Assembly (NCBI GenBank): GCA_029226975.1
Contig: JAQXZB010000037.1
Span: forward strand, 33,011 to 97,010
Length of the DNA stretch: 64,000 nucleotides
Reading direction: 5' to 3'
Origin: Clostridiales bacterium
GTDB lineage: Bacteria > Bacillota > Clostridia > UBA1381
Under the pieces are notes generated by a model, which saw only the letters and a list, made by a program, of their open reading frames with translations, was not told where the DNA came from and ran no database searches. A program made the translations under genes and the position numbers. Positions 1 through 64,000 of the stretch are shown piece by piece; the stretch's first letter is position 1, and every line of letters begins with the position of its first letter.

Positions 1-19
1 AGGCTTTAGGAGGGGTAAA

Positions 20-475
20 ATGGGCTATTTATCGGAGCTTAGAAAAAAGGTCGGACATGACCGTATTATAATGGTGGGAGCGACTGCCTTTGTCGAAAAT
101 GAAAAGGGCGAGCTTTTAATGCAGCTTCGTTCCGATACCAATGACTGGAGCTTGCCGGGCGGCAGCACAGAGCTTGGGGAAACGGTGGAGGACGCGGCAA
201 AGCGCGAGCTTTTGGAGGAAACGGGGCTGTGTGCCGAGGGTGCAGAGCTTATGGGAATATTTTCCGGGCGTGAATATTTTTACACCTATCCCAACGGCGA
301 CAAGGTGGACACGCTTACAATCCTCTTTAGGATGACCGGCATAAGCGGCAAGCTGCATATCGCAGACGATGAGAGCAAAATTTTAAAATATTTCCCGAAA
401 GACAGTCTGCCGGAGCCTTTGGAGGCGCGTACACAGATAATGTTTGGCAGGCTCAAAGAAATGGGACTTTTGTAA
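20..475 (+). CDS. NUDIX hydrolase
   Basis: Nudix box GGSTELGETVEDAAKRELLEETGL in the translation. Confidence 0.93.
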   Translation: MGYLSELRKKVGHDRIIMVGATAFVENEKGELLMQLRSDTNDWSLPGGSTELGETVEDAAKRELLEETGLCAEGAELMGIFSGREYFYTYPNGDKVDTLTILFRMTGISGKLHIADDESKILKYFPKDSLPEPLEARTQIMFGRLKEMGLL

Positions 476-498
476 AAAAAGCTTTTGACAAAAAATTG

Positions 499-531
499 CT
501 TCTTCTTGGGTGGGAGCAATTTTTTTTTCAT
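499..531 (+). terminator. Rho-independent terminator after the NUDIX gene
   Basis: AATTGCT...AGCAATT stem followed by a T run. Confidence 0.7.
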
Positions 532-591
532 AAACATGTTTAAAATTCGATAAAATGCAGACCATATAATTAAAAGGGAGGGGGATTTTTT

Positions 592-1599
592 ATGAATAAA
601 AAGCTTGGAAAGCAGACGGTTGCCTTTTCACAGCCGCCTGTTATTATAAATGCGGCTGCCGTCGGCGGGCAAAAGGAGGGCGAGGGACCTCTCGGTAAGG
701 ATTTTGACGTCATAGTTCCCGATGACAAGCTGGGTCAGCAGACCTGGGAAAAGGCGGAAAGCTCATTGCAGCGGCAGACGGCGGTGCTGGCAATGGAACG
801 CGCCGGTCTTACGCCTAATGACGTGGATTATATTTTTGCCGGGGATCTTTTAAATCAATGCGTCGGAGCAAGCTACGGATTAAGAGAACTGCAAATTCCC
901 TTTTTCGGGCTTTACGGCGCCTGCTCCACAATGACCGAGAGCATTTCCTTGGGAGCAATGCTCATAGCCGGGGATTATGCAAAAAATGTAATGTGTGTTA
1001 CGTCCAGTCATTTTTGCAGTGCGGAGAAGCAGTTTCGCTATCCTCTCGAATACGGCGGTCAGCGTGCGCCGTCGGCACAGTGGACGGTGACCGCCTCTGG
1101 CTGTGCGGTGCTGTCAAAAAGCGGGGAGGGACCGAGGATAACGCAGGTCACAACCGGTAAAATCGTGGACATGGGCATAACCGATATAAGCAATATGGGC
1201 GCGGCAATGGCACCGGCGGCAATTGATACGCTGTGTGCGCATTTTGAGGATACGGGCAGCTCGCCTGAGGATTATGACCTTATTCTTACCGGGGATTTGG
1301 GTGTTGTCGGCTCGGATATACTGATAAAGCTTATGCGGGAAAACGGATATGATTTGAGCAGTCGGCACAATGACTGCGGAAAAATGATATACGATATTGA
1401 AAAGCAGGACGTACACGCCGGCGGAAGCGGCTGCGGCTGCTGCGGAAGCGTACTGTGCGGGCATATATACAAGGAGCTTAAAAGCGGAAGAATAAATAAA
1501 ATGCTTGTTATGGCAACCGGGGCATTGATGAATCCGATGGTGGTTGAGCAGGGCGAGTCAATTCCGGGTATAGCACATGCAGTAGTAATAGAAAGTTAG
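592..1599 (+). CDS. spoVAD: Stage V sporulation protein AD
   Basis: Thiolase-like SpoVAD sequence (QPPVIINAAAVGGQKEGEGPLG, YGACSTMTESISLGAML, GGSGCGCCGSV); ggagg RBS. Confidence 0.95.
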   Translation: MNKKLGKQTVAFSQPPVIINAAAVGGQKEGEGPLGKDFDVIVPDDKLGQQTWEKAESSLQRQTAVLAMERAGLTPNDVDYIFAGDLLNQCVGASYGLRELQIPFFGLYGACSTMTESISLGAMLIAGDYAKNVMCVTSSHFCSAEKQFRYPLEYGGQRAPSAQWTVTASGCAVLSKSGEGPRITQVTTGKIVDMGITDISNMGAAMAPAAIDTLCAHFEDTGSSPEDYDLILTGDLGVVGSDILIKLMRENGYDLSSRHNDCGKMIYDIEKQDVHAGGSGCGCCGSVLCGHIYKELKSGRINKMLVMATGALMNPMVVEQGESIPGIAHAVVIES

Positions 1600-1602
1600 G
1601 AG

Positions 1603-1758
1603 ATAACGTGAAAAATAAGCTGCGCATCTCACCGCTTTTTGCTCGGGGCGGTATACTCATACAGCACCGCTCGCTGCAAAGCGGCAATCTGCATTCACCG
1701 CCAAGAAGGGCGGACGCACGTAGTGCGGCTTTTGCGAAGCAAAAGTGATGACAGGCTT
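1603..1758 (+). repeat. Copy A of a dispersed structured repeat, between spoVAD and spoVAE
   Basis: Terminal inverted repeat ATAACGTGAAAAATAAGC / GCTTCTTTTCCACGTTAT; internal hairpins CCGCC-AAGAAG-GGCGG, CGCAC-GTA-GTGCG, CTTTTGC-GAA-GCAAAAG; near-identical core at 32183-32360 and inverted at 41481-41790 and 59204-59376. Similarity to copy B continues to about 1790. Confidence 0.9.
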
Positions 1759-1797
1759 CTTTTCCACGTTATGATTTATGCCGCGAATGGCGGCGGA

Positions 1798-2166
1798 ATG
1801 GAGAGTATTATGGATTATGTAAAGGCTTTTGTTGTGGGCGGTCTGATATGTGTTGTGGGACAGATTTTAATAGATAAAACAAAGCTTACACCGGCAAGAA
1901 TTTTGGTTACGTTTGTGGTTTTGGGAGTGGCTTTGGAGCTTATCGGAGTTTACGGACGCTTGGTGGATTTTGCCGGAGCGGGCGCTACGGTTCCGCTTAC
2001 CGGCTTTGGTTATAATTTATGCAAGGGTGTAAGAGATGCGGTTGCCCAAAACGGGGCAATGGGGATTATGACCGGCGGACTTAAGGCGGCGGCGGGCGGC
2101 ATAAGCGCCGCACTGGTTTTCGGCTTCCTTGTGGCGGTTATATTTAAGTCAAAGGCGAAAAAGTAA
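1798..2166 (+). CDS. spoVAE: Stage V sporulation protein AE (SpoVAEb type); start at 1798 or 1810, not the ORF-track start at 1639, which lies in the repeat
   Basis: MDYVKAFVVGGLICVVGQILIDKTKLTPARILVTFVVLGVALELIGVY; small hydrophobic protein directly after spoVAD. Confidence 0.9.
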   Translation: MESIMDYVKAFVVGGLICVVGQILIDKTKLTPARILVTFVVLGVALELIGVYGRLVDFAGAGATVPLTGFGYNLCKGVRDAVAQNGAMGIMTGGLKAAAGGISAALVFGFLVAVIFKSKAKK

Positions 2167-2354
2167 AAAAACTTTTGATAAAGCTGCGCCTTTGGCGCAA
2201 GGTAAGTTTTTTTGCTAATAGGAAATTGAGAAATTTCCTCTTAGATAAAAAAGCTTTTGACAAAGCTTGCGGCTGCGGTTTTTGAATGGGAATTTAAAAA
2301 CCGCAGCAAAAAAATCTTGACTTAATACATAAAATATGGTATAATAGATGTAAT

Positions 2355-2428
2355 GCAGGTGTAGTTTAGCGGTAAAATACAAGCTTCCCAAGCTTGGGTT
2401 GTGGGTTCGACTCCCATCATCTGCTCCA
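2355..2428 (+). tRNA. tRNA-Gly (anticodon CCC), CCA encoded
   Basis: GCAGGTG acceptor pairs with CATCTGC; anticodon arm CAAGC-TTCCCAA-GCTTG; T arm with GGTTCGACTCC; 3' CCA. Confidence 0.92.
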
Positions 2429-2510
2429 CATCACAGCGAGCCTTTCGGTTCGCTGTTTTTTTGGGGTAAAAAAAGAGCGCGGCATAAGCGACTGCCGTAC
2501 TCTTAATGTG

Positions 2511-3179
2511 TTATTCTTCGATATTCTCCTCAATCGGAGCGGCTTCCTCCTCGGGAGCCTCCTCCTCGGTTACAAGCTCCATGCGGTTTATGGAAACCTC
2601 ATAGGCGGTTTTGGTTATGGTTTCATCCTCGGAAATCCGCTTTTGGTAATTTCTGGACTGTATGCGTCCCCATACCTTTACATTATCGCCCACGTTAAGG
2701 CTCTTTGCAAAGCGGGCGTTTCTGCCCCAGGCTATAATGGGGATATAGTCGGATTTGTTGTAGCTTCTGTTTACCGCAAGCAGAATATCCGTAATCTCCC
2801 TGCCGAACGGCGTGGTGCGGTATACCGGCGGCTTGCATATGTAGCCGTTTAAGTACAGAATATTCGGGTTTTTGCTCTCGTCCTCATCGTAATGCATAAT
2901 ATCCTTTGCGAATACGGTAAGAATAAGGCGATTGTCGCCGTTTTCATAGCTGTTGTAGGAACGGAACTGACCGGTTATTTCAACCTTGTCGCCGATATTG
3001 TAGGTGCCGTCCATGATAAGCCTTTCGGAAATCATTATGCGCACATTGTCATATGTGCCGCTCAGGCGCGGAATTTTCACCGTAAAGGTGTAGAACTTCT
3101 CCGCATAAATTTCGTGATTTAATTTGAATTCGTCCTCAATAGTGCCAATCACGGTGGCTTGGTTGTTGGTGTTATCCAT
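2511..3179 (-). CDS. Single-stranded DNA-binding-like protein with two OB-fold segments
   Basis: Two SSB-like segments (VIGTIEDEF...FYTFTVKIPR; LNGYICKPPVYRTTPFGREITDILLAVNR...DYIPIIAWGRNARFAKSLNVGDNVKVWGRIQSRNYQKR). Confidence 0.85.
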   Translation of the reverse strand: MDNTNNQATVIGTIEDEFKLNHEIYAEKFYTFTVKIPRLSGTYDNVRIMISERLIMDGTYNIGDKVEITGQFRSYNSYENGDNRLILTVFAKDIMHYDEDESKNPNILYLNGYICKPPVYRTTPFGREITDILLAVNRSYNKSDYIPIIAWGRNARFAKSLNVGDNVKVWGRIQSRNYQKRISEDETITKTAYEVSINRMELVTEEEAPEEEAAPIEENIEE

Positions 3180-3473
3180 AATTCGATCCTCCTTAGTTTT
3201 TGATCATCAGTTATACATATTCCGAAAAACGGTAAAATATTCCTCGTTTATAAAAATATCATATAAATATCTTTAACAGCATTATACTATTAAATTGTAA
3301 ACAAAATATAAACTTGGGGTTAATAATGTTTTAATTATTTTTGGGATTGGACAATTTGCCTTAAAAACAGTCTAAAAAGCCTAAAAATCGTATACAGACA
3401 ATAAATAATTACGGTTTTGGGGTTGACAAAGAGAGTAAAAAATGAGATAATTAAAAGATGAATATTGGTTTTG

Positions 3474-3686
3474 CGGCAGAAAGGGGCAGAATGTATGATT
3501 ATTAGGATAACAGCCGTCATTATCGGCCTGCTGGTGCTTTTAATGTCCTTTCGCAGTGAATGGATATTAAGAAATATCATAAAGATAGATGAGCCGTCCG
3601 ATAAGCAGATTCTTACGCTTAAGTCGGCCGCACTGGCAGCCGCCGTTATATTATTTATTGTTGTTACAGTTATATTAAAGATTTAA
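3474..3686 (+). CDS. Small two-TM hypothetical protein
   Basis: Short ORF with two hydrophobic segments between a promoter-like TTGACA/GATAAT and valS. Confidence 0.5.
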
Positions 3687-3703
3687 AACCGGAGGATATT
3701 ATA

Positions 3704-6361
3704 ATGGAAGACGCAAAAAACATAGCAAAAACCTACGACCCTGCCTCGTTTGAGGAAAAGTGGTACAACGAATGGGTTGAAAAGGGGTATTTCCACGCCG
3801 AGCCTAATCCCGACAAAAAGCCCTTTACCATCGTTATCCCACCCCCCAACGTAACAGGGCAGCTTCATATGGGACACGCTTTGGACGAAACCCTACAGGA
3901 CATTTTGATAAGATATAAAAGAATGCAGGGCTATGAGGCACTGTGGGTTCCCGGCACCGACCATGCCGGAATTGCAACTCAGATAAAGGTTGAGGAGGAT
4001 TTAAGAGTTAACGAGGGGCTTACACGCTACGACTTGGGCAGAGAAAAATTCCTCGAAAGAGTATGGGACTGGAAGAATAAGTTCGGAAGCCGGATTATAA
4101 ATCAGCTAAAGAAAATAGGCTCGTCCTGCGATTGGGACAGAGAACGCTTTACCATGGACGAGGGCTGTTCCGAGGCGGTTAAGGAGGTTTTTGTAAACCT
4201 CTATAACAAGGGACTTATCTACAAGGGCAACAGGATAATCAACTGGTGTCCCCACTGCTTGACGGCGCTTTCGGACGCAGAGGTTGAGCATGAGGAGCAG
4301 GCGGGACATTTCTGGCATATTAAATATCCCGTTAAGGACAGCGATGAATTTGTAATCATAGCCACCACAAGACCCGAAACCCTTTTCGGCGATACCGCCG
4401 TTGCGGTAAATCCCGAGGACGAAAGATATACGGCTCTGGTTGGCAAAACCCTTATACTGCCGCTTACCGGCAGGGAAATTCCGGTTATTGCGGACGAGTA
4501 TGTTGACAAGGAATTCGGAACGGGCTGCGTAAAGATTACCCCGGCTCACGACCCCAACGACTTTGAGGTTGGAAAAAGACATGACCTTGAGGTTATAAAG
4601 GTAATGAACGATGACGCCACAATGAATTCTTATGCCGGAAAATACGAGGGCATGGACAGATACGAATGCCGAAAAGCCATGGTTGAGGATTTAAAGGAAA
4701 TGGGGCTTTTGGTAAAAATCGAGGAGCACAGCCATAATGTAGGTACCTGCTACAGATGTAAAACCACCGTTGAGCCGGTAGCGTCAAAGCAGTGGTTCGT
4801 TAAGATGAAGCCGCTTGCAGAGCCGGCAATCGAGGCGGTAAGGTCGGGAAGCTCCAAATTTGGTCCCGAAAGATTTTCAAAGATATACATGAACTGGATG
4901 GAGAATGTTCAGGACTGGTGTATTTCAAGACAGCTTTGGTGGGGACACAGAATCCCGGCGTATTACTGCGAGAAATGCGGTACTCATGAGGAACCGAAGA
5001 TTTTCGTTTCAAAGGAGGAAATGACCGTCTGCCCGGACTGCGGAGCACCCTTAAAGCGCGATGAGGACGTGCTTGACACATGGTTCTCCTCGGCACTGTG
5101 GCCGTTCTCGACCTTGGGCTGGCCCGAAAATACAAAGGAACTGGAGTATTTTTACCCCACAAGCGTACTTGTTACGGGCTATGACATAATATTCTTCTGG
5201 GTTGCGAGAATGATTTTCTCGGCAATGGAGCATACCGGCAAGGCACCCTTTGAGCATATCTTTATTCACGGTCTTGTAAGGGACAGCCAAGGAAGAAAAA
5301 TGAGCAAATCCCTCGGCAACGGCATAGACCCCTTGGAGATAATAGACCAATACGGTGCGGACGCGCTGAGATTTACCCTCGCAACGGGAAATGCGCCCGG
5401 AAACGATATGCGTTTCTATACCGAAAGAGTTGAGGCAAGCCGAAACTTTGCAAACAAGATATGGAACGCGTCCAGATTTACGCTGATGAATTTGGATATA
5501 ACCGAAAACAAGCTTCCCGATAAGGACAAGCTTCAGACCGAGGACAAGTGGATACTTTCCAAATACAACAGGGTTGTAAAAGAGGTTATAGATAATCTTG
5601 ACAAGTTTGAGCTGGGCGTTGCTCTTTCAAAGCTATATGACTTTATATGGGACAGCTTCTGCGACTGGTATATCGAGCTTGTAAAGCCGAGATTGTTTGA
5701 CAAGGAAAACAAAACCGCCGAAACGGCGCAGTATGTGCTTACTTATGTTCTGTCCAACACAATGAAGCTTCTGCACCCATTTATGCCCTTTATTACCGAG
5801 GAAATATGGCAGCATCTTCCCCACGAGGGCGAGAGCATCGTAATAAGCTCTTATCCCGAATTTGACGAGGGACTTGTGTTTGAGGACGAGGAAAAGGACA
5901 TGGAAATGATTATGGAGGCGATTTCTGCCGTAAGAAACAGAAGAGCGGAAATGAATGTACCGCCTTCAAGGAAAGCGCAGCTTATAATCGTTACGGACAA
6001 AACAGATACCTTTATGAGGGGCGCAATGTTCTTTGAAAGACTCGCTTCGGCAAGCGGCGTGACCGTAAAAACCGACAAGTCGGGCATAAGCGACAATGCG
6101 GTAAATATCGTTGTGGGCGGAGCGGAGATATTCCTGCCCCTTGAGGAGCTTGTTGACCGGGATAAGGAGCTTGAACGCTTAAAGGGCGAGAAAAAGAAGC
6201 TTGAGGGCGAAATAAAGCGCGTTGAGGGCAAGCTTTCAAACAAGGGCTTTGTTGAAAAGGCTCCCGAAAAGGTTGTAGCCGAGGAACGTGAAAAGGGAGA
6301 AAAGTACAAAGCAATGCTCGACAAGGTTATAGAGAGCATAAACGCAATGGAAAATATGTAA
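3704..6361 (+). CDS. valS: Valyl-tRNA synthetase
   Basis: [33 protein letters not shown] motifs; C-terminal coiled coil. Confidence 0.98.
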
Positions 6362-6421
6362 AAAGCTTCAATTATCTGAGAGCGGCTCGGCAGAGCCGCT
6401 CATTGCGTTAGGAGGATTAAG

Positions 6422-7654
6422 ATGAATTATGATGAGGCAATAGAATATATACATTCCATACCCAAATTTATAAGACCACTGGGGAATGTAAAGCTTGCCG
6501 CACTGCTTAAAGCCCTGGGCAATCCCCAGGACAAGCTTAAATTCGTGCATATAGCCGGAACAAACGGCAAGGGCTCGGCGGCGGCAATGCTTTCGGCAAT
6601 GCTTACGGCTCAGGGGTACAAAACAGGAATGTATACCTCGCCCTTTATAGAGGTGTTTAACGAGAGAATACAGATAAACGGGGAAAATATTCCCGATGAG
6701 CGGCTTGCGGCACTGACGGAGCGGGTACGGGACGCAATGGGAGAAAATCAAGTATCCGAATTTGCGTTTATAACGGCTGCGGCATTTTTGTATTTTTATG
6801 AGGAGGGCTGTGATTGGGTGGTTGCCGAGGCCGGAATGGGCGGCAGATTGGATGCTACCAATATTATAAAAAAGCCTGCCGTATCGGTTATAATGTCAAT
6901 ATCCCTTGACCATATGCAGTATTTGGGAAATACGGTGGAGGAAATTGCAAGGGAAAAGTGCGGAATTATAAAGGAGGGCTGTCCCGTTGTGTCCTATCCG
7001 AATTTTGAGGTCAGGGATATAATAAAAAGCTCTGCAAAGGCAAAGGCCGCACCGCTGATTTTTGCAGGCGTACCGACGCGCGCAGAGGGCGGCTTTATAT
7101 ACGGCGGCAGGGAATATGCCCTTTCCCTTGCCGGTGCGTATCAGCCTCAAAACGCCGCAGTGGCAATCGAGGCGGCGCGGGTAATCGGCATTTGTGAAAA
7201 TGCGGTTTATGAGGGCTTAAAAAATGTGCGCTGGCCGGCAAGATTTGAGTATATTGCGGATAATATCGTTATTGACGGAGCGCATAATATTGACGGAATA
7301 AAGGAGCTTGTAAAATGTCTTGATCAAACCGGTCGGCGCATAGTAATTTTAGCTGCCATGATGGAGGATAAGGCCTGTGAGGAATGTATGAGTATCCTTT
7401 CGGGGGCGGCGGATAAAATTATTACAACACAGCTTTCCATGCCCCGCTGCATAAGCGATAAAGGGCTTGCAAAATACTGCGGCGGCGAAGCGGCGGGAGA
7501 GCCTAAAGCGGCATTGGAGCGCGCTCTGGAGATAGCGGGAGAGGACGGGCTTGTGTGCGTATGCGGCTCGTTATACCTTGCCGGCGAGATAAAACGGCTC
7601 AAAAAAGTATGTGCAGGCACTGTCAAGGCTTTTAGCTTATCGCCGGGAGAATAA
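6422..7654 (+). CDS. folC: Folylpolyglutamate synthase / dihydrofolate synthase
   Basis: HIAGTNGKGSAAAML, EAGMGGRLDATN; position after valS. Confidence 0.95.
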   Translation: MNYDEAIEYIHSIPKFIRPLGNVKLAALLKALGNPQDKLKFVHIAGTNGKGSAAAMLSAMLTAQGYKTGMYTSPFIEVFNERIQINGENIPDERLAALTERVRDAMGENQVSEFAFITAAAFLYFYEEGCDWVVAEAGMGGRLDATNIIKKPAVSVIMSISLDHMQYLGNTVEEIAREKCGIIKEGCPVVSYPNFEVRDIIKSSAKAKAAPLIFAGVPTRAEGGFIYGGREYALSLAGAYQPQNAAVAIEAARVIGICENAVYEGLKNVRWPARFEYIADNIVIDGAHNIDGIKELVKCLDQTGRRIVILAAMMEDKACEECMSILSGAADKIITTQLSMPRCISDKGLAKYCGGEAAGEPKAALERALEIAGEDGLVCVCGSLYLAGEIKRLKKVCAGTVKAFSLSPGE

Positions 7655-8666
7655 CCTGGAATATGGTATACTCGCCTAACCTTGATTTGCAGAGTATCGT
7701 ACCGGAATGGTAGTTGATTGTTTTTAATACGGTTGAAAGACCGATACCCATATTATTTGAGCTTTGCTTGGAGGAGTAAAGGGGTCTGAATATTTTTTTA
7801 CGGGCGTTTTTTCGTATTACGCAGCCGTTGTCGTAGAAATTGATAACGGCTGAGCCGTCCTCCGTAAAAAGCGACACCTTTATCGAGGGGTTTAAAATCC
7901 CCTCGGTGGCCTCCACAGAGTTGTTTATAATATTTGTAAACGCCTCCTTAAGGTCATCGCGGCTGCCGTTTATAAACACGTCCTCCGAAGGAAAGTCGGA
8001 GGTCAGGCTTAGATTTGGTATTGCTTGAAACTGAAGCAGCAGTTCATTTAAAAGCTCCGTAAGATTAAGCTTTGTTTTTTGGGTTGTAAAATCATAGCTT
8101 AAAATAATGCTGTCGAGCATCTGCCGCGACTGCTCATAGGAGGTTTGAGAAATACTTTTTATATTTTCAATGGCGGCATTTACCATAATGTTGTCTGTTT
8201 TTACATTGCTTTCAAGTATGCTGCTGAAGCGGTCTATGGCAAAGAATGCGTTTTTATATTTATGAAATATTGTTTTTAACATCTCATCATTTTGCAGCTC
8301 CGAGTTCTTTTCACTTCGGCGCGTGGTTATATTAAAGGTCAAAGAAAAGTCACAGTATATAATTATGTAAACCAAAATAACTATGGCAATGGACAGGAAA
8401 AGCTCGGTGTATTTTGAATTTACCGAAAACATCGTACCGATTTTACCCGTCATCAGGCTGTTTGTTACGGGCATGGAGTTTATATCACAGCGCATGGGAT
8501 AGTAATTGCTGTAGGGGTTGGTAAAGAGTATAAAGCCCATGGTAAATTCAATCACAAAAATATAGAGCGAGGTACCCAAAATATATTTTTTCTTTGAAAA
8601 AATCTTCGTTTTGCGGTACTGATACGCCAAGTGTATAAGCGGCAGCAGGAAATATACAATAAGCAC
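7632..8666 (-). CDS. GHKL-type sensor histidine kinase, catalytic part; possibly the 3' portion of a frameshifted longer gene
   Basis: ATPase signature NIINNSVEAT...MGIGLSTVLKTINYHSG with N-terminal TM segments. Confidence 0.8.
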   Translation of the reverse strand: MLIVYFLLPLIHLAYQYRKTKIFSKKKYILGTSLYIFVIEFTMGFILFTNPYSNYYPMRCDINSMPVTNSLMTGKIGTMFSVNSKYTELFLSIAIVILVYIIIYCDFSLTFNITTRRSEKNSELQNDEMLKTIFHKYKNAFFAIDRFSSILESNVKTDNIMVNAAIENIKSISQTSYEQSRQMLDSIILSYDFTTQKTKLNLTELLNELLLQFQAIPNLSLTSDFPSEDVFINGSRDDLKEAFTNIINNSVEATEGILNPSIKVSLFTEDGSAVINFYDNGCVIRKNARKKIFRPLYSSKQSSNNMGIGLSTVLKTINYHSGTILCKSRLGEYTIFQVILPAIS

Positions 8667-8716
8667 CAGGCTGTTTATTATTACCAGCGGCTCTAAAGGG
8701 TCGCTTTTGCCGTAGC

Positions 8717-9142
8717 TTATGCAGTAATTCCAAATTTTATATTTAAAACGCGGGTGGTTTTGATATAATACAGTATGGGAGGAATAAAAAGCAAAAGCTT
8801 TTGCAGCACTGCCTTTTTTCCGGAAATGATAAGAAAAATCGTAACGGAAGCAAGGAGCAGTGCATTTCCCAAATTATACAGCACCACAATATCGGCAATA
8901 TGTATTTTAAGATGCAGCACGATATAATAGCCCGCTTTTTCAAGAAGTCCCGACTGGAGCGAGTAATTGTAGTTGATTATGATATTGTAAATAAGGAGCG
9001 CGATAACTATGGTATATGAGCTTATCTGGTACGCGCCCAAGGACCATACAAGCAGATTTTTGCCCTTAAAAAGCGCGAAAAGCAATATCGCAAGCAAGAT
9101 AATGGAATATATTAAAAGCATATCAGCCGCTCCTTTGTACAA
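8717..9142 (-). CDS. Multi-TM protein, possibly the 5' portion of the neighbouring histidine kinase
   Basis: Hydrophobic ORF just upstream in another frame; see frameshift finding. Confidence 0.5.
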   Translation of the reverse strand: MYKGAADMLLIYSIILLAILLFALFKGKNLLVWSLGAYQISSYTIVIALLIYNIIINYNYSLQSGLLEKAGYYIVLHLKIHIADIVVLYNLGNALLLASVTIFLIISGKKAVLQKLLLFIPPILYYIKTTRVLNIKFGITA

Positions 9143-9346
9143 ATTTTATTGTAATAAGTATATCACAAGATATGGCGTTAGTCGAGAATTTTTAGCAGGG
9201 GACAAGCGGCAAAATTTTTGTTGGGAAAAACCTAAACGCATTGCTTGAAAAAAACATTACTATGCAAAATGGTAAAAATATGCTATTATTTGAATGATAA
9301 ATTAAGCAATTATATCATTTGAGATGATACAGAACGGAGGTTCACC

Positions 9347-11020
9347 ATGAGAATAAAAACAGCAATCATATCGATGGCGCTTGCAATATTGCTCGGTGCA
9401 TCGGCGCAGGCTTCACAGCCCTATGTCGAAACTGTGCCGGGTGAGGTTTACAGCCGTATAAGCGGAAGCGTGACACCGGCGGATTTGGGATATAGCGAGG
9501 ATCAGATAAGAAACCGCGCGCCTTACACGCCGATGCAGATAAGCATATCGATTACCGACCCTCAAAACGGGGAGCTGCTTTGGGCAAATCAGCTTAGTGC
9601 GGACGATGGGGGAAATTATGAGGTTAATTTCATTCTTCCGGTTGATGACGGAAATTACATAATAAAGCTTTACTGCGCCTACAGCAAGGTTTACGAGGGC
9701 GAATTTGCCTATCATGACGGAACGATAGACGGCTTTAATCAGCTTGCCCCACAGGGCAATGCCGGGGAACTGGAAAGCTACATGAGAGCCAATGCAAAGT
9801 ACATGGGACTGGATTTGGCGCAGTTTGTACAGTTTACCGACTCGGAAAGAACCGCCCTGGTTGAGGGATTGGCCCTAAAAGCTCCCTTTGAGTCAAAGGC
9901 ACAGCTGGGAACAGAGCTTAAATCCGCGGTATTCTATACCGGTCTTACAACCGTAACCTTAAGCGATGAGGAAAAGTCAAAGCTTTTGTATGATTATATT
10001 GACGAGCAGGGCGAGGAATATAGTGAGATAGGCATGTTTATAAAGGATAAGGGCATAGCGATAACCGTTATAGACCTGTACAATGCCGGCGGCTATGACA
10101 GCCTTAAGGATGCTCTTTATGAGCTGGCAATGAGGGCTTTTATTGAAAAGAAGGTAAACAACATATATGACCTGGAAGCGCTGTTTGAAAACAACCTCTT
10201 TAAAATTCCGGAGGATACATTAAAGGAATACCAAGACGCTTCATATAAAACCGCGGCTTTGACACTGCTTTACAACAGGCGTGAGAATATAAAGACAACC
10301 GGGGATTTGGCAAATGCTCTAAAAACCGCATTGACCGAAGCTAAAAACGCACAGAGCACTCCCGCACCTACAGCCCGTCCAAGCGGCGGAGGCGGCGGCG
10401 GAGGAGGCGGCGGTGTAAGCACCCATACCGTACCCGTGCCGGTACAAACCCCGAAGCCGACACCGACACCTTCACCGAGCATAAGATTTAACGATATAGG
10501 CGCATACGCATGGGCGGAGCCTGCCATAAACGCACTTTCAAAAAAGGGTGCAATAAGCGGCTATGATGACGGAAGCTTTAAGCCCGGCGGCGAAATAAAG
10601 CGTGAGGAATTTATAAAAATTGTTGCGGGCGCTTTCGGTATTAAATCCGAAAAGGGCGGCGCGGCTGAATTTGAAGATGTTAAGGAAAGCGACTGGTACT
10701 ATGAAGCCGTTAAGGCTTGCCGCGAGCATAACATAACGGACGGAATTTCCGATACGGTGTTCGGAGTGGGCAGGGCGGTAACAAGGCAGGAGGCTGCGGC
10801 CGTTTTGTCAAGAATACTAAAGCCCGGGGCTTACAACGGTGAAGCCTTTGCCGATGACAGCTCCATTGCGGACTGGGCAAGGGACGGAGTGTATGGGCTA
10901 AAGGCGTTGGGTGTGCTTGACGGTTATGAGGATAATACCATTAGACCCCAACAGCGGCTTAACCGCGCGGAGGCTGCCAAGATTATTTACGGCTCAATGA
11001 AGCTTAATGAGGAGGAATAA
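9347..11020 (+). CDS. Secreted S-layer-homology (SLH) protein with Gly- and Pro-rich linker
   Basis: Signal peptide; linker SGGGGGGGGGGVSTHTVPVPVQTPKPTPTPSPS; three C-terminal SLH repeats. Confidence 0.88.
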   Translation: MRIKTAIISMALAILLGASAQASQPYVETVPGEVYSRISGSVTPADLGYSEDQIRNRAPYTPMQISISITDPQNGELLWANQLSADDGGNYEVNFILPVDDGNYIIKLYCAYSKVYEGEFAYHDGTIDGFNQLAPQGNAGELESYMRANAKYMGLDLAQFVQFTDSERTALVEGLALKAPFESKAQLGTELKSAVFYTGLTTVTLSDEEKSKLLYDYIDEQGEEYSEIGMFIKDKGIAITVIDLYNAGGYDSLKDALYELAMRAFIEKKVNNIYDLEALFENNLFKIPEDTLKEYQDASYKTAALTLLYNRRENIKTTGDLANALKTALTEAKNAQSTPAPTARPSGGGGGGGGGGVSTHTVPVPVQTPKPTPTPSPSIRFNDIGAYAWAEPAINALSKKGAISGYDDGSFKPGGEIKREEFIKIVAGAFGIKSEKGGAAEFEDVKESDWYYEAVKACREHNITDGISDTVFGVGRAVTRQEAAAVLSRILKPGAYNGEAFADDSSIADWARDGVYGLKALGVLDGYEDNTIRPQQRLNRAEAAKIIYGSMKLNEEE

Positions 11021-11023
11021 ATC

Positions 11024-13870
11024 GTGAAAAATAAATTCAGAAGATTTATATCGGCTGCCGCCATTGTGTGCCTGATTGCGGGAATGTTTGTAATGCCGGC
11101 GGCGGCACAGGACGAGGATAAATTTGAGGCTCAAAAAAAGCTTCTTTCGGATTTGGGCATATTAAAAATCGAGATTACAGACCCCGAAGCGGCTCTAAGC
11201 CGCGGACAGTTTGCGGATATGGCAATGAGGACATATTACAAGGAACTGCCCTCATATCAAAAGGCGTCCACCTTTAACGATGTTATTCCCAATTACGAAT
11301 ACAAGGACGCAGTTGAGGCGGGATATGCAAGCAACATAATCCGCGGCGTTGAGGACAATGTTTTCGGCGTGGATATGACCCTTACGCCGGGTTCGGCGAT
11401 CACTATAATGCTTAGGATTTTAAATTACGAAAAATGGATTGAAGCGGCGGGGGATTATAACCTGCATTACCTTGACACCGCAAGAGAAATCGGGCTTATA
11501 AGCGGCATTGACCTTAAAAAAGAGGAGCTGAGCTTTAAAGAAGCCGTAAAGCTTATATATAATGCCATAGAGATAGCACCCTTAAAGCTTTCCTCGGCAA
11601 AGCCCGGTGAAGCGGAGTATATTAAGGATAAAAACACAACCCTCATCTACGAACGTCTGGGAATAGACCAGAGAAAGGGTATTGTAACCGATAATTTTTA
11701 TGTATCTCTCAGCGGCGGTGAGGGCGTCGGCATAGGAAATGTCCGAGTTGACGGAATAGATTACAAGGCGGGCAAAAGCGGAGCGGAAAATTTCATAGGC
11801 TACAGCGTCCGCATATATTTTGACGAGGACACAAACACCATACTTCACATAAGGGACAATAACAGCGAGCTGACGGTTATTGACCACACAAGCGACTGCG
11901 CATGGAATAACGGAAGTATTCATTATTACAATGCAAACGGCGGCGGACGTGATGTATATGTGGGAGCGGACGCGATTGTCATATATAACGGAAAGCTTGT
12001 AAGAAGCGGTCAGTTTGACCCGTCTCTGTTTGATTTGGATTTGGGAACGATAACGATTATAAAAAAGTCCTTTGAAAACCACACAGTCGTTGTAATACAG
12101 TCCTATAAGGACACAGTATCAGACCGTTTGGTAGAGAATGACGACGGATTTGTATTTGTGGATAAATTCAATGCAGAGCGAAATATTTACATTGACGATG
12201 AGGATAATTTCTATATAAGTGACGAAAACGGCGCGCCCATGGAGCTTGGCGGCGTTGCAAAGGAATCGGTTATATCCGCGGCGATAAGCCTTGACGGACA
12301 GATAGGAAGCTTAATCGTAAATACCGGCACAAGCAAAATTTCCCAGGCATATGTGATTTCAGCCGCAGAGGACAGCGCACTGCTTAAAACCTATAATGAA
12401 TCCATACATACCTATGAGGAAAAGACCTATGAATATACAAAATATTTCAAGGAAATAAACAAGGAAGAAAACAACGTAAAGCCCGGCAGGGAATGTACGG
12501 TATATCTTGACGTATTCGGCAAGGCGGCGTATATTTCGGCGGATACGGATATGTCGGATTTTTACGCCTATATTATAAAAGCGTCCTATGACGATGTGAA
12601 TACCGATGAACCGGTTACATTGAAGCTGTTTAGAGATGACGGCAAGGTGGCCGATTATAAAATGGCAAAGGCGGTGCAGATAGACGGAATAAGCTGTAAA
12701 AAGAAAAATGCCGATGAAATTGTGAATTTACTGGGAATTAACAATGGGGACAAATCGGGGCTTGCTTATATAAGCCTGACCTTTGATTCCGAAATAAAGG
12801 AAATAGACACCTGTCCCGAGGAAAATTCCGCAAGAGAGGCGGACTATTCCTTATATAAAACAGACCGTGAGGCAAAGGACACCATGTACAAGATTGAGGC
12901 GGGGGCTTCGGCATGGACACCGACCTTTACGGACAGAAACCGTTATTCAAGCGATACAAAATCCTTTGACGCGGGAATTTTAATGGACTCGTCAACAAAA
13001 ATCATGGCAGTGCCAAGAGAATGTAAGGACGCGGACAGATTTAAGCTGATTACCAGCGCATCATTTATAAACGACCGCGAATACAAGGTAAAGGCCTATG
13101 GCAGATCGGACGATAAGGTAACGGCTGATGTGGTTATATACGAATACTGGAGCCGCTATGACCCGCTGAAGGAAAATGCGGAGGTTGTGGGCGCAAATTA
13201 TTTTGCAAGAGTTCCCTTCCAAAGAAGCTATGACTGCACAACAGCTATTGTAACCGATGTAAGCGAAAAGCTTAATACCGATACAAACGAGATAGAAAAG
13301 TGCGTAACCATGACCACCATACCCGGCGGAACAGAGGTTTCGTATTTTGCGGAAAATGAGCTTTTGGAGGGTATATGCCGAGGACAGATTACAAGATTTA
13401 TGACTGTGGGCGGAGCGTTATGCTATATCGAAAATGTATATGACATACCCACGCGGGAATTTAACAAGGAGGCGAGAATTATGAGATGGCAGAGCAATCC
13501 CCTTGTATATTCCTATTATCTTGAAGATAACGATACTTATCTTGTAGACAGCGGCGGTGCCTATTCGACAGGCACTGCTGACAACCCAACCTATTCCATT
13601 GCAAGAGCCAAGGTGATGAACTGCTCAAAAACGCATTTGGCATTTATTACCCGCGGCAAATACGATGAAATGGGCGACAGTGTTCCCCAAAATGACTGGA
13701 AGATATACGAATGTTCTACGGCAAAGGTGTTTACATATAACGAAAGAAGCGGAGAGGTTCTAAAGAAAACCTTGGAGGATATTATATCCGTTGACGAAAG
13801 CACTCTTAAAAATTCGGAAATAGTTGTTATAACAAAGAATAGAAGAGCGCTGGGAATAATTCTATATTAA
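11024..13870 (+). CDS. Secreted SLH-containing surface protein
   Basis: Signal peptide; N-terminal SLH-like repeats (GILKIEITDPEAALSRGQFADMAMR; FNDVIPNYEYKDAVEAGYASNIIRGVEDNVFG); 3 bp after the preceding CDS; GTG start. Confidence 0.75.
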   Translation: MKNKFRRFISAAAIVCLIAGMFVMPAAAQDEDKFEAQKKLLSDLGILKIEITDPEAALSRGQFADMAMRTYYKELPSYQKASTFNDVIPNYEYKDAVEAGYASNIIRGVEDNVFGVDMTLTPGSAITIMLRILNYEKWIEAAGDYNLHYLDTAREIGLISGIDLKKEELSFKEAVKLIYNAIEIAPLKLSSAKPGEAEYIKDKNTTLIYERLGIDQRKGIVTDNFYVSLSGGEGVGIGNVRVDGIDYKAGKSGAENFIGYSVRIYFDEDTNTILHIRDNNSELTVIDHTSDCAWNNGSIHYYNANGGGRDVYVGADAIVIYNGKLVRSGQFDPSLFDLDLGTITIIKKSFENHTVVVIQSYKDTVSDRLVENDDGFVFVDKFNAERNIYIDDEDNFYISDENGAPMELGGVAKESVISAAISLDGQIGSLIVNTGTSKISQAYVISAAEDSALLKTYNESIHTYEEKTYEYTKYFKEINKEENNVKPGRECTVYLDVFGKAAYISADTDMSDFYAYIIKASYDDVNTDEPVTLKLFRDDGKVADYKMAKAVQIDGISCKKKNADEIVNLLGINNGDKSGLAYISLTFDSEIKEIDTCPEENSAREADYSLYKTDREAKDTMYKIEAGASAWTPTFTDRNRYSSDTKSFDAGILMDSSTKIMAVPRECKDADRFKLITSASFINDREYKVKAYGRSDDKVTADVVIYEYWSRYDPLKENAEVVGANYFARVPFQRSYDCTTAIVTDVSEKLNTDTNEIEKCVTMTTIPGGTEVSYFAENELLEGICRGQITRFMTVGGALCYIENVYDIPTREFNKEARIMRWQSNPLVYSYYLEDNDTYLVDSGGAYSTGTADNPTYSIARAKVMNCSKTHLAFITRGKYDEMGDSVPQNDWKIYECSTAKVFTYNERSGEVLKKTLEDIISVDESTLKNSEIVVITKNRRALGIILY

Positions 13871-13895
13871 GCCTTTGGCTTTAGAGGAGATTGTC

Positions 13896-16800
13896 ATGTT
13901 AAAGAAATTAAAGGTATTAACGGCGTTTGTTACTGCCGTATCGCTTGCGGCGGCCTCCCTTTGCCCGGTATTTGCCCGGGAGGAGGACGCCTTGGAGGAA
14001 CAAATAACGGTGGAGGAAGCCGCGGATAATTCTCTTATTTATTACTACAATATGCATAGGCTAAGAAACCAAGGAGAGATGAGCAATATAAGCGAGTCCG
14101 ACAACGGTCTGAGAGAGAGCGGCGGCGTGTTCTATACAGAGCTTGCGGCGGCACAGGATTATTTGGGTGTTACATATAAATGGGACGGAGCAAGCTCTTC
14201 CGTAATCCTTGATGACGGTGAGGACAGCTGTGCGGTAAAATGCGTGGATTTGTCGGAGGTTGAGGAGGAAGGCACAGTCGGATTTTTCATGGGCGAGTAT
14301 CTGTACATACCCGTAAAGGTCATTGCCGAGGGCATGGGCTGGCATTATTATCAAAATTCCGATTTGTGGGCAGTAAGCAAGAAAACTCCCATTGACGAGC
14401 TTTTCGGCAAGGAGAAGGACGCGGAGCTGTTAAATTTGGGAAAAACAACCGTAATCGACCTGGATTTTGAGGAGGAAAAGCCGGAGTTTAAAAAGGGCTA
14501 CTGGAACGGCGCTTCCGAGGGCAGCTTTGCAAAGCCCATAGGAGTTGTTACGGAGGAGGGTAATTCCTATCTTCAGATAGGCGCTTCCACCGCCGGTTAC
14601 GGCGGACCCTATATCCCGCCGGTGGAATTTTTACCAAACACAAAAATACAGCTGGAATTTGACGTTACAAAGAGCGAGGATTTTGAGGGCGCAAGCTTTT
14701 CGGTGCTTATTCAGGGTTTTTATAACGGCGCGTTTAAAACCTATATTGACGGTGTGTATCAAACTCCGACAGACGCAGGGAAATGGGTGCATATCACAAA
14801 GGAGCTTGACTCATCTCAAATTCCTGAGGGTATTTCGGACATAAGATATGTTTTTACAACAACCAACAAAGCCGCAAAAACAGCCGGCGCAATCAAGGTT
14901 GACAATATCGTTGTAAGAACATATCCCGTACCGGTAAGCAATGAGATAACGCCGGAAATTACGGCGGATAAGCTGGGCAACTGGTATATACTGGGCGAAA
15001 CCATAACCATGGCTCCGAAAAACAAGCTGGATACGGAGCAGTATAAGAGTGTGGGTATTGAAATATACGATTCCTGGGACAATATCGTTCACAAGGAAAG
15101 CATTTCAGCAAAGCAGTTTAACGAGGGGTATAAATGGACACCCGATAAGCAGGGCTTTTACGAATACAAGTTCTATACCACCGATAATTACGGCAGAACA
15201 CAGGAGCTTAACGATTTTTATACCGGCACAAACCCCAACACCAAGGAAAAGGTAAAGATTTACCTAAAGCGTCAGGGTGTTGTTGTGGCAAGGTATAAAA
15301 CAAAGCCCATGGAGGAGAGATCGCCGAGACTGGCGGTTTCGGTTGAGGCGGGAAGATACCTAAACCCGGAGATTGCCAACGGACGAAAGAACGGACTTCA
15401 GGGCAATCAGATAGCATTGGCGGATATTTTGGGATTTAGTACAATACGTTTCCACTGGCTGTCGCCGGACGGACTGGCGTATAAAACCCAGTCCCGGGCA
15501 AACGTAAGGCGCGGCGTGTTCGACTTTGCCGAATGGGACCTTTCGGTAAACGACGCAACGGAGCGGGGATTTGATTTGATACTTAATCTTTTGGGAACTC
15601 CCCGTTATGCCGTTCCCTACCGTACAGGCTATACAACGCCCACCGGCAAGGGAATAAACTACTATGCTCCGGTGGATATAAACGCATGGAGAGCCTATGT
15701 GGATTATGCGGTAAACCGATACAAGGACGTGTGCCATATCTGGGAGATATGGAATGAGCCACATGTATACGGCGGCAGTATTTTCTGGCAGGGAATAACC
15801 GAGGACTTTGCCGAGATCCAAAAGGCGGGCTACGAGGCGGTAAAGAAATATCAGCCCGGAGATGAAAGCATTGTGCTTCTGGGCGGTATCGGCGCAAGGC
15901 GTTACACCAACTTCTATGAGGAGCTTGTGCAGACGGATGCGTATGATTATTACGATATGCTGGCAATGCACGGCTGGGACGTTGACCCATGGACATATAA
16001 CAAGATTGCCGAGGATTACGGCAAGGAGGCAAAGCCCATTTGCTCAACGGAAATGCATATGATGCTAAGAGCCTCCGATTCAGAGTATTTGAACAATACG
16101 GAAAAAGAAGAGGCAATGAGATGTATTGTGGAGTTTTTAAAGGACTTTAAGTACGGAGCAAAGTTTACAACCTTCTTTGCGGTAAATCTGCAAAGTAATA
16201 TCGAATGGCTCAAATACTTAAACGAAAACAAGATATACGGTCAGGGCATGGACGGCGGCGCCTATAAGGTGGGAATTTCTCAGCCCAGGTTTGCGGCTAT
16301 TGCAATGAACACCTTCTTTGACACAATGGGCAAGCAGTACGATTATGTTGACGAGTATCTTTTGGCAAACAAAAAGCAAAACGTTGTCCGGGTAAACAAT
16401 AACGGCAAGGATCAGCTTATCGTGTGGAACGTGGGCGGCTCAAAATCCAACACAACCATTCTTTCAAAGCAGATAACCGACTGTGCCGGCGAGGATTTTC
16501 GGATTGTTGACTGGGAGAACAATGATGTGGATGTATCCGATTTGGAGAACATATCCATCAAGCCCGAAACCATGTACTTTATAAGCGGTCTTAACTCCGA
16601 AAAGCTTGATGAGATTGAGTCGGCGCAGGGAGAAGAGCTATACACCGGCAAGGTTTTATACAACAACACCGAAAAGCAAAAGACCGATACGGGAAATATC
16701 CTAAACCATGTAATAACAAACGGCACCACAAGCGCGCTGTTTGACAAAAACAGCTTTGAGCTTAGCAAGGATATTGAATACACCGAGGACAACTGGAGAT

Positions 16801-18011
16801 GGAGAGCCCTTGAGGACGGTGCAAAGCAGGAGGACTTCGGAGCAAAATATGCCCTGTCGGTAACGGACGAGGGAATGTATCTTGTTGTTAAGGTAAATGA
16901 TGCAACGGATAATGCAATTGCAGGCTCACCGGCACAGATGAACCTTAAAGACAGCATACAGTTTGCCTTTGACACCGTAGGTGACCGCAGTGACAACGGC
17001 TATATGGAATGTTATGCGGGTCTTGACAGTACGGGAACTCCGACGGTTTACAAGAAAACCGCACCATATATAGGCGGCGATATTATCTCCGACTTTACAC
17101 CGGGCGATACGGTTATAAAGAACGCAGTATTTAACCGCACCGCAAACGGCTCGGAGATAACATACATGATATTCCTGCCCACAAGGGAAATATATCCCTA
17201 TGAAAAGAACGTATATGAAGCGATGCACCTCTCACTGGCCATAAATCAAAACAACGGTGAAAAGAATATCGGCAGACTTGAGTGGGGCGCAGGACTTGGT
17301 GAGGTAAGATCACCCCTTAAATTCGGAGATGTATGGCTCGATGCCGAGGTTGCAAAAAACAGCGGCGTATATTATCCGCCTTTGGGAATAGGCTGTGACA
17401 AGCCCATATTCGACCTTGAAACCCTTGAATACACCGAGGATATAAACTGGATAAGCGACAACATGAACTGGGTATCCTTGGCGGGAGACGATCCTAACTT
17501 TAAGGCGAAATTTGCCGTAGGCATGACCGAGGAGGGAATGTACCTTGCGGCAGAGGTTGAGGACGATGAGCTGTTCATGGAGACTTCAAGCGGAGGAGGA
17601 TTATGGAACCGCGACAGTATGCAGTTTGCCATGGATTTGAGCTTACGTGGAGCAAGCGAGGACAGAATTGAGGCTCAGTGCGGAAAGGTTACCGGCTTGG
17701 GAGATACGATTTACAAAGAAGCGGCACCCTTCGTTTCGGCGGAAAAGACCCCCGAGGGCTATACTCAGGCGAAGAATGTCATAAGCGGCGGAGTAAAGAA
17801 TATTACAGCCGAGGACGGAAAGATTGTCTACAAGCTGTTTATTCCGGCAAGTGAATTTTATCAGTTTAACATTGCCGAAAACGACTGCATAAAGCTTTCA
17901 CTGCTGTTTAACCAGTACAAGGACGGCAAGCGCTTAGGCTACCTTGAATGGAGCAGCGGTATCGGCGGCAGCAAGAATGCTAAGCAATATGGTATTGTAA
18001 GCTACAGATAA
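13896..18011 (+). CDS. Large secreted glycoside hydrolase (TIM-barrel, GH39/GH5-like) with N-terminal stalk-like domain and tandem CBM9-like domains
   Basis: Signal peptide MLKKLKVLTAFVTAVSLAAASLCPVFA; stalk-like region; VCHIWEIWNEPHVYGG acid/base motif; two copies of the LEYTEDINW...GMYLAAEV...DSMQFAMD module. Confidence 0.82.
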   Translation: MLKKLKVLTAFVTAVSLAAASLCPVFAREEDALEEQITVEEAADNSLIYYYNMHRLRNQGEMSNISESDNGLRESGGVFYTELAAAQDYLGVTYKWDGASSSVILDDGEDSCAVKCVDLSEVEEEGTVGFFMGEYLYIPVKVIAEGMGWHYYQNSDLWAVSKKTPIDELFGKEKDAELLNLGKTTVIDLDFEEEKPEFKKGYWNGASEGSFAKPIGVVTEEGNSYLQIGASTAGYGGPYIPPVEFLPNTKIQLEFDVTKSEDFEGASFSVLIQGFYNGAFKTYIDGVYQTPTDAGKWVHITKELDSSQIPEGISDIRYVFTTTNKAAKTAGAIKVDNIVVRTYPVPVSNEITPEITADKLGNWYILGETITMAPKNKLDTEQYKSVGIEIYDSWDNIVHKESISAKQFNEGYKWTPDKQGFYEYKFYTTDNYGRTQELNDFYTGTNPNTKEKVKIYLKRQGVVVARYKTKPMEERSPRLAVSVEAGRYLNPEIANGRKNGLQGNQIALADILGFSTIRFHWLSPDGLAYKTQSRANVRRGVFDFAEWDLSVNDATERGFDLILNLLGTPRYAVPYRTGYTTPTGKGINYYAPVDINAWRAYVDYAVNRYKDVCHIWEIWNEPHVYGGSIFWQGITEDFAEIQKAGYEAVKKYQPGDESIVLLGGIGARRYTNFYEELVQTDAYDYYDMLAMHGWDVDPWTYNKIAEDYGKEAKPICSTEMHMMLRASDSEYLNNTEKEEAMRCIVEFLKDFKYGAKFTTFFAVNLQSNIEWLKYLNENKIYGQGMDGGAYKVGISQPRFAAIAMNTFFDTMGKQYDYVDEYLLANKKQNVVRVNNNGKDQLIVWNVGGSKSNTTILSKQITDCAGEDFRIVDWENNDVDVSDLENISIKPETMYFISGLNSEKLDEIESAQGEELYTGKVLYNNTEKQKTDTGNILNHVITNGTTSALFDKNSFELSKDIEYTEDNWRWRALEDGAKQEDFGAKYALSVTDEGMYLVVKVNDATDNAIAGSPAQMNLKDSIQFAFDTVGDRSDNGYMECYAGLDSTGTPTVYKKTAPYIGGDIISDFTPGDTVIKNAVFNRTANGSEITYMIFLPTREIYPYEKNVYEAMHLSLAINQNNGEKNIGRLEWGAGLGEVRSPLKFGDVWLDAEVAKNSGVYYPPLGIGCDKPIFDLETLEYTEDINWISDNMNWVSLAGDDPNFKAKFAVGMTEEGMYLAAEVEDDELFMETSSGGGLWNRDSMQFAMDLSLRGASEDRIEAQCGKVTGLGDTIYKEAAPFVSAEKTPEGYTQAKNVISGGVKNITAEDGKIVYKLFIPASEFYQFNIAENDCIKLSLLFNQYKDGKRLGYLEWSSGIGGSKNAKQYGIVSYR

Positions 18012-18015
18012 AAAA

Positions 18016-18245
18016 GGGGGCACAGCAAAATGCACAGACCGCATAAAGCGAAAAAGTATAGTGAATAAGCCGATTTTAGAACAAAATATAGTTATAACAG
18101 GCTTAATTCTAAGGTAAAAATCGCTTTATGCTATAAACAAACCTCACCACAGGGGCGTCCATGTACGCCTTCGGGCAAGGATTTTTAGGCTTAACGCCTA
18201 AAAATCTTCGGTTTGTTCATTCTGCACTATTTTGCCGCACCCCCC
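18016..18245. repeat. 230 bp multi-hairpin inverted-repeat-bounded element between convergent genes
   Basis: Ends GGGGGcacaGCAAAAT... and ...ATTTTGCcgcaCCCCC; internal stems gcataaagcga/tcgctttatgc, AACAAACC/GGTTTGTT, GGCGT/ACGCC, GATTTTTAGGC-TTAAC-GCCTAAAAATC. Confidence 0.6.
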
Positions 18246-18246
18246 A

Positions 18247-18277
18247 AGAGGCTGTTGCAAATGCAACAGCCTCTTTA
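18247..18277. terminator. Strong hairpin terminator between convergent genes
   Basis: GAGGCTGTTGC-AAAT-GCAACAGCCTCTTTA. Confidence 0.8.
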
Positions 18278-18281
18278 CCTA

Positions 18282-20576
18282 TCAGTCAATCTTTAAAATC
18301 ATTTCAAGAATACGCTTTGCGCACTGTGCGGTCTGCTCTCTTGTGATTTCGCCGTTTTCCAGTCTTTCCAAAACTGCTTTCTCGTCCGATACGGGCATTC
18401 TTACATCGTTTCCGGCGGCTATTTCCTTTACATGGTCGGCATGGTTCCACCAGTCTGTGGTTACCATTCCCTTATAGCCCCATTCACCTCTTAAAATGCC
18501 TGTTAAAAGCTCCGCATTCTCCGAGGAACGAACTCCGTTTACAATGTTATAGGAGGTCATTATCATGCCCGGATTCGACTCCTTAACGCATATCTCAAAG
18601 CCCTTTATGTATATTTCTCTTAATGCTCTTTCCGATACAACCGAGTCCGAATCGGTACGGTTTGTTTCTTTATTGTTGCAGGCAAAATGCTTCGGGCAGG
18701 CACAGATATTTTCCGACTGAATACCTCTTACCTTTGCCGCCGCCATCTTTCCGGCAATTAACGGGTCCTCCGAGAAATACTCGAAGTTTCTGCCGCACAG
18801 GGGACTTCTGTGGATATTTAAAGCCGGTGTGAGCCATACGGCAAGGTTGTTTTCCTTTACCTCCAATGCTCCCGCTTTTCCGACCTCCTCCACAAGGGCT
18901 TCATTCCATGTGCAGGCAAGCATTGACGCTACCGGGAACGCCGTTGTGCTTGTCCCGCATTTCCTTTCAAGTCTTAATCCGGCAGGTCCGTCGGCGGTCA
19001 TTACTCTGGGTATGCCGAACTCCTCAACATCGCCCATGCCCATGGTGTTTGCCACACCCAAATTGGGCTGTCCGCTTACTATGTGAACAAGCTGTTCGTT
19101 GCTTAGCTGTGCGATAAATTCGTCAAGGGTGATTTTGCCGCACTCAACGTCCTCAAGCATATACTTTTCCTCGGGCTTGTCCGCCATGGTGTATGTGCAC
19201 TCAAAGCTTAACGGCTCACGCTCCGAGTTCTTTGCCGGGATATAGCTTCCGTCCGAGAGCATTCTCTTTTCAAGAGTTTTGGGCGGGCAGTATTCGCTAA
19301 GCTGCTTTGTGATTACATTATCGTCAAGAGTAAGCTTAAATTCCGCTTCCGCCACGTCCCTTACGGACTTACCCACATAGAATTTATATTCGCCCTTTTC
19401 CATTACATATGCGGATTTTTGTATCTGACCCAAATCGTCATAGGACGCCATAGCCTCTATTTCAAAGGACGCAGTTACTCTGCACTCCTCGCCCGGTGCA
19501 AGCATGGGAGTTTTTGCGAATGCGCAAAGCTGTCTTTTCGGCTTTGAAATAACCCCTGCGGGTGCTTCAAAATAAACCTCCACAATTTCCTTGCCCTTAT
19601 ATGCGCCGGTGTTTTTAACCGCTGCGGTTACGAAAACAACCTTTCCGTTTGAGCAAAGGCTGATATTTGAAATATCAAAGCTTGTGTAGGACAGTCCGTA
19701 ACCGAAAGGATAAACAACCTTTTTGTCCGCGCCGGGAACGGTTTGGAAATATCTGTAGCCTACAAACACATCATCGCTGTATTTAACATAATCCTCCGAC
19801 TCCGCAAAGCCCTCCGATGAGGGATAATCGTCAAAGCTTGCCGCACAGGTGTCAACCAGTTTTCCCGAGGGAACAGCGTCGCCCACCAAAATATCAGCCG
19901 CCGCAAGACCGCCCAATGAACCGCCCTGCCAGATTAAAAGCGCCGCTTCGATTTTATCGTTATCGGCAAACCATGAAGCGTCAATCATTGCGCCGGTGTT
20001 GAGCATAACAATTACATGCTTAAAGTTCGCCAAAACGGTATCAACCATTGCCTTTTCGGTTTTGCTAAGATAAAAATAATCATCGTCCTCGCTGTTTTTT
20101 CTGTCCCAGCCCTCGCCGGAATAACGGTTTATTGTAATTATTGCCGTATCGGTAAACTCTGCCGCCGCTTTTACAAGCTTTTCGTCAAGCTCCGGCTCGG
20201 CAAACATTCCCGGCCACACGTCCTCGCCTTTTTTTAATTCGTTCTTTACATACGCATCGTAAAATGCCGAAAGCTCTTCAAAAACATCTACGCCGCTCTT
20301 TGTCTTAAGACCCTCGTAAATGTTCGTTACATGAGATGTGAAAACATCTCCCGACCCGCCGCCGCCTTTTACATAGTCAAACTGCGCTTTGCCAAATACC
20401 GCCAGCTTTGTTCCCTTTTTTAGGGGAAGCAGGGAGGAATTGTTCTTTAAAAGCACCGTTCCTTCCCAAGCCGCGCGCCTTGACAGCTCCAGGTGTGCAT
20501 CACATTCGGTGATGCGGGTTTTGTTCTGCCCCAAGGGCAGACAGGGCTGATATTTTGCTCTTGCCCATCTTTCCAT
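18282..20576 (-). CDS. GH3 beta-glucosidase, inverted domain order
   Basis: GH3 C-domain (AAWEGTVLLKNNSSLLPL...) at the N-terminus; catalytic N-domain (MTADGPAGLRL...CTWNEALVEEVGKAGALEVKENN...PALNIHRSPLCGRNFEYFSEDP) at the C-terminus; start MERWARAKYQ. Confidence 0.92.
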   Translation of the reverse strand: MERWARAKYQPCLPLGQNKTRITECDAHLELSRRAAWEGTVLLKNNSSLLPLKKGTKLAVFGKAQFDYVKGGGGSGDVFTSHVTNIYEGLKTKSGVDVFEELSAFYDAYVKNELKKGEDVWPGMFAEPELDEKLVKAAAEFTDTAIITINRYSGEGWDRKNSEDDDYFYLSKTEKAMVDTVLANFKHVIVMLNTGAMIDASWFADNDKIEAALLIWQGGSLGGLAAADILVGDAVPSGKLVDTCAASFDDYPSSEGFAESEDYVKYSDDVFVGYRYFQTVPGADKKVVYPFGYGLSYTSFDISNISLCSNGKVVFVTAAVKNTGAYKGKEIVEVYFEAPAGVISKPKRQLCAFAKTPMLAPGEECRVTASFEIEAMASYDDLGQIQKSAYVMEKGEYKFYVGKSVRDVAEAEFKLTLDDNVITKQLSEYCPPKTLEKRMLSDGSYIPAKNSEREPLSFECTYTMADKPEEKYMLEDVECGKITLDEFIAQLSNEQLVHIVSGQPNLGVANTMGMGDVEEFGIPRVMTADGPAGLRLERKCGTSTTAFPVASMLACTWNEALVEEVGKAGALEVKENNLAVWLTPALNIHRSPLCGRNFEYFSEDPLIAGKMAAAKVRGIQSENICACPKHFACNNKETNRTDSDSVVSERALREIYIKGFEICVKESNPGMIMTSYNIVNGVRSSENAELLTGILRGEWGYKGMVTTDWWNHADHVKEIAAGNDVRMPVSDEKAVLERLENGEITREQTAQCAKRILEMILKID

Positions 20577-20728
20577 GATTTTATCATCCTTTCCTTTTTT
20601 GCACCGGAAAAAATTTTCCCAAATGCTTATTTTATGCTTGAATTGTAGCATGGAATATGTTATAATTCAAGTCATAAGGATAATAAAAACAAGACAAAAA
20701 TCGCTGTCACAAAAAAAGGGGGAATAAT

Positions 20729-21520
20729 ATGCTTCCGTATTACGAATTACCCACGCGCAGTATTTTTCTTTCCCATGGAAAATGCTCGCAGAATTACCCG
20801 GCGCATTTCCATAACAGCTTAGAGATAACCTATTGTTTTTACGGAATACAGCCCATAAGGATTTCGGACAAGGTGTATGAGCTTAAGGAGGGTGACGCGG
20901 CGGTGATTTTTCCCAATACGGTGCATGAGCATATCCGCTGCGAAAACCCGCCCAAGACAAAAAGCCTTTCGATAATCTGCCAAAGCCGACTGATAAACAG
21001 GCTTGTGCCCTGCATAAATGACACCATTCCCCAAAACCCCTATATTACGGAGGTGCCGGAGGACACAAAGCGGGCGTTTTTTAGCATAACGGATGTTTCG
21101 GACGAGCTTGCCATGGTGGGCTGGACCTGTATTATCATATCCGGCTTGTTTTCGCGCTTAGAGCTTGTAAGCACCGACTACGCCGGCGAAACGGATATTA
21201 TACAGCGGCTTACCTCCTACGTGGCGGCAAATTTCACAAAGCCATTGACGCTTGAATACATAGCCCGCCAATTCGGAATGAACAAGTCCTATTTATCCCA
21301 TGTTTTTTCCGATAAGATAAAGATAAATTTCAGGGACTACATAAATACCATGCGTTCGGAACACGCGGCAATGCTTATCCGCTCCACCTCAAACGATCTT
21401 ACGACCGTTGCCTACGATTCGGGGTTCGGCTCTCAAAGAAGCTTTAACCGGGCGTTTATGTCGGCGTTTCACATGACGCCGTCACAGTACAGAAAAAGCG
21501 TATCGGGGTTAAGACCGTAA
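20729..21520 (+). CDS. AraC-family transcriptional regulator
   Basis: Cupin-like N-terminus and C-terminal AraC HTH (YIARQFGMNKSYLSHVFSDKIKINFRDYIN...VAYDSGFGSQRSFNRAFMSAFHMTPSQYRK); divergent from the GH3 gene. Confidence 0.95.
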   Translation: MLPYYELPTRSIFLSHGKCSQNYPAHFHNSLEITYCFYGIQPIRISDKVYELKEGDAAVIFPNTVHEHIRCENPPKTKSLSIICQSRLINRLVPCINDTIPQNPYITEVPEDTKRAFFSITDVSDELAMVGWTCIIISGLFSRLELVSTDYAGETDIIQRLTSYVAANFTKPLTLEYIARQFGMNKSYLSHVFSDKIKINFRDYINTMRSEHAAMLIRSTSNDLTTVAYDSGFGSQRSFNRAFMSAFHMTPSQYRKSVSGLRP

Positions 21521-21602
21521 AAATGAACAATAAACGCGTTTTTATTGAGTGACAACGGCGCACTTATATGATATAATTGAAAAAAAGAAAGGAATGATTA
21601 CA

Positions 21603-22592
21603 ATGTATATTGCAGACGAAAAAAGATATGACAAAATGAAATATAACCGCTGCGGAAAAAGCGGATTAAAGCTTCCGGCGCTTTCACTGGGACTGTGGCA
21701 TAATTTCGGAAGCTGTGACAGCTATGACAACATGGTAAATATGCTCACAACCGCCTTTGATTTGGGAATAACCCATTTTGACGCAGCCAACAACTACGGC
21801 CCATATCCCGGAAGTGCCGAGGAAAACTTGGGAAAAATCCTAAAAAACCAGCTTGCCCCCTACCGCGACGAGCTTATTATTTCCACAAAGGCGGGATACA
21901 CCATGTGGCCGGGTCCCTACGGCGACCATGGATCGAGAAAATACCTTATTGCAAGCCTTGACCAAAGCTTAAAGCGTCTGGGGCTTGATTATGTGGATAT
22001 ATTCTATCACCACCGCCCGGATCCTGACACACCCATGGAGGAAACCGCCGCCGCCCTTGACCAAATCGTAAGGTCGGGAAAGGCTTTATATGTGGGCGTG
22101 TCAAACTACAGCCCGGAGCAGACCCGAAAGATGGCGGATATTATGAAGGGACTGGGAACTCCCCTCATTATTCATCAGCCCAAATACAATATGTTCGACA
22201 GACAGCCGGAGGAGGCACTCTTTGACGTACTGGAATACGAGGGCATGGGCTCAATATCCTTTTGTCCCCTTGCTCAGGGAATGCTGACGGACAGGTACCT
22301 AAAGGGCATACCCGCCGATTCAAGAGCGGCAAAAAGCTCGCCGTTTTTAACCCGCGAGGGAATTACGGAGGAGAAGCTTTCAAAGATAAAGGCTTTAAAC
22401 GAGATAGCAACAGGCAGAGGTCAGTCCCTGGCACAGATGGCGTGTGCATGGAATTTAAGGGGCGGCAGACTTACAAGCGTGCTTTTGGGCGCGTCAAGAC
22501 CGGAGCAGATAATTGACAGCGCAAAATCCCTCACAAAGCTTGACTTTACCGAGGACGAGCTTGCGGAAATTGACAGAATAGTCAAGGATTAG
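21603..22592 (+). CDS. Aldo/keto reductase
   Basis: GLDYVDIFYHHRPDPDTPMEETAAALDQIVRSGKALYVGVSNY; AANNYGP. Confidence 0.95.
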   Translation: MYIADEKRYDKMKYNRCGKSGLKLPALSLGLWHNFGSCDSYDNMVNMLTTAFDLGITHFDAANNYGPYPGSAEENLGKILKNQLAPYRDELIISTKAGYTMWPGPYGDHGSRKYLIASLDQSLKRLGLDYVDIFYHHRPDPDTPMEETAAALDQIVRSGKALYVGVSNYSPEQTRKMADIMKGLGTPLIIHQPKYNMFDRQPEEALFDVLEYEGMGSISFCPLAQGMLTDRYLKGIPADSRAAKSSPFLTREGITEEKLSKIKALNEIATGRGQSLAQMACAWNLRGGRLTSVLLGASRPEQIIDSAKSLTKLDFTEDELAEIDRIVKD

Positions 22593-22722
22593 TGTATATT
22601 TTCAACAAAAACCGCATGGAAATTTCGGCACTCAATGTTAATAAATACTTGATTTTTTGGTAAAAAAGTGGTATACTGTTAGCGGGGTATGCGGGGAAAT
22701 ATTTGTGAAGCGGGGGCTTTAG

Positions 22723-23364
22723 ATGTACAGAAATTATATCAAAAGGATAACAGATGCCATAATGTCGGCAGTGGGACTGGTTGTTATTTCACCGGTGCTG
22801 CTTGTTATTGCTGTTTTGATAAAGCTTGACTCGCCCGGACCGGTGCTCTTTAAGCAAAAAAGAGTCGGCATGGGCAAGGGGTATTTTAATATTTTAAAAT
22901 TCAGAACAATGAGGTCCGACACACCGAAGAATGTTCCCACGCATATGCTTAAGGAGCCGGACCGGTACATAACGAAAATGGGCGCGTTTTTGAGGAAGTA
23001 TTCCCTTGACGAGCTTATGCAGATAGTGAACATATTAAAAGGGGATATGTCCTTTATAGGTCCGCGTCCCGCGCTGTGGAATCAGTATGATTTGATTGAG
23101 GAGCGCGACAAATACGGCGCAAACGACATAAGACCGGGACTTACCGGATGGGCGCAGATTAACGGCAGAGACGAGCTTGAAATTGATGTAAAAGCAAGGC
23201 TTGACGGTGATTATGCCGCTGTCCTAAGTTCAGGGCATTTTAAAGGCTTTTTGATGGACTGCCGTTGTTTTTTGGGCACGATAGGATGCGTTGTTAAAAG
23301 TGACGGAGTTGTTGAGGGCGGTACCGGTGAAATGAAAAAAAACGAGGAGCCGGTAAACAAGTGA
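22723..23364 (+). CDS. Priming sugar transferase (undecaprenyl-phosphate glycosyl-1-phosphate transferase)
   Basis: KRITDAIMSAVGLVVISPVLLVIAVLIKLDSPGPVLFKQKRVG...FRTMR...IGPRPALW...RPGLTGWAQINGRD. Confidence 0.95.
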   Translation: MYRNYIKRITDAIMSAVGLVVISPVLLVIAVLIKLDSPGPVLFKQKRVGMGKGYFNILKFRTMRSDTPKNVPTHMLKEPDRYITKMGAFLRKYSLDELMQIVNILKGDMSFIGPRPALWNQYDLIEERDKYGANDIRPGLTGWAQINGRDELEIDVKARLDGDYAAVLSSGHFKGFLMDCRCFLGTIGCVVKSDGVVEGGTGEMKKNEEPVNK

Positions 23365-23398
23365 AATCATTTAATTTTTGGGGAAAGGCGGAGATACC

Positions 23399-24250
23399 AT
23401 GGCACTGGGCTTGATGTATATAACGAATAACCCGCAGGTTGCCGCAATTGCACAGACTGCCGGTGTTGATCGTATTTTCGTTGATATGGAATATATCGGA
23501 AAAGAAGAACGTCAGGCGGGAATGAATACCGTTAAATCTCACCACACCTACCAAGATATTAAAAACATATCGGCGGTGACCCGAAACGGTAATTCCCGGC
23601 TGCTTGTCAGGGTAAATCCCATGCATGAGGCAGCAAAGGATTATTGTTCTTCAAAAGAAGAAATCGAAACCGCCGTTTCCTGCGGAGCTGATATTATTAT
23701 GCTCCCGATGTTTAAAACCTGTAAAGAGGTGGAGAGCTTTTTAAATATTGCATACGGAAAAGCAAAAACCATGCTGCTGCTCGAAACAAAGGAAGCCGCC
23801 CAAAAAATTGATGAAATAATAGCTGTCGGCGGCTTTGATGAGATACATATAGGATTAAATGACCTGCATCTTGCCTATGGAAAAAAATTCATGTTTGAGC
23901 TGCTTTCGGACGGGACGGTTGATCGGCTGGCATATAAGCTAAACAGCAATGCAATTCGGTTTGGTTTTGGCGGTATAGCCCGTATCGGCTACGGTACACT
24001 TCCTGCGGAATACATTATTGCGGAGCATTATCGGTTAAACTCGCAATCGGCTATATTATCAAGAAGCTTCTGCAATGCCAACACAATTGACGATACCCAA
24101 ACTATTCGCCGGTTATTTAACGAGGGAATAAAAAACATTCGTGATTTTGAAAAGAAAGCATCGGCTTATACAAGTGATGAGTATTTTAACAACCATAAAA
24201 CGGTAGTTTCGCTTGTGGAGAAGATTGTTGAGGGATTTAATGGAAAATAA
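23399..24250 (+). CDS. HpcH/HpaI-type aldolase family protein
   Basis: GVDRIFVDMEYIGKEER...LLVRVNP...ADIIMLPMFKT...MLLLETKEA. Confidence 0.8.
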   Translation: MALGLMYITNNPQVAAIAQTAGVDRIFVDMEYIGKEERQAGMNTVKSHHTYQDIKNISAVTRNGNSRLLVRVNPMHEAAKDYCSSKEEIETAVSCGADIIMLPMFKTCKEVESFLNIAYGKAKTMLLLETKEAAQKIDEIIAVGGFDEIHIGLNDLHLAYGKKFMFELLSDGTVDRLAYKLNSNAIRFGFGGIARIGYGTLPAEYIIAEHYRLNSQSAILSRSFCNANTIDDTQTIRRLFNEGIKNIRDFEKKASAYTSDEYFNNHKTVVSLVEKIVEGFNGK

Positions 24251-25418
24251 AAGCATTAAAATATGTGCGTTGACAACAATATCAAAAACAATGGATTGGT
24301 TTATTGTTGACTCTATGAGAAATTTAGCCAAAAACGGCTATGAGGTTACGCTTATCTGTGATATGGAGGACGGATTTGCACAAAGAAACAGCGATTATGC
24401 AGCCTGTATCAATCTGCCCATGAGCCGGGGAGCAAGCCTTAAGGATTTGCTTACTGTACCCTTTAAGCTTAGAAAGATATTTAGAAAAAACAAGTTTGAT
24501 TTAATATACTACACCTCTCCCAATGTATCGCTCTATGCTTCCATAGCGGGCTTTTTGGCGGGGATAAACACGCGCATTTACAGCCAGTGCGGACTGCGTT
24601 ATGTATCCTTTACCGGGATTAAACGAAGGATTTTTCGGTTGGTTGAGCGCATTACCTGTAAATTCTCAACCCACATAAGGGCGCAGAGTCCCATGAATAT
24701 GCAATTTGCCATTGATGAGAGGCTTTGTCCCGAAAGCAAGATTTCTGTTGTCGGCATAGGCGGAACGACAGGCGTGGATTTAAAGCAATGCGGCTCATTT
24801 GACCATAATAGGGCAAGGTCGGAATTAAGAAATAAATATAACATTCCAAAAGACGGGTTTGTCTTTGGTTATGTGGGAAGAATAAACAGGGATAAGGGCA
24901 TCAATGAGCTTATAGAAGCCTTTTGCTCTCTTCGGGAGAAGTACGAAAATATATATCTTTTGTTGGTGGGCATGATTGATGACACAAATCCCATAAGCGA
25001 GAACAGCATGCAAACAGCCAAAAGCAATCCGCATATTATTTTAACAGGCAATGTTCCCTCCGACCGGGTTTATTGTTATATGTCTATGTTTGATGTTTTA
25101 GTGCACCCTACATACAGAGAAGGCTTCGGCAAGGTTTTGCAGGAGGCTATGGGTATGAGCTTAGGAATTATTACAACCGATGTACCCGGTCCTTCGGAAG
25201 TGGTTGAGAACGGTGTGTCAGGCATACTGGCCAAAGTGAAAAATCCCGGTGATTTGGCAAAAAAAATGGAGTTTATGTACAACAACCCCGAACAAAGAGA
25301 AAAACTTGCATACGAGGGCAGAAAAAGAGCCGAAAAGTATTTCGACCGCCCGATTATGCTTAACAATATCCTGACAGATTTAAACAATATCATGTCAAAA
25401 GCAAGAGGAAACAAATGA
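24240..25418 (+). CDS. Glycosyltransferase family 4
   Basis: FGYVGRINRDKGINELIEAF...VHPTYREGFGKVLQEAMGMSLGIITTDVPGPSEVVENG. Confidence 0.93.
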   Translation: MENKSIKICALTTISKTMDWFIVDSMRNLAKNGYEVTLICDMEDGFAQRNSDYAACINLPMSRGASLKDLLTVPFKLRKIFRKNKFDLIYYTSPNVSLYASIAGFLAGINTRIYSQCGLRYVSFTGIKRRIFRLVERITCKFSTHIRAQSPMNMQFAIDERLCPESKISVVGIGGTTGVDLKQCGSFDHNRARSELRNKYNIPKDGFVFGYVGRINRDKGINELIEAFCSLREKYENIYLLLVGMIDDTNPISENSMQTAKSNPHIILTGNVPSDRVYCYMSMFDVLVHPTYREGFGKVLQEAMGMSLGIITTDVPGPSEVVENGVSGILAKVKNPGDLAKKMEFMYNNPEQREKLAYEGRKRAEKYFDRPIMLNNILTDLNNIMSKARGNK

Positions 25419-26392
25419 CAGGATTTAATTTTGAAGAAGAAAAAAACAAGGTTATTGAGGCCCTAACCCAAAACGGTCTTGATAACAAGCAGGCTCAGAT
25501 TGCCGCGGATTGTTTTGCAACCGCCGATTTATACGGTGTGACAAGCCACGGCTGTGCTGTTTTGCCCGCACATATTCAAAGGCTCAAAAGAGGCGGATAT
25601 AACCTTAACCCGTCTTTTAAAACAATTCGTGAAACGCCGTCCTTTGCAGTGATTGACGGTGATAATGCAATGGGTCCCGTTTCGGCGGCTTACTGTATGA
25701 ATTATGCGACAGACCGCGCAAAGACAAACGGTGTTTTTTCTGTGTTTAGCCCAAATAATAACACCTTCGGTCCCGCCTTTTACTATTCGCTTAAAGCGGC
25801 AGAGAAAGGATGCATAGCTTTTATCTGTTCAAACAGTCCCGCACAGATGGCACCTGTGGGAGGAAAGGAAAAAATGCTCGGAACCAATCCGTTTTCTATG
25901 GTAATTCCCGTACCCGGCGATGACCCGATTATGGTTGATATGGCGACAAGCGTTGCCGCAAAGTCAAAATTTAAGGAATATAAGGCTAAAAATCAACCGC
26001 TCCCTGACGGTTGGGCGCTTGATGAGAACGGAAATCCCACCAATGACCCTGATAAGGGAATACAGGGCTTGGTTCAGCCTATGGCAGGCTTTAAGGGATA
26101 TTCGATATCGATGCTTATAGATATTATGTCGGGTGTTTTATCGGGAGCTGCTTATTTAAACCGGGTCGGACGCTTTTACAGCGAGGACAACATGAATGTG
26201 GGATTTTACATAAGTGCGTTTTCACCCGAAATCATTTTGGGAGAAGAGTACAAAGAACGCATAAAGGATTTTGCGGCCTTACTTAGAAATTGTGAACCTG
26301 CAAACAGGCAGTCGGTTTGTCTGCCGGGTGATGACAGGATTATTGCGAGGGCAGAAAAATTGAATAATTCCGATAAAAGGAGAACGCCATGA
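25415..26392 (+). CDS. Ldh/malate dehydrogenase-type (Ldh_2) NAD(P)-dependent oxidoreductase
   Basis: ADLYGVTSHGCAVLPAHIQRLKRGGYN...MGPVSAAYCMNYA...GTNPFSMVIPVPGDDPIMVDMATSVAAKSKFKEYKAKNQPLPDGWALDENGNPT. Confidence 0.92.
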   Translation: MTGFNFEEEKNKVIEALTQNGLDNKQAQIAADCFATADLYGVTSHGCAVLPAHIQRLKRGGYNLNPSFKTIRETPSFAVIDGDNAMGPVSAAYCMNYATDRAKTNGVFSVFSPNNNTFGPAFYYSLKAAEKGCIAFICSNSPAQMAPVGGKEKMLGTNPFSMVIPVPGDDPIMVDMATSVAAKSKFKEYKAKNQPLPDGWALDENGNPTNDPDKGIQGLVQPMAGFKGYSISMLIDIMSGVLSGAAYLNRVGRFYSEDNMNVGFYISAFSPEIILGEEYKERIKDFAALLRNCEPANRQSVCLPGDDRIIARAEKLNNSDKRRTP

Positions 26393-27681
26393 GAATACTT
26401 GTTTTTACTGTTTCGTCTTGGAACAGCAAAGTCGGTTCAAATACTTGGGCAGCCTTATTGAACGGATATGATCCGTCACAGGTTGCCAACATATGTATTC
26501 GGGACGAAATACCGGACAGCCCGGTATGCTCTCGGTATTTTGGCATATCGGAAAACAAGATAATAAAAAGCGTTTTTAACCGTAAAATAAAAACCGGACG
26601 TGAAACAAGCGCTCTTAGTTCTTCAGCCTCCGACAATACCGACCTTGAGGAGCATAATACACGCTATCAAAAAATGACGGTTAAAAGACGGTATTCAATG
26701 CTCATGGCCCGGGAGCTTGTTTGGAAGCTGGGACGCTGGAAAACAAAGGAGCTTAACGATTTTCTTGATGATTTTCACCCGGATATTATTTTACATTCCA
26801 TGGAAGGATATATTCATTTAAACAGAATTATCGAGTATGCGATAAAGCGTACCGGGGCAAGGGCTGTCGGATACATTTGGGATGATAATTTCACATATAA
26901 GCAATATAAAAATCTCGGATACAAGGTATATCGTTATTTTCAGCGCCGGTCATTAAAACGCTTGGCGAGAAAAACCGATGAATTTTTTGCAATATCTCCG
27001 TTCACCAAATCAGAAGCGGACAAATTCTTCGGCATAAACTGCCATGTTCTGACAAAACCCTTATCCAAGATACCGACGGTTACGGAGTATAACGGTGCTT
27101 TGCCTATTCGTATGGTTTATACGGGCAATCTGCTTATCGGCAGAGATAAGAGTTTAATTCGCTTGTGCAGGGCACTTAAAGAAGTAAACAGTGACCGGGA
27201 AATGATATGTTTGGACGTTTACACAAAGACTGTTTTACCCGAGAGTGTATCGGCCAAGCTGCAAAGCAGCTATTGTCATATACATAAACCCATTATGCAG
27301 TCGGAAGCATTGAAGAAACAAAATGAAGCCGATGTTTTGCTGTTTTTGGAAGATATTGACGGCAAGGACGCTAAAGCTGCCCGCCTTTCATTTTCTACTA
27401 AAATCACAGATTATCTTTCGGCGGGAAAATGTATATTTGCCATCGGAAATTGTGACACGTCTCCTATGCAGTATTTTATTGAAAACAAGGCAGCGATTGT
27501 ATGTGACAGCGATGAAAAAATACTGCGCGGATTAAATCAGCTTACAGAAAATACGAGCATATTAAATGAATATGCCAAAAATGCTTGTGAAGCGGGAAAG
27601 AAAAATCATGACCCTCAATCAATTCGGAAATTATTGTTTGGGGTGCTTGACTGTGTATACACAAAAAATAAGGGGAAATGA
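26389..27681 (+). CDS. Probable glycosyltransferase
   Basis: GT-B-like organisation (MVYTGNLLIGRDKSLIRLCRAL...KITDYLSAGKCIFAIGN); ATGA overlap with previous CDS. Confidence 0.75.
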   Translation: MRILVFTVSSWNSKVGSNTWAALLNGYDPSQVANICIRDEIPDSPVCSRYFGISENKIIKSVFNRKIKTGRETSALSSSASDNTDLEEHNTRYQKMTVKRRYSMLMARELVWKLGRWKTKELNDFLDDFHPDIILHSMEGYIHLNRIIEYAIKRTGARAVGYIWDDNFTYKQYKNLGYKVYRYFQRRSLKRLARKTDEFFAISPFTKSEADKFFGINCHVLTKPLSKIPTVTEYNGALPIRMVYTGNLLIGRDKSLIRLCRALKEVNSDREMICLDVYTKTVLPESVSAKLQSSYCHIHKPIMQSEALKKQNEADVLLFLEDIDGKDAKAARLSFSTKITDYLSAGKCIFAIGNCDTSPMQYFIENKAAIVCDSDEKILRGLNQLTENTSILNEYAKNACEAGKKNHDPQSIRKLLFGVLDCVYTKNKGK

Positions 27682-27696
27682 TTTTTTCGTAAAAAA

Positions 27697-27733
27697 ATAA
27701 CGCCGATCCGTTAAAGCCGGCGTTATTTTAATA
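27697..27733 (+). terminator. Terminator of the glycan locus
   Basis: AATAACGCCG...CGGCGTTATTTT. Confidence 0.75.
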
Positions 27734-27772
27734 AAATAACTCACTTGTAATTAAAGGAGATGATGAAAATAA

Positions 27773-27982
27773 TTATGCGTAATGAAGATGAGCTTTAGGA
27801 TACGGAATTTCCTCGCCGTCCTCCAAAGCAACTTCAATCCATTCTTTAATTATTGTTTCGGCATTGGCAATTGCTTCCTGACGGGTTTTTCCATCTGCCA
27901 TGCAGCCCGGAAGGTCGGGAACTTCGGCGATAAAGGCATTGTCATCATCGCTCCAATAAAGGATAATTTCATAATTATACAT
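27773..27982 (-). CDS. hicB: HicB-family antitoxin
   Basis: YEIILYWSDDDNAFIAEVPDLPGCMADGKTRQEAIANAETIIKEWIE. Confidence 0.9.
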   Translation of the reverse strand: MYNYEIILYWSDDDNAFIAEVPDLPGCMADGKTRQEAIANAETIIKEWIEVALEDGEEIPYPKAHLHYA

Positions 27983-28235
27983 GGTTATCAGCTCCTAACT
28001 TGTAATTCAACATAATGTTACGGATTTGTTTGACTTGATAAGGCTTTGCAAAAGCCCCATTGGGCTGAATATTGATTTTTTCAGCAATTCCCTGTCGCGT
28101 GTATATGTAGTGATCACCTCTGATTCGCTCACGGAAACCCAAATATAACAATACACGCTGAATATCTCTGAATTTTATGTTTTTATCTTGATTACCGCTC
28201 AAAACAGAAGCAAGCAGCTTATCAATTTGTCCCAT
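27975..28235 (-). CDS. hicA: HicA-family mRNA interferase toxin
   Basis: KFRDIQRVLLYLGFRERIRGDHYIYTRQGIAEKINIQPNG...AKPYQVKQIRNIML; overlaps hicB. Confidence 0.88.
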   Translation of the reverse strand: MGQIDKLLASVLSGNQDKNIKFRDIQRVLLYLGFRERIRGDHYIYTRQGIAEKINIQPNGAFAKPYQVKQIRNIMLNYKLGADNHV

Positions 28236-28352
28236 TGCGGCTCTCCTCTGATTATATTATTTATGATAGACCGTTTTCAATGACTTTATACCTGTTTTTT
28301 CGGTACGTCCGAAGAATGCTTAATAATATTATAACACCATCGCAAACGGTTG

Positions 28353-29252
28353 TCAAGTATGCGAGGAAAGCGGTTTGCAATTTTCAAAGGCGCAAAGAAG
28401 GGTTTTTGCCATTGGCTCGTATGCCGCTTTAAGGTCGGTAAGAGGGTTTTTTCCTTTGCCTATTTCCAAGGTGTAGCCCTCCTTTTTAAATTCATCTATA
28501 AACCAATCCTTCATTCCCCCGAATGCTGCCGTTCCCTCAGGCTCGCAGACCCTGTAACCGCCCGCCGCCGCCATTTTCTCTGCCCTCTCCCTTGCTCCCG
28601 CGGGCGCATTGCCGCAAAAATCATAGTATATCTCCTCGCCCTGGGAATGGAGGGCTATGAGCATATCGGGCTTGATTTTTCTTATAAATTCCGTTATTGC
28701 CTTTGTTTCCGGCTCGGATTCGGGATATTTTCCGCCGTATTTTGACGGCGCAATTCCCTTTGTTACCGGCTGCCACATGGCATTGTAATTGTGGTTTAAG
28801 TCCACTCCTCTTGCGTTTGCCTGCCAAAGCTGTGTAAATTCTCTTATGCCCAGCCGCCTTATAAGCGCTCTGTGCCGAGGGTCCTGCAAATTTGCGCCGT
28901 TTACGGCTATGTCAACCCCGTCGGGATTTAGCATGGGTATAAAATAAACCGTATTGTTTTCATATATCCCAACCGCGTCCGCGCCGAAAAACGGCGTTTT
29001 TGTCATGTAATGCACGATAAAGTCCGAAATGAATTTCATTACCGCCGCCGCGGTCAGATATTCTAAGCCATGCACCGCCGCCGCACACACAATCTGCCTT
29101 TTTCCCCTGCCTGTTTTTATGCACAAAAGCTCCCTGCCGCAGACGCTTTTCCCCACAGAAAAGCCCTCAAGCTCCTTAAATTCCAAAAGCAGCTTTGTAT
29201 CCCTTTTCAGTTTTTCATAATCATAGCGCATTATTTCACCCCTTTTATGCAA
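28353..29252 (-). CDS. M14-family zinc carboxypeptidase
   Basis: AAAVHGLEYLTAA zinc-ligand motif, FIPMLNPDGVDIAVNG, DLNHNYNAMW, LALHSQGEEIYY. Confidence 0.9.
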   Translation of the reverse strand: MHKRGEIMRYDYEKLKRDTKLLLEFKELEGFSVGKSVCGRELLCIKTGRGKRQIVCAAAVHGLEYLTAAAVMKFISDFIVHYMTKTPFFGADAVGIYENNTVYFIPMLNPDGVDIAVNGANLQDPRHRALIRRLGIREFTQLWQANARGVDLNHNYNAMWQPVTKGIAPSKYGGKYPESEPETKAITEFIRKIKPDMLIALHSQGEEIYYDFCGNAPAGARERAEKMAAAGGYRVCEPEGTAAFGGMKDWFIDEFKKEGYTLEIGKGKNPLTDLKAAYEPMAKTLLCAFENCKPLSSHT

Positions 29253-29365
29253 GTATATGCGCCGAATTTTTCGGATATACTGTATTTATGCGGATTTTTC
29301 GGTTGACATAAGTGATTAAATGAGTTATAATATAGTAGTATAAATGTATTTGAAAGGACAACGCC

Positions 29366-29914
29366 ATGAATTACGAAATGACAATCGCGGGACTTAAGCG
29401 TTCGCTGCCGCTGTTCCCGATAAACGAAAACTTACAGATAGCGGCGTTTATCATGCTGGGTGATACGGAAATTACCGAAGCCTGCGCAAGAGAGCTTTTA
29501 AAGAAGGCTCCCGATTACGACATACTCATAACCGCCGAATGCAAGGGAATACCTCTTACATACGAAATGGCGAAGCAGGCGGGAAAGAGCTACATTGTGG
29601 CAAGAAAATCTCCCAAGCTGTATATGAAGGATGTACTTACGGTACATTCGGACTCAATCACCACCGAGGGCATACAGACCCTGTGTTTGGGCGGTGATGA
29701 CGCACAGCTTCTTAAGGGTAAAAGAGTTCTTATTACCGATGACGTTATAAGCACAGGCGGCTCGCTTTCTGCCCTTGAAAAGCTTGTTCGGCGGGCAGGC
29801 GGCGAGATTGCCGGGAAAATGGCGGTGCTTGCCGAGGGCGATGCCGCTGTAAGGGACGATATAATCTTTCTTGAAGCGCTTCCGCTGTTCGATAAGGACG
29901 GAAAGGTGATTTAA
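29366..29914 (+). CDS. Phosphoribosyltransferase family protein (adenine PRTase-like)
   Basis: KRVLITDDVISTGGSLSALEKLVRRAGGE PRPP motif. Confidence 0.88.
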   Translation: MNYEMTIAGLKRSLPLFPINENLQIAAFIMLGDTEITEACARELLKKAPDYDILITAECKGIPLTYEMAKQAGKSYIVARKSPKLYMKDVLTVHSDSITTEGIQTLCLGGDDAQLLKGKRVLITDDVISTGGSLSALEKLVRRAGGEIAGKMAVLAEGDAAVRDDIIFLEALPLFDKDGKVI

Positions 29915-30988
29915 TTGGATTACGGCTTGGTTTTTGCCGGCGGCGGAGTTCGCGGCGCGTATCATATCGGAGTTTGGAGAGCCATAAAGGAGCTTGGAAT
30001 TAAAATAAGCTCTGTGTGCGGTGCTTCCATAGGCGCGGTAAATGCGGCTATGCTTTGTATGGACGCTTATGAGGACGCACTGCGGCTGTGGGAGGAAATA
30101 TCCCTTTACGATATTGTCGCTCTCCCCTCTGACACGAAAATAGAGGGTGACCTGTTTTGTGCAAAAACCATTGCTTCCCTGATACGGCAGATTTTCGTTT
30201 CAAAGGGGCTTGAAATGCAGCCCTTAGAGGAGCTTTTGCGCTCGCTCATTGACGAGGATAAAATCCGCAGTTCAAAAATACGGCTTGGAATTGCGCTTTT
30301 TTCCGTTACGGATAAAAAGGAAATGCTCCTTGACGTTTCACAGATACCCGAGGGCAGGCTTGTGGATTATCTTATGGCAAGCGTGTGTCTTGTGGGCTTT
30401 AAAAGCCGCACCATAGGCGGCAAGCGCTTTATTGACGGCGGTATGGCGGATAATATGCCGGTAAGCTATATGCTTAAATACAACACAAAAAACATAATAA
30501 CCGTAAATGCCGGGGGCATAGGCGTATACCGCGACCGTAACCTTGCCGGCAGAAACGTTATTGAAATAAAATGCCGTTCTCCCTATACGGGTACGATGGA
30601 TTTTGACCGTAACGGGATTTTAAAGAGCATCGAAAACGGCGCTCTCGATGCCCGCCGCGCCTTGGGGCTTTTGGGCGGAGAGATTTATTATTTTAACGCC
30701 GAGGCGTACAGGCGGCTGCATTTTAAATACAGCCATGACTTGATATTGGGAGCGGAGTATGCGGCGGAGCTTTTGGGGATTGACAAGCTTAAGGTTTATG
30801 ATTTTGACGAGCTTGTTTCGCTCATTAAAAAAGAAAAGGACAATGCGCCTTTGCAGCTTCAAAGGGTTATGAAAATGCTTTGCCGCGACGGATTTATTGA
30901 AAGCAAAATAGATAATGTGCTGGGCGGCACATACCTTGCCGCTTCGGCGCTCATGTACTTTGGATACGGGGGATATGGGGAAATTTAA
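29915..30988 (+). CDS. Patatin-like phospholipase (TTG start)
   Basis: FAGGGVRGAYHIGVWRA oxyanion motif, GASIGAVNAAML nucleophile elbow, DGGMADNMPV. Confidence 0.93.
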   Translation: MDYGLVFAGGGVRGAYHIGVWRAIKELGIKISSVCGASIGAVNAAMLCMDAYEDALRLWEEISLYDIVALPSDTKIEGDLFCAKTIASLIRQIFVSKGLEMQPLEELLRSLIDEDKIRSSKIRLGIALFSVTDKKEMLLDVSQIPEGRLVDYLMASVCLVGFKSRTIGGKRFIDGGMADNMPVSYMLKYNTKNIITVNAGGIGVYRDRNLAGRNVIEIKCRSPYTGTMDFDRNGILKSIENGALDARRALGLLGGEIYYFNAEAYRRLHFKYSHDLILGAEYAAELLGIDKLKVYDFDELVSLIKKEKDNAPLQLQRVMKMLCRDGFIESKIDNVLGGTYLAASALMYFGYGGYGEI

Positions 30989-32174
30989 CATAAAACAACG
31001 GCTGCTTATGGGATTTGTTCTTCTGGTCATGCTTGCGGCGGCTTACGGCATATACTATGCTACGGCGCAGCTGTCCATGATTGACATGGCACAGGATACC
31101 GTTGAAAACAGCATAAATTGTAAAACTGCATATATAATACGGGAGGAACGGGTTTTTGAAGCGCCCTACAGCGGCAGTGTGTATCACAGCGTCTCGGACG
31201 GGGAAAGGGTTTCAAAGGACTCGCTTATAAGTACGGTCTTTTCGGGAAAAATCAGCTCCGACAAGCTAAAGGAGCTTCGCACCATCGACAGGAAAATCCA
31301 ATCCCTTAAAAGCTCCGAATTTGGCTTAGCGTATGTTTTTTATGACTCGGACACCGAAAGCGCGGTAAACGAGATAATTTCCGAAATCCCGGCTTTGGGC
31401 GAAAAAAACGAGGTTTCGCGCATTGCCGGCGCAAGGGAGGATTTAAACGCAATAAGGAGCGGTGTTTCTTCTTCGCCCTCCGACCGCTTAGACAGCCTTT
31501 TAGAGCAGAAGCAGATTATCCAAGACAGCATAAGCGCACAGCGCATGGATATAATAACGGATATTTCCGGGGTGTTTACCACCTATGCGGACGGAATGGA
31601 GAGCGCATTGATTCCGGAGGATATTCCCTCCTACGGCGCATCATACATCTCGTCCCTAAAGCCCGCGGCGGCGGTGCGGCTGTCGCGAAGCGAGGCAGAG
31701 GCGGGCGGCGCGGTATGCAAGGTTATGAACAATCATTTATGGTATGTTATAATGAATGTTCCCTTATCCCGTATGGACGGACGAAAGGTCGGCGACGATG
31801 TGTGGCTTCGCTTTAATTCCATGGCGGGAGAAAAGATCGGCGCACAGATATATTATATAGGAGAGCCGGAAAATGACATTGTTCCGGTGACGGTGCGCTG
31901 CGGGCAGTATTTGGAGGGTGCTTTTGCCTACAGAAGCGCCGATGTTGATTTGATATTTGAAAGCTACAGCGGATGCCGCGTTCCCATTCAGGCAATACGC
32001 TCGGACAATAACGGTAACAAATACGTTTTGGGAATGATCGGAACGAGGGAATATATCTGCTACTGTACGGTGCTGTATTCGGATATTGACCGAAACATCG
32101 CCATAATCGAGTCCACCCAAACCGCGCAGAATAAAATTCAGTCCATGGAGCGTATAGTGACAGGCGAGAGGTAG
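30975..32174 (+). CDS. HlyD-like membrane protein
   Basis: N-terminal TM then lipoyl/HlyD-like FEAPYSGSVYHSVSDGERVSKDSLISTVFSG; overlaps the patatin gene. Confidence 0.75.
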   Translation: MGKFNIKQRLLMGFVLLVMLAAAYGIYYATAQLSMIDMAQDTVENSINCKTAYIIREERVFEAPYSGSVYHSVSDGERVSKDSLISTVFSGKISSDKLKELRTIDRKIQSLKSSEFGLAYVFYDSDTESAVNEIISEIPALGEKNEVSRIAGAREDLNAIRSGVSSSPSDRLDSLLEQKQIIQDSISAQRMDIITDISGVFTTYADGMESALIPEDIPSYGASYISSLKPAAAVRLSRSEAEAGGAVCKVMNNHLWYVIMNVPLSRMDGRKVGDDVWLRFNSMAGEKIGAQIYYIGEPENDIVPVTVRCGQYLEGAFAYRSADVDLIFESYSGCRVPIQAIRSDNNGNKYVLGMIGTREYICYCTVLYSDIDRNIAIIESTQTAQNKIQSMERIVTGER

Positions 32175-32182
32175 GAGGAATA

Positions 32183-32360
32183 ATGCGAAAAATAAGCTGC
32201 GCATCTCACCGCTTTTTGCTCGGGGCGGTATACACATACAGCACCGCTCGCTGCAAAGCGGCAATATGCATTCACCGCCAAGAAGGGCGGACGCACGCAG
32301 TGCGGCTTTTGCGAAGCAAAAGTGATGACAGGCTTCTTTTCCGCATTATGATTTGTGCCG
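32183..32360 (+). repeat. Copy B of the dispersed structured repeat
   Basis: Terminal inverted repeat ATAATGCGAAAAATAAGC / GCTTCTTTTCCGCATTAT; core nearly identical to copy A. Confidence 0.9.
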
Positions 32361-32389
32361 CCGCATGGCGGTTGAATGGAGGAGTTGTT

Positions 32390-33079
32390 ATGTCAATAGA
32401 AGAAAATCTTAATTCCGTAAAAGAGCGCATAGCCAAGGCGGCAGTGCGGGCAGGACGAAGCCCAAAGGATATTTCGCTCATTGCCGTTACCAAAACCCAT
32501 GGCGCGGATATGATTAACGAAGCGATAGACAAGGGCGTAAGCGACATAGGCGAGAACAAGCCCCAGGAGGTGCGCGACAAGTTTGAATATGTAAAAAGCG
32601 GCGTAAAATGGCATCTTATCGGGCATTTGCAGACAAATAAGGTAAAATATATAATAGACAAGGTTTGTCTTATACATTCGGTTGACAGCATACATCTTAT
32701 GGAGGAGATAGACCGTCAGGCAAGGAAGTACGGAAAAATCATGGATGTGCTTATACAGGTGAATATTTCCGGGGAGGAAAGCAAGTCGGGAATTGAGCCG
32801 GGAGAGCTTGATGCGCTTTTAAAAAAGGCGGGAGAGCTTGACAGCCTGCGGGTTAAGGGACTTATGACCATTGCTCCCATAGAGGGCGATGCGTCGGTGC
32901 ATTTTAAAAATATGAAAGCTTTGTTTGACGAATATAAGGAAAAATCCTATCCTCATGTGAGCATGGAGGAGCTGTCCATGGGCATGAGCGGGGATTTTGA
33001 AAAGGCGATTGAGTGCGGCGCGACAATGGTACGCGTAGGCTCGGCGATATTCGGAAAACGCGATTATACAAGGAGGTAA
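32390..33079 (+). CDS. yggS: YggS/PLPBP family pyridoxal-phosphate homeostasis protein; start at 32390, not 32183
   Basis: SLIAVTKTHGADMINEAIDKGVSDIGENKPQE...KWHLIGHLQTNKVKYI...LSMGMSGDFEKAIECGATMVRVGSAIFG. Confidence 0.95.
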   Translation: MSIEENLNSVKERIAKAAVRAGRSPKDISLIAVTKTHGADMINEAIDKGVSDIGENKPQEVRDKFEYVKSGVKWHLIGHLQTNKVKYIIDKVCLIHSVDSIHLMEEIDRQARKYGKIMDVLIQVNISGEESKSGIEPGELDALLKKAGELDSLRVKGLMTIAPIEGDASVHFKNMKALFDEYKEKSYPHVSMEELSMGMSGDFEKAIECGATMVRVGSAIFGKRDYTRR

Positions 33080-33083
33080 AAAA

Positions 33084-33572
33084 ATGGCAATCATAAACAC
33101 CATTAAAGGCTTTTTCGGTTACGGAGAGGACGATTTCGAGGACTACGACGAGGAGTATGAGGAGTACGAGGAGGAGGAAGAAGCTCCCAAAAGAAGCTTC
33201 TTTAAGGAACGCCAAAGCGCAAAGGAAGAGGAGGATACTCCCAAAAGAAGCTCCAAGGTGGTTCCCATCACCTCGCGAAACGAGCGCGCAAACGTGCAGA
33301 TAATCACGCCGACGGTTTTCGATGATACCAGAAAGGCTGCGGAAATTATAATGAACCGCCGCGTGCTTATATTAAACGTAACAAAAATGCGCGACACCGA
33401 CGAGGCAATGCGCGTTGTGGATTTCATATCCGGTACGGTTTACGGGCTTCGGGGAAATATCCGCAAGGTGCATGACGGAATATTTGTTGCCGCACCCAGC
33501 AACATCGATATTTCCGGCGACAGCATAAAGGACCATACATACAATAATTTTAACCTGCGACATGACGGCTGA
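33084..33572 (+). CDS. sepF: Cell division protein SepF
   Basis: Acidic linker then ANVQIITPTVFDDTRKAAEIIMNRRVLILNVTKMRDTDEAMRVVDFISGTVYGL. Confidence 0.95.
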   Translation: MAIINTIKGFFGYGEDDFEDYDEEYEEYEEEEEAPKRSFFKERQSAKEEEDTPKRSSKVVPITSRNERANVQIITPTVFDDTRKAAEIIMNRRVLILNVTKMRDTDEAMRVVDFISGTVYGLRGNIRKVHDGIFVAAPSNIDISGDSIKDHTYNNFNLRHDG

Positions 33573-34311
33573 GGATAAGCTTTTGCTCGCCCGCGCAGAG
33601 GATTTGTTTTCGCTGTGCGAAAAATACTGCACACCGCGGTTTTCTTCCTTTCTTGACGGCGGCGAGATTGCGGTTTTGGAGGATAATTTCATCACCGGCG
33701 GCGCGGATACAATGCTTTGGGGCGGCTTTGAGGGTGCAGAGCACCGAATTTTGGGTGTGTTCCCCGAATGGAGTGAGCCGGAGGCGGCGGAGTTTCCCAT
33801 AACGGCTTTATATATAAAAAACAACGGCTCAAGGGAGCTTTCCCACAGGGATTTTTTGGGAACGCTGATGTCCTTGGGAATAGACCGTTCCAAAACCGGG
33901 GATATTGTAACCGATGAGGGCGGAGCGTATATATTCCTTTCATCGGATATTGCCGACTATGCGGCTCAAAACATAACAAAGATAGCAAGCTGCGGCGTAA
34001 GCGTTCGCAGGGCAGAGCCTGATGAGATAAAGAATGTGTCCAAAAAAATGCAGAGCATGGAGCTTGTATGCGCGTCATTGCGGCTTGACGCTTTATGTGC
34101 GGCGGCAGCGGGCATTTCAAGGCAGGCGGCGTCAAGGCTTATAAGCGGCGGCATGGTAAAGCTTAACCACCGTCCCGTTACGGACGGGTCAAAGGCGGTT
34201 TGTGAGGGGGATTTGCTTTCCTTAAGGGGGTACGGCAGATTTATCCTTTCCCGGTGCGGTGCAATGACCCGCAAGGGCAGAATACATATAACGGTAAATA
34301 AATTTATTTAG
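33562..34311 (+). CDS. ylmH: YlmH-type S4-domain RNA-binding protein
   Basis: C-terminal S4 domain (RLDALCAAAAGISRQAASRLISGGMVKLNHRPV); sepF-ylmH-divIVA order. Confidence 0.93.
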   Translation: MTAEDKLLLARAEDLFSLCEKYCTPRFSSFLDGGEIAVLEDNFITGGADTMLWGGFEGAEHRILGVFPEWSEPEAAEFPITALYIKNNGSRELSHRDFLGTLMSLGIDRSKTGDIVTDEGGAYIFLSSDIADYAAQNITKIASCGVSVRRAEPDEIKNVSKKMQSMELVCASLRLDALCAAAAGISRQAASRLISGGMVKLNHRPVTDGSKAVCEGDLLSLRGYGRFILSRCGAMTRKGRIHITVNKFI

Positions 34312-34322
34312 GAGTGGTGGAA

Positions 34323-34760
34323 ATGCTCAGACCCATAGACATTCAAAACAAGGAATTTGAGAAGAAAATAAAGGGCTACGACTGCAACGAGGTCGATGAT
34401 TTTCTCGACGCCGTAATCGCCGATTACGAGCGGCTGTGGAAGGAAAACAGCTCTTTAAAGGACAAAATCGGAATGCTTACCGAGGCGGTGGAGCGCTACA
34501 AGCTTATGGAGGTTACCATGCGCCAGTCCTTAGACGTGGCGAAGCAGTCCGCGGAGGAAACCCGCAAAAACGCTCAGCTTGAAGCGGACGGGATTATCGC
34601 AAAGGCAAAGCTTGACGCAACCCATTTGGCAAAGCAGATAGACGAGGAGCATTTAAGACGGCATCAGGAAATGCTCTCGGTAAAAACACAGGTGGAGAAT
34701 TACAAGTCCAGGGTTCGGGCAATGACGGACGGACTTTTAAAAGCTCTTGAACAGATATAA
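34323..34760 (+). CDS. divIVA: DivIVA domain protein
   Basis: MLRPIDIQNKEFEKKIKGYDCNEVDDFLDAVIADYE and coiled coil. Confidence 0.95.
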   Translation: MLRPIDIQNKEFEKKIKGYDCNEVDDFLDAVIADYERLWKENSSLKDKIGMLTEAVERYKLMEVTMRQSLDVAKQSAEETRKNAQLEADGIIAKAKLDATHLAKQIDEEHLRRHQEMLSVKTQVENYKSRVRAMTDGLLKALEQI

Positions 34761-34823
34761 TTGACATTTGATTATATCTGTGGTAAAATAAATACGAATA
34801 AACAATGGAAGGAAGTCTTTTAA

Positions 34824-35849
34824 ATGGAAAAGAAAAACATAGACTGGTCAAATCTCGGCTTCGGCTATATTAAGACCGACAAGAGATATGTTTCGTACTA
34901 CAAGGACGGCGCATGGGACGAGGGCGCGCTTATCGATGACCCCATGATTACCATGAGCGAGTGCGCCGGCGTTTTGCAGTACGCACAGACCTGCTTTGAG
35001 GGTCTTAAGGCGTATACAACCGCCGACGGACACATCGTTGTCTTTAGACCCGACTTAAACGCGGAGCGTCTGGAAAATTCGGCAAAAAGACTTGAAATGC
35101 CGGTATTTCCCAAGGATCGCTTTATTGACGCGGTAGTAAAGACCGTTAAGGCAAACGACGCGTATGTTCCGCCCTACGGCACCGGCGCAACGCTGTATTT
35201 GCGTCCGTATATGTTCGGCAAGAACGAGGTTATCGGCGTAAAGCCGGCAGACGAGTATGAGTTTCGGCTCTTTACCACGCCGGTAGGTCCTTATTTTAAG
35301 GGCGGCGCAAAGCCTCTTACAATAAAAATCTCGGATTTTGACCGAGCAGCACCCCATGGCACAGGAAACGTAAAGGCAGGGCTTAACTATGCCATGAGCC
35401 TTCACGCAATCGTAACCGCCCACAACGAGGGCTATGACGAGAATATGTACTTAGACCCGGCATCCAGAACGAAGGTAGAGGAAACCGGCGGCGCAAACTT
35501 CCTGTTTATAACCAAGGACAACAAGGTTGTAACGCCCAAATCCGACAGTATTCTGCCCTCGATAACACGCCGCTCGCTGATGTATGTGGCAAAGGAATAT
35601 TTAGGTCTTGAAACCGAGGAGAGAGAGGTATATCTTTCGGAGCTTGACGATTTCGCGGAATGCGGGCTCTGCGGCACTGCGGCGGTAATCTCGCCGGTAG
35701 GCAAGATTGTTGACCATGGCAGAGAAATATGCCTGCCCAGCGGCATGAACGAGATGGGACCTGTGACAAAGAAGCTTTACGATACCCTAACGGGTATTCA
35801 GATGGGCAAGGTAGAAGCGCCCGAGGGCTGGATTAAGGTTATAGAATAA
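34824..35849 (+). CDS. ilvE: Branched-chain amino acid aminotransferase
   Basis: CFEGLKAY, RPYMFG, YDENMYLDPASRTKVEETGGANFLFI, CGLCGTAAVISPVG. Confidence 0.96.
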   Translation: MEKKNIDWSNLGFGYIKTDKRYVSYYKDGAWDEGALIDDPMITMSECAGVLQYAQTCFEGLKAYTTADGHIVVFRPDLNAERLENSAKRLEMPVFPKDRFIDAVVKTVKANDAYVPPYGTGATLYLRPYMFGKNEVIGVKPADEYEFRLFTTPVGPYFKGGAKPLTIKISDFDRAAPHGTGNVKAGLNYAMSLHAIVTAHNEGYDENMYLDPASRTKVEETGGANFLFITKDNKVVTPKSDSILPSITRRSLMYVAKEYLGLETEEREVYLSELDDFAECGLCGTAAVISPVGKIVDHGREICLPSGMNEMGPVTKKLYDTLTGIQMGKVEAPEGWIKVIE

Positions 35850-35857
35850 TACATAAC

Positions 35858-35892
35858 GGGACTGTCATAAAGAGGCAGTCTCTTTTTTTTGT
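35858..35892 (+). terminator. Terminator after ilvE
   Basis: GACTG...CAGTC stem then T8. Confidence 0.6.
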
Positions 35893-35971
35893 ATATTTGT
35901 AATTTACTCTTGTTAAATTCCGACACTTGTGTTATAATATAATTACAATAAAACCGAAAAGAGGGATGTAT

Positions 35972-36448
35972 ATGGCACCGGATACGATTGTTTTTGAACA
36001 GGAAGGGCTTGATCGGGCGATTGCGGCAGGATTTGTGAGCATCGGTCTTTGCGATAACACTTTTGTGCTGCCACCCAAAACGGGGATTACATATATGGCA
36101 ATAGGCAGCGTTTCTGTAAGTATTCCTCTTACAAGGGCGCAGTGCGCCGGTATACATTTTAACGGCTTTGAGCCGAAATTTGCTCCGGACATTGCATATG
36201 TGCCGCGGTATACGCCGTCGGCGTGTGTTCCCACCTCCGGCAGCGGTTCATGGGGTTCTTTCGGGAGCTATGCGTCCTCTTACGGGTCATTTTTCCATAT
36301 GTATGAGTACGAGTATGAATATGGTTCATTTAACCGCGGGTCATTCGGTTTCGGCTCTTTTGGCTACGGCTCGTTTTCGGGGTCATTCGGCTCATACAAC
36401 CATATTATAAACCCATTTGTAAAAGGCTACGGTATAAATCTGATATGA
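35972..36448 (+). CDS. Hypothetical protein: N-terminal domain plus Gly-Ser-aromatic repeat tail
   Basis: gaaaagaggg RBS and MAPDTIVFEQEGLDRAIAAGF; tail GSGSWGSFGSYASSYGSFFHMYEYEYEYGSFNRGSFGFGSFGYGSFSGSFGSY; ATGA overlap with next CDS. Confidence 0.8.
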   Translation: MAPDTIVFEQEGLDRAIAAGFVSIGLCDNTFVLPPKTGITYMAIGSVSVSIPLTRAQCAGIHFNGFEPKFAPDIAYVPRYTPSACVPTSGSGSWGSFGSYASSYGSFFHMYEYEYEYGSFNRGSFGFGSFGYGSFSGSFGSYNHIINPFVKGYGINLI

Positions 36449-37287
36449 ACGCTTTGCATATAAACTGGTCAAAGCCCTTCACGCTTCGCCATAAGGCGTT
36501 TTTCGTGGAGGATTTTGAGCTTTTGACTACAATTTTATCAGCCCTTAAATGGCGCGAGAAAAACGGAAGCATAAAGCTGTGCGCGGACAAAACCGCCTTG
36601 CTGTTCTACGAAGCGGCGGGGCTTTTGCCCATATGGGACGGCGGTTATGAGGAGCTTGTTGTGGACGAGGACATAGACCCAATAATGTTTTGGGCGGCGG
36701 GCAAGCTTTTTGCCCTGCGTTTACAGAATGCGCCGGTGGCGGTCATGGACACTGATTTCATTGTCTGGGAAAGTATTCTCTTTGACAGACTTCCCGAATG
36801 CAGCGTTATTCATTTTGAGGAGCTTTATCCCGATGTATATCCGGGTAAAGAGTATTTTAAGCTGCGGCCGGGCTTTGATTTGGACGGGCTTGACTGGAGC
36901 GTTCCCGCCTGCAACACCGCTTTTACGGTGTTTAAGGACGAGGGACTTTTAAAATACTACACCGAAACAGCGATAGATTTTATGAAGCACAGCCCTGCTT
37001 TGGACGATACGTTAAAATACATGGTCTTTGCCGAGCAACGGCTGCTTTCCATGTGCGCGAAAAAAAGGGGTGCGCACATACTTGCCTTTTCCGGGCTTGA
37101 CCGGCTGTTCTCGGACGGAAGCGGCTGTTTTACCCACACCTGGGGCATGAAGCAGCAGATGCGCGACAATGACGCGCTTCGCTATGATTTTTGTATGCGC
37201 TGCATAGGGCGCATAAAGAGGGAATATCCCTCAGTTTACGATATTATTCGAAATATAAGTATTTTTGACAAATATAAGGAGAAATAA
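36445..37287 (+). CDS. Glycosyltransferase-like protein (DUF6734-like), DXD-type motif
   Basis: APVAVMDTDFIVWESI resembles a GT-A donor-binding DXD motif; translationally coupled to the repeat protein. Confidence 0.65.
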   Translation: MNALHINWSKPFTLRHKAFFVEDFELLTTILSALKWREKNGSIKLCADKTALLFYEAAGLLPIWDGGYEELVVDEDIDPIMFWAAGKLFALRLQNAPVAVMDTDFIVWESILFDRLPECSVIHFEELYPDVYPGKEYFKLRPGFDLDGLDWSVPACNTAFTVFKDEGLLKYYTETAIDFMKHSPALDDTLKYMVFAEQRLLSMCAKKRGAHILAFSGLDRLFSDGSGCFTHTWGMKQQMRDNDALRYDFCMRCIGRIKREYPSVYDIIRNISIFDKYKEK

Positions 37288-37288
37288 C

Positions 37289-38308
37289 ATGATAGTTGGC
37301 TTAAAACACGCAATACTGCATATTTTAGACGCAAATTCGGGCGTTACGGTGTTTTCCGATGATGAGCTTGATCTCTCGGACGCCATGGTTGATTCGTTTA
37401 TCACAAAGCATATAGATAAAGTTTGCGCCGATTCGGGAGCGCGCAGAGGTGAGTTTAACGAAAGCAGCGGATTTTTATACCATGTAAAGGAGTATATCGC
37501 TTCCCCGGAGGAGGAGAGAGATTTGCACAGTCTTTCCATGTTCATTGCCGAACGCCTTTATGAGGGAATTTCCCATGCGGAGAACACCGAATCCTGCGAT
37601 GTTTTAATCTGCGACTGCAATATAAACGAACGTCCCGCAATAGCTGTCCTAAAGTTCGACAACAAGGTGGGCTACACTCACCGGGTCTTAAAGGAGGACG
37701 GCGAGGTCAGGAACGAGATTATAAACCACTATGCGATTTTGCCCTCAGCCTCAACGGCGGTAAGGGAATACGCATTTATCGACCAAACGGATTTAACAAT
37801 CAGATTTAAGGGACAAAAGCGCAGCATTGACGGCGAAAAGGTTGATTTAATGGCGGATTTGCTCTTAGAATGCAGCTTTGACATTTCCTCAAGGGAGTCA
37901 ATAAACGCGGTAAACCGCATTGCAAAAAAGGTTACGGAGGTAAACGAGGGCGACTCCATCGACACCTCGGCAAGAATGAAGCGTTATGTGGTGGAGAGCG
38001 TGGAGAAAGAGGATTTGAAGTTTGTGGAGCCGCAAAAGATTGCCGACACTGTTTTTGAGGGCAGACCGGTAATGAAAGCGGAGTTTCTCGAGGAGGTAAG
38101 AAAGGCGCAGGTGCCGGAAAAGGTTGAGGTTACGGGCTATGTGACAAAGAAAATGTCCTCGAATATCAAGCTTTCCACAGATATAGGTGTGGATTTATCC
38201 TTCCCCGCCGAATATTACAGCAACAGCGATTACATAGAGATTATAAACAACGATGACGGTACAATTTCCATTAAAATAAACAATATCGGCGAGCTTAAGA
38301 ACAAATAG
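37289..38308 (+). CDS. Nucleoid-associated protein, NdpA/YejK family
   Basis: MIVGLKHAILHILDANSG...DVLICDCNINERPAIAVLKFDNKVGYTH. Confidence 0.85.
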   Translation: MIVGLKHAILHILDANSGVTVFSDDELDLSDAMVDSFITKHIDKVCADSGARRGEFNESSGFLYHVKEYIASPEEERDLHSLSMFIAERLYEGISHAENTESCDVLICDCNINERPAIAVLKFDNKVGYTHRVLKEDGEVRNEIINHYAILPSASTAVREYAFIDQTDLTIRFKGQKRSIDGEKVDLMADLLLECSFDISSRESINAVNRIAKKVTEVNEGDSIDTSARMKRYVVESVEKEDLKFVEPQKIADTVFEGRPVMKAEFLEEVRKAQVPEKVEVTGYVTKKMSSNIKLSTDIGVDLSFPAEYYSNSDYIEIINNDDGTISIKINNIGELKNK

Positions 38309-38327
38309 CTTAAACGGAGGAAATAAA

Positions 38328-39080
38328 ATGCTTAATCAATTTTCACGAACCGAGCTTTTATTGGGCAAGGAGGCACTAAAAAAGCTTGAGAGCTCTAAGG
38401 TGGCGGTATTCGGAATAGGCGGCGTGGGCAGTTACACCGCGGAAGCGCTTGTAAGATCGGGAATAGGCGCGATTGACCTTATCGACGATGACAGAGTGTG
38501 TCTTACAAACATTAACCGCCAGCTTTTCGCCACAAGAAAAACCGTTGGACAATACAAGGTCGATGTGGCACAGGCGCGGCTTTATGAAATTAACCCCGAT
38601 GTTAAAATAACGGTACACAAGACCTTTTATATGCCCGAAACGGCGGATATGTTTGATTTTACCGATTATGATTATATTGCGGACGCAATAGATACCGTAA
38701 CCGGCAAAATTTCCCTTGTGATGAGGGCAGACGCCGCAAAAACGCCGATAATCAGCTCCATGGGCGCGGGAAACAAGCTTGACCCGACAGCCTTTGAGGT
38801 GACGGATATATACAAAACCTCGGTTTGTCCTCTTGCCAGGGTTATGCGAAACGAACTGCGCCGCCGAGGTATAAAGAAGCTTAAGGTGGTATATTCAAAG
38901 GAAAAGCCCATAGTTCCCTTTGAGGATATGAGCATAAGCTGCAAAACCAACTGCATCTGCCCGCCGGGTACGGAAAGAAAATGCACAGCCCGCCGCCAAG
39001 TACCCGGAAGCAGTGCCTTTGTTCCCCCCGTTGCCGGGCTTATCATGGCGGGGGAAATTATAAAGGATTTGATAAAATAA
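38328..39080 (+). CDS. tcdA: tRNA threonylcarbamoyladenosine dehydratase (ThiF/E1-like)
   Basis: VAVFGIGGVGSYTAEALVRSGIGAIDLIDDDRVCLTNINRQLFATRKTVGQYK; Cys-rich C-terminal motifs. Confidence 0.93.
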   Translation: MLNQFSRTELLLGKEALKKLESSKVAVFGIGGVGSYTAEALVRSGIGAIDLIDDDRVCLTNINRQLFATRKTVGQYKVDVAQARLYEINPDVKITVHKTFYMPETADMFDFTDYDYIADAIDTVTGKISLVMRADAAKTPIISSMGAGNKLDPTAFEVTDIYKTSVCPLARVMRNELRRRGIKKLKVVYSKEKPIVPFEDMSISCKTNCICPPGTERKCTARRQVPGSSAFVPPVAGLIMAGEIIKDLIK

Positions 39081-39100
39081 GCGGGACTGTGAAGTCCCGC
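39081..39100. terminator. Hairpin between convergent tcdA and queD-like genes
   Basis: GCGGGACT-GTGA-AGTCCCGC. Confidence 0.5.
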
Positions 39101-39105
39101 CCATA

Positions 39106-39672
39106 TCAGCCTTTTTTGTATCCGCATTTGGGACATACGCCGTTTTCGTTAAGCGTTATGCCGCACAGAGGACAGCGGTCTATATTTAACTTCGGCTCAA
39201 ATTCCTCAGAAGCCGCATTAACACCGCTGGTAAAGGTCAATTTAACTATGTTTAGCTTATCCTTCAATAAATCATAAACAATTTTAATCATACCCTCAAC
39301 GGTCATTGTTTCCTTCGTAACCACCAAACGGCACTCAGGATATGCCGTTGCCAAATCGGTCTTAAAAGCGGGGCCTTTCATTACGTTATTGGGCGTGCCG
39401 TTTTTGATACCCTGTTTTTCATAAACATCCAAAACAGCCGGCAAAAGCGGGTCGTCCTCCCGAAGCACCAGGGCATGGTCGAAATTCTTAAGCACCTCCC
39501 ATGCGGTCTTTTGAATTTCATTGCAGGGGAAAACCATGTTGACTCCGTCATTAACCGAATCCTCCACCTCGATGGTCAGCACTCCCGTATGTCCGTGCAG
39601 GTACTGTGCTTCTCCCTTAAACCCATAGAAACGATGGGCATACTGTAAATCCAGTGTTGTAATACTTCTCAT
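39106..39672 (-). CDS. 6-pyruvoyl-tetrahydropterin synthase/QueD family with C-terminal zinc ribbon
   Basis: LDLQYAHRFYGFKGEAQYLHGHTGVLTIEVE; NFDHALVL; CPLCGITLNENGVCPKCGYKKG. Confidence 0.88.
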   Translation of the reverse strand: MRSITTLDLQYAHRFYGFKGEAQYLHGHTGVLTIEVEDSVNDGVNMVFPCNEIQKTAWEVLKNFDHALVLREDDPLLPAVLDVYEKQGIKNGTPNNVMKGPAFKTDLATAYPECRLVVTKETMTVEGMIKIVYDLLKDKLNIVKLTFTSGVNAASEEFEPKLNIDRCPLCGITLNENGVCPKCGYKKG

Positions 39673-39724
39673 AATTATCTCTCCTTTATATTTTATTTAC
39701 GGGCATTCAGCCCGCATATGCACT

Positions 39725-40096
39725 TTAATTATCTGAGGACTTTTTCCGACATTCGGGACACAGATAAAACACCTTTAAATCGTAAAACAGAAAATCCTCT
39801 CCCAACTGCTCTTTTAATGACCCCGTCAAGTCCTCAAACTGTATGTCCGTAAGCTTTCCGCAGCCTTGGCAGACAATATGGTCATGCTTTACAATTCTGT
39901 CGTATCGGTCGGGCATACCGTCCACCGAGATTTTATTTATGAGCCTGTCTTTGTAAAGCTTATTCAAATTGTTATAAACGGTTGCCAAAACTACATTCGG
40001 AAAATCGGCTTTCAGTTTTAGGTAAATCTGCTCAACGCTCATGTGTGACGATGATTGATTGATGATTTCATATATACGCTTCTCGTATTTTGTCAT
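39725..40096 (-). CDS. Fur family transcriptional regulator (PerR-like)
   Basis: Winged helix; HDHIVCQGCGKLTDIQF; C-terminal CPECRKK. Confidence 0.93.
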   Translation of the reverse strand: MTKYEKRIYEIINQSSSHMSVEQIYLKLKADFPNVVLATVYNNLNKLYKDRLINKISVDGMPDRYDRIVKHDHIVCQGCGKLTDIQFEDLTGSLKEQLGEDFLFYDLKVFYLCPECRKKSSDN

Positions 40097-40211
40097 TTTC
40101 CTCAGTCCAATATTAGAATTATTCTAAAAATATTATAACACTTCTAATTTAAAATGTCAAGACAAATTGAAAAAAAGGAGGTAAAAATTTACCTCCCTAA
40201 ATAACCCAATC

Positions 40212-41129
40212 TCAGAACTCGCCCTGTTTAAGCTCGTCGGAATCGCCGCCCGTAAATTGAAGCTCCGGGTTTTTCACGCTTACCTTGGTTCCCGCGGCAA
40301 CGGAGCTTACGATAAAGGCGTTTCCGCCGATGGTTGCACCGTCGCCTATGACGGTTTCGCCGCCTAAGATACTGGTTCCCGAATATATGGTCACATTATC
40401 GCCGATGGTCGGGTGTCTTTTCACGCCCTTAAGCTGCTGTCCCTTTCTTGTTGAGAGTGCGCCCAAGGTAACTCCCTGATAGATTTTTACATAATCTCCG
40501 ATTTTTGTGGTTTCGCCTATTACTATGCCCGTACCATGGTCTATGAAAAAGTATTTTCCTATCTCCGCGCCGGGGTTAATATCTATTCCCGTAACGCTGT
40601 GGGCATACTCCGTCATAATTCTCGGTATCATCGGCACCTTGAGAAGATAAAGCTCATGGGCAATCCTATAGACCGTAATCGCGAAAAGTCCGGGATATGA
40701 AAATATTATCTCGTCGGTGCTGTACGCGGCAGGGTCACCGTCATACGCCGCCTGAACGTCTGTGTTTAGGTATTCCCGTATTTTGGGGATTTTTTCCATA
40801 AACTGCTGTGAAAGCACCTGCGCTTTTTCCGCAAGGGTGGATTTGGGACATTCGCCGCATATCTCCTTACTGCCCATTGCGTTGGCAATCTGTTTTTTGA
40901 GATTGTACTGTATAAATTCAAGCTGTTCGCCGAGCAGGTATTTTATATACTCCGAACGTGCCTTGCTGCTGTCGAAAAATCCGGGGAACAGCACCCGTCT
41001 TAGCTTTTCCACAATTTCAATTATTGTATTTTTATTGGGAATATTTTCCTCGTCCAGTCTGCTGGTCAGCTCATATTTGCCGTAGCTTTCCAGTATGGCA
41101 TTTACCGTTTTTTCAGTTTTACTTTCCAT
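40212..41129 (-). CDS. cysE: Serine O-acetyltransferase
   Basis: DINPGAEIGKYFFIDHGTGIVIGETTKIGDYVKIYQGVTLGALS hexapeptide repeats; start MESKTEKTV. Confidence 0.93.
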   Translation of the reverse strand: MESKTEKTVNAILESYGKYELTSRLDEENIPNKNTIIEIVEKLRRVLFPGFFDSSKARSEYIKYLLGEQLEFIQYNLKKQIANAMGSKEICGECPKSTLAEKAQVLSQQFMEKIPKIREYLNTDVQAAYDGDPAAYSTDEIIFSYPGLFAITVYRIAHELYLLKVPMIPRIMTEYAHSVTGIDINPGAEIGKYFFIDHGTGIVIGETTKIGDYVKIYQGVTLGALSTRKGQQLKGVKRHPTIGDNVTIYSGTSILGGETVIGDGATIGGNAFIVSSVAAGTKVSVKNPELQFTGGDSDELKQGEF

Positions 41130-41196
41130 ATTATCCCTCCAAATTTCCCGTATTTGTTTTATAACATAGTTTGGGCATTTTGTCAATACCTTTTTA

Positions 41197-41466
41197 TCAT
41201 TTCCATTGGTCAAGACACTTTTTTAGCAGTCTTGTAAGCTCTTCCTTTTCCTCCTCCGTAAGAAAGGACAGCGTTTCCTCCTTGGCGTTGCCGTGGCGCA
41301 GATGATGAGAGCATTTTAGCATAAGCTTTACGGTCTTGTCCTTTTTCTTTTTCTCCTCAACGCCGAAATATTTCATTCCGCGGGAGCAGTGAAGATTATC
41401 CGCACTGCAGTGTTTGCCGCAGCAGGGGCATACGTTTTCTTTTTTCTTTTTCATAAATATGACCAC
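41197..41466 (-). CDS. Small Cys/His-rich hypothetical protein
   Basis: KENVCPCCGKHCSADNLHCSRGMKYFG; downstream of the repeat pair. Confidence 0.6.
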   Translation of the reverse strand: MVIFMKKKKENVCPCCGKHCSADNLHCSRGMKYFGVEEKKKKDKTVKLMLKCSHHLRHGNAKEETLSFLTEEEKEELTRLLKKCLDQWK

Positions 41467-41480
41467 CTTTCACAAAACCC

Positions 41481-41651
41481 GTTTGGGAAAAGAGAAGCTT
41501 GTCATCACTTTTGCTCCGCAAAAGCCGCACTCCGTGCGTCCGCCCTTCTTGGCGGTGAGTGCAGATTGCTGTTATGAGGAGTGCAGTCGTACTTTGTGTA
41601 CTTCAAGCTCCGAATGACGGTAAGATGCGCCGCTTATCTTTTTCCAAACTT
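41481..41651 (-). repeat. Copy C1 of the dispersed structured repeat (full length)
   Basis: Terminal inverted repeat gtttgggaaaagagaagc ... gcttatctttttccaaac; reverse complement carries the same three hairpins as copies A and B. Confidence 0.9.
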
Positions 41652-41678
41652 ATAGTCCGAAATTCTTTCACCAATGCC

Positions 41679-41790
41679 GTTTGGGAAAAGAGAAGCAAGC
41701 AGATTGCTGTTATGAGGAGCGCAGTCGTACTTTGTGTACTTCAAGCTCCGAATGACGGTAAGATGCGCCGCTTATCTTTTTCCAAACTTA
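41679..41790 (-). repeat. Copy C2 of the repeat, internally deleted
   Basis: Same ends as C1 but the ~60 bp triple-hairpin block is missing (agaagcaagcagattgctg). Confidence 0.9.
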
Positions 41791-41800
41791 TTCTCCCTTG

Positions 41801-42298
41801 TCAATTATCGTTTATATTAAATATATGAATGGGGCGAAGCTCGGCATAATTATAAGTAGAAAGCTGGCGGCAGTCGGAATCGTTTGTATGCGCCGCCACC
41901 AAAACCGTATCCGGCGTTCCCATTCCCTTATCCACCACCACCGGCGAATGGCCGAAGGTCTGTCTGCCCACAAATCTAAGCTGCACAATATCGCCCTCTT
42001 CAATTTCCGAAAGGGACACCACCCGTCCCTGGGGTCCTGCGGCGGTGTTTGTGGTAAGAAAACGATACAGCTCGTTTACTCCCGTCCACGCCGGAGCGCG
42101 GTTGTTTACCGAAATATAGTACCAGCCGTAGGTGGGCGTGTAATTCATTACCGCGCCGCCTGCCAAAAGACACTGGGAGGCGAAGTTTGTGCAGTCGCCG
42201 CCCAGGTTTGTAAAATCGAAAAATTCCGGGTTGCGCCTGTACGCCCATTTTTGGGCATAAGCCACAGCCGCGACTCTGTTATATTGCATATATACCAC
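41801..42298 (-). CDS. Amidase-domain protein (peptidoglycan-amidase-like)
   Basis: YNRVAAVAYAQKWAYRRNPEFFDFTNLGGDCTNFASQCLLAGG. Confidence 0.88.
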   Translation of the reverse strand: MVYMQYNRVAAVAYAQKWAYRRNPEFFDFTNLGGDCTNFASQCLLAGGAVMNYTPTYGWYYISVNNRAPAWTGVNELYRFLTTNTAAGPQGRVVSLSEIEEGDIVQLRFVGRQTFGHSPVVVDKGMGTPDTVLVAAHTNDSDCRQLSTYNYAELRPIHIFNINDN

Positions 42299-42323
42299 CT
42301 CGGTATATTATATGCAAACTCTC

Positions 42324-43151
42324 TTATTCTGCTACGGGAATTTTTACGTCAAGCTTATGATATTTATAATCCGAAAGAACGCAGTCCTCCGGCACAAATT
42401 CATAAAAATCCTCGCGCTTTTTAAGCTCAAATTCCGGCGCGGAATACGGCTCGTTTTCCATGATTTTCTCCACAATGGGAACATGGCGGTCATATATATG
42501 CGCGTCCGCGATAACGTGCACCAGCTCACCCGGCACAAGCCCCGATACGCAAGAGAGCATATGCACCAAAACCGCATACTGACACACGTTCCAGTTATTT
42601 GCGGTAAGCATATCCTGGGAACGCTGATTTAGGATTGCGTTTAATCTGTTGCCGCTCACGTTAAAGGTCATGGAATAGGCACAGGGGTAAAGCCGCATTT
42701 CGGACAGGTCGCTGTGGACATAGATATTTGACATAATCCGCCTTGAGGAGGGGTTATTTTTCAAATCATAAATTATCCTGTCAACCTGGTCAAACTCACC
42801 CTCCGGGTATTTATGCTTTACGCCTAACTGATAGCCGTAGGCCTTGCCTATGGAGCCGTTTTTATCCGCCCACTGATCCCAGACATGGCTGTTTAAATCC
42901 TTGATATTATTGGATTTTTTCTGCCAAATCCACAACAGCTCGTCCACCGCGCTTTTTAGGTATGTACGCCGTATGGTTAAAATGGGGAACTCCTTTGACA
43001 AATCGTAGCGGTTTACTATGCCGAAGCATTTTATGGTATGCGCCTTTTCGCCGTCCTCCCAACGGGGGCGCACGTCAAGACCCTTGTCGCTTACGCCCTC
43101 CTTAAGAATTTGACGGCAGTTTTGTATAAATAGCTCGTCTGCTCTGCTCAT
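42324..43151 (-). CDS. thyA: Thymidylate synthase
   Basis: YPCAYSMTFNVSGNRLNAILNQRSQDMLTANNWNVCQYAVLVHML; ADAHIYDRH. Confidence 0.92.
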   Translation of the reverse strand: MSRADELFIQNCRQILKEGVSDKGLDVRPRWEDGEKAHTIKCFGIVNRYDLSKEFPILTIRRTYLKSAVDELLWIWQKKSNNIKDLNSHVWDQWADKNGSIGKAYGYQLGVKHKYPEGEFDQVDRIIYDLKNNPSSRRIMSNIYVHSDLSEMRLYPCAYSMTFNVSGNRLNAILNQRSQDMLTANNWNVCQYAVLVHMLSCVSGLVPGELVHVIADAHIYDRHVPIVEKIMENEPYSAPEFELKKREDFYEFVPEDCVLSDYKYHKLDVKIPVAE

Positions 43152-43152
43152 T

Positions 43153-43929
43153 TCATTCCTCCGATAAATGATTTTTATTATATATTATTTTAAGTCCCTT
43201 TAAAAGCAGCTCATCGTCCAGTATCACATCTCTCCTGCAAAGTCCGACCACCGCCGAAGCAAGCCCGCCCGTAGCAATTGCGGTACATTTTTGTCCCAGC
43301 TCGTCCTCAATCTTATCGATTATTCCGTCAATGCCCGACGCGGTAAAATTGAGTATTCCGCTTTTCATGGAATCGATGGTATTTGTGCCGATAAGGCGTT
43401 TTGGCGGGTCAAGGCTTATATTGGGAAGCTGTGAGGTTCTGCCCACAAGCGAGTTTAGGGAAACCTCTATTCCCGGAATAATGATTGTTCCTATATAATT
43501 CCGTTTTTCGTCCACCACCGAAACGGTCGTAGCCGTACCCATATCGAAGATTATAAGCGGCGGCTTATATTCGTTAATTCCCGCCACCGCGTCAACCACC
43601 AAATCCGCACCCAACTGAGCCGGGTTATCGGTCATTATGGAAAGCCCGGTTTTTATGCCCGGACCTATGACCATGGATTGGATTTTGGCAATTTTTTCTA
43701 TCGCCCTGCTTATCCTGTTGGTAACGGACGGCACCACCGATGAAATGATTGCTCCGTCAATCATTTCGGGCTTTATGCCGTAAAGCTCCAAAACGTTTTT
43801 AAAGGATATTGAATATTCAAGCACAGTTGCCTCATGCTTTGTTGTGAGCCGCTCGGTAAAAATTATCTCGTCCCGGTCAAAGCAGCCTATTACGATATTT
43901 GTGTTTCCCACATCGAGAGCCAGTATCAT
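43153..43929 (-). CDS. coaX: Type III pantothenate kinase
   Basis: [43 protein letters not shown]. Confidence 0.95.
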   Translation of the reverse strand: MILALDVGNTNIVIGCFDRDEIIFTERLTTKHEATVLEYSISFKNVLELYGIKPEMIDGAIISSVVPSVTNRISRAIEKIAKIQSMVIGPGIKTGLSIMTDNPAQLGADLVVDAVAGINEYKPPLIIFDMGTATTVSVVDEKRNYIGTIIIPGIEVSLNSLVGRTSQLPNISLDPPKRLIGTNTIDSMKSGILNFTASGIDGIIDKIEDELGQKCTAIATGGLASAVVGLCRRDVILDDELLLKGLKIIYNKNHLSEE

Positions 43930-44780
43930 TGTTTTTCCTCCGTAAACGAAAAATTATCTATCAATCTTGTTTTACCTATATACACCGCTTCCGCAACCAG
44001 TACGGGACGGTCTATCTTTTTTACCGGCTTCATGGTTTCGGCGTCAACAATCTTTACATAATCGACTTTTGCAAGAGGCTCTCTCTCCACCTCCGCTCTT
44101 ATAGCCGCTTCAACAGCACCGCAGGAGCGTTCGCCACATTCGACAAGCCTTTTGCCTATTCTAAGGGATCGGCTGAGCACCGTTGCGGCGGCGCGTTCTT
44201 TCTCGTTTAAATAAGTATTTCTTGAGGATTTTGCAAGCCCGTCCTCTTCACGAACAATGGGACAGCCCACAATCTCTATATCCATGGACAAATCCTTCAC
44301 CATGCGTCTAATCACCGCAAGCTGCTGTGCGTCCTTTTCGCCGAAATACGCCCTGTCGGGTGTAACTATGTTAAAAAGCTTCGACACTACTGTGCAAACG
44401 CCCCTAAAATGTGTCGGGCGAGTTTTTGCGCACAGCTCCTCCGTAAGCCCCGACATCTCAACATAAGTACAGAACATTTCATCATACATTTCCTCCGGCT
44501 CCGGGTTAAACACCAATGCCGCGCCATGCTCCTCGCAAAGCTTTGCGTCATGCTCTATATCCCTGGGATAGCTTTCCAAATCCTCGCCGGGACCGAACTG
44601 TGTGGGGTTTACAAAAACCGAAACCACAGTTCTATCGTTTTGGGAAACGGACTTGTCCACAAGGCTCATATGCCCGTCATGCAAATAGCCCATGGTGGGA
44701 ACAAAGCCGATGGTTTTTCCCTCTCTTTTCCATTGTTTTACTTCTTCTCTTACTTCCTTTATTGTTTTTACAAGCTTCAT
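43926..44780 (-). CDS. panC: Pantothenate synthetase
   Basis: [47 protein letters not shown]. Confidence 0.97.
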
Positions 44781-45610
44781 CTTAACATTATCCTTTCAAG
44801 AATTTTTTCGTCCAATTTATATGAGTTGTTCTCGGCAGGGAACTGACCTGCGCGAACCTCGTTTATATATTCCCCAAAGGCTTCTTTCATAATATCGCCC
44901 ACCCGGCGGTACTGCTTGGCAAATTTGGGAACAAAATCCGAAAACATCCCAAGCATATCCTGATACACAAGCACCTGTCCGTCACAGTCCGCACCGGCAC
45001 CGATGCCTATGGTGGGGATTGAAAGCTGCTGCGTAATTACGGCGGCAAGCTCCCTAGGCACACATTCGAGCACCACCATACACGCGCCCGCTTCCTCGAC
45101 CGCCTTTGCGTCATCGATTATCTTCCTTGCCGTTTCCTCGGACCTGCCCTGAACCTTAAAGCCGCCGAAGGCGTTTACCGACTGCGGGGTCATGCCGATG
45201 TGTGCGCATACGGGTATTGACGCGGCGCATATTGCCTTAATCTGCGGGCAGACCTCGCAGCCGCCCTCAAGCTTAACGGCGTTTGCGCCGCCCTCCTTAA
45301 TGAGCCTGCCGGCATTTTCAAGGGCTGTTTTAGGGTCTGTTTCATATGACATAAAGGGCATATCCGCAATCAAAAACGCGTTCTTGACGCCTCTTGAAAC
45401 CGCCCGCGTGTGATGAAGCATATCCTCCATTGTAACAGACAGGGTATTCTCATAGCCGAGCATAACCATACCCAGCGAATCGCCCACCAATATTGAATTT
45501 ACTCCCGACTCGTCAACGAGCTTTGCTGTGGAATAATCATAAGCGGTGAGCATGGTAATCTTCTCGCCCCTCTGTTTTTGTGAAAGAATGGTTTGTACAG
45601 TATTTTTCAT
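44777..45610 (-). CDS. panB: 3-methyl-2-oxobutanoate hydroxymethyltransferase
   Basis: MKNTVQ...[48 protein letters not shown]. Confidence 0.96.
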
Positions 45611-45744
45611 ATTTGTAACCTCCCATGCTATTATTTGCCCTGACGGGCAATACAATGCATCTATATTATAACATTTTGACATAAAAAAGTAAAGAGAAAA
45701 AAACAGGTTTGTCGGAGGGAACAGATAAAAATTCAAAAATCATA

Positions 45745-45773
45745 TTGACTTATTTTTTAATTTATAGTATAAT
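45745..45773 (+). promoter_or_regulatory. Sigma-A-type promoter of the Abi locus
   Basis: TTGACT, 17 nt spacer, TATAAT. Confidence 0.75.
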
Positions 45774-45780
45774 ATAATTA

Positions 45781-45836
45781 ACATCTCCCCCGGGCCTCTG
45801 TGGAAACACAAGCACACTTGGGGGCGCTTTGTTTTT
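45781..45836 (+). ncRNA. Small structured RNA upstream of the Abi gene (abiF RNA-motif candidate)
   Basis: CTCCCCCGGGCCTCTGTGGAAACACAAGCACACTTGGGGGCGCTTTGTTTTT: outer CCCCC/GGGGG, inner TGTG-GAAA-CACA, T-rich 3' side, between promoter and gene. Confidence 0.6.
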
Positions 45837-45850
45837 AAGGAGTTTTTACC

Positions 45851-46720
45851 ATGAATGATAAATTATTTAAAACGATTGATGAGCAGTTAAATATTCTTAT
45901 CGACCGCGGTTTAATTATAGAAAATAAGGATAAAGCAAAAAAATTTCTTTTACATAACAATTATTATCGTGTAATAGGATACTCTCTTACGCTTTGCAAG
46001 CATGATATATTTTCAAAAAATGTATCTTTTGGGAATATTGTGGATATTTATAGCTTTGACCATGAGTTACGTCATATATTACTAAAATATATTGAAATTA
46101 TAGAGGTGGCATTTAAATCCGTTTATGCATATAAACTCACAAAAAAGCATGGTACATTGGGCTATTTGAACGCATCATTATTTACAGATACGGAAAAATA
46201 CAATAAAATTATGGAAAAATCACAAAAGCAAAAACAAATAAGCTTATACCATGAATCATATATAAGGCATTTTATGCATTCTGACATTCCTTTTGAGGCA
46301 TATGTTGATTTACTTACAATATCGGATATATCTATTCTTTATTCAATATCGGAAACAAATATAAAACAGGAAGTTGCAACGGAATTTGGACTTTGTATGA
46401 AACGCGGCGGCGAAATTCTCGGCAACTTTATGCACAGCATAACAATCATAAGAAATTTATGTGCTCACGGTGGCAGACTGTTCAATCGGTTATTTGAACA
46501 AAAACCTTCATTGAACCGCTCCGAGCAAGCCTTGCTCATAAAGCGCAGTAACATTATCGATAATTCTCATCTGTATGGCTTTATTATAATAATGCGCAGA
46601 TTATTGTCCGATGATCGTTTTTTGGAATTAAAAAACAATATTATTGAATTGACACAAAAATATCCGTTTGTGTCAATGCGATATTACGGTTTTCGTGATG
46701 ACTGGAAAGATGTATTATAA
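45851..46720 (+). CDS. Abi family protein (AbiD/AbiF-like, HEPN-type)
   Basis: Abi_2-like N-terminus (LNILIDRGLIIENKDKAKKFLLHNNYYRVIGY) and RNLCAHGGRLFN HEPN RX4H motif. Confidence 0.88.
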   Translation: MNDKLFKTIDEQLNILIDRGLIIENKDKAKKFLLHNNYYRVIGYSLTLCKHDIFSKNVSFGNIVDIYSFDHELRHILLKYIEIIEVAFKSVYAYKLTKKHGTLGYLNASLFTDTEKYNKIMEKSQKQKQISLYHESYIRHFMHSDIPFEAYVDLLTISDISILYSISETNIKQEVATEFGLCMKRGGEILGNFMHSITIIRNLCAHGGRLFNRLFEQKPSLNRSEQALLIKRSNIIDNSHLYGFIIIMRRLLSDDRFLELKNNIIELTQKYPFVSMRYYGFRDDWKDVL

Positions 46721-46800
46721 TATCGAATATGAATATAATATATATAACGACTCCCGCAAGCCTTTAAACGGCGCAATACCGCGGGCGGTCTGATACAAAA

Positions 46801-46842
46801 GCCGCCGGCGCGGGATTTACCCGATAACCGGCGGCTTTTTCA
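46801..46842. terminator. Hairpin terminator between Abi and trpB-like genes
   Basis: GCCGCCGG...CCGGCGGCTTTTT. Confidence 0.7.
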
Positions 46843-46863
46843 GCTTATATAATCAGAAAATTC

Positions 46864-48231
46864 TTATTCCGTTTTGGGAAGCTTATCCAGGTAGGATTGA
46901 ATTTCCTCGTCTGTGGGGACGTAGTCGCTCATCTGACCGTTGTGGAATTTTTCGTATGCCACCATGTCGAAATAGCCCGTTCCCGTCAGTCCGAATACTA
47001 TCGTCTTTTCCTCGCCCGTTTCACAGCATTTTAACGCTTCGTCCATCGCCGCTCTTATGGCGTGGCTGCTTTCGGGTGCGGGGAGTATTCCCTCTACTCT
47101 TGCGAAAATCTCCGCCGCTTCAAATACCTCGGTCTGCTTATAGGAAACCGCTTCCATAAGTCCGTCATGATAAAGCTGCGACAAAATCGAGCTCATGCCA
47201 TGGTATCTGAGTCCGCCGGCGTGATTGGGCGCGGGGATAAAGTCACTGCCTAAGGTGTACATCTTCGCAAGGGGGCATACCATACCCGTATCACAGAAGT
47301 CATATGCAAACTTTCCTCTTGTGAAGCTGGGGCAGGAGGCAGGCTCTACGGCTATAATTCTGTAATCCGCTTCACCTCTTAATTTATCGCCCATAAACGG
47401 CGAAATAAGTCCGCCCAAGTTGGAGCCGCCGCCGGCACAGCCGATTATTATATCTGCCTTTATATCGTATTTATCCAAAGCCGCCTTTGTTTCAAGACCG
47501 ATAACCGACTGGTGCAGAAGCACCTGGTTTAACACACTGCCCAAAACATAACGGTATCCCGGTGTTGTGGTCGCCTTTTCCACCGCTTCGGAAATGGCAC
47601 AGCCCAAACTTCCGGTTGTGCCGGGATGCTCGGCGAGAATTTTTCTTCCCACCTGAGTTTCCTCCGAGGGCGACGGCGTAACCGACGCACCATAGGTGCG
47701 CATTACCTCACGTCTGAAGGGCTTTTGCTCATAGGAAACCTTTACCATATACACCTTGCAGTCCAAATCAAAGTATGAGCAAGCCATGGAAAGGGCTGTT
47801 CCCCACTGACCGGCTCCCGTTTCGGTGGTAACGCCCGTTAAGCCCTGTTTTTTTGCGTAATACGCCTGGGCGATTGCGGAATTTAATTTATGACTGCCGC
47901 TTGTATTGTTGCCCTCGAATTTATAATAAATCTTTGCGGGGGTCTGTAATTTTTCCTCCAGTCTGTAGGCTCTCATAAGGGGTGAGGGACGATACATTTT
48001 GTAAAAATCCCGTATTTCCTCGGGTATTTCAAAATATGCGGTATTGTCATCCATTTCCTGCTTAACCAATTCCTCGCAAAACACTCCGCAAAGCTCCTCG
48101 GGCTTCATGGGCTCCAGTGTGGCGGGATTTAACAGCGGTGCGGGCTTGTTTTTCATATCCGCACGAACATTGTACCATACTTTGGGGATTTCCTTTTCCT
48201 CAAGATAAATTTTGTAGGGTATTTTTGACAT
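46864..48231 (-). CDS. TrpB-like pyridoxal-phosphate enzyme (TrpB2-type)
   Basis: RPSPLMRAYRLEEKLQTPAKIYYKFEGNNTSGSHKLNSA; GAGQWGTALS; GCAGGGSNLGG; extended N-terminus. Confidence 0.92.
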   Translation of the reverse strand: MSKIPYKIYLEEKEIPKVWYNVRADMKNKPAPLLNPATLEPMKPEELCGVFCEELVKQEMDDNTAYFEIPEEIRDFYKMYRPSPLMRAYRLEEKLQTPAKIYYKFEGNNTSGSHKLNSAIAQAYYAKKQGLTGVTTETGAGQWGTALSMACSYFDLDCKVYMVKVSYEQKPFRREVMRTYGASVTPSPSEETQVGRKILAEHPGTTGSLGCAISEAVEKATTTPGYRYVLGSVLNQVLLHQSVIGLETKAALDKYDIKADIIIGCAGGGSNLGGLISPFMGDKLRGEADYRIIAVEPASCPSFTRGKFAYDFCDTGMVCPLAKMYTLGSDFIPAPNHAGGLRYHGMSSILSQLYHDGLMEAVSYKQTEVFEAAEIFARVEGILPAPESSHAIRAAMDEALKCCETGEEKTIVFGLTGTGYFDMVAYEKFHNGQMSDYVPTDEEIQSYLDKLPKTE

Positions 48232-48258
48232 TTTTATAACTCCTTTCTCGTAACAGCA

Positions 48259-48520
48259 AAAAAGCCCTCAAACCGCAATTACGGTTCAAGGGCGAAACTT
48301 CCATTCCGCGGTGCCACCTTGATTTTAAGCCTTTGACAGCTCCTCAAAAGATACCTGCATATCTTTGGCTTCTCACGCGAGCCACACGTCAGCGCATTTA
48401 ACGCCGCCCTCGGCAGTCCATATTATTCAGCCGTCCTTTACGGAACTCACACCGTAATCCGCTCGCTCAAAAAGTCCGAATCTGATTTTTTTCTGCTTCA
48501 ATGGTTTGCTGTAATATTTT
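48259..48520 (-). promoter_or_regulatory. T-box riboswitch leader
   Basis: Reverse strand has AAGGTGGCACCGCGGAATGG and terminator GCCCTTGAACCGTAATTGCGGTTTGAGGGCTTTTTT. Confidence 0.92.
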
Positions 48521-48539
48521 TCATTATAATAACATATAT

Positions 48540-49472
48540 TTACCGATTTGTCAAGCATTTTTCTATAAATTTTATCTCGCCGTTAATTAAGACATTCCCA
48601 AAAAGCCAGTCGGGAAGATTTTCCTTTTCCGGCAGTGAATGGGAATATAGCTTTACATTCTCACCAACCGTCAAATCAAGCTCTTTGCACCCCCAAAAGG
48701 CGTAATCGCCTATTTCGCTCAAAGAAACGGGAAGATTTATTTTATAAAGCTTTGCGTCGTTCATAAACGCCTGTGTTCCGATTTTTATAACGGAAGCGCC
48801 AAGCTCCACCTTATAAAGCTCCAAACATTCCATAAACGCGCCGCGGTTTATTTTTTCAAGGCTGTCGGGGAGAGTTATCGACCTTATGGGGGTTTTTGAA
48901 AACGCCTCCTCGCCTATTTCCTTTATTCCCTCCTCAAAGCTTACCGAGGAAAGCTTTTGACATTGCGAAAACGCGCCCACTCCCATATATGAAAGGGCTT
49001 CGGGAAATTTCACCGATTTTACGGCGGTTTTGGAAAAAGCGAAATCATCTATGACGGAAATATTTTCTCCGAAGTTAAATTCGCCAAGGGCACTGCATCC
49101 GAAAAACGCCTTCTCGCCTATCTCGACCGCCAAATAATCCTTACTCACCGAGGAAAGGCTCGTGCAGCCGTAAAAGGCGCCATCGCCGATATAGTCCGCG
49201 CCGCCCATGATTGTTTCAAGGCTTGTACAGCCGTAAAAGGCATAGTTTCCTATTCTTTCCAGTGATGAGGGAAGCTTAACGCTTGTAAGCTTATTTTTAT
49301 AAAAAGCGCGCTCACCTATTTCCCTTACGCCCGATGGAATTTCAACCTCCGAGGCATTTCCCCTATATTCAGCAAGAACACCGCTTGGGGTAATAACAAA
49401 ATCCTCTGCGGCATTTGCCCCGACGGGGCAGGACAAAAGCATAAAAATCAGCGGTATAATATATAATTTCAC
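48540..49472 (-). CDS. Secreted BspA-type leucine-rich-repeat protein
   Basis: Signal peptide; tandem LRR_5-like repeats (GERAFYKNKLTSVKLPSSLERIGNYAFYGCTSLETI...). Confidence 0.9.
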   Translation of the reverse strand: MKLYIIPLIFMLLSCPVGANAAEDFVITPSGVLAEYRGNASEVEIPSGVREIGERAFYKNKLTSVKLPSSLERIGNYAFYGCTSLETIMGGADYIGDGAFYGCTSLSSVSKDYLAVEIGEKAFFGCSALGEFNFGENISVIDDFAFSKTAVKSVKFPEALSYMGVGAFSQCQKLSSVSFEEGIKEIGEEAFSKTPIRSITLPDSLEKINRGAFMECLELYKVELGASVIKIGTQAFMNDAKLYKINLPVSLSEIGDYAFWGCKELDLTVGENVKLYSHSLPEKENLPDWLFGNVLINGEIKFIEKCLTNR

Positions 49473-50197
49473 TTAATCATCTCCGGTTTTTTTGATTTTT
49501 CAATTATTGCGTTTAAAATATCCCGAACACCGACTTCATATTCCGAAAATTCATCAATATTGGTTTCCTTTAACCACAGCTGACCCTCTCCTACATTTCC
49601 CCGATGCTGACCGAATGAAAAATGCTTATTATGTAAAACCTCGTCACTTGAAAGAACCCAATATCTGATAATATCCTTCCATACACCTATCCATACAAAA
49701 ACGTCACAGCATTTTGGCTTTATCTGCTGAAAATTCATATCAAATCCGTATTTAGAATCGCTTGATAAGGCTTTCATTATGAGAGTTTCGCCGCTTTTTC
49801 TTTTTACGGCTCGTGACGCCTTTACCTCAATTTTTATGCCGTTATACCAAAAATCATATTCACCGGAATAATTTGGGTCATATTTGACACAGGGCTTTTT
49901 AAGCTCGGGAATGATTTCGTTAAGATGCCTTTGCGCCCATGTTTCTCCAAAGGTTCTCGGTGCTGTTATTTCAAATAAGTACAAATACTTGTTTCTTTCC
50001 GAGTATTCGTTTCTAATATTTAAATATTGCTGCAGGCTGATTGTTTTCGTGGCAATCAAATGGCTTATAATATATTCAAATTTATTAAAGGGATATACCG
50101 AATAAAGCTTTTCCAAAACATTTTTGTCCATATTAAAGCCGTTATTCTTATTCATTATTTGCATATACTCTTCAAGCTCGTTAAGCAGTTTTTCCAT
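49469..50197 (-). CDS. Putative restriction endonuclease (PD-(D/E)XK-like)
   Basis: GEYDFWYNGIKIEVKASRAV resembles D-(X)n-ExK; overlaps the methylase gene. Confidence 0.7.
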   Translation of the reverse strand: MEKLLNELEEYMQIMNKNNGFNMDKNVLEKLYSVYPFNKFEYIISHLIATKTISLQQYLNIRNEYSERNKYLYLFEITAPRTFGETWAQRHLNEIIPELKKPCVKYDPNYSGEYDFWYNGIKIEVKASRAVKRKSGETLIMKALSSDSKYGFDMNFQQIKPKCCDVFVWIGVWKDIIRYWVLSSDEVLHNKHFSFGQHRGNVGEGQLWLKETNIDEFSEYEVGVRDILNAIIEKSKKPEMIK

Positions 50198-51902
50198 ACA
50201 ATGCCTCCTTAATATGCACAATTTCCTTTTCGTCTAAATTAAAAACTTGATAAATTACATCTTGAAGCTTACTGTCAAAGGCTTCCTTGCCGTTTAAAAT
50301 GTCGTCAACCAGCGAGCTTATATACAAATCTGTTTCGTGCGAAATATAAGGAAACGGCAATTGTGATAAATTACCCTTTAACACCTTTATTTCTCCGAAC
50401 ATTCTTGAATACAAATACCTAAACAATTCCGAATTTAAAAATGCCATTACTGTTTTAATCGACATTGTGTCTATTTTCGGTATAAGTATATTGGCGCTGT
50501 TTAAAAATAAACTTCCCGTATTGTCATAGGCAAATACAAGCTTGTTTGATATAAATTTATATACCAGTTTTTCGGGCGCACGATAATATTCTTCCTTGGC
50601 TACCTGCTGCAATTGCGAACGATTATACAGAATATACTTTTTTGCCGGTTTTAATTTATATCTGTCTATCTCTTTTCCCGTATATATAACTTCGCTGTTT
50701 TCAAATTCAATATCCTTTAATTTTTCTTTATTGTTTCCCGTTACTATCCCCAAAGCCCATATACTGTTTTTTAATGTAGAGTGTTTATTTGATTTCACCT
50801 TATTTATAATACTGTTGTCCGCTTCCTCCAACAGCGAAAATACGTTGTTTTCTGTCTGAAAAAATGATTTTTTAGAAACAAAAAACGATTTTTCATCTGT
50901 GCTTACAATTACATTTTTTTCGGGCTCTTGTGCCTTAAGCTCTATATCAACATAATCTGTTGTCACTCCGGTAAAGGATGATGTATATAATGTTATTTTT
51001 CTCAGATTTCCATTGTTTAGCATAAATCCTCTTATATCCTTATGCAGTTTAACATTTAACACGGACCGGGGAAGTAAAAATCTGATACACCCGTTTTCCT
51101 TTAATTGCTTAAATGCTTTTACAAAAAAGCATGAAAACGATTCCTTGGAATTTATCTGAGAGGGCATGATATATTTATCCGTTATTGCTCCCCAGGGGGG
51201 ATTTGTAATGATATAATCATATTTTTGCTTTAAAACAAGGTTTTCTTCTCCCTCCAAATAATCAACACAAAATATTTGCGGTTCAAATTCCCGGTCTTTA
51301 TATTTTATTAAAAGATTAATCTTGCATATAAAAACCGCACAGGGGTCATTATCCGTCCCGAACAGTACACCGGGATCTGCATTTTCCAAAGCAAGAAAAT
51401 ATGCTCCGCTGCCGCAGCATGGGTCAAAAAATGTTTCTCCCTTTGAAAAATTTAAATTTTTCACCATGTTTTTTGTGATTTCATAGGGTGTATAATATGA
51501 ACCGATAATATTTTTTTTACCCTCGTTAAGAAAAGACTGATATATCAATCCCAATAAATCCCTTTCATTTTTGGGGATTTCCTTATTCAGTAATTCTGTT
51601 ATAATATGATATGAATAACAGCCCAACACCTTTTTTACATATTTTTTATCCGATATTTTCGCTTCTTTAAGCAACATATTTGCTATTGTATATAATACAT
51701 CTTTAATATCCCAATTATTTAGAGCCGTTTCATGTAATAAGTCTTGTATAAACTGTATATTTTTACTGTCGGAAAAATACTCTAAAGGAAGAATATTTTT
51801 TACAGACATTCTTTTATTTGCTCTGCTCATAAGTTTATTGTCTGTATTGGCATTTAATTTTTCCCAATTTCTTTGAGTTGCCTGTGAAATTATTGAGTAC
51901 AT
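50181..51902 (-). CDS. N6-adenine DNA methyltransferase
   Basis: FFDPCCGSGAYFLALENADP SAM motif and YDYIITNPPWGAI (NPPW). Confidence 0.92.
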   Translation of the reverse strand: MYSIISQATQRNWEKLNANTDNKLMSRANKRMSVKNILPLEYFSDSKNIQFIQDLLHETALNNWDIKDVLYTIANMLLKEAKISDKKYVKKVLGCYSYHIITELLNKEIPKNERDLLGLIYQSFLNEGKKNIIGSYYTPYEITKNMVKNLNFSKGETFFDPCCGSGAYFLALENADPGVLFGTDNDPCAVFICKINLLIKYKDREFEPQIFCVDYLEGEENLVLKQKYDYIITNPPWGAITDKYIMPSQINSKESFSCFFVKAFKQLKENGCIRFLLPRSVLNVKLHKDIRGFMLNNGNLRKITLYTSSFTGVTTDYVDIELKAQEPEKNVIVSTDEKSFFVSKKSFFQTENNVFSLLEEADNSIINKVKSNKHSTLKNSIWALGIVTGNNKEKLKDIEFENSEVIYTGKEIDRYKLKPAKKYILYNRSQLQQVAKEEYYRAPEKLVYKFISNKLVFAYDNTGSLFLNSANILIPKIDTMSIKTVMAFLNSELFRYLYSRMFGEIKVLKGNLSQLPFPYISHETDLYISSLVDDILNGKEAFDSKLQDVIYQVFNLDEKEIVHIKEALYGKTA

Positions 51903-51903
51903 C

Positions 51904-53070
51904 TTAACTCTCCTTCCTTACCGGGCATTTTTTAACCAGTCTTTCGTGCATAACGCACATCAGCGCCAAAATTGCCGCTATATAGAACGGGAACAGCGAT
52001 ATGCTTATATTATTTGCAAGAACACCGAAAACCGGCGGCATAAGACAGCTTCCGGTGTAGGCGCTTGCCATCTGAACACCTATCAGGGCCTGGGATTTAT
52101 CCGCGCCGAAATGCGCCGGGGTGGAATGTATTATGCAGGGGTAAATCGGCGCGCAGCCAAGACCCATCAGCAAAAGTCCCCCGAGCATTATGTTTTCCGA
52201 AAGGGGCAAAAGCATTGCCAATGCGCCCGCTCCGATTATAATCATACCGGTGCGTATCATCTGTGTATCGCTGAATTTATAGGTTAAAAATCCGTTTATT
52301 CCCCGTCCCGCCGTTATTCCTATAAAGAACAGCGCCGCAAGACCCGCCGCCCGATCCGGGCTTATTCCTCTATGAATTGCCATATAGCTTGCCGACCACA
52401 AAATTGCGGTGCTTTCAAGGGCGCAGTAACAAAAAAACGTTACCATAACTTCCTTTGCGCCGGGGATTTTTACTATTTTTTTAAGGGAAAGGGGTTTTTC
52501 CTTTTTGCTTTCCTCGACCGCTTTTCTTCCCTTCCACAGCGGCAGTGAAAAAACCAAAATTGCCGTAAGACCTATTTGCAAAAACGCGATATATCTATAT
52601 CCCATGCCCCAGCCTCTGCCGCCGGTTAAGGCATAGCTCATTATATACGGTCCTATCGATGTTCCCACGCCCCACATACAATGAAGCCAGCTCATGTGAC
52701 TGCTTTTAAAATGCAGTGCCACATAATTATTTAGTGCCGCATCCACGCTTCCCGCGCCCAAGCCGTAGGGAATTGCCCACAGGCAGAGCATCCAAAAGGA
52801 GCGGCTTATCGAAAAGCCGAGCAATGCCGCCGCGGTCATTGCAACGCTTATTGCCGTAACAATGCCCGCACCGAGTTTTTTGGTGAGCCTGTCGCTTTGC
52901 AGGCTTGACGCTATTGTGCCGGCGGCTGTAATCATTGAAATTATCCCCGCCCATGAAATCGGGACATTGAAGTCCGTATACATCGAGGGCCACGCCGAGC
53001 CTAAAAGCGAGTCGGGAAGTCCCAAGCTTATAAATGCAAGATAAATTACTGCCAAAAGCAAACCTGTCAT
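51904..53070 (-). CDS. MFS transporter
   Basis: About 12 hydrophobic segments; MFS-like N-terminus and repeated architecture. Confidence 0.85.
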   Translation of the reverse strand: MTGLLLAVIYLAFISLGLPDSLLGSAWPSMYTDFNVPISWAGIISMITAAGTIASSLQSDRLTKKLGAGIVTAISVAMTAAALLGFSISRSFWMLCLWAIPYGLGAGSVDAALNNYVALHFKSSHMSWLHCMWGVGTSIGPYIMSYALTGGRGWGMGYRYIAFLQIGLTAILVFSLPLWKGRKAVEESKKEKPLSLKKIVKIPGAKEVMVTFFCYCALESTAILWSASYMAIHRGISPDRAAGLAALFFIGITAGRGINGFLTYKFSDTQMIRTGMIIIGAGALAMLLPLSENIMLGGLLLMGLGCAPIYPCIIHSTPAHFGADKSQALIGVQMASAYTGSCLMPPVFGVLANNISISLFPFYIAAILALMCVMHERLVKKCPVRKES

Positions 53071-53084
53071 TGAAATTTTTTCTC

Positions 53085-54293
53085 CTATCTGTTAAATACC
53101 GCCTTAAAGGTGATTATATTATCCGCGCATACGGCGCTTATTTTTCCGCCGTGGGAGTCCATTATCGATCTGGCAATGGACAGACCTATCCCGTAACCGC
53201 CGGTTTTGCGGGCGCGGGAGGTTTCGGCACGGTAAAACCTCTCGAAAATCCGATGAGTGTCCTCCTCGCTTAAATCCGCACCGCTGTTTGAAACCCACAG
53301 CTCTGCGGTTTTTGGCGTTTGCAGTACCTTTACGGTTATGCTGTCGCCCTTTTCGGTGTATTTTATGGCGTTGTCGAGAAGTATCGAGGTCAGTTGGGCA
53401 ACGCAGTCACCGTCCGCCTTCACCGTTACCGGCTCGCTGATTTCAAGCTTAAAGTCCCTGTCCAAGGCAGCTGTGCGGAAGCTTTCGGCGATTTCTCTTA
53501 CCGTTTCGGACATATCAAGCTCCGTTATATCCATTGCTCCGTTTTCCTCCATGCGAGAAAGCTTCAGAAGGCTTTTTATTAAAAGGTCGAGCCGCTTTGT
53601 TTGGTTTCTTATGCTCTTTGTCCAATCGTTTTTGCCGTACATCATCTCCAGCACCTCTGTGTTGGTGCTGATTATGGCAAGGGGGGTTTTCAGCTCATGG
53701 CCGGCATTTGTGATAAACTGCTTTTGCTTTTCTATGCTTTCCACCGCCGGCATAACAACGTTTGAGGAAATTGCCAAAAGTATAAAAAACATTGCCGTCA
53801 GAGCCAAAAGCGAGATTGAAACCGAATAAAACAGCAGTGAATTTAAGATATGACGCTGTGTTGTGAAATCGGTAAACACAATTATACTGCCGTAGGGCTT
53901 GTCTATTATTCTGTAACGGAAATTCTTTATAATGCCCTTGTTACCGGGACGAATAAGAGCGTTTTTTGCATAGCTTACCGCAGTTTCTCGGGTATGGGAA
54001 ACGGTATTTTGCAAATTTATATCCCCGATCTTTCCGTCCTTTGCCACCTTTACCGTAAAATACCTTGTGGAAATGCTGCTTTCGGGGGTCAAATTCAGCT
54101 CACGCTGTTCATTTTCGTCATCGGGAACAGGCAGCAGACCGTCATTATCGGCAATAAACCGAATTATATTATCGTTCTCTTGATTTAAACGAACGGTATA
54201 TGAAACGTTTATTGAGCCTACAAGCACTCCCATGACAATCATAATCGACAGCATTGCATACATGACAAATTTTCTTCTTAATACGCTAAGCAT
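53085..54293 (-). CDS. Sensor histidine kinase
   Basis: FITNAGHELKTPLAIISTNTEVLE H-box; LDNAIKYTEKGD; TGGYGIGLSIARSIMDSHGG. Confidence 0.95.
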   Translation of the reverse strand: MLSVLRRKFVMYAMLSIMIVMGVLVGSINVSYTVRLNQENDNIIRFIADNDGLLPVPDDENEQRELNLTPESSISTRYFTVKVAKDGKIGDINLQNTVSHTRETAVSYAKNALIRPGNKGIIKNFRYRIIDKPYGSIIVFTDFTTQRHILNSLLFYSVSISLLALTAMFFILLAISSNVVMPAVESIEKQKQFITNAGHELKTPLAIISTNTEVLEMMYGKNDWTKSIRNQTKRLDLLIKSLLKLSRMEENGAMDITELDMSETVREIAESFRTAALDRDFKLEISEPVTVKADGDCVAQLTSILLDNAIKYTEKGDSITVKVLQTPKTAELWVSNSGADLSEEDTHRIFERFYRAETSRARKTGGYGIGLSIARSIMDSHGGKISAVCADNIITFKAVFNR

Positions 54294-54940
54294 TCTTTCA
54301 TCTCCAGAATATAACCGTTATCGGTATTTATTACGAAGTTTGCATTCACCGCATCAAGCTTGTTTTTAAGGTATGATATATAAATAACAAGCTCTCCGCC
54401 GTCCTCCTTCCATACCTCCGAGGTCAGTCTTTGTGCGCTTACGGGGGCTTTGGTATTTTTCATAAGCACCGATAAAACCTCCGTTTCCTTTGCCGAAAGC
54501 CTAAGCGATGAGCCCTCGCCCCGAAGCTCGTTGCTTTCGGGATTAAGCTCCACATTGCCGAAGCACAGAAGCTTTTTGCTGTTCTTGGGACGTGTCGCCG
54601 CTCTAACCCTTGCCATAAGCTCACCTACGGCAAAGGGCTTTGTTATATAATCGTCCGCACCGGAGTCAAGACCGTTTATCCTGTCGTCAACCTGGGCTTT
54701 TGCGGTCAGAAGTATTACCGGGGTGTCAATTCCCCTTGTCCTTATCTCGTTAAGGGCTTCAAGCCCGGTCATTTTGGGCATCATTATATCAAAAATCATT
54801 GCGTCATATTCGTTTTCAAGGGCAAGAGCAAGGGCGTCCGCACCGTTGTCGGCAACATCGGTTTCGTAGCCGTTATGTACAAAAATCGCCTTTAATGCTC
54901 TTGTCAGCTCGGTTTCATCGTCTGCAATAAGTATTCTCAT
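54278..54940 (-). CDS. OmpR/PhoB-family response regulator
   Basis: MRILIADDETELTRALKAIF...DAMIFDIMMPKMTGLEAL...SGADDYITKPF; winged helix. Confidence 0.95.
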   Translation of the reverse strand: MRILIADDETELTRALKAIFVHNGYETDVADNGADALALALENEYDAMIFDIMMPKMTGLEALNEIRTRGIDTPVILLTAKAQVDDRINGLDSGADDYITKPFAVGELMARVRAATRPKNSKKLLCFGNVELNPESNELRGEGSSLRLSAKETEVLSVLMKNTKAPVSAQRLTSEVWKEDGGELVIYISYLKNKLDAVNANFVINTDNGYILEMKECLAY

Positions 54941-54952
54941 AGCCGTTCCTTT

Positions 54953-55552
54953 CTATTGCTGTATCAAATCATGGATGGTCTGCATTGTTATATCCGTCGA
55001 CGCTATCTCATCGGCACAGCGTTTAAGCTCGGAAACAATAAGCTCCTGATTTTTTATATTCTTTTTATATTTCATCAAATGCTCCAAGCTTGCCCAGCAA
55101 TCCATCGCAATGGTGCGAAGCTGTATCTCGGCATAGCACATAAGCTTGTTTTCACCCACACGCACCGGTATTTTCACTATCATATGGTAGCTTCTGTAGC
55201 CGTTGGGTTTGGGATTTTTTATGTAATCCTTTTCGGAAATTATCTCCATATCGTCCTGCTTTTTTAAAATATCGCGGACGGTATAAATATCGTTTATATA
55301 CGAGCATATAACCCTCACGCCCACCGCATCGTATACCTGTGTGAGCGCCGCTTCAAGAGTAACCTCAAGGCCCTTTCTCTGAAGCTTTTCCTTCATGCTC
55401 TCCTCGTCTTTTATACGGCTTGTGAAATGCTCTATGGGGTCGCGCACATTCTGTGACTTTAAATAGCTTCTTAAGGTTGCAAGCCTTGATTTTATCTCAT
55501 TTTCCGCTCCCTCAAGCAGCACAATCGACTCTTTGTAAAAGGACTGCTCCAT
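54953..55552 (-). CDS. RelA/SpoT-domain protein (small alarmone synthetase-like)
   Basis: HFTSRIKDEESMKEKLQRKG...VYDAVGVRVICSYINDIYTVRDIL...NPKPNGYRSYHMIVKIPV; start MEQSFYKES. Confidence 0.85.
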   Translation of the reverse strand: MEQSFYKESIVLLEGAENEIKSRLATLRSYLKSQNVRDPIEHFTSRIKDEESMKEKLQRKGLEVTLEAALTQVYDAVGVRVICSYINDIYTVRDILKKQDDMEIISEKDYIKNPKPNGYRSYHMIVKIPVRVGENKLMCYAEIQLRTIAMDCWASLEHLMKYKKNIKNQELIVSELKRCADEIASTDITMQTIHDLIQQ

Positions 55553-55804
55553 TATAATCCTCCTTGCTTTGGGTAAAATGCAATTACAGTTAGGAATTAG
55601 GAGTGTGGAATGTGGAGTTAATGATATATACAACTCCACTCTTCACTCTCAACACTCCACACTTATATAATAATGGAAAACTATATTTTGTCAATACCTT
55701 TGCCGAAATATTTAAAAAAATTTAATTATTCTGAAATGATGTCAAAGCAAAAACACTCGGCATATTATACAATATACCAAGGTATGTATAAGGGATGTGA
55801 GATT

Positions 55805-56062
55805 ATGTATATTGTAACAGGCTCCGTTACCTCGGCAATGCGTCTTGCGCGGGCAGTGGAGAGGGAGGGGGAGTATTTTGCGGACGTGGTGCATACGCCC
55901 GCGGCGCTCTCACCCGTAGGCTGCTCCTATTCGGTTAAGTTAAAAGACGAGGCTTATGAAAGTGCAAAGAGAATTGCCGAGGAAATCGGAATTAAAATAA
56001 AAAAAGCATACACAGAGAAAATAAAGGACGGGGAGCGTGTGTTTTATGATATATCTGGATAA
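55805..56062 (+). CDS. DUF3343 (putative Se/S-carrier-like) protein
   Basis: MYIVTGSVTSAMRLARAVEREGEYFADVVHTPAALSPVGCSYSVKL. Confidence 0.8.
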   Translation: MYIVTGSVTSAMRLARAVEREGEYFADVVHTPAALSPVGCSYSVKLKDEAYESAKRIAEEIGIKIKKAYTEKIKDGERVFYDISG

Positions 56063-57155
56063 CGCCGCCACCACCAAGAAAAAACCCGCTTCGGTTTTGG
56101 CATCTCTTTTATGGCAGTCCGCATTTCACAGCACCAACGCCGGCAGAGGCACTCACACACAAAGCCTTTGCGCCGCCAAAACCGTAATAAACGCCCAGGA
56201 CGAAATCGCAGAGCTTTTTTGCATAAAAAAGCCCCAAAACATCATATTTAACCAAAACGCCACCTATGCCTTAAAATTAGCTATACTGGGAAGTCTTGAA
56301 AAAACCGACCATGTAATCATAACGCAGATGGAGCATAACAGCGTTTTAAGACCGGTGCATCGGTTAGGGAATTATTCGATAATCGGCGCGGACCGGGAGG
56401 GATATGTTAAAATAAACGAAATCGAGGGGCTTATCCGCCCCGACACGAAAATGATTATTGCAAGCCATGCTTCAAACGTCTGCGGCACAGTGCAAAACAT
56501 CAGCGCCATATCCAAAATAGCAAAACGGCACGGACTGCTGTTTTTGGTTGACGCGGCGCAAAGTGCGGGAGCAATTCCCATCGACAACAGCGCCTTAGGC
56601 GCGGATTTTATAGCCTGTGCGGGACACAAGGGACTTATGGGGCCGCTGGGTACGGGACTGTTATATGTAAATTCGCCAAGGCAGCTAAAGCCCGTAATCA
56701 CCGGCGGCACAGGCAGCGAGTCAAAGCTTCGCACTCAGCCGCGGACAATGCCGGATATGCTGCATCCGGGGACGTTAAACACGCCCGCAATAGCCGCCCT
56801 TTGCCAAGGCGTAAAATTTATAAAAAAGCATGGTGTTGAGGAAATAGGCGAGTATGAAAGCTCCCTTGCCAATGAGCTTTACATTAGGCTCATGAACATG
56901 GAAAAAGTAAAGGTTTACGGCAGCCGTCCGATAACGGGAACGGTTGCGTTTAACATAGAGGGAAAGCACAGCGAGGAAACGGCAGCCGCGCTTGCGGAAT
57001 TTGCGTTAAGGGCAGGCTTTCACTGCGCGCCCACAGCCCACGAAGCGCTGGGCACGCAGGAAACGGGAGCAGTAAGAGCGTCTTTCGGATTTTTCAACAA
57101 AAAATCCGAAGCAATAAAGCTTGCCGACGCGGTCTTTAGATTAAGCTGTAAATAG
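56046..57155 (+). CDS. Class V aminotransferase / cysteine desulfurase-like
   Basis: MIYLDNAATTKKKPASVL; LVDAAQSAGAIPID; GHKGLMGPLGTGLLY; overlaps the DUF3343 gene. Confidence 0.92.
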   Translation: MIYLDNAATTKKKPASVLASLLWQSAFHSTNAGRGTHTQSLCAAKTVINAQDEIAELFCIKKPQNIIFNQNATYALKLAILGSLEKTDHVIITQMEHNSVLRPVHRLGNYSIIGADREGYVKINEIEGLIRPDTKMIIASHASNVCGTVQNISAISKIAKRHGLLFLVDAAQSAGAIPIDNSALGADFIACAGHKGLMGPLGTGLLYVNSPRQLKPVITGGTGSESKLRTQPRTMPDMLHPGTLNTPAIAALCQGVKFIKKHGVEEIGEYESSLANELYIRLMNMEKVKVYGSRPITGTVAFNIEGKHSEETAAALAEFALRAGFHCAPTAHEALGTQETGAVRASFGFFNKKSEAIKLADAVFRLSCK

Positions 57156-57164
57156 GATATTAAA

Positions 57165-57193
57165 AAACGGGCTCATATGAACCCGTTTTTTTT
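57165..57193. terminator. Bidirectional terminator
   Basis: AAACGGGCTCATATGAACCCGTTTTTTTT between convergent genes. Confidence 0.75.
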
Positions 57194-57206
57194 GTTATCG
57201 CTTTTT

Positions 57207-58223
57207 TTATGCAAGCTCTGAGAAGTACTTGATTGTTCTTACCATCTGTGATGTGTATGAATTTTCGTTATCATACCATGATACAACCTGTACCTCATAT
57301 AAATCGTCTGCTACCTTTGAAACCATTGTCTGTGTAGCGTCGAACAATGAGCCGTATCTCATTCCAACTATATCCGATGAAACGATTTCGTCTGTGTTGT
57401 AGCCGAATGACTCGTTTGAAGCAGCCTTCATAGCCTCGTTGATGCCCTCAACCGTAACGTCAGCACCCTTTACAACAGCTGTAAGGATTGTTGTTGAGCC
57501 TGTCGGTGTGGGAACTCTCTGAGCCGAACCGATAAGCTTGCCGTTAAGCTCGGGAATAACAAGACCGATTGCCTTTGCAGCACCTGTTGAGTTAGGAACA
57601 ATGTTTACTGCAGCAGCTCTTGATCTTCTTAAGTCGCCCTTTCTCTGAGGACCGTCAAGAGTCATCTGGTCGCCTGTATAAGCGTGAATTGTGCACATGA
57701 TACCCGACTGGATAGCTGCATACTTGTTAAGAGCGTCAGCCATCGGAGCCAGACAGTTGGTTGTGCATGATGCAGCCGAAATGATTGTATCCTCCGGCTT
57801 TAATGTTGTGTGGTTTACGTTGTAAACGATTGTCGGAAGATCGTTGCCTGCCGGAGCGGAAATAACAACCTTCTTTGCGCCTGCGTTGATGTGAGCCTGA
57901 GCCTTAGCCTTTGAGGTGTAGAAGCCTGAGCACTCCAATACAACGTCTACGTCCAAATCGCCCCAGGGGCAATTGTTTGCGTCGGGGAACGCATAGATCT
58001 TGATTTCCTTACCGTCAACTGTGATTGAATCCTCACCTGCTAAAACTTTCTCAGCCTTGTCGTACTTACCCTGTGATGAGTCGTACTTTAAAAGATGAGC
58101 AAGCATCTTCGGGCTTGTCAGGTCGTTTATAGCAACTACCTCATAGCCCTCTGCACCGAACATCTGTCTGAATGCAAGACGTCCGATACGACCGAATCCA
58201 TTGATTGCAACTTTAACTGCCAT
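57207..58223 (-). CDS. gap: Glyceraldehyde-3-phosphate dehydrogenase
   Basis: [46 protein letters not shown]. Confidence 0.98.
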
Positions 58224-58386
58224 TTGAATTTCCTCCTAAAAAAATATATATATTTTTTCCGGGATATACCCTTTAGTATATTTTACCTCAAAAAAGGAAA
58301 ATATACAAGTACATATGATAAAATTTTATCTAAATTATGTTGTTTATACAAAAATTCGTCATATTCTTTCATAAAAATGTATATTT

Positions 58387-59184
58387 TTACTTGTTCTTTA
58401 TCTGTATCATGTACTGTGTACCCCAATCGAAGCTTTCCTCCTCGATGCTTGCGTCCACTCCGCCGCGCTTCATTATGTCCACAGCCTTTGCAACGGTGTT
58501 CTTAAAAAACGAAAGATTGTCCGAGGACGCCTTCTTCTGCTCCCTTATCCGCTTTTTCTTAGGATGATTTATCTCGTCTATAAGCCTGTTTGTTTCCTCA
58601 ACACTTAAGGAATTTATGCATATTCTTTTTACAACCTCTATACGGTCGTTTTCGTCTTTGAGCCTTAAAAGGGCGGCGGCGTGGCGTTCGGAAATATCGT
58701 ATTCGCGTATCAAGCGCCTTATTTGGGGCGAGAGCCTAAGAAGCCTTAATTTATTTGAAATGCTCGCGCGGCTTTTGCCCACCTTTTCGGCTATTTTCTC
58801 CTGTGTAAAGCCCTGCTCCCTTATAAGCTTTTCATAGCTTTGGGCAACCTCGAAAAAGGTCAAATCCTCCCGCTGAAGATTTTCAAGCAGAGAAAGTATC
58901 GCGCATTTATCCTCGGTAGTTTCCACAACCACAGCCGGGATTTCATAAAGCCCGGCAAGCTGTGCCGCCCGAAAACGCCTTTCGCCGCAGATAAGCTCAT
59001 AACCCAAGCTTGTCTTTCTGACGGTTACGGGATTTATCATTCCGTATTCGAGTATGGAATTTTTAAGGCTCTCCAAAGATTTCTCGTCAAAATACATACG
59101 CGGCTGGCAGGGATTTGGGAGAAGCTTTGAAAGAGGTATATTTATAAGATTGTTTTGCTTTGTTTTAAACATATTTATGACCAT
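58387..59184 (-). CDS. noc: ParB/Noc-family protein
   Basis: IPLSKLLPNPCQPRMYFDEKSLESLKNSILEYGMINPVTVR...GERRFRAAQLAGL; HTH KIAEKVGKSRASISNKLRLL. Confidence 0.9.
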   Translation of the reverse strand: MVINMFKTKQNNLINIPLSKLLPNPCQPRMYFDEKSLESLKNSILEYGMINPVTVRKTSLGYELICGERRFRAAQLAGLYEIPAVVVETTEDKCAILSLLENLQREDLTFFEVAQSYEKLIREQGFTQEKIAEKVGKSRASISNKLRLLRLSPQIRRLIREYDISERHAAALLRLKDENDRIEVVKRICINSLSVEETNRLIDEINHPKKKRIREQKKASSDNLSFFKNTVAKAVDIMKRGGVDASIEEESFDWGTQYMIQIKNK

Positions 59185-59203
59185 TAACTCCTTTCACAAA
59201 ACC

Positions 59204-59376
59204 GTTTGGGAAAAGAGAAGCTTGTCATCACTTTTGCTCCGCAAAAGCCGCACTCCGTGCGTCCGCCCTTCTTGGCGGTGAGTGCAGATTGCTGTTATGA
59301 GGAGCGCAGTCGTACTTTGTGTACTTCAAGCTCCGAATGACGGTAAGATGCGCCGCTTATCTTTTTCCAAACTTAT
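59204..59376 (-). repeat. Copy D of the dispersed structured repeat, directly upstream of noc
   Basis: Same ends and core as C1; 20 bp from the noc start codon. Confidence 0.9.
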
Positions 59377-59419
59377 CACCTTAACTTTTTTTATACGGAG
59401 TATAGGGAGGACGGCGATG

Positions 59420-59592
59420 ATTGATAAAAGCCTTGTTTTTATTCGGAATTACCTGTCCGGTTGTTTGGGGAATTGCCGGATGGCAATCCCATATGTTTGT
59501 CCGCCCTCCCATACCCTCGGTGGTGGAAGGTGTAAGACATTCGGGGGTAACAGGGTATTGGGGAAGACCCTTTTACTTATGCTGTCTTACAA
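59420..59592 (-). ncRNA. Candidate structured ncRNA or leader (possibly 6S-like), family unassigned
   Basis: No convincing ORF; extended -10 TGGTAATAT with TTTACT -35 on the reverse strand; stems GGGGAATTGCC-GGAT-GGCAATCCC, GTAAGACA/TGTCTTAC, CCCATACCCT/AGGGTATtGGG. Confidence 0.45.
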
Positions 59593-59770
59593 GTACTATA
59601 TTACCATATTTTTCCAAAAAGTAAAGTTAATTCGTGCGACAAGCTTCGGCACATATCGACAATATTCCTTTATTTCGGCAAAACAAGTCAAAACTCGTCA
59701 AAATTTTATGTAAAAAATACGCATATTTTATCATGTCATGTCGTTTTTTGTCATACGGTTTTAATCAATA

Positions 59771-59966
59771 TTATCTGTATTTATAGTAATAGAAATAATT
59801 CTCATAAATCTTATATATTTCTTGTTTACTGTATGTACATTGTCTGTTAAGGTCCTTAAAAAATTGTTTCAATATCGGTATTTTACTATTTTTCAAAATA
59901 GGATATAGATGAGCAATACATCTTAAATATTTTGCTGTCTTACTCATATCATCATATGAATGAATA
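59771..59966 (-). pseudogene. ORF remnant at the left IS21 boundary
   Basis: ORF 59771..60007 begins inside the IS21 terminal repeats and has no start of its own outside them. Confidence 0.35.
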
Positions 59967-60278
59967 TGCCGTTTCAACTGAACACCTCTACCGTCGAAGT
60001 TGTACACCCATTCCGCTCAAGTTGAACAGCAGTTCCGCTGAAGTTGTACACCCATCCCGCGATAGCTGTACATTGACACATATCAAAAATTAATATATAA
60101 TATTCTTATCCGCAGCGGAGGATAGTGCAACGCTGAGGAGCGACATGAGCGCCGTTTGCGGGGATATACGGAAAGAGTGGATCTTTGGCTATTCACTCTT
60201 TTTCTGTGCCACTCTTTCCGGTATCCCTCAATGCGTTAAACCTCGGGTTCGGGCAGAGCCCGATGAGCCGAAGGCTCC

Positions 60279-61028
60279 TTATTCTTCTGTTACGCCTTTA
60301 CGCTTGCGCATTGATTCCTTGCACTCAATGATTACTGAATATGCGTCATGTACTATTCGATCACATATGGCATCTGCAAGAATGGGTTCTCCTATCTTAT
60401 TCCTCCATCCCGGTACATCAAACTGTGAGCAGAAGATTGTTGATGCCGTTTTGTATCTCGTCTCCGCAATTTCAAGCAGATCTCGCGCTTCAGTTTCTTT
60501 GAGCGGATACAGCAGCCATTCATCCAATATGAGCAATGACGGCTTCTTGTATTGCTGAATTACTTTTCTGTAAGTTCCATTAACTCTGGCTATTGCAAGT
60601 TCAGTCAAGAGTTCAGGCAAACGTATATATTTCACAGTGAAAAAATTGCGTACTGCTGCCATTCCCAATGCACACGCAATATATGTTTTGCCGCTGCCGG
60701 TAGCACCTAACAGAAGTATATTATGATGCCCTGTTATGTAATTGCATGTCGCAAATCTCGCCATTTGAGCTTTGTCAAGAGTTCTGTCAGGGTGATATTC
60801 AATATCCTCAATACAGGCTCCGGGCTCTGCAAATGATGCTTTTTTGATAAGGCGTTTAAGATGATTGTTCTTCCTTGTTGTCCACTCTTGATCAACAAGA
60901 AGTCCAAAACGCTCTTCGAATGACAGTGATGCCATTTCCGGAGTAAGCAGTTGTTCCTGAAATGCTCGCGCCATTGTGCTGAGCCTCATATCCTGTAATT
61001 TGCTGACTGTTACTTCTTTGAGCATCAC
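60279..61028 (-). CDS. istB: IS21-family helper ATPase
   Basis: DnaC-like AAA+: NILLLGATGSGKTYIACALGMAAV; ILDEW. Confidence 0.96.
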   Translation of the reverse strand: MMLKEVTVSKLQDMRLSTMARAFQEQLLTPEMASLSFEERFGLLVDQEWTTRKNNHLKRLIKKASFAEPGACIEDIEYHPDRTLDKAQMARFATCNYITGHHNILLLGATGSGKTYIACALGMAAVRNFFTVKYIRLPELLTELAIARVNGTYRKVIQQYKKPSLLILDEWLLYPLKETEARDLLEIAETRYKTASTIFCSQFDVPGWRNKIGEPILADAICDRIVHDAYSVIIECKESMRKRKGVTEE

Positions 61029-62593
61029 TTGTCCCTCCCTTCATAATATCCCGCTCCACGAGTGAAACCGTATTGTGATGATGACACTGTCTTTTTCTCT
61101 TCAATGTCTATTTCTGACTTGTCCTGTCCTGATGCAAGGATCGCTTGGATGTTTTTAAGGGAAGGACGCGCAGCAAATGTGAGAGCTTTTGTACAGGCAT
61201 TTTCTAAACGTTCCGGAGTGTACTTGTCTGCAAGCTTCAGAAGCCCCATACAGCTTTTGTAGCCTTGTTGCTCTACCTTGTAGCCGCTGAGAATTGCTGC
61301 TACAACTATGTTAGTGTTTTTCCCAATCTTTATCGCCCATTTCTTGAATCGTTCTCCATTCCACTGCACATATTGCTGATGCTTTTCCGGCATATGAGCC
61401 TCTATGGTACTGTATTGATTTGCACGGCCATACAATCGTGCATGTGAGCATATGCGGTTTCCGCCATAGAAAACTTCAATCACACCTTTTGTTATGCGGA
61501 CATCAACCTTATGTTTTATGTATTCATAGGGAACAGAGTAATTCATTTTATCTACTGATATGTGATAATTAGGCCCAACAGTTGCGATCTTCCAAGTTGA
61601 AAGCTCGTAATGCCTTTTCGGAAGCGACGTAAGAAACAGCTTTTCCTCTTCAAATTCGCTTGAACGGCTTCCGTCTCTTTTTTGAAACGGTTTATGGTTA
61701 AATTCATAAAGCCGTTCTGCAATAGCATCGTTTAACTCCCTAAATGAAAGGAATCTGCGATTGCGTAATGATGCAATTATGAAGGTGGAGATGACACCGA
61801 CTGTTCCTTCTACCATTGCTTTATCCTTCGGAGACTTTACACGGCAAGGAATCACGGCTGTGTTGTAATGCTCAGCCATTTCATTGTAACTCTTGTTTAA
61901 GCGTACCTCATTTCGACTATGCTTTTCAACTCCTGTTTTGAGATTATCACATTGAAGAATTTTAGCCACTCCGCCAAAGAAACTAAAAGCGTTGACATGA
62001 GCAGAAATCCAGCATTCTTCATTCATAGATGGGAACGCTTCTACATAGGTATAGCCGCTGTACGGCAAGGCAGCAACAAAGACATACGCTTTAATGATTT
62101 CACCTGTGTCCGTATCAACCACAGATGCGGTATCGCCTGCCCAATCCACCTGAAGGATCTCACCGGGCTTGTGGTTGAGATGCATAGTTGCATTTTTCTT
62201 TGCAAGATAATCGTTGTAGTACTTGTTAAACTGTGTAGACTGATATGCGAGTTCTCCATTCATTCGGCATACATCGCAGTATTCAAGCCATAACATATTC
62301 AAGGTTACACCGCTTTTTAGCATCTCCTTATGCACATAGTCATAGTCCGGCATTTTGTATTCCGGCTTTGCTGCTTTTGCCGGATAGAGAAGCTGCGCCA
62401 GCTCCTTGTCCGACATTGCTTCAGGCAATGGATATCGAATGCACTTCACCTCCGCCTGATTCAGAGCCTGTATTACAGTTGTTCTGGAACAACCGCAAGC
62501 CTCGGCTATCTGAGTTTTGTTGAGCCCAAGACTGTCAAGTCTGAGGATCTCACGATAATTGGTCATATTATCGACCTCCTTTATTGTATTCAC
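61025..62593 (-). CDS. istA: IS21-family transposase
   Basis: HTH (LDSLGLNKTQIAEACGCSRTTVIQAL) and DDE core (LQVDWAGDTASVVD...CDNLKTGVEKH...KDKAMVEGTVGVI). Confidence 0.96.
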   Translation of the reverse strand: MNTIKEVDNMTNYREILRLDSLGLNKTQIAEACGCSRTTVIQALNQAEVKCIRYPLPEAMSDKELAQLLYPAKAAKPEYKMPDYDYVHKEMLKSGVTLNMLWLEYCDVCRMNGELAYQSTQFNKYYNDYLAKKNATMHLNHKPGEILQVDWAGDTASVVDTDTGEIIKAYVFVAALPYSGYTYVEAFPSMNEECWISAHVNAFSFFGGVAKILQCDNLKTGVEKHSRNEVRLNKSYNEMAEHYNTAVIPCRVKSPKDKAMVEGTVGVISTFIIASLRNRRFLSFRELNDAIAERLYEFNHKPFQKRDGSRSSEFEEEKLFLTSLPKRHYELSTWKIATVGPNYHISVDKMNYSVPYEYIKHKVDVRITKGVIEVFYGGNRICSHARLYGRANQYSTIEAHMPEKHQQYVQWNGERFKKWAIKIGKNTNIVVAAILSGYKVEQQGYKSCMGLLKLADKYTPERLENACTKALTFAARPSLKNIQAILASGQDKSEIDIEEKKTVSSSQYGFTRGAGYYEGRDK

Positions 62594-63158
62594 GCATATG
62601 CGTGTAACAACATTTTATCGCAAAATCTTCAACTGTTCAACTACAGTGGAAAGGGTGTACAACTTCGGCGGTGATGCTGTACAACTTCAGCGGTTGCGTT
62701 GTTCAATCTCGCGCGGAACACTCATTCTGTTGCCTTTCCCAACAAAATATTTTCTGAGGTCAATTTGATTCACAATTTCGTTGAATGTGTAAATTGGGTC
62801 AGAAATTTCAATGATTTTTTCAAATCCTACTTGAAATTCCATTTGAATTGGTGTATAATATTTTTCGGTATTAATTTTGTTTTTCATATATTTATTATAC
62901 CACAAAACAGCTGTTACCTCAATGGTTTCAGCTGTTTTTGTATGTAAAAAATGCAAGAGCTTTCACCCTTGCATTTTTATGGGACTTTTTTAACAGCCCC
63001 ATTTTTTTGTACAAACAAAAGTGACACTCTGATTTCAGAATTAAAGGATTTGTCTTTTTTAAAGATATTTTCGAAACATATTAATTTGAACGTCATATTG
63101 ACTTTTAAAATAAAATCATATATAATAAGGATAATATCATTTTATAGGAGATTGAATT

Positions 63159-64000
63159 ATGGGAAGTTATTGGATATGGAACTATGGAGATTATGAGATA
63201 TTTCACTCAAACAGTGTTAATGCACGCAGACAAGAATTTGGAGTAGATTATCCTGTTTTTTGGAAATACTATGACGTTGAGAGAAATGTGAAATTCTTTA
63301 CAGAAGTTGAAACTGAAGAAGATGGGTATATCAAATTATATCTTAAGGGCAAAGGATATATATTAGTTGATGGACAGCGGTATGGAACTGAAAAGGTTAT
63401 ATCTTTGAAAAAGGGAAAGCATGCGCTTGAAATTGCGGTTATGAACCTTACAGGACTCCCGGCAGCATATATAGAAAGCGATGTATGCTCAACAAATGAT
63501 AAATGGTACACAAAAGAAAACGGAACAACAAAGCAAGTAGGAATGGATATCAAGTATGACAGTCCTGAAACAAATCCTGAGATATTTCCGTTTGCATATG
63601 AGGAAAAACAACCTATATCAGTGGGAAAATATAATGATGGTATTTTATATGATTTTGGTAAAGAGCTTTTTGGTTTTTTATATATAAGAGATGTTATAGC
63701 GAGTGAAAATATCCATGTAAGCTATGGCGAATCACTTGAGGAAGCGGTAGATGTTGAAAATTCAATACTGTTTGAAGATGTATCAGGAGAAAATAGTTAT
63801 AAGCTAAGACAAAGAGCATTCAGGTATATATATATAACAGGCACAGAAAATGCAAATGTATATGCGGAACTTGAGTATTTACCCATTGAGTATAAAGGCA
63901 GTTTCAGATGTGATGATGAGAATTTAAATAAAATTTGGGATATGTGTGCATATACATTACATCTTAATATGCGTGAAGTATTAACTGAAGCAATAAAACG
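63159..64000 (+). CDS. Alpha-L-rhamnosidase-like (GH78) protein, truncated by window edge
   Basis: MGSYWIWNYGDYEIFHSNSVNARRQEFG...LFGFLYIRDVIASENIHVSYGESLEEA...FRYIYITG...FRCDDENLNKIWDMCAYTLHLNM; open to the window end. Confidence 0.75.
   Translation, partial: MGSYWIWNYGDYEIFHSNSVNARRQEFGVDYPVFWKYYDVERNVKFFTEVETEEDGYIKLYLKGKGYILVDGQRYGTEKVISLKKGKHALEIAVMNLTGLPAAYIESDVCSTNDKWYTKENGTTKQVGMDIKYDSPETNPEIFPFAYEEKQPISVGKYNDGILYDFGKELFGFLYIRDVIASENIHVSYGESLEEAVDVENSILFEDVSGENSYKLRQRAFRYIYITGTENANVYAELEYLPIEYKGSFRCDDENLNKIWDMCAYTLHLNMREVLTEAIK

Follow-up and report, generated by a model that had tools for sequence, protein, structure and literature searches.

The stretch of DNA examined here, referred to as the window, is 64,000 nucleotides long and contains two overlapping genes that look like an undescribed dedicated protein-modification pair of many gut Clostridia, made up of a DUF6734 enzyme and a single tagged partner. 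Our main reading, to which we assign a probability of roughly 60%, is that the two genes form a dedicated cytoplasmic glycosylation pair, in which a C-terminal tag on the partner would dock the enzyme and hydroxyls of the tail or tag would accept the sugar. An earlier note on this DNA had suggested a dedicated substrate and modifier pair, and that suggestion is well supported by one-to-one co-occurrence in several families, including genomes in which the two genes are unlinked.

Organization of the locus

The partner gene begins with an ATG at 35972 and ends with a TGA at 36446-36448, and the enzyme gene (36445-37287) begins with an ATG at 36445, giving the ATGA overlap of stop and start that the earlier note had described. 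The same note had reported a 158-aa partner lacking a signal peptide, and both the reading frame and the lack of any hydrophobic segment bear this out. Based on a consensus scan, partner and enzyme genes appear to be one transcription unit with its own sigmaA-type promoter. Directly after the enzyme gene, at 37289, lies a gene of the Pfam NA37 family (37-kD nucleoid-associated protein). The features of the locus are as follows.

35858..35889, + strand: intrinsic-terminator-like stem and T run, which would close the upstream ilvE-like transcript (consensus scan only)
35910..35938, + strand: sigmaA-type promoter TTGTTA-17-TATAAT with TG 5' of the -10 and the start codon 33 nt on (scan; recurs in homologous loci)
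35972..36448, + strand: gene for the partner, the proposed substrate, 158 aa (open reading frame; homologues)
35972..36181, + strand: ordered N-terminal domain, residues 1-70, IVFxQxELDxA..LCDNxFxLP..YxAIG (AlphaFold2 pLDDT mostly about 90)
36236..36397, + strand: disordered Gly-Ser-aromatic tail, residues 89-142 (pLDDT < 50; codon diversity; Ser conservation)
36302..36322, + strand: YEYEYEY block (recurs in many relatives, including the short partners of genus g15)
36425..36445, + strand: C-terminal tag GYGINLI, the invariant element of partners (GYG-x-x-L-[IV] in 63/63 linked partners; genome scans)
36445..37287, + strand: DUF6734 GT-A-fold glycosyltransferase-like gene, 280 aa (Pfam PF20508, AlphaFold2, Foldseek)
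36748..36756, + strand: DTD motif, residues 102-104, invariant (alignment of 79 sequences)
37135..37152, + strand: HxWGxK motif, H231-T-W-G-M-K236, invariant (alignment of 79 sequences)

Elsewhere in the window, two intergenic direct repeats of 98 nt that are 97% identical occupy 41561-41658 and 41699-41796, and the open reading frame that runs through them (41561-41796 region) is probably not a gene. Upstream, close to division genes, the open reading frame at 33084-33572 was judged by eye to be SepF-like; its long linker is acidic and YE-rich. A phage or plasmid origin of the pair was set aside, with no match to it in phages, plasmids or viral contigs, as was a defence-system reading, with no PADLOC match.

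The enzyme is predicted to adopt a GT-A fold

DUF6734 (PF20508) is listed in Pfam as a family of unknown function, and no described partner for it was found in the literature searched; nor was any mention of DUF6734 or the tag sequences found in that literature, which lay mostly outside subscription journals. It is the sole Pfam match of the window enzyme, narrowly above the cut-off (27.6 bits against 27), and the sole family matched consistently among relatives, with 79/79 aligned relatives matching at E <= 0.1 and a best E of 2.3e-19. The GT8 profile gave no match at E <= 0.1 to the window enzyme or the 79 aligned relatives, and no PDB chain was matched by the enzyme sequence.

The earlier description of this gene as GT-A-like agrees with its AlphaFold2 model (pLDDT 95.5), which Foldseek aligned at a probability of 1.00 to GT-A enzymes including YeGT, the UGGT catalytic domain, glycogenin, xylosyltransferase and Skp1 galactosyltransferase. 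Human and rabbit glycogenin were among its best structural neighbours, and viral glycosyltransferases were matched in a second Foldseek library. TM-scores to the GT-A enzymes were modest at 0.3-0.5, indicating a distant common fold and not close kinship; these scores and the lack of a PDB sequence match weigh against a glycosylation pair. Judged by the model, a GT-A glycosyltransferase fold for the DUF6734 protein is supported. Residues invariant in the alignment include D48, D102-T-D104, N157, E197-Q-R199 and H231-T-W-G-x-K236. DxD and the His of an HxxG-like motif form the metal and nucleotide site of GT8 enzymes, and by analogy we infer that DTD and HxWGxK may do so in the DUF6734 enzyme. 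From fold and motifs together, DUF6734 would be a metal-dependent GT-A glycosyltransferase that uses a nucleotide sugar.

A C-terminal tag co-occurs with the enzyme

The most conserved part of the window partner is its C-terminal KGYGINLI, a defining feature of the partner on which the earlier note was silent. Across Clostridia the partner C-terminus is the seven-residue GYG[LIVM][ENHD]L[IV]-stop, in most cases preceded by a Ser-rich tail. In a survey of 80 public DUF6734 loci, 62 upstream open reading frames end in GYG-[LIVM]-[ENHD]-L-[IV]-stop; these were selected by pattern, within 150 bases of the enzyme gene, and therefore the genome counts are the independent tests. G-Y-G and L are invariant in all 63 linked partners (the 62 and that of the window), and no hydroxyl residue other than the Tyr of GYG is common to every partner. 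Covariation of the variable position of the tag with enzyme residues was rejected, as it gave lineage signal only.

Scanning genomes with a DNA pattern for the tag and stop codon, we found the tag gene normally once per genome in the window's family. The tag was present in 39 of 43 enzyme-positive genomes, or 41 of 43 with two GTN-codon variants, and in 1 of 27 enzyme-negative genomes (39/4 versus 1/26, Fisher p = 6e-14); a control with the reversed pattern gave scattered matches only. In a second family, of the Butyricicoccus/Agathobaculum type, the tag was found in 51 of 87 genomes and is almost always single-copy; the enzyme adjoins the tag gene in 30/30 loci fetched. Exactly one tag gene was found in each of 12 named genomes tested. 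A class-wide sample of 342 genomes contained 15 with the enzyme, and those inspected from outside the family have an adjoining tag open reading frame.

Genetic linkage, which the earlier note had offered as a check, stood only in part: among the 41 genomes of the window's family with both tag and enzyme, the genes are linked in 25 and on different contigs in 16 (one of which, G067, is possibly an assembly break), yet they still co-occur. The tag is unchanged where the genes sit on different contigs, which excludes a purely cis-acting role; the tag acts in trans. This bears directly on the reading of the upstream open reading frame as a leader or arrest peptide acting in cis to regulate how the enzyme gene is translated. 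Such a peptide would suit a frame with a conserved C-terminus that lies directly 5' of the enzyme gene and can be as short as 23 codons, but long N-terminal domains would be pointless in it, and we rejected this highly improbable reading because the tag is conserved on separate contigs in the 16 family genomes.

In the unlinked lineages, the tag gene lies directly 5' of a U32-peptidase-like gene, and the enzyme gene lies beside an ftsW/rodA-like gene or beside an mltG-like gene and a methyltransferase gene (names by eye). These neighbours, and the fact that partners all have nothing but the tag in common, favour a view in which the enzyme would modify some other acceptor, for example an envelope polymer, with the tag protein as activator, scaffold or regulatory subunit. 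We consider this unlikely, given that the Ser-rich disordered tail is maintained by selection and would be needless for pure docking. In genus g15 (loci L177, L179, L176, L178 and L180), the tag gene is seen by eye directly before the U32-peptidase-like gene, and in three of the five loci it is downstream of a hydF-like GTPase gene, also named by eye.

Returning to the glycosylation pair, conservation and co-occurrence of the tag are consistent with an enzyme that would recognise its single partner via C-terminal GYG[LI]xL[IV]. A broader version, tentative and at somewhat less than even odds, is that the tag is portable, such that any protein ending in GYG[LI]xL[IV], from a 23-aa peptide to unrelated folds, would be glycosylated by DUF6734 in an undescribed one-enzyme, one-substrate intracellular system.

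The N-terminal domain and its variation among lineages

Homologues of the window partner occur in 35 of the 70 genomes of its family. The N-terminal domain had been put at about 90 aa; an ordered domain is indeed present in the AlphaFold2 model, which shortens it to about 70 aa. It has no Pfam or NCBIfam match and its fold has no meaningful structural match in the PDB; a beta-helix-like reading was dropped, as there was nothing for it beyond weak matches. It is related (hhalign 96.6%, E 6.7e-10) to a domain carried by the large proteins of locus L207 in genome G070, which are encoded beside an AAA ATPase, and the first half of these proteins resembles the N-terminal domain of the partner in genome G602 (BLASTP 2e-7). 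As both are related to parts of the same G070 proteins, at least two partner N-terminal domains appear to have arisen from a single larger Clostridial module. At L207 itself (1111-4015), the N-terminal two-domain module is identical in two adjacent large proteins encoded beside the AAA ATPase gene, and its two halves are related to the N-terminal domains of different tag-bearing partners.

Partner N-terminal domains are non-homologous between lineages: the window's family has the type IVFxQxELD, Butyricicoccus and Agathobaculum have YREIDGVVFDLDSYARHC, and family f159 has MKLLLMFFDERCYTYLL together with a tail of GSGSGS alone. Tails likewise vary by lineage, from GSY/TSY to pure GSGS, and partner types group by clade in the enzyme tree (f159 lies outside the tree). 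In four Cellulosilyticum genomes the partner is a 23-aa peptide only, for example MAFSSEVKEVPTSNVGGYGLELI, preceded by a strong ribosome-binding site and ending in GGYGLELI with almost no Ser tail; no second tag gene was found in the three scanned Cellulosilyticum genomes with this peptide. The genus g15 partner, of about 57 aa, retains YEYEYEYEF and the tag. Retention of the tag by these short partners indicates that it is the essential part, with the tail next in conservation, and in the proposed pair the N-terminal part would be lineage-specific cargo. Alternating Tyr-Glu blocks (YEYEYEY, HEHEYEY) recur widely among partners, some of them very short (L135, L143, L090 and window 36302-36322).

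A conserved Ser-rich tail and the candidate acceptors

Residues 87-158 of the partner are almost entirely disordered in the AlphaFold2 model. The Gly-Ser-aromatic tail reported earlier was confirmed and contains ten GS[FYW] units with varied codons, the YEYEYEY stretch being its only, and weak, tandem repeat at the DNA level. The pattern is therefore maintained at the protein level and does not reflect recent duplication. Partner tails are 27.6% Ser, with Tyr, Phe, Ser or Gly as the usual next residue and all six Ser codons in use. Between close pairs, 96.5% of the Ser positions in the tail are identical, versus 86.8% for other tail residues (Fisher p = 3e-4, with pairs not fully independent), and 29% of the identical Ser differ in codon. 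These sequence patterns make tail Ser a plausible sugar acceptor. However, the Cellulosilyticum peptides are poor in Ser, so tail Ser cannot be the acceptor everywhere, which weighs against it as a universal one. We propose that sugar would be transferred to hydroxyls of the flexible stretch that immediately precedes the tag, or of the tag itself, the acceptor in most lineages being the Ser of GS/TS repeats and possibly the tag Tyr.

Should the Tyr of GYG be the true acceptor, the enzyme would resemble glycogenin, and the glycosylated C-terminus may prime a longer glucan or another polysaccharide. This Tyr is the sole hydroxyl residue in every partner, including the 23-aa peptides, human and rabbit glycogenin rank among the best structural neighbours of the enzyme, and glycogen synthase (GlgA) is encoded in 64 of the 70 family genomes. 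However, GlgA is found with or without the pair, many unrelated GT-A enzymes are also structural neighbours, and such a role offers no account of why the Ser tails are long and conserved, making this variant an improbable one.

Expression, localization and significance

The pattern TTGN3-N17-TATAAT lies upstream of 29 of 60 homologous loci compared to a mean of 0.2 in shuffles, a recurrence pointing to expression in growing cells and one that would argue against a sporulation-specific role for the pair. By a hydropathy scan, the window partner and enzyme both lack signal peptides and transmembrane segments; its threshold was exceeded by 1 of 58 partners and by 0 enzymes. SpoIVA was found in 67 of 70 and 14 of 15 genomes, nearly universally with or without the pair, and as the same is true of GlgA, neither marker discriminates pair-positive from pair-negative genomes.

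The earlier note had named a spore-surface protein as one example, and a pair like BclA3/SgtA of Clostridioides difficile, in which the mother cell makes and glycosylates a self-assembling spore appendage protein, would fit the presence of SpoIVA in nearly all hosts tested, the lack of a signal peptide and the side-by-side arrangement of the known genes (PMC7157674). Against this, sigmaA-type promoters recur upstream, SpoIVA is equally present in pair-less genomes, collagen-like repeats are lacking and some partners are peptides of 23 aa; the suggestion is thus not supported, and we rate it as quite unlikely. A further suggestion of the note, a RiPP-like precursor, is weak, inspection of flanking reading frames having revealed no protease or transporter/export genes conserved beside the pair. 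The likeliest use of the product of the glycosylation pair would be as a cytoplasmic or self-assembling glycoprotein of growing cells.

A short C-terminal tag that guides a dedicated bacterial glycosyltransferase onto unrelated proteins would, if real, provide the first function for DUF6734. It would also mean that gut Clostridia as common as Butyricicoccus, Agathobaculum and Cellulosilyticum have a protein modification that had gone unsuspected, and it could become a tool for site-directed protein glycosylation. At 23 aa, the Cellulosilyticum peptide is short enough that a synthetic copy of it and a single purified enzyme would suffice for a test of the hypothesis.

Comparison with known systems

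The proposed pair is like the GT8 protein glycogenin in its GT-A fold, its DxD and His-containing motifs and its protein acceptor. Unlike glycogenin, which modifies itself, enzyme and partner are encoded by separate genes. In glycocins, the precursor has a leader peptide and a disulfide-bonded core and is served by a peptidase-transporter; no such feature is conserved at the pair. As here, their short precursor is encoded beside a glycosyltransferase (PMC12457901).

Serine-rich repeat adhesins with GtfA/GtfB undergo dedicated intracellular O-glycosylation of Ser-rich repeats (PMC5578698, PMC6291802), as we propose for the partner. Those adhesins are exported via accessory Sec, whereas the partner lacks a signal peptide and ends in GYGxxLI. 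Among adhesin features, neither a hydrophobic N-terminal segment nor an LPXTG anchor was found in the partner, its C-terminus being GYGxxL[IV]. Serine-rich repeat adhesins are also much larger than the partner and wall-anchored, and GtfA/B have a GT-B fold.

BclA3/SgtA is likened to the pair by its description; collagen-like repeats and the spore exosporium belong to that system. BclA-type collagen-like Gly-X-Y repeats were not found in the partner tails, which are GS/TS/SS-aromatic or GSGS, and BclA3 is not known to carry a C-terminal GYGxxLI tag. SgtA adds beta-O-GlcNAc to Thr in the BclA3 repeats of Clostridioides difficile, and, as proposed here, a cytoplasmic glycosyltransferase is encoded beside its own repeat-bearing protein substrate (PMC7157674).
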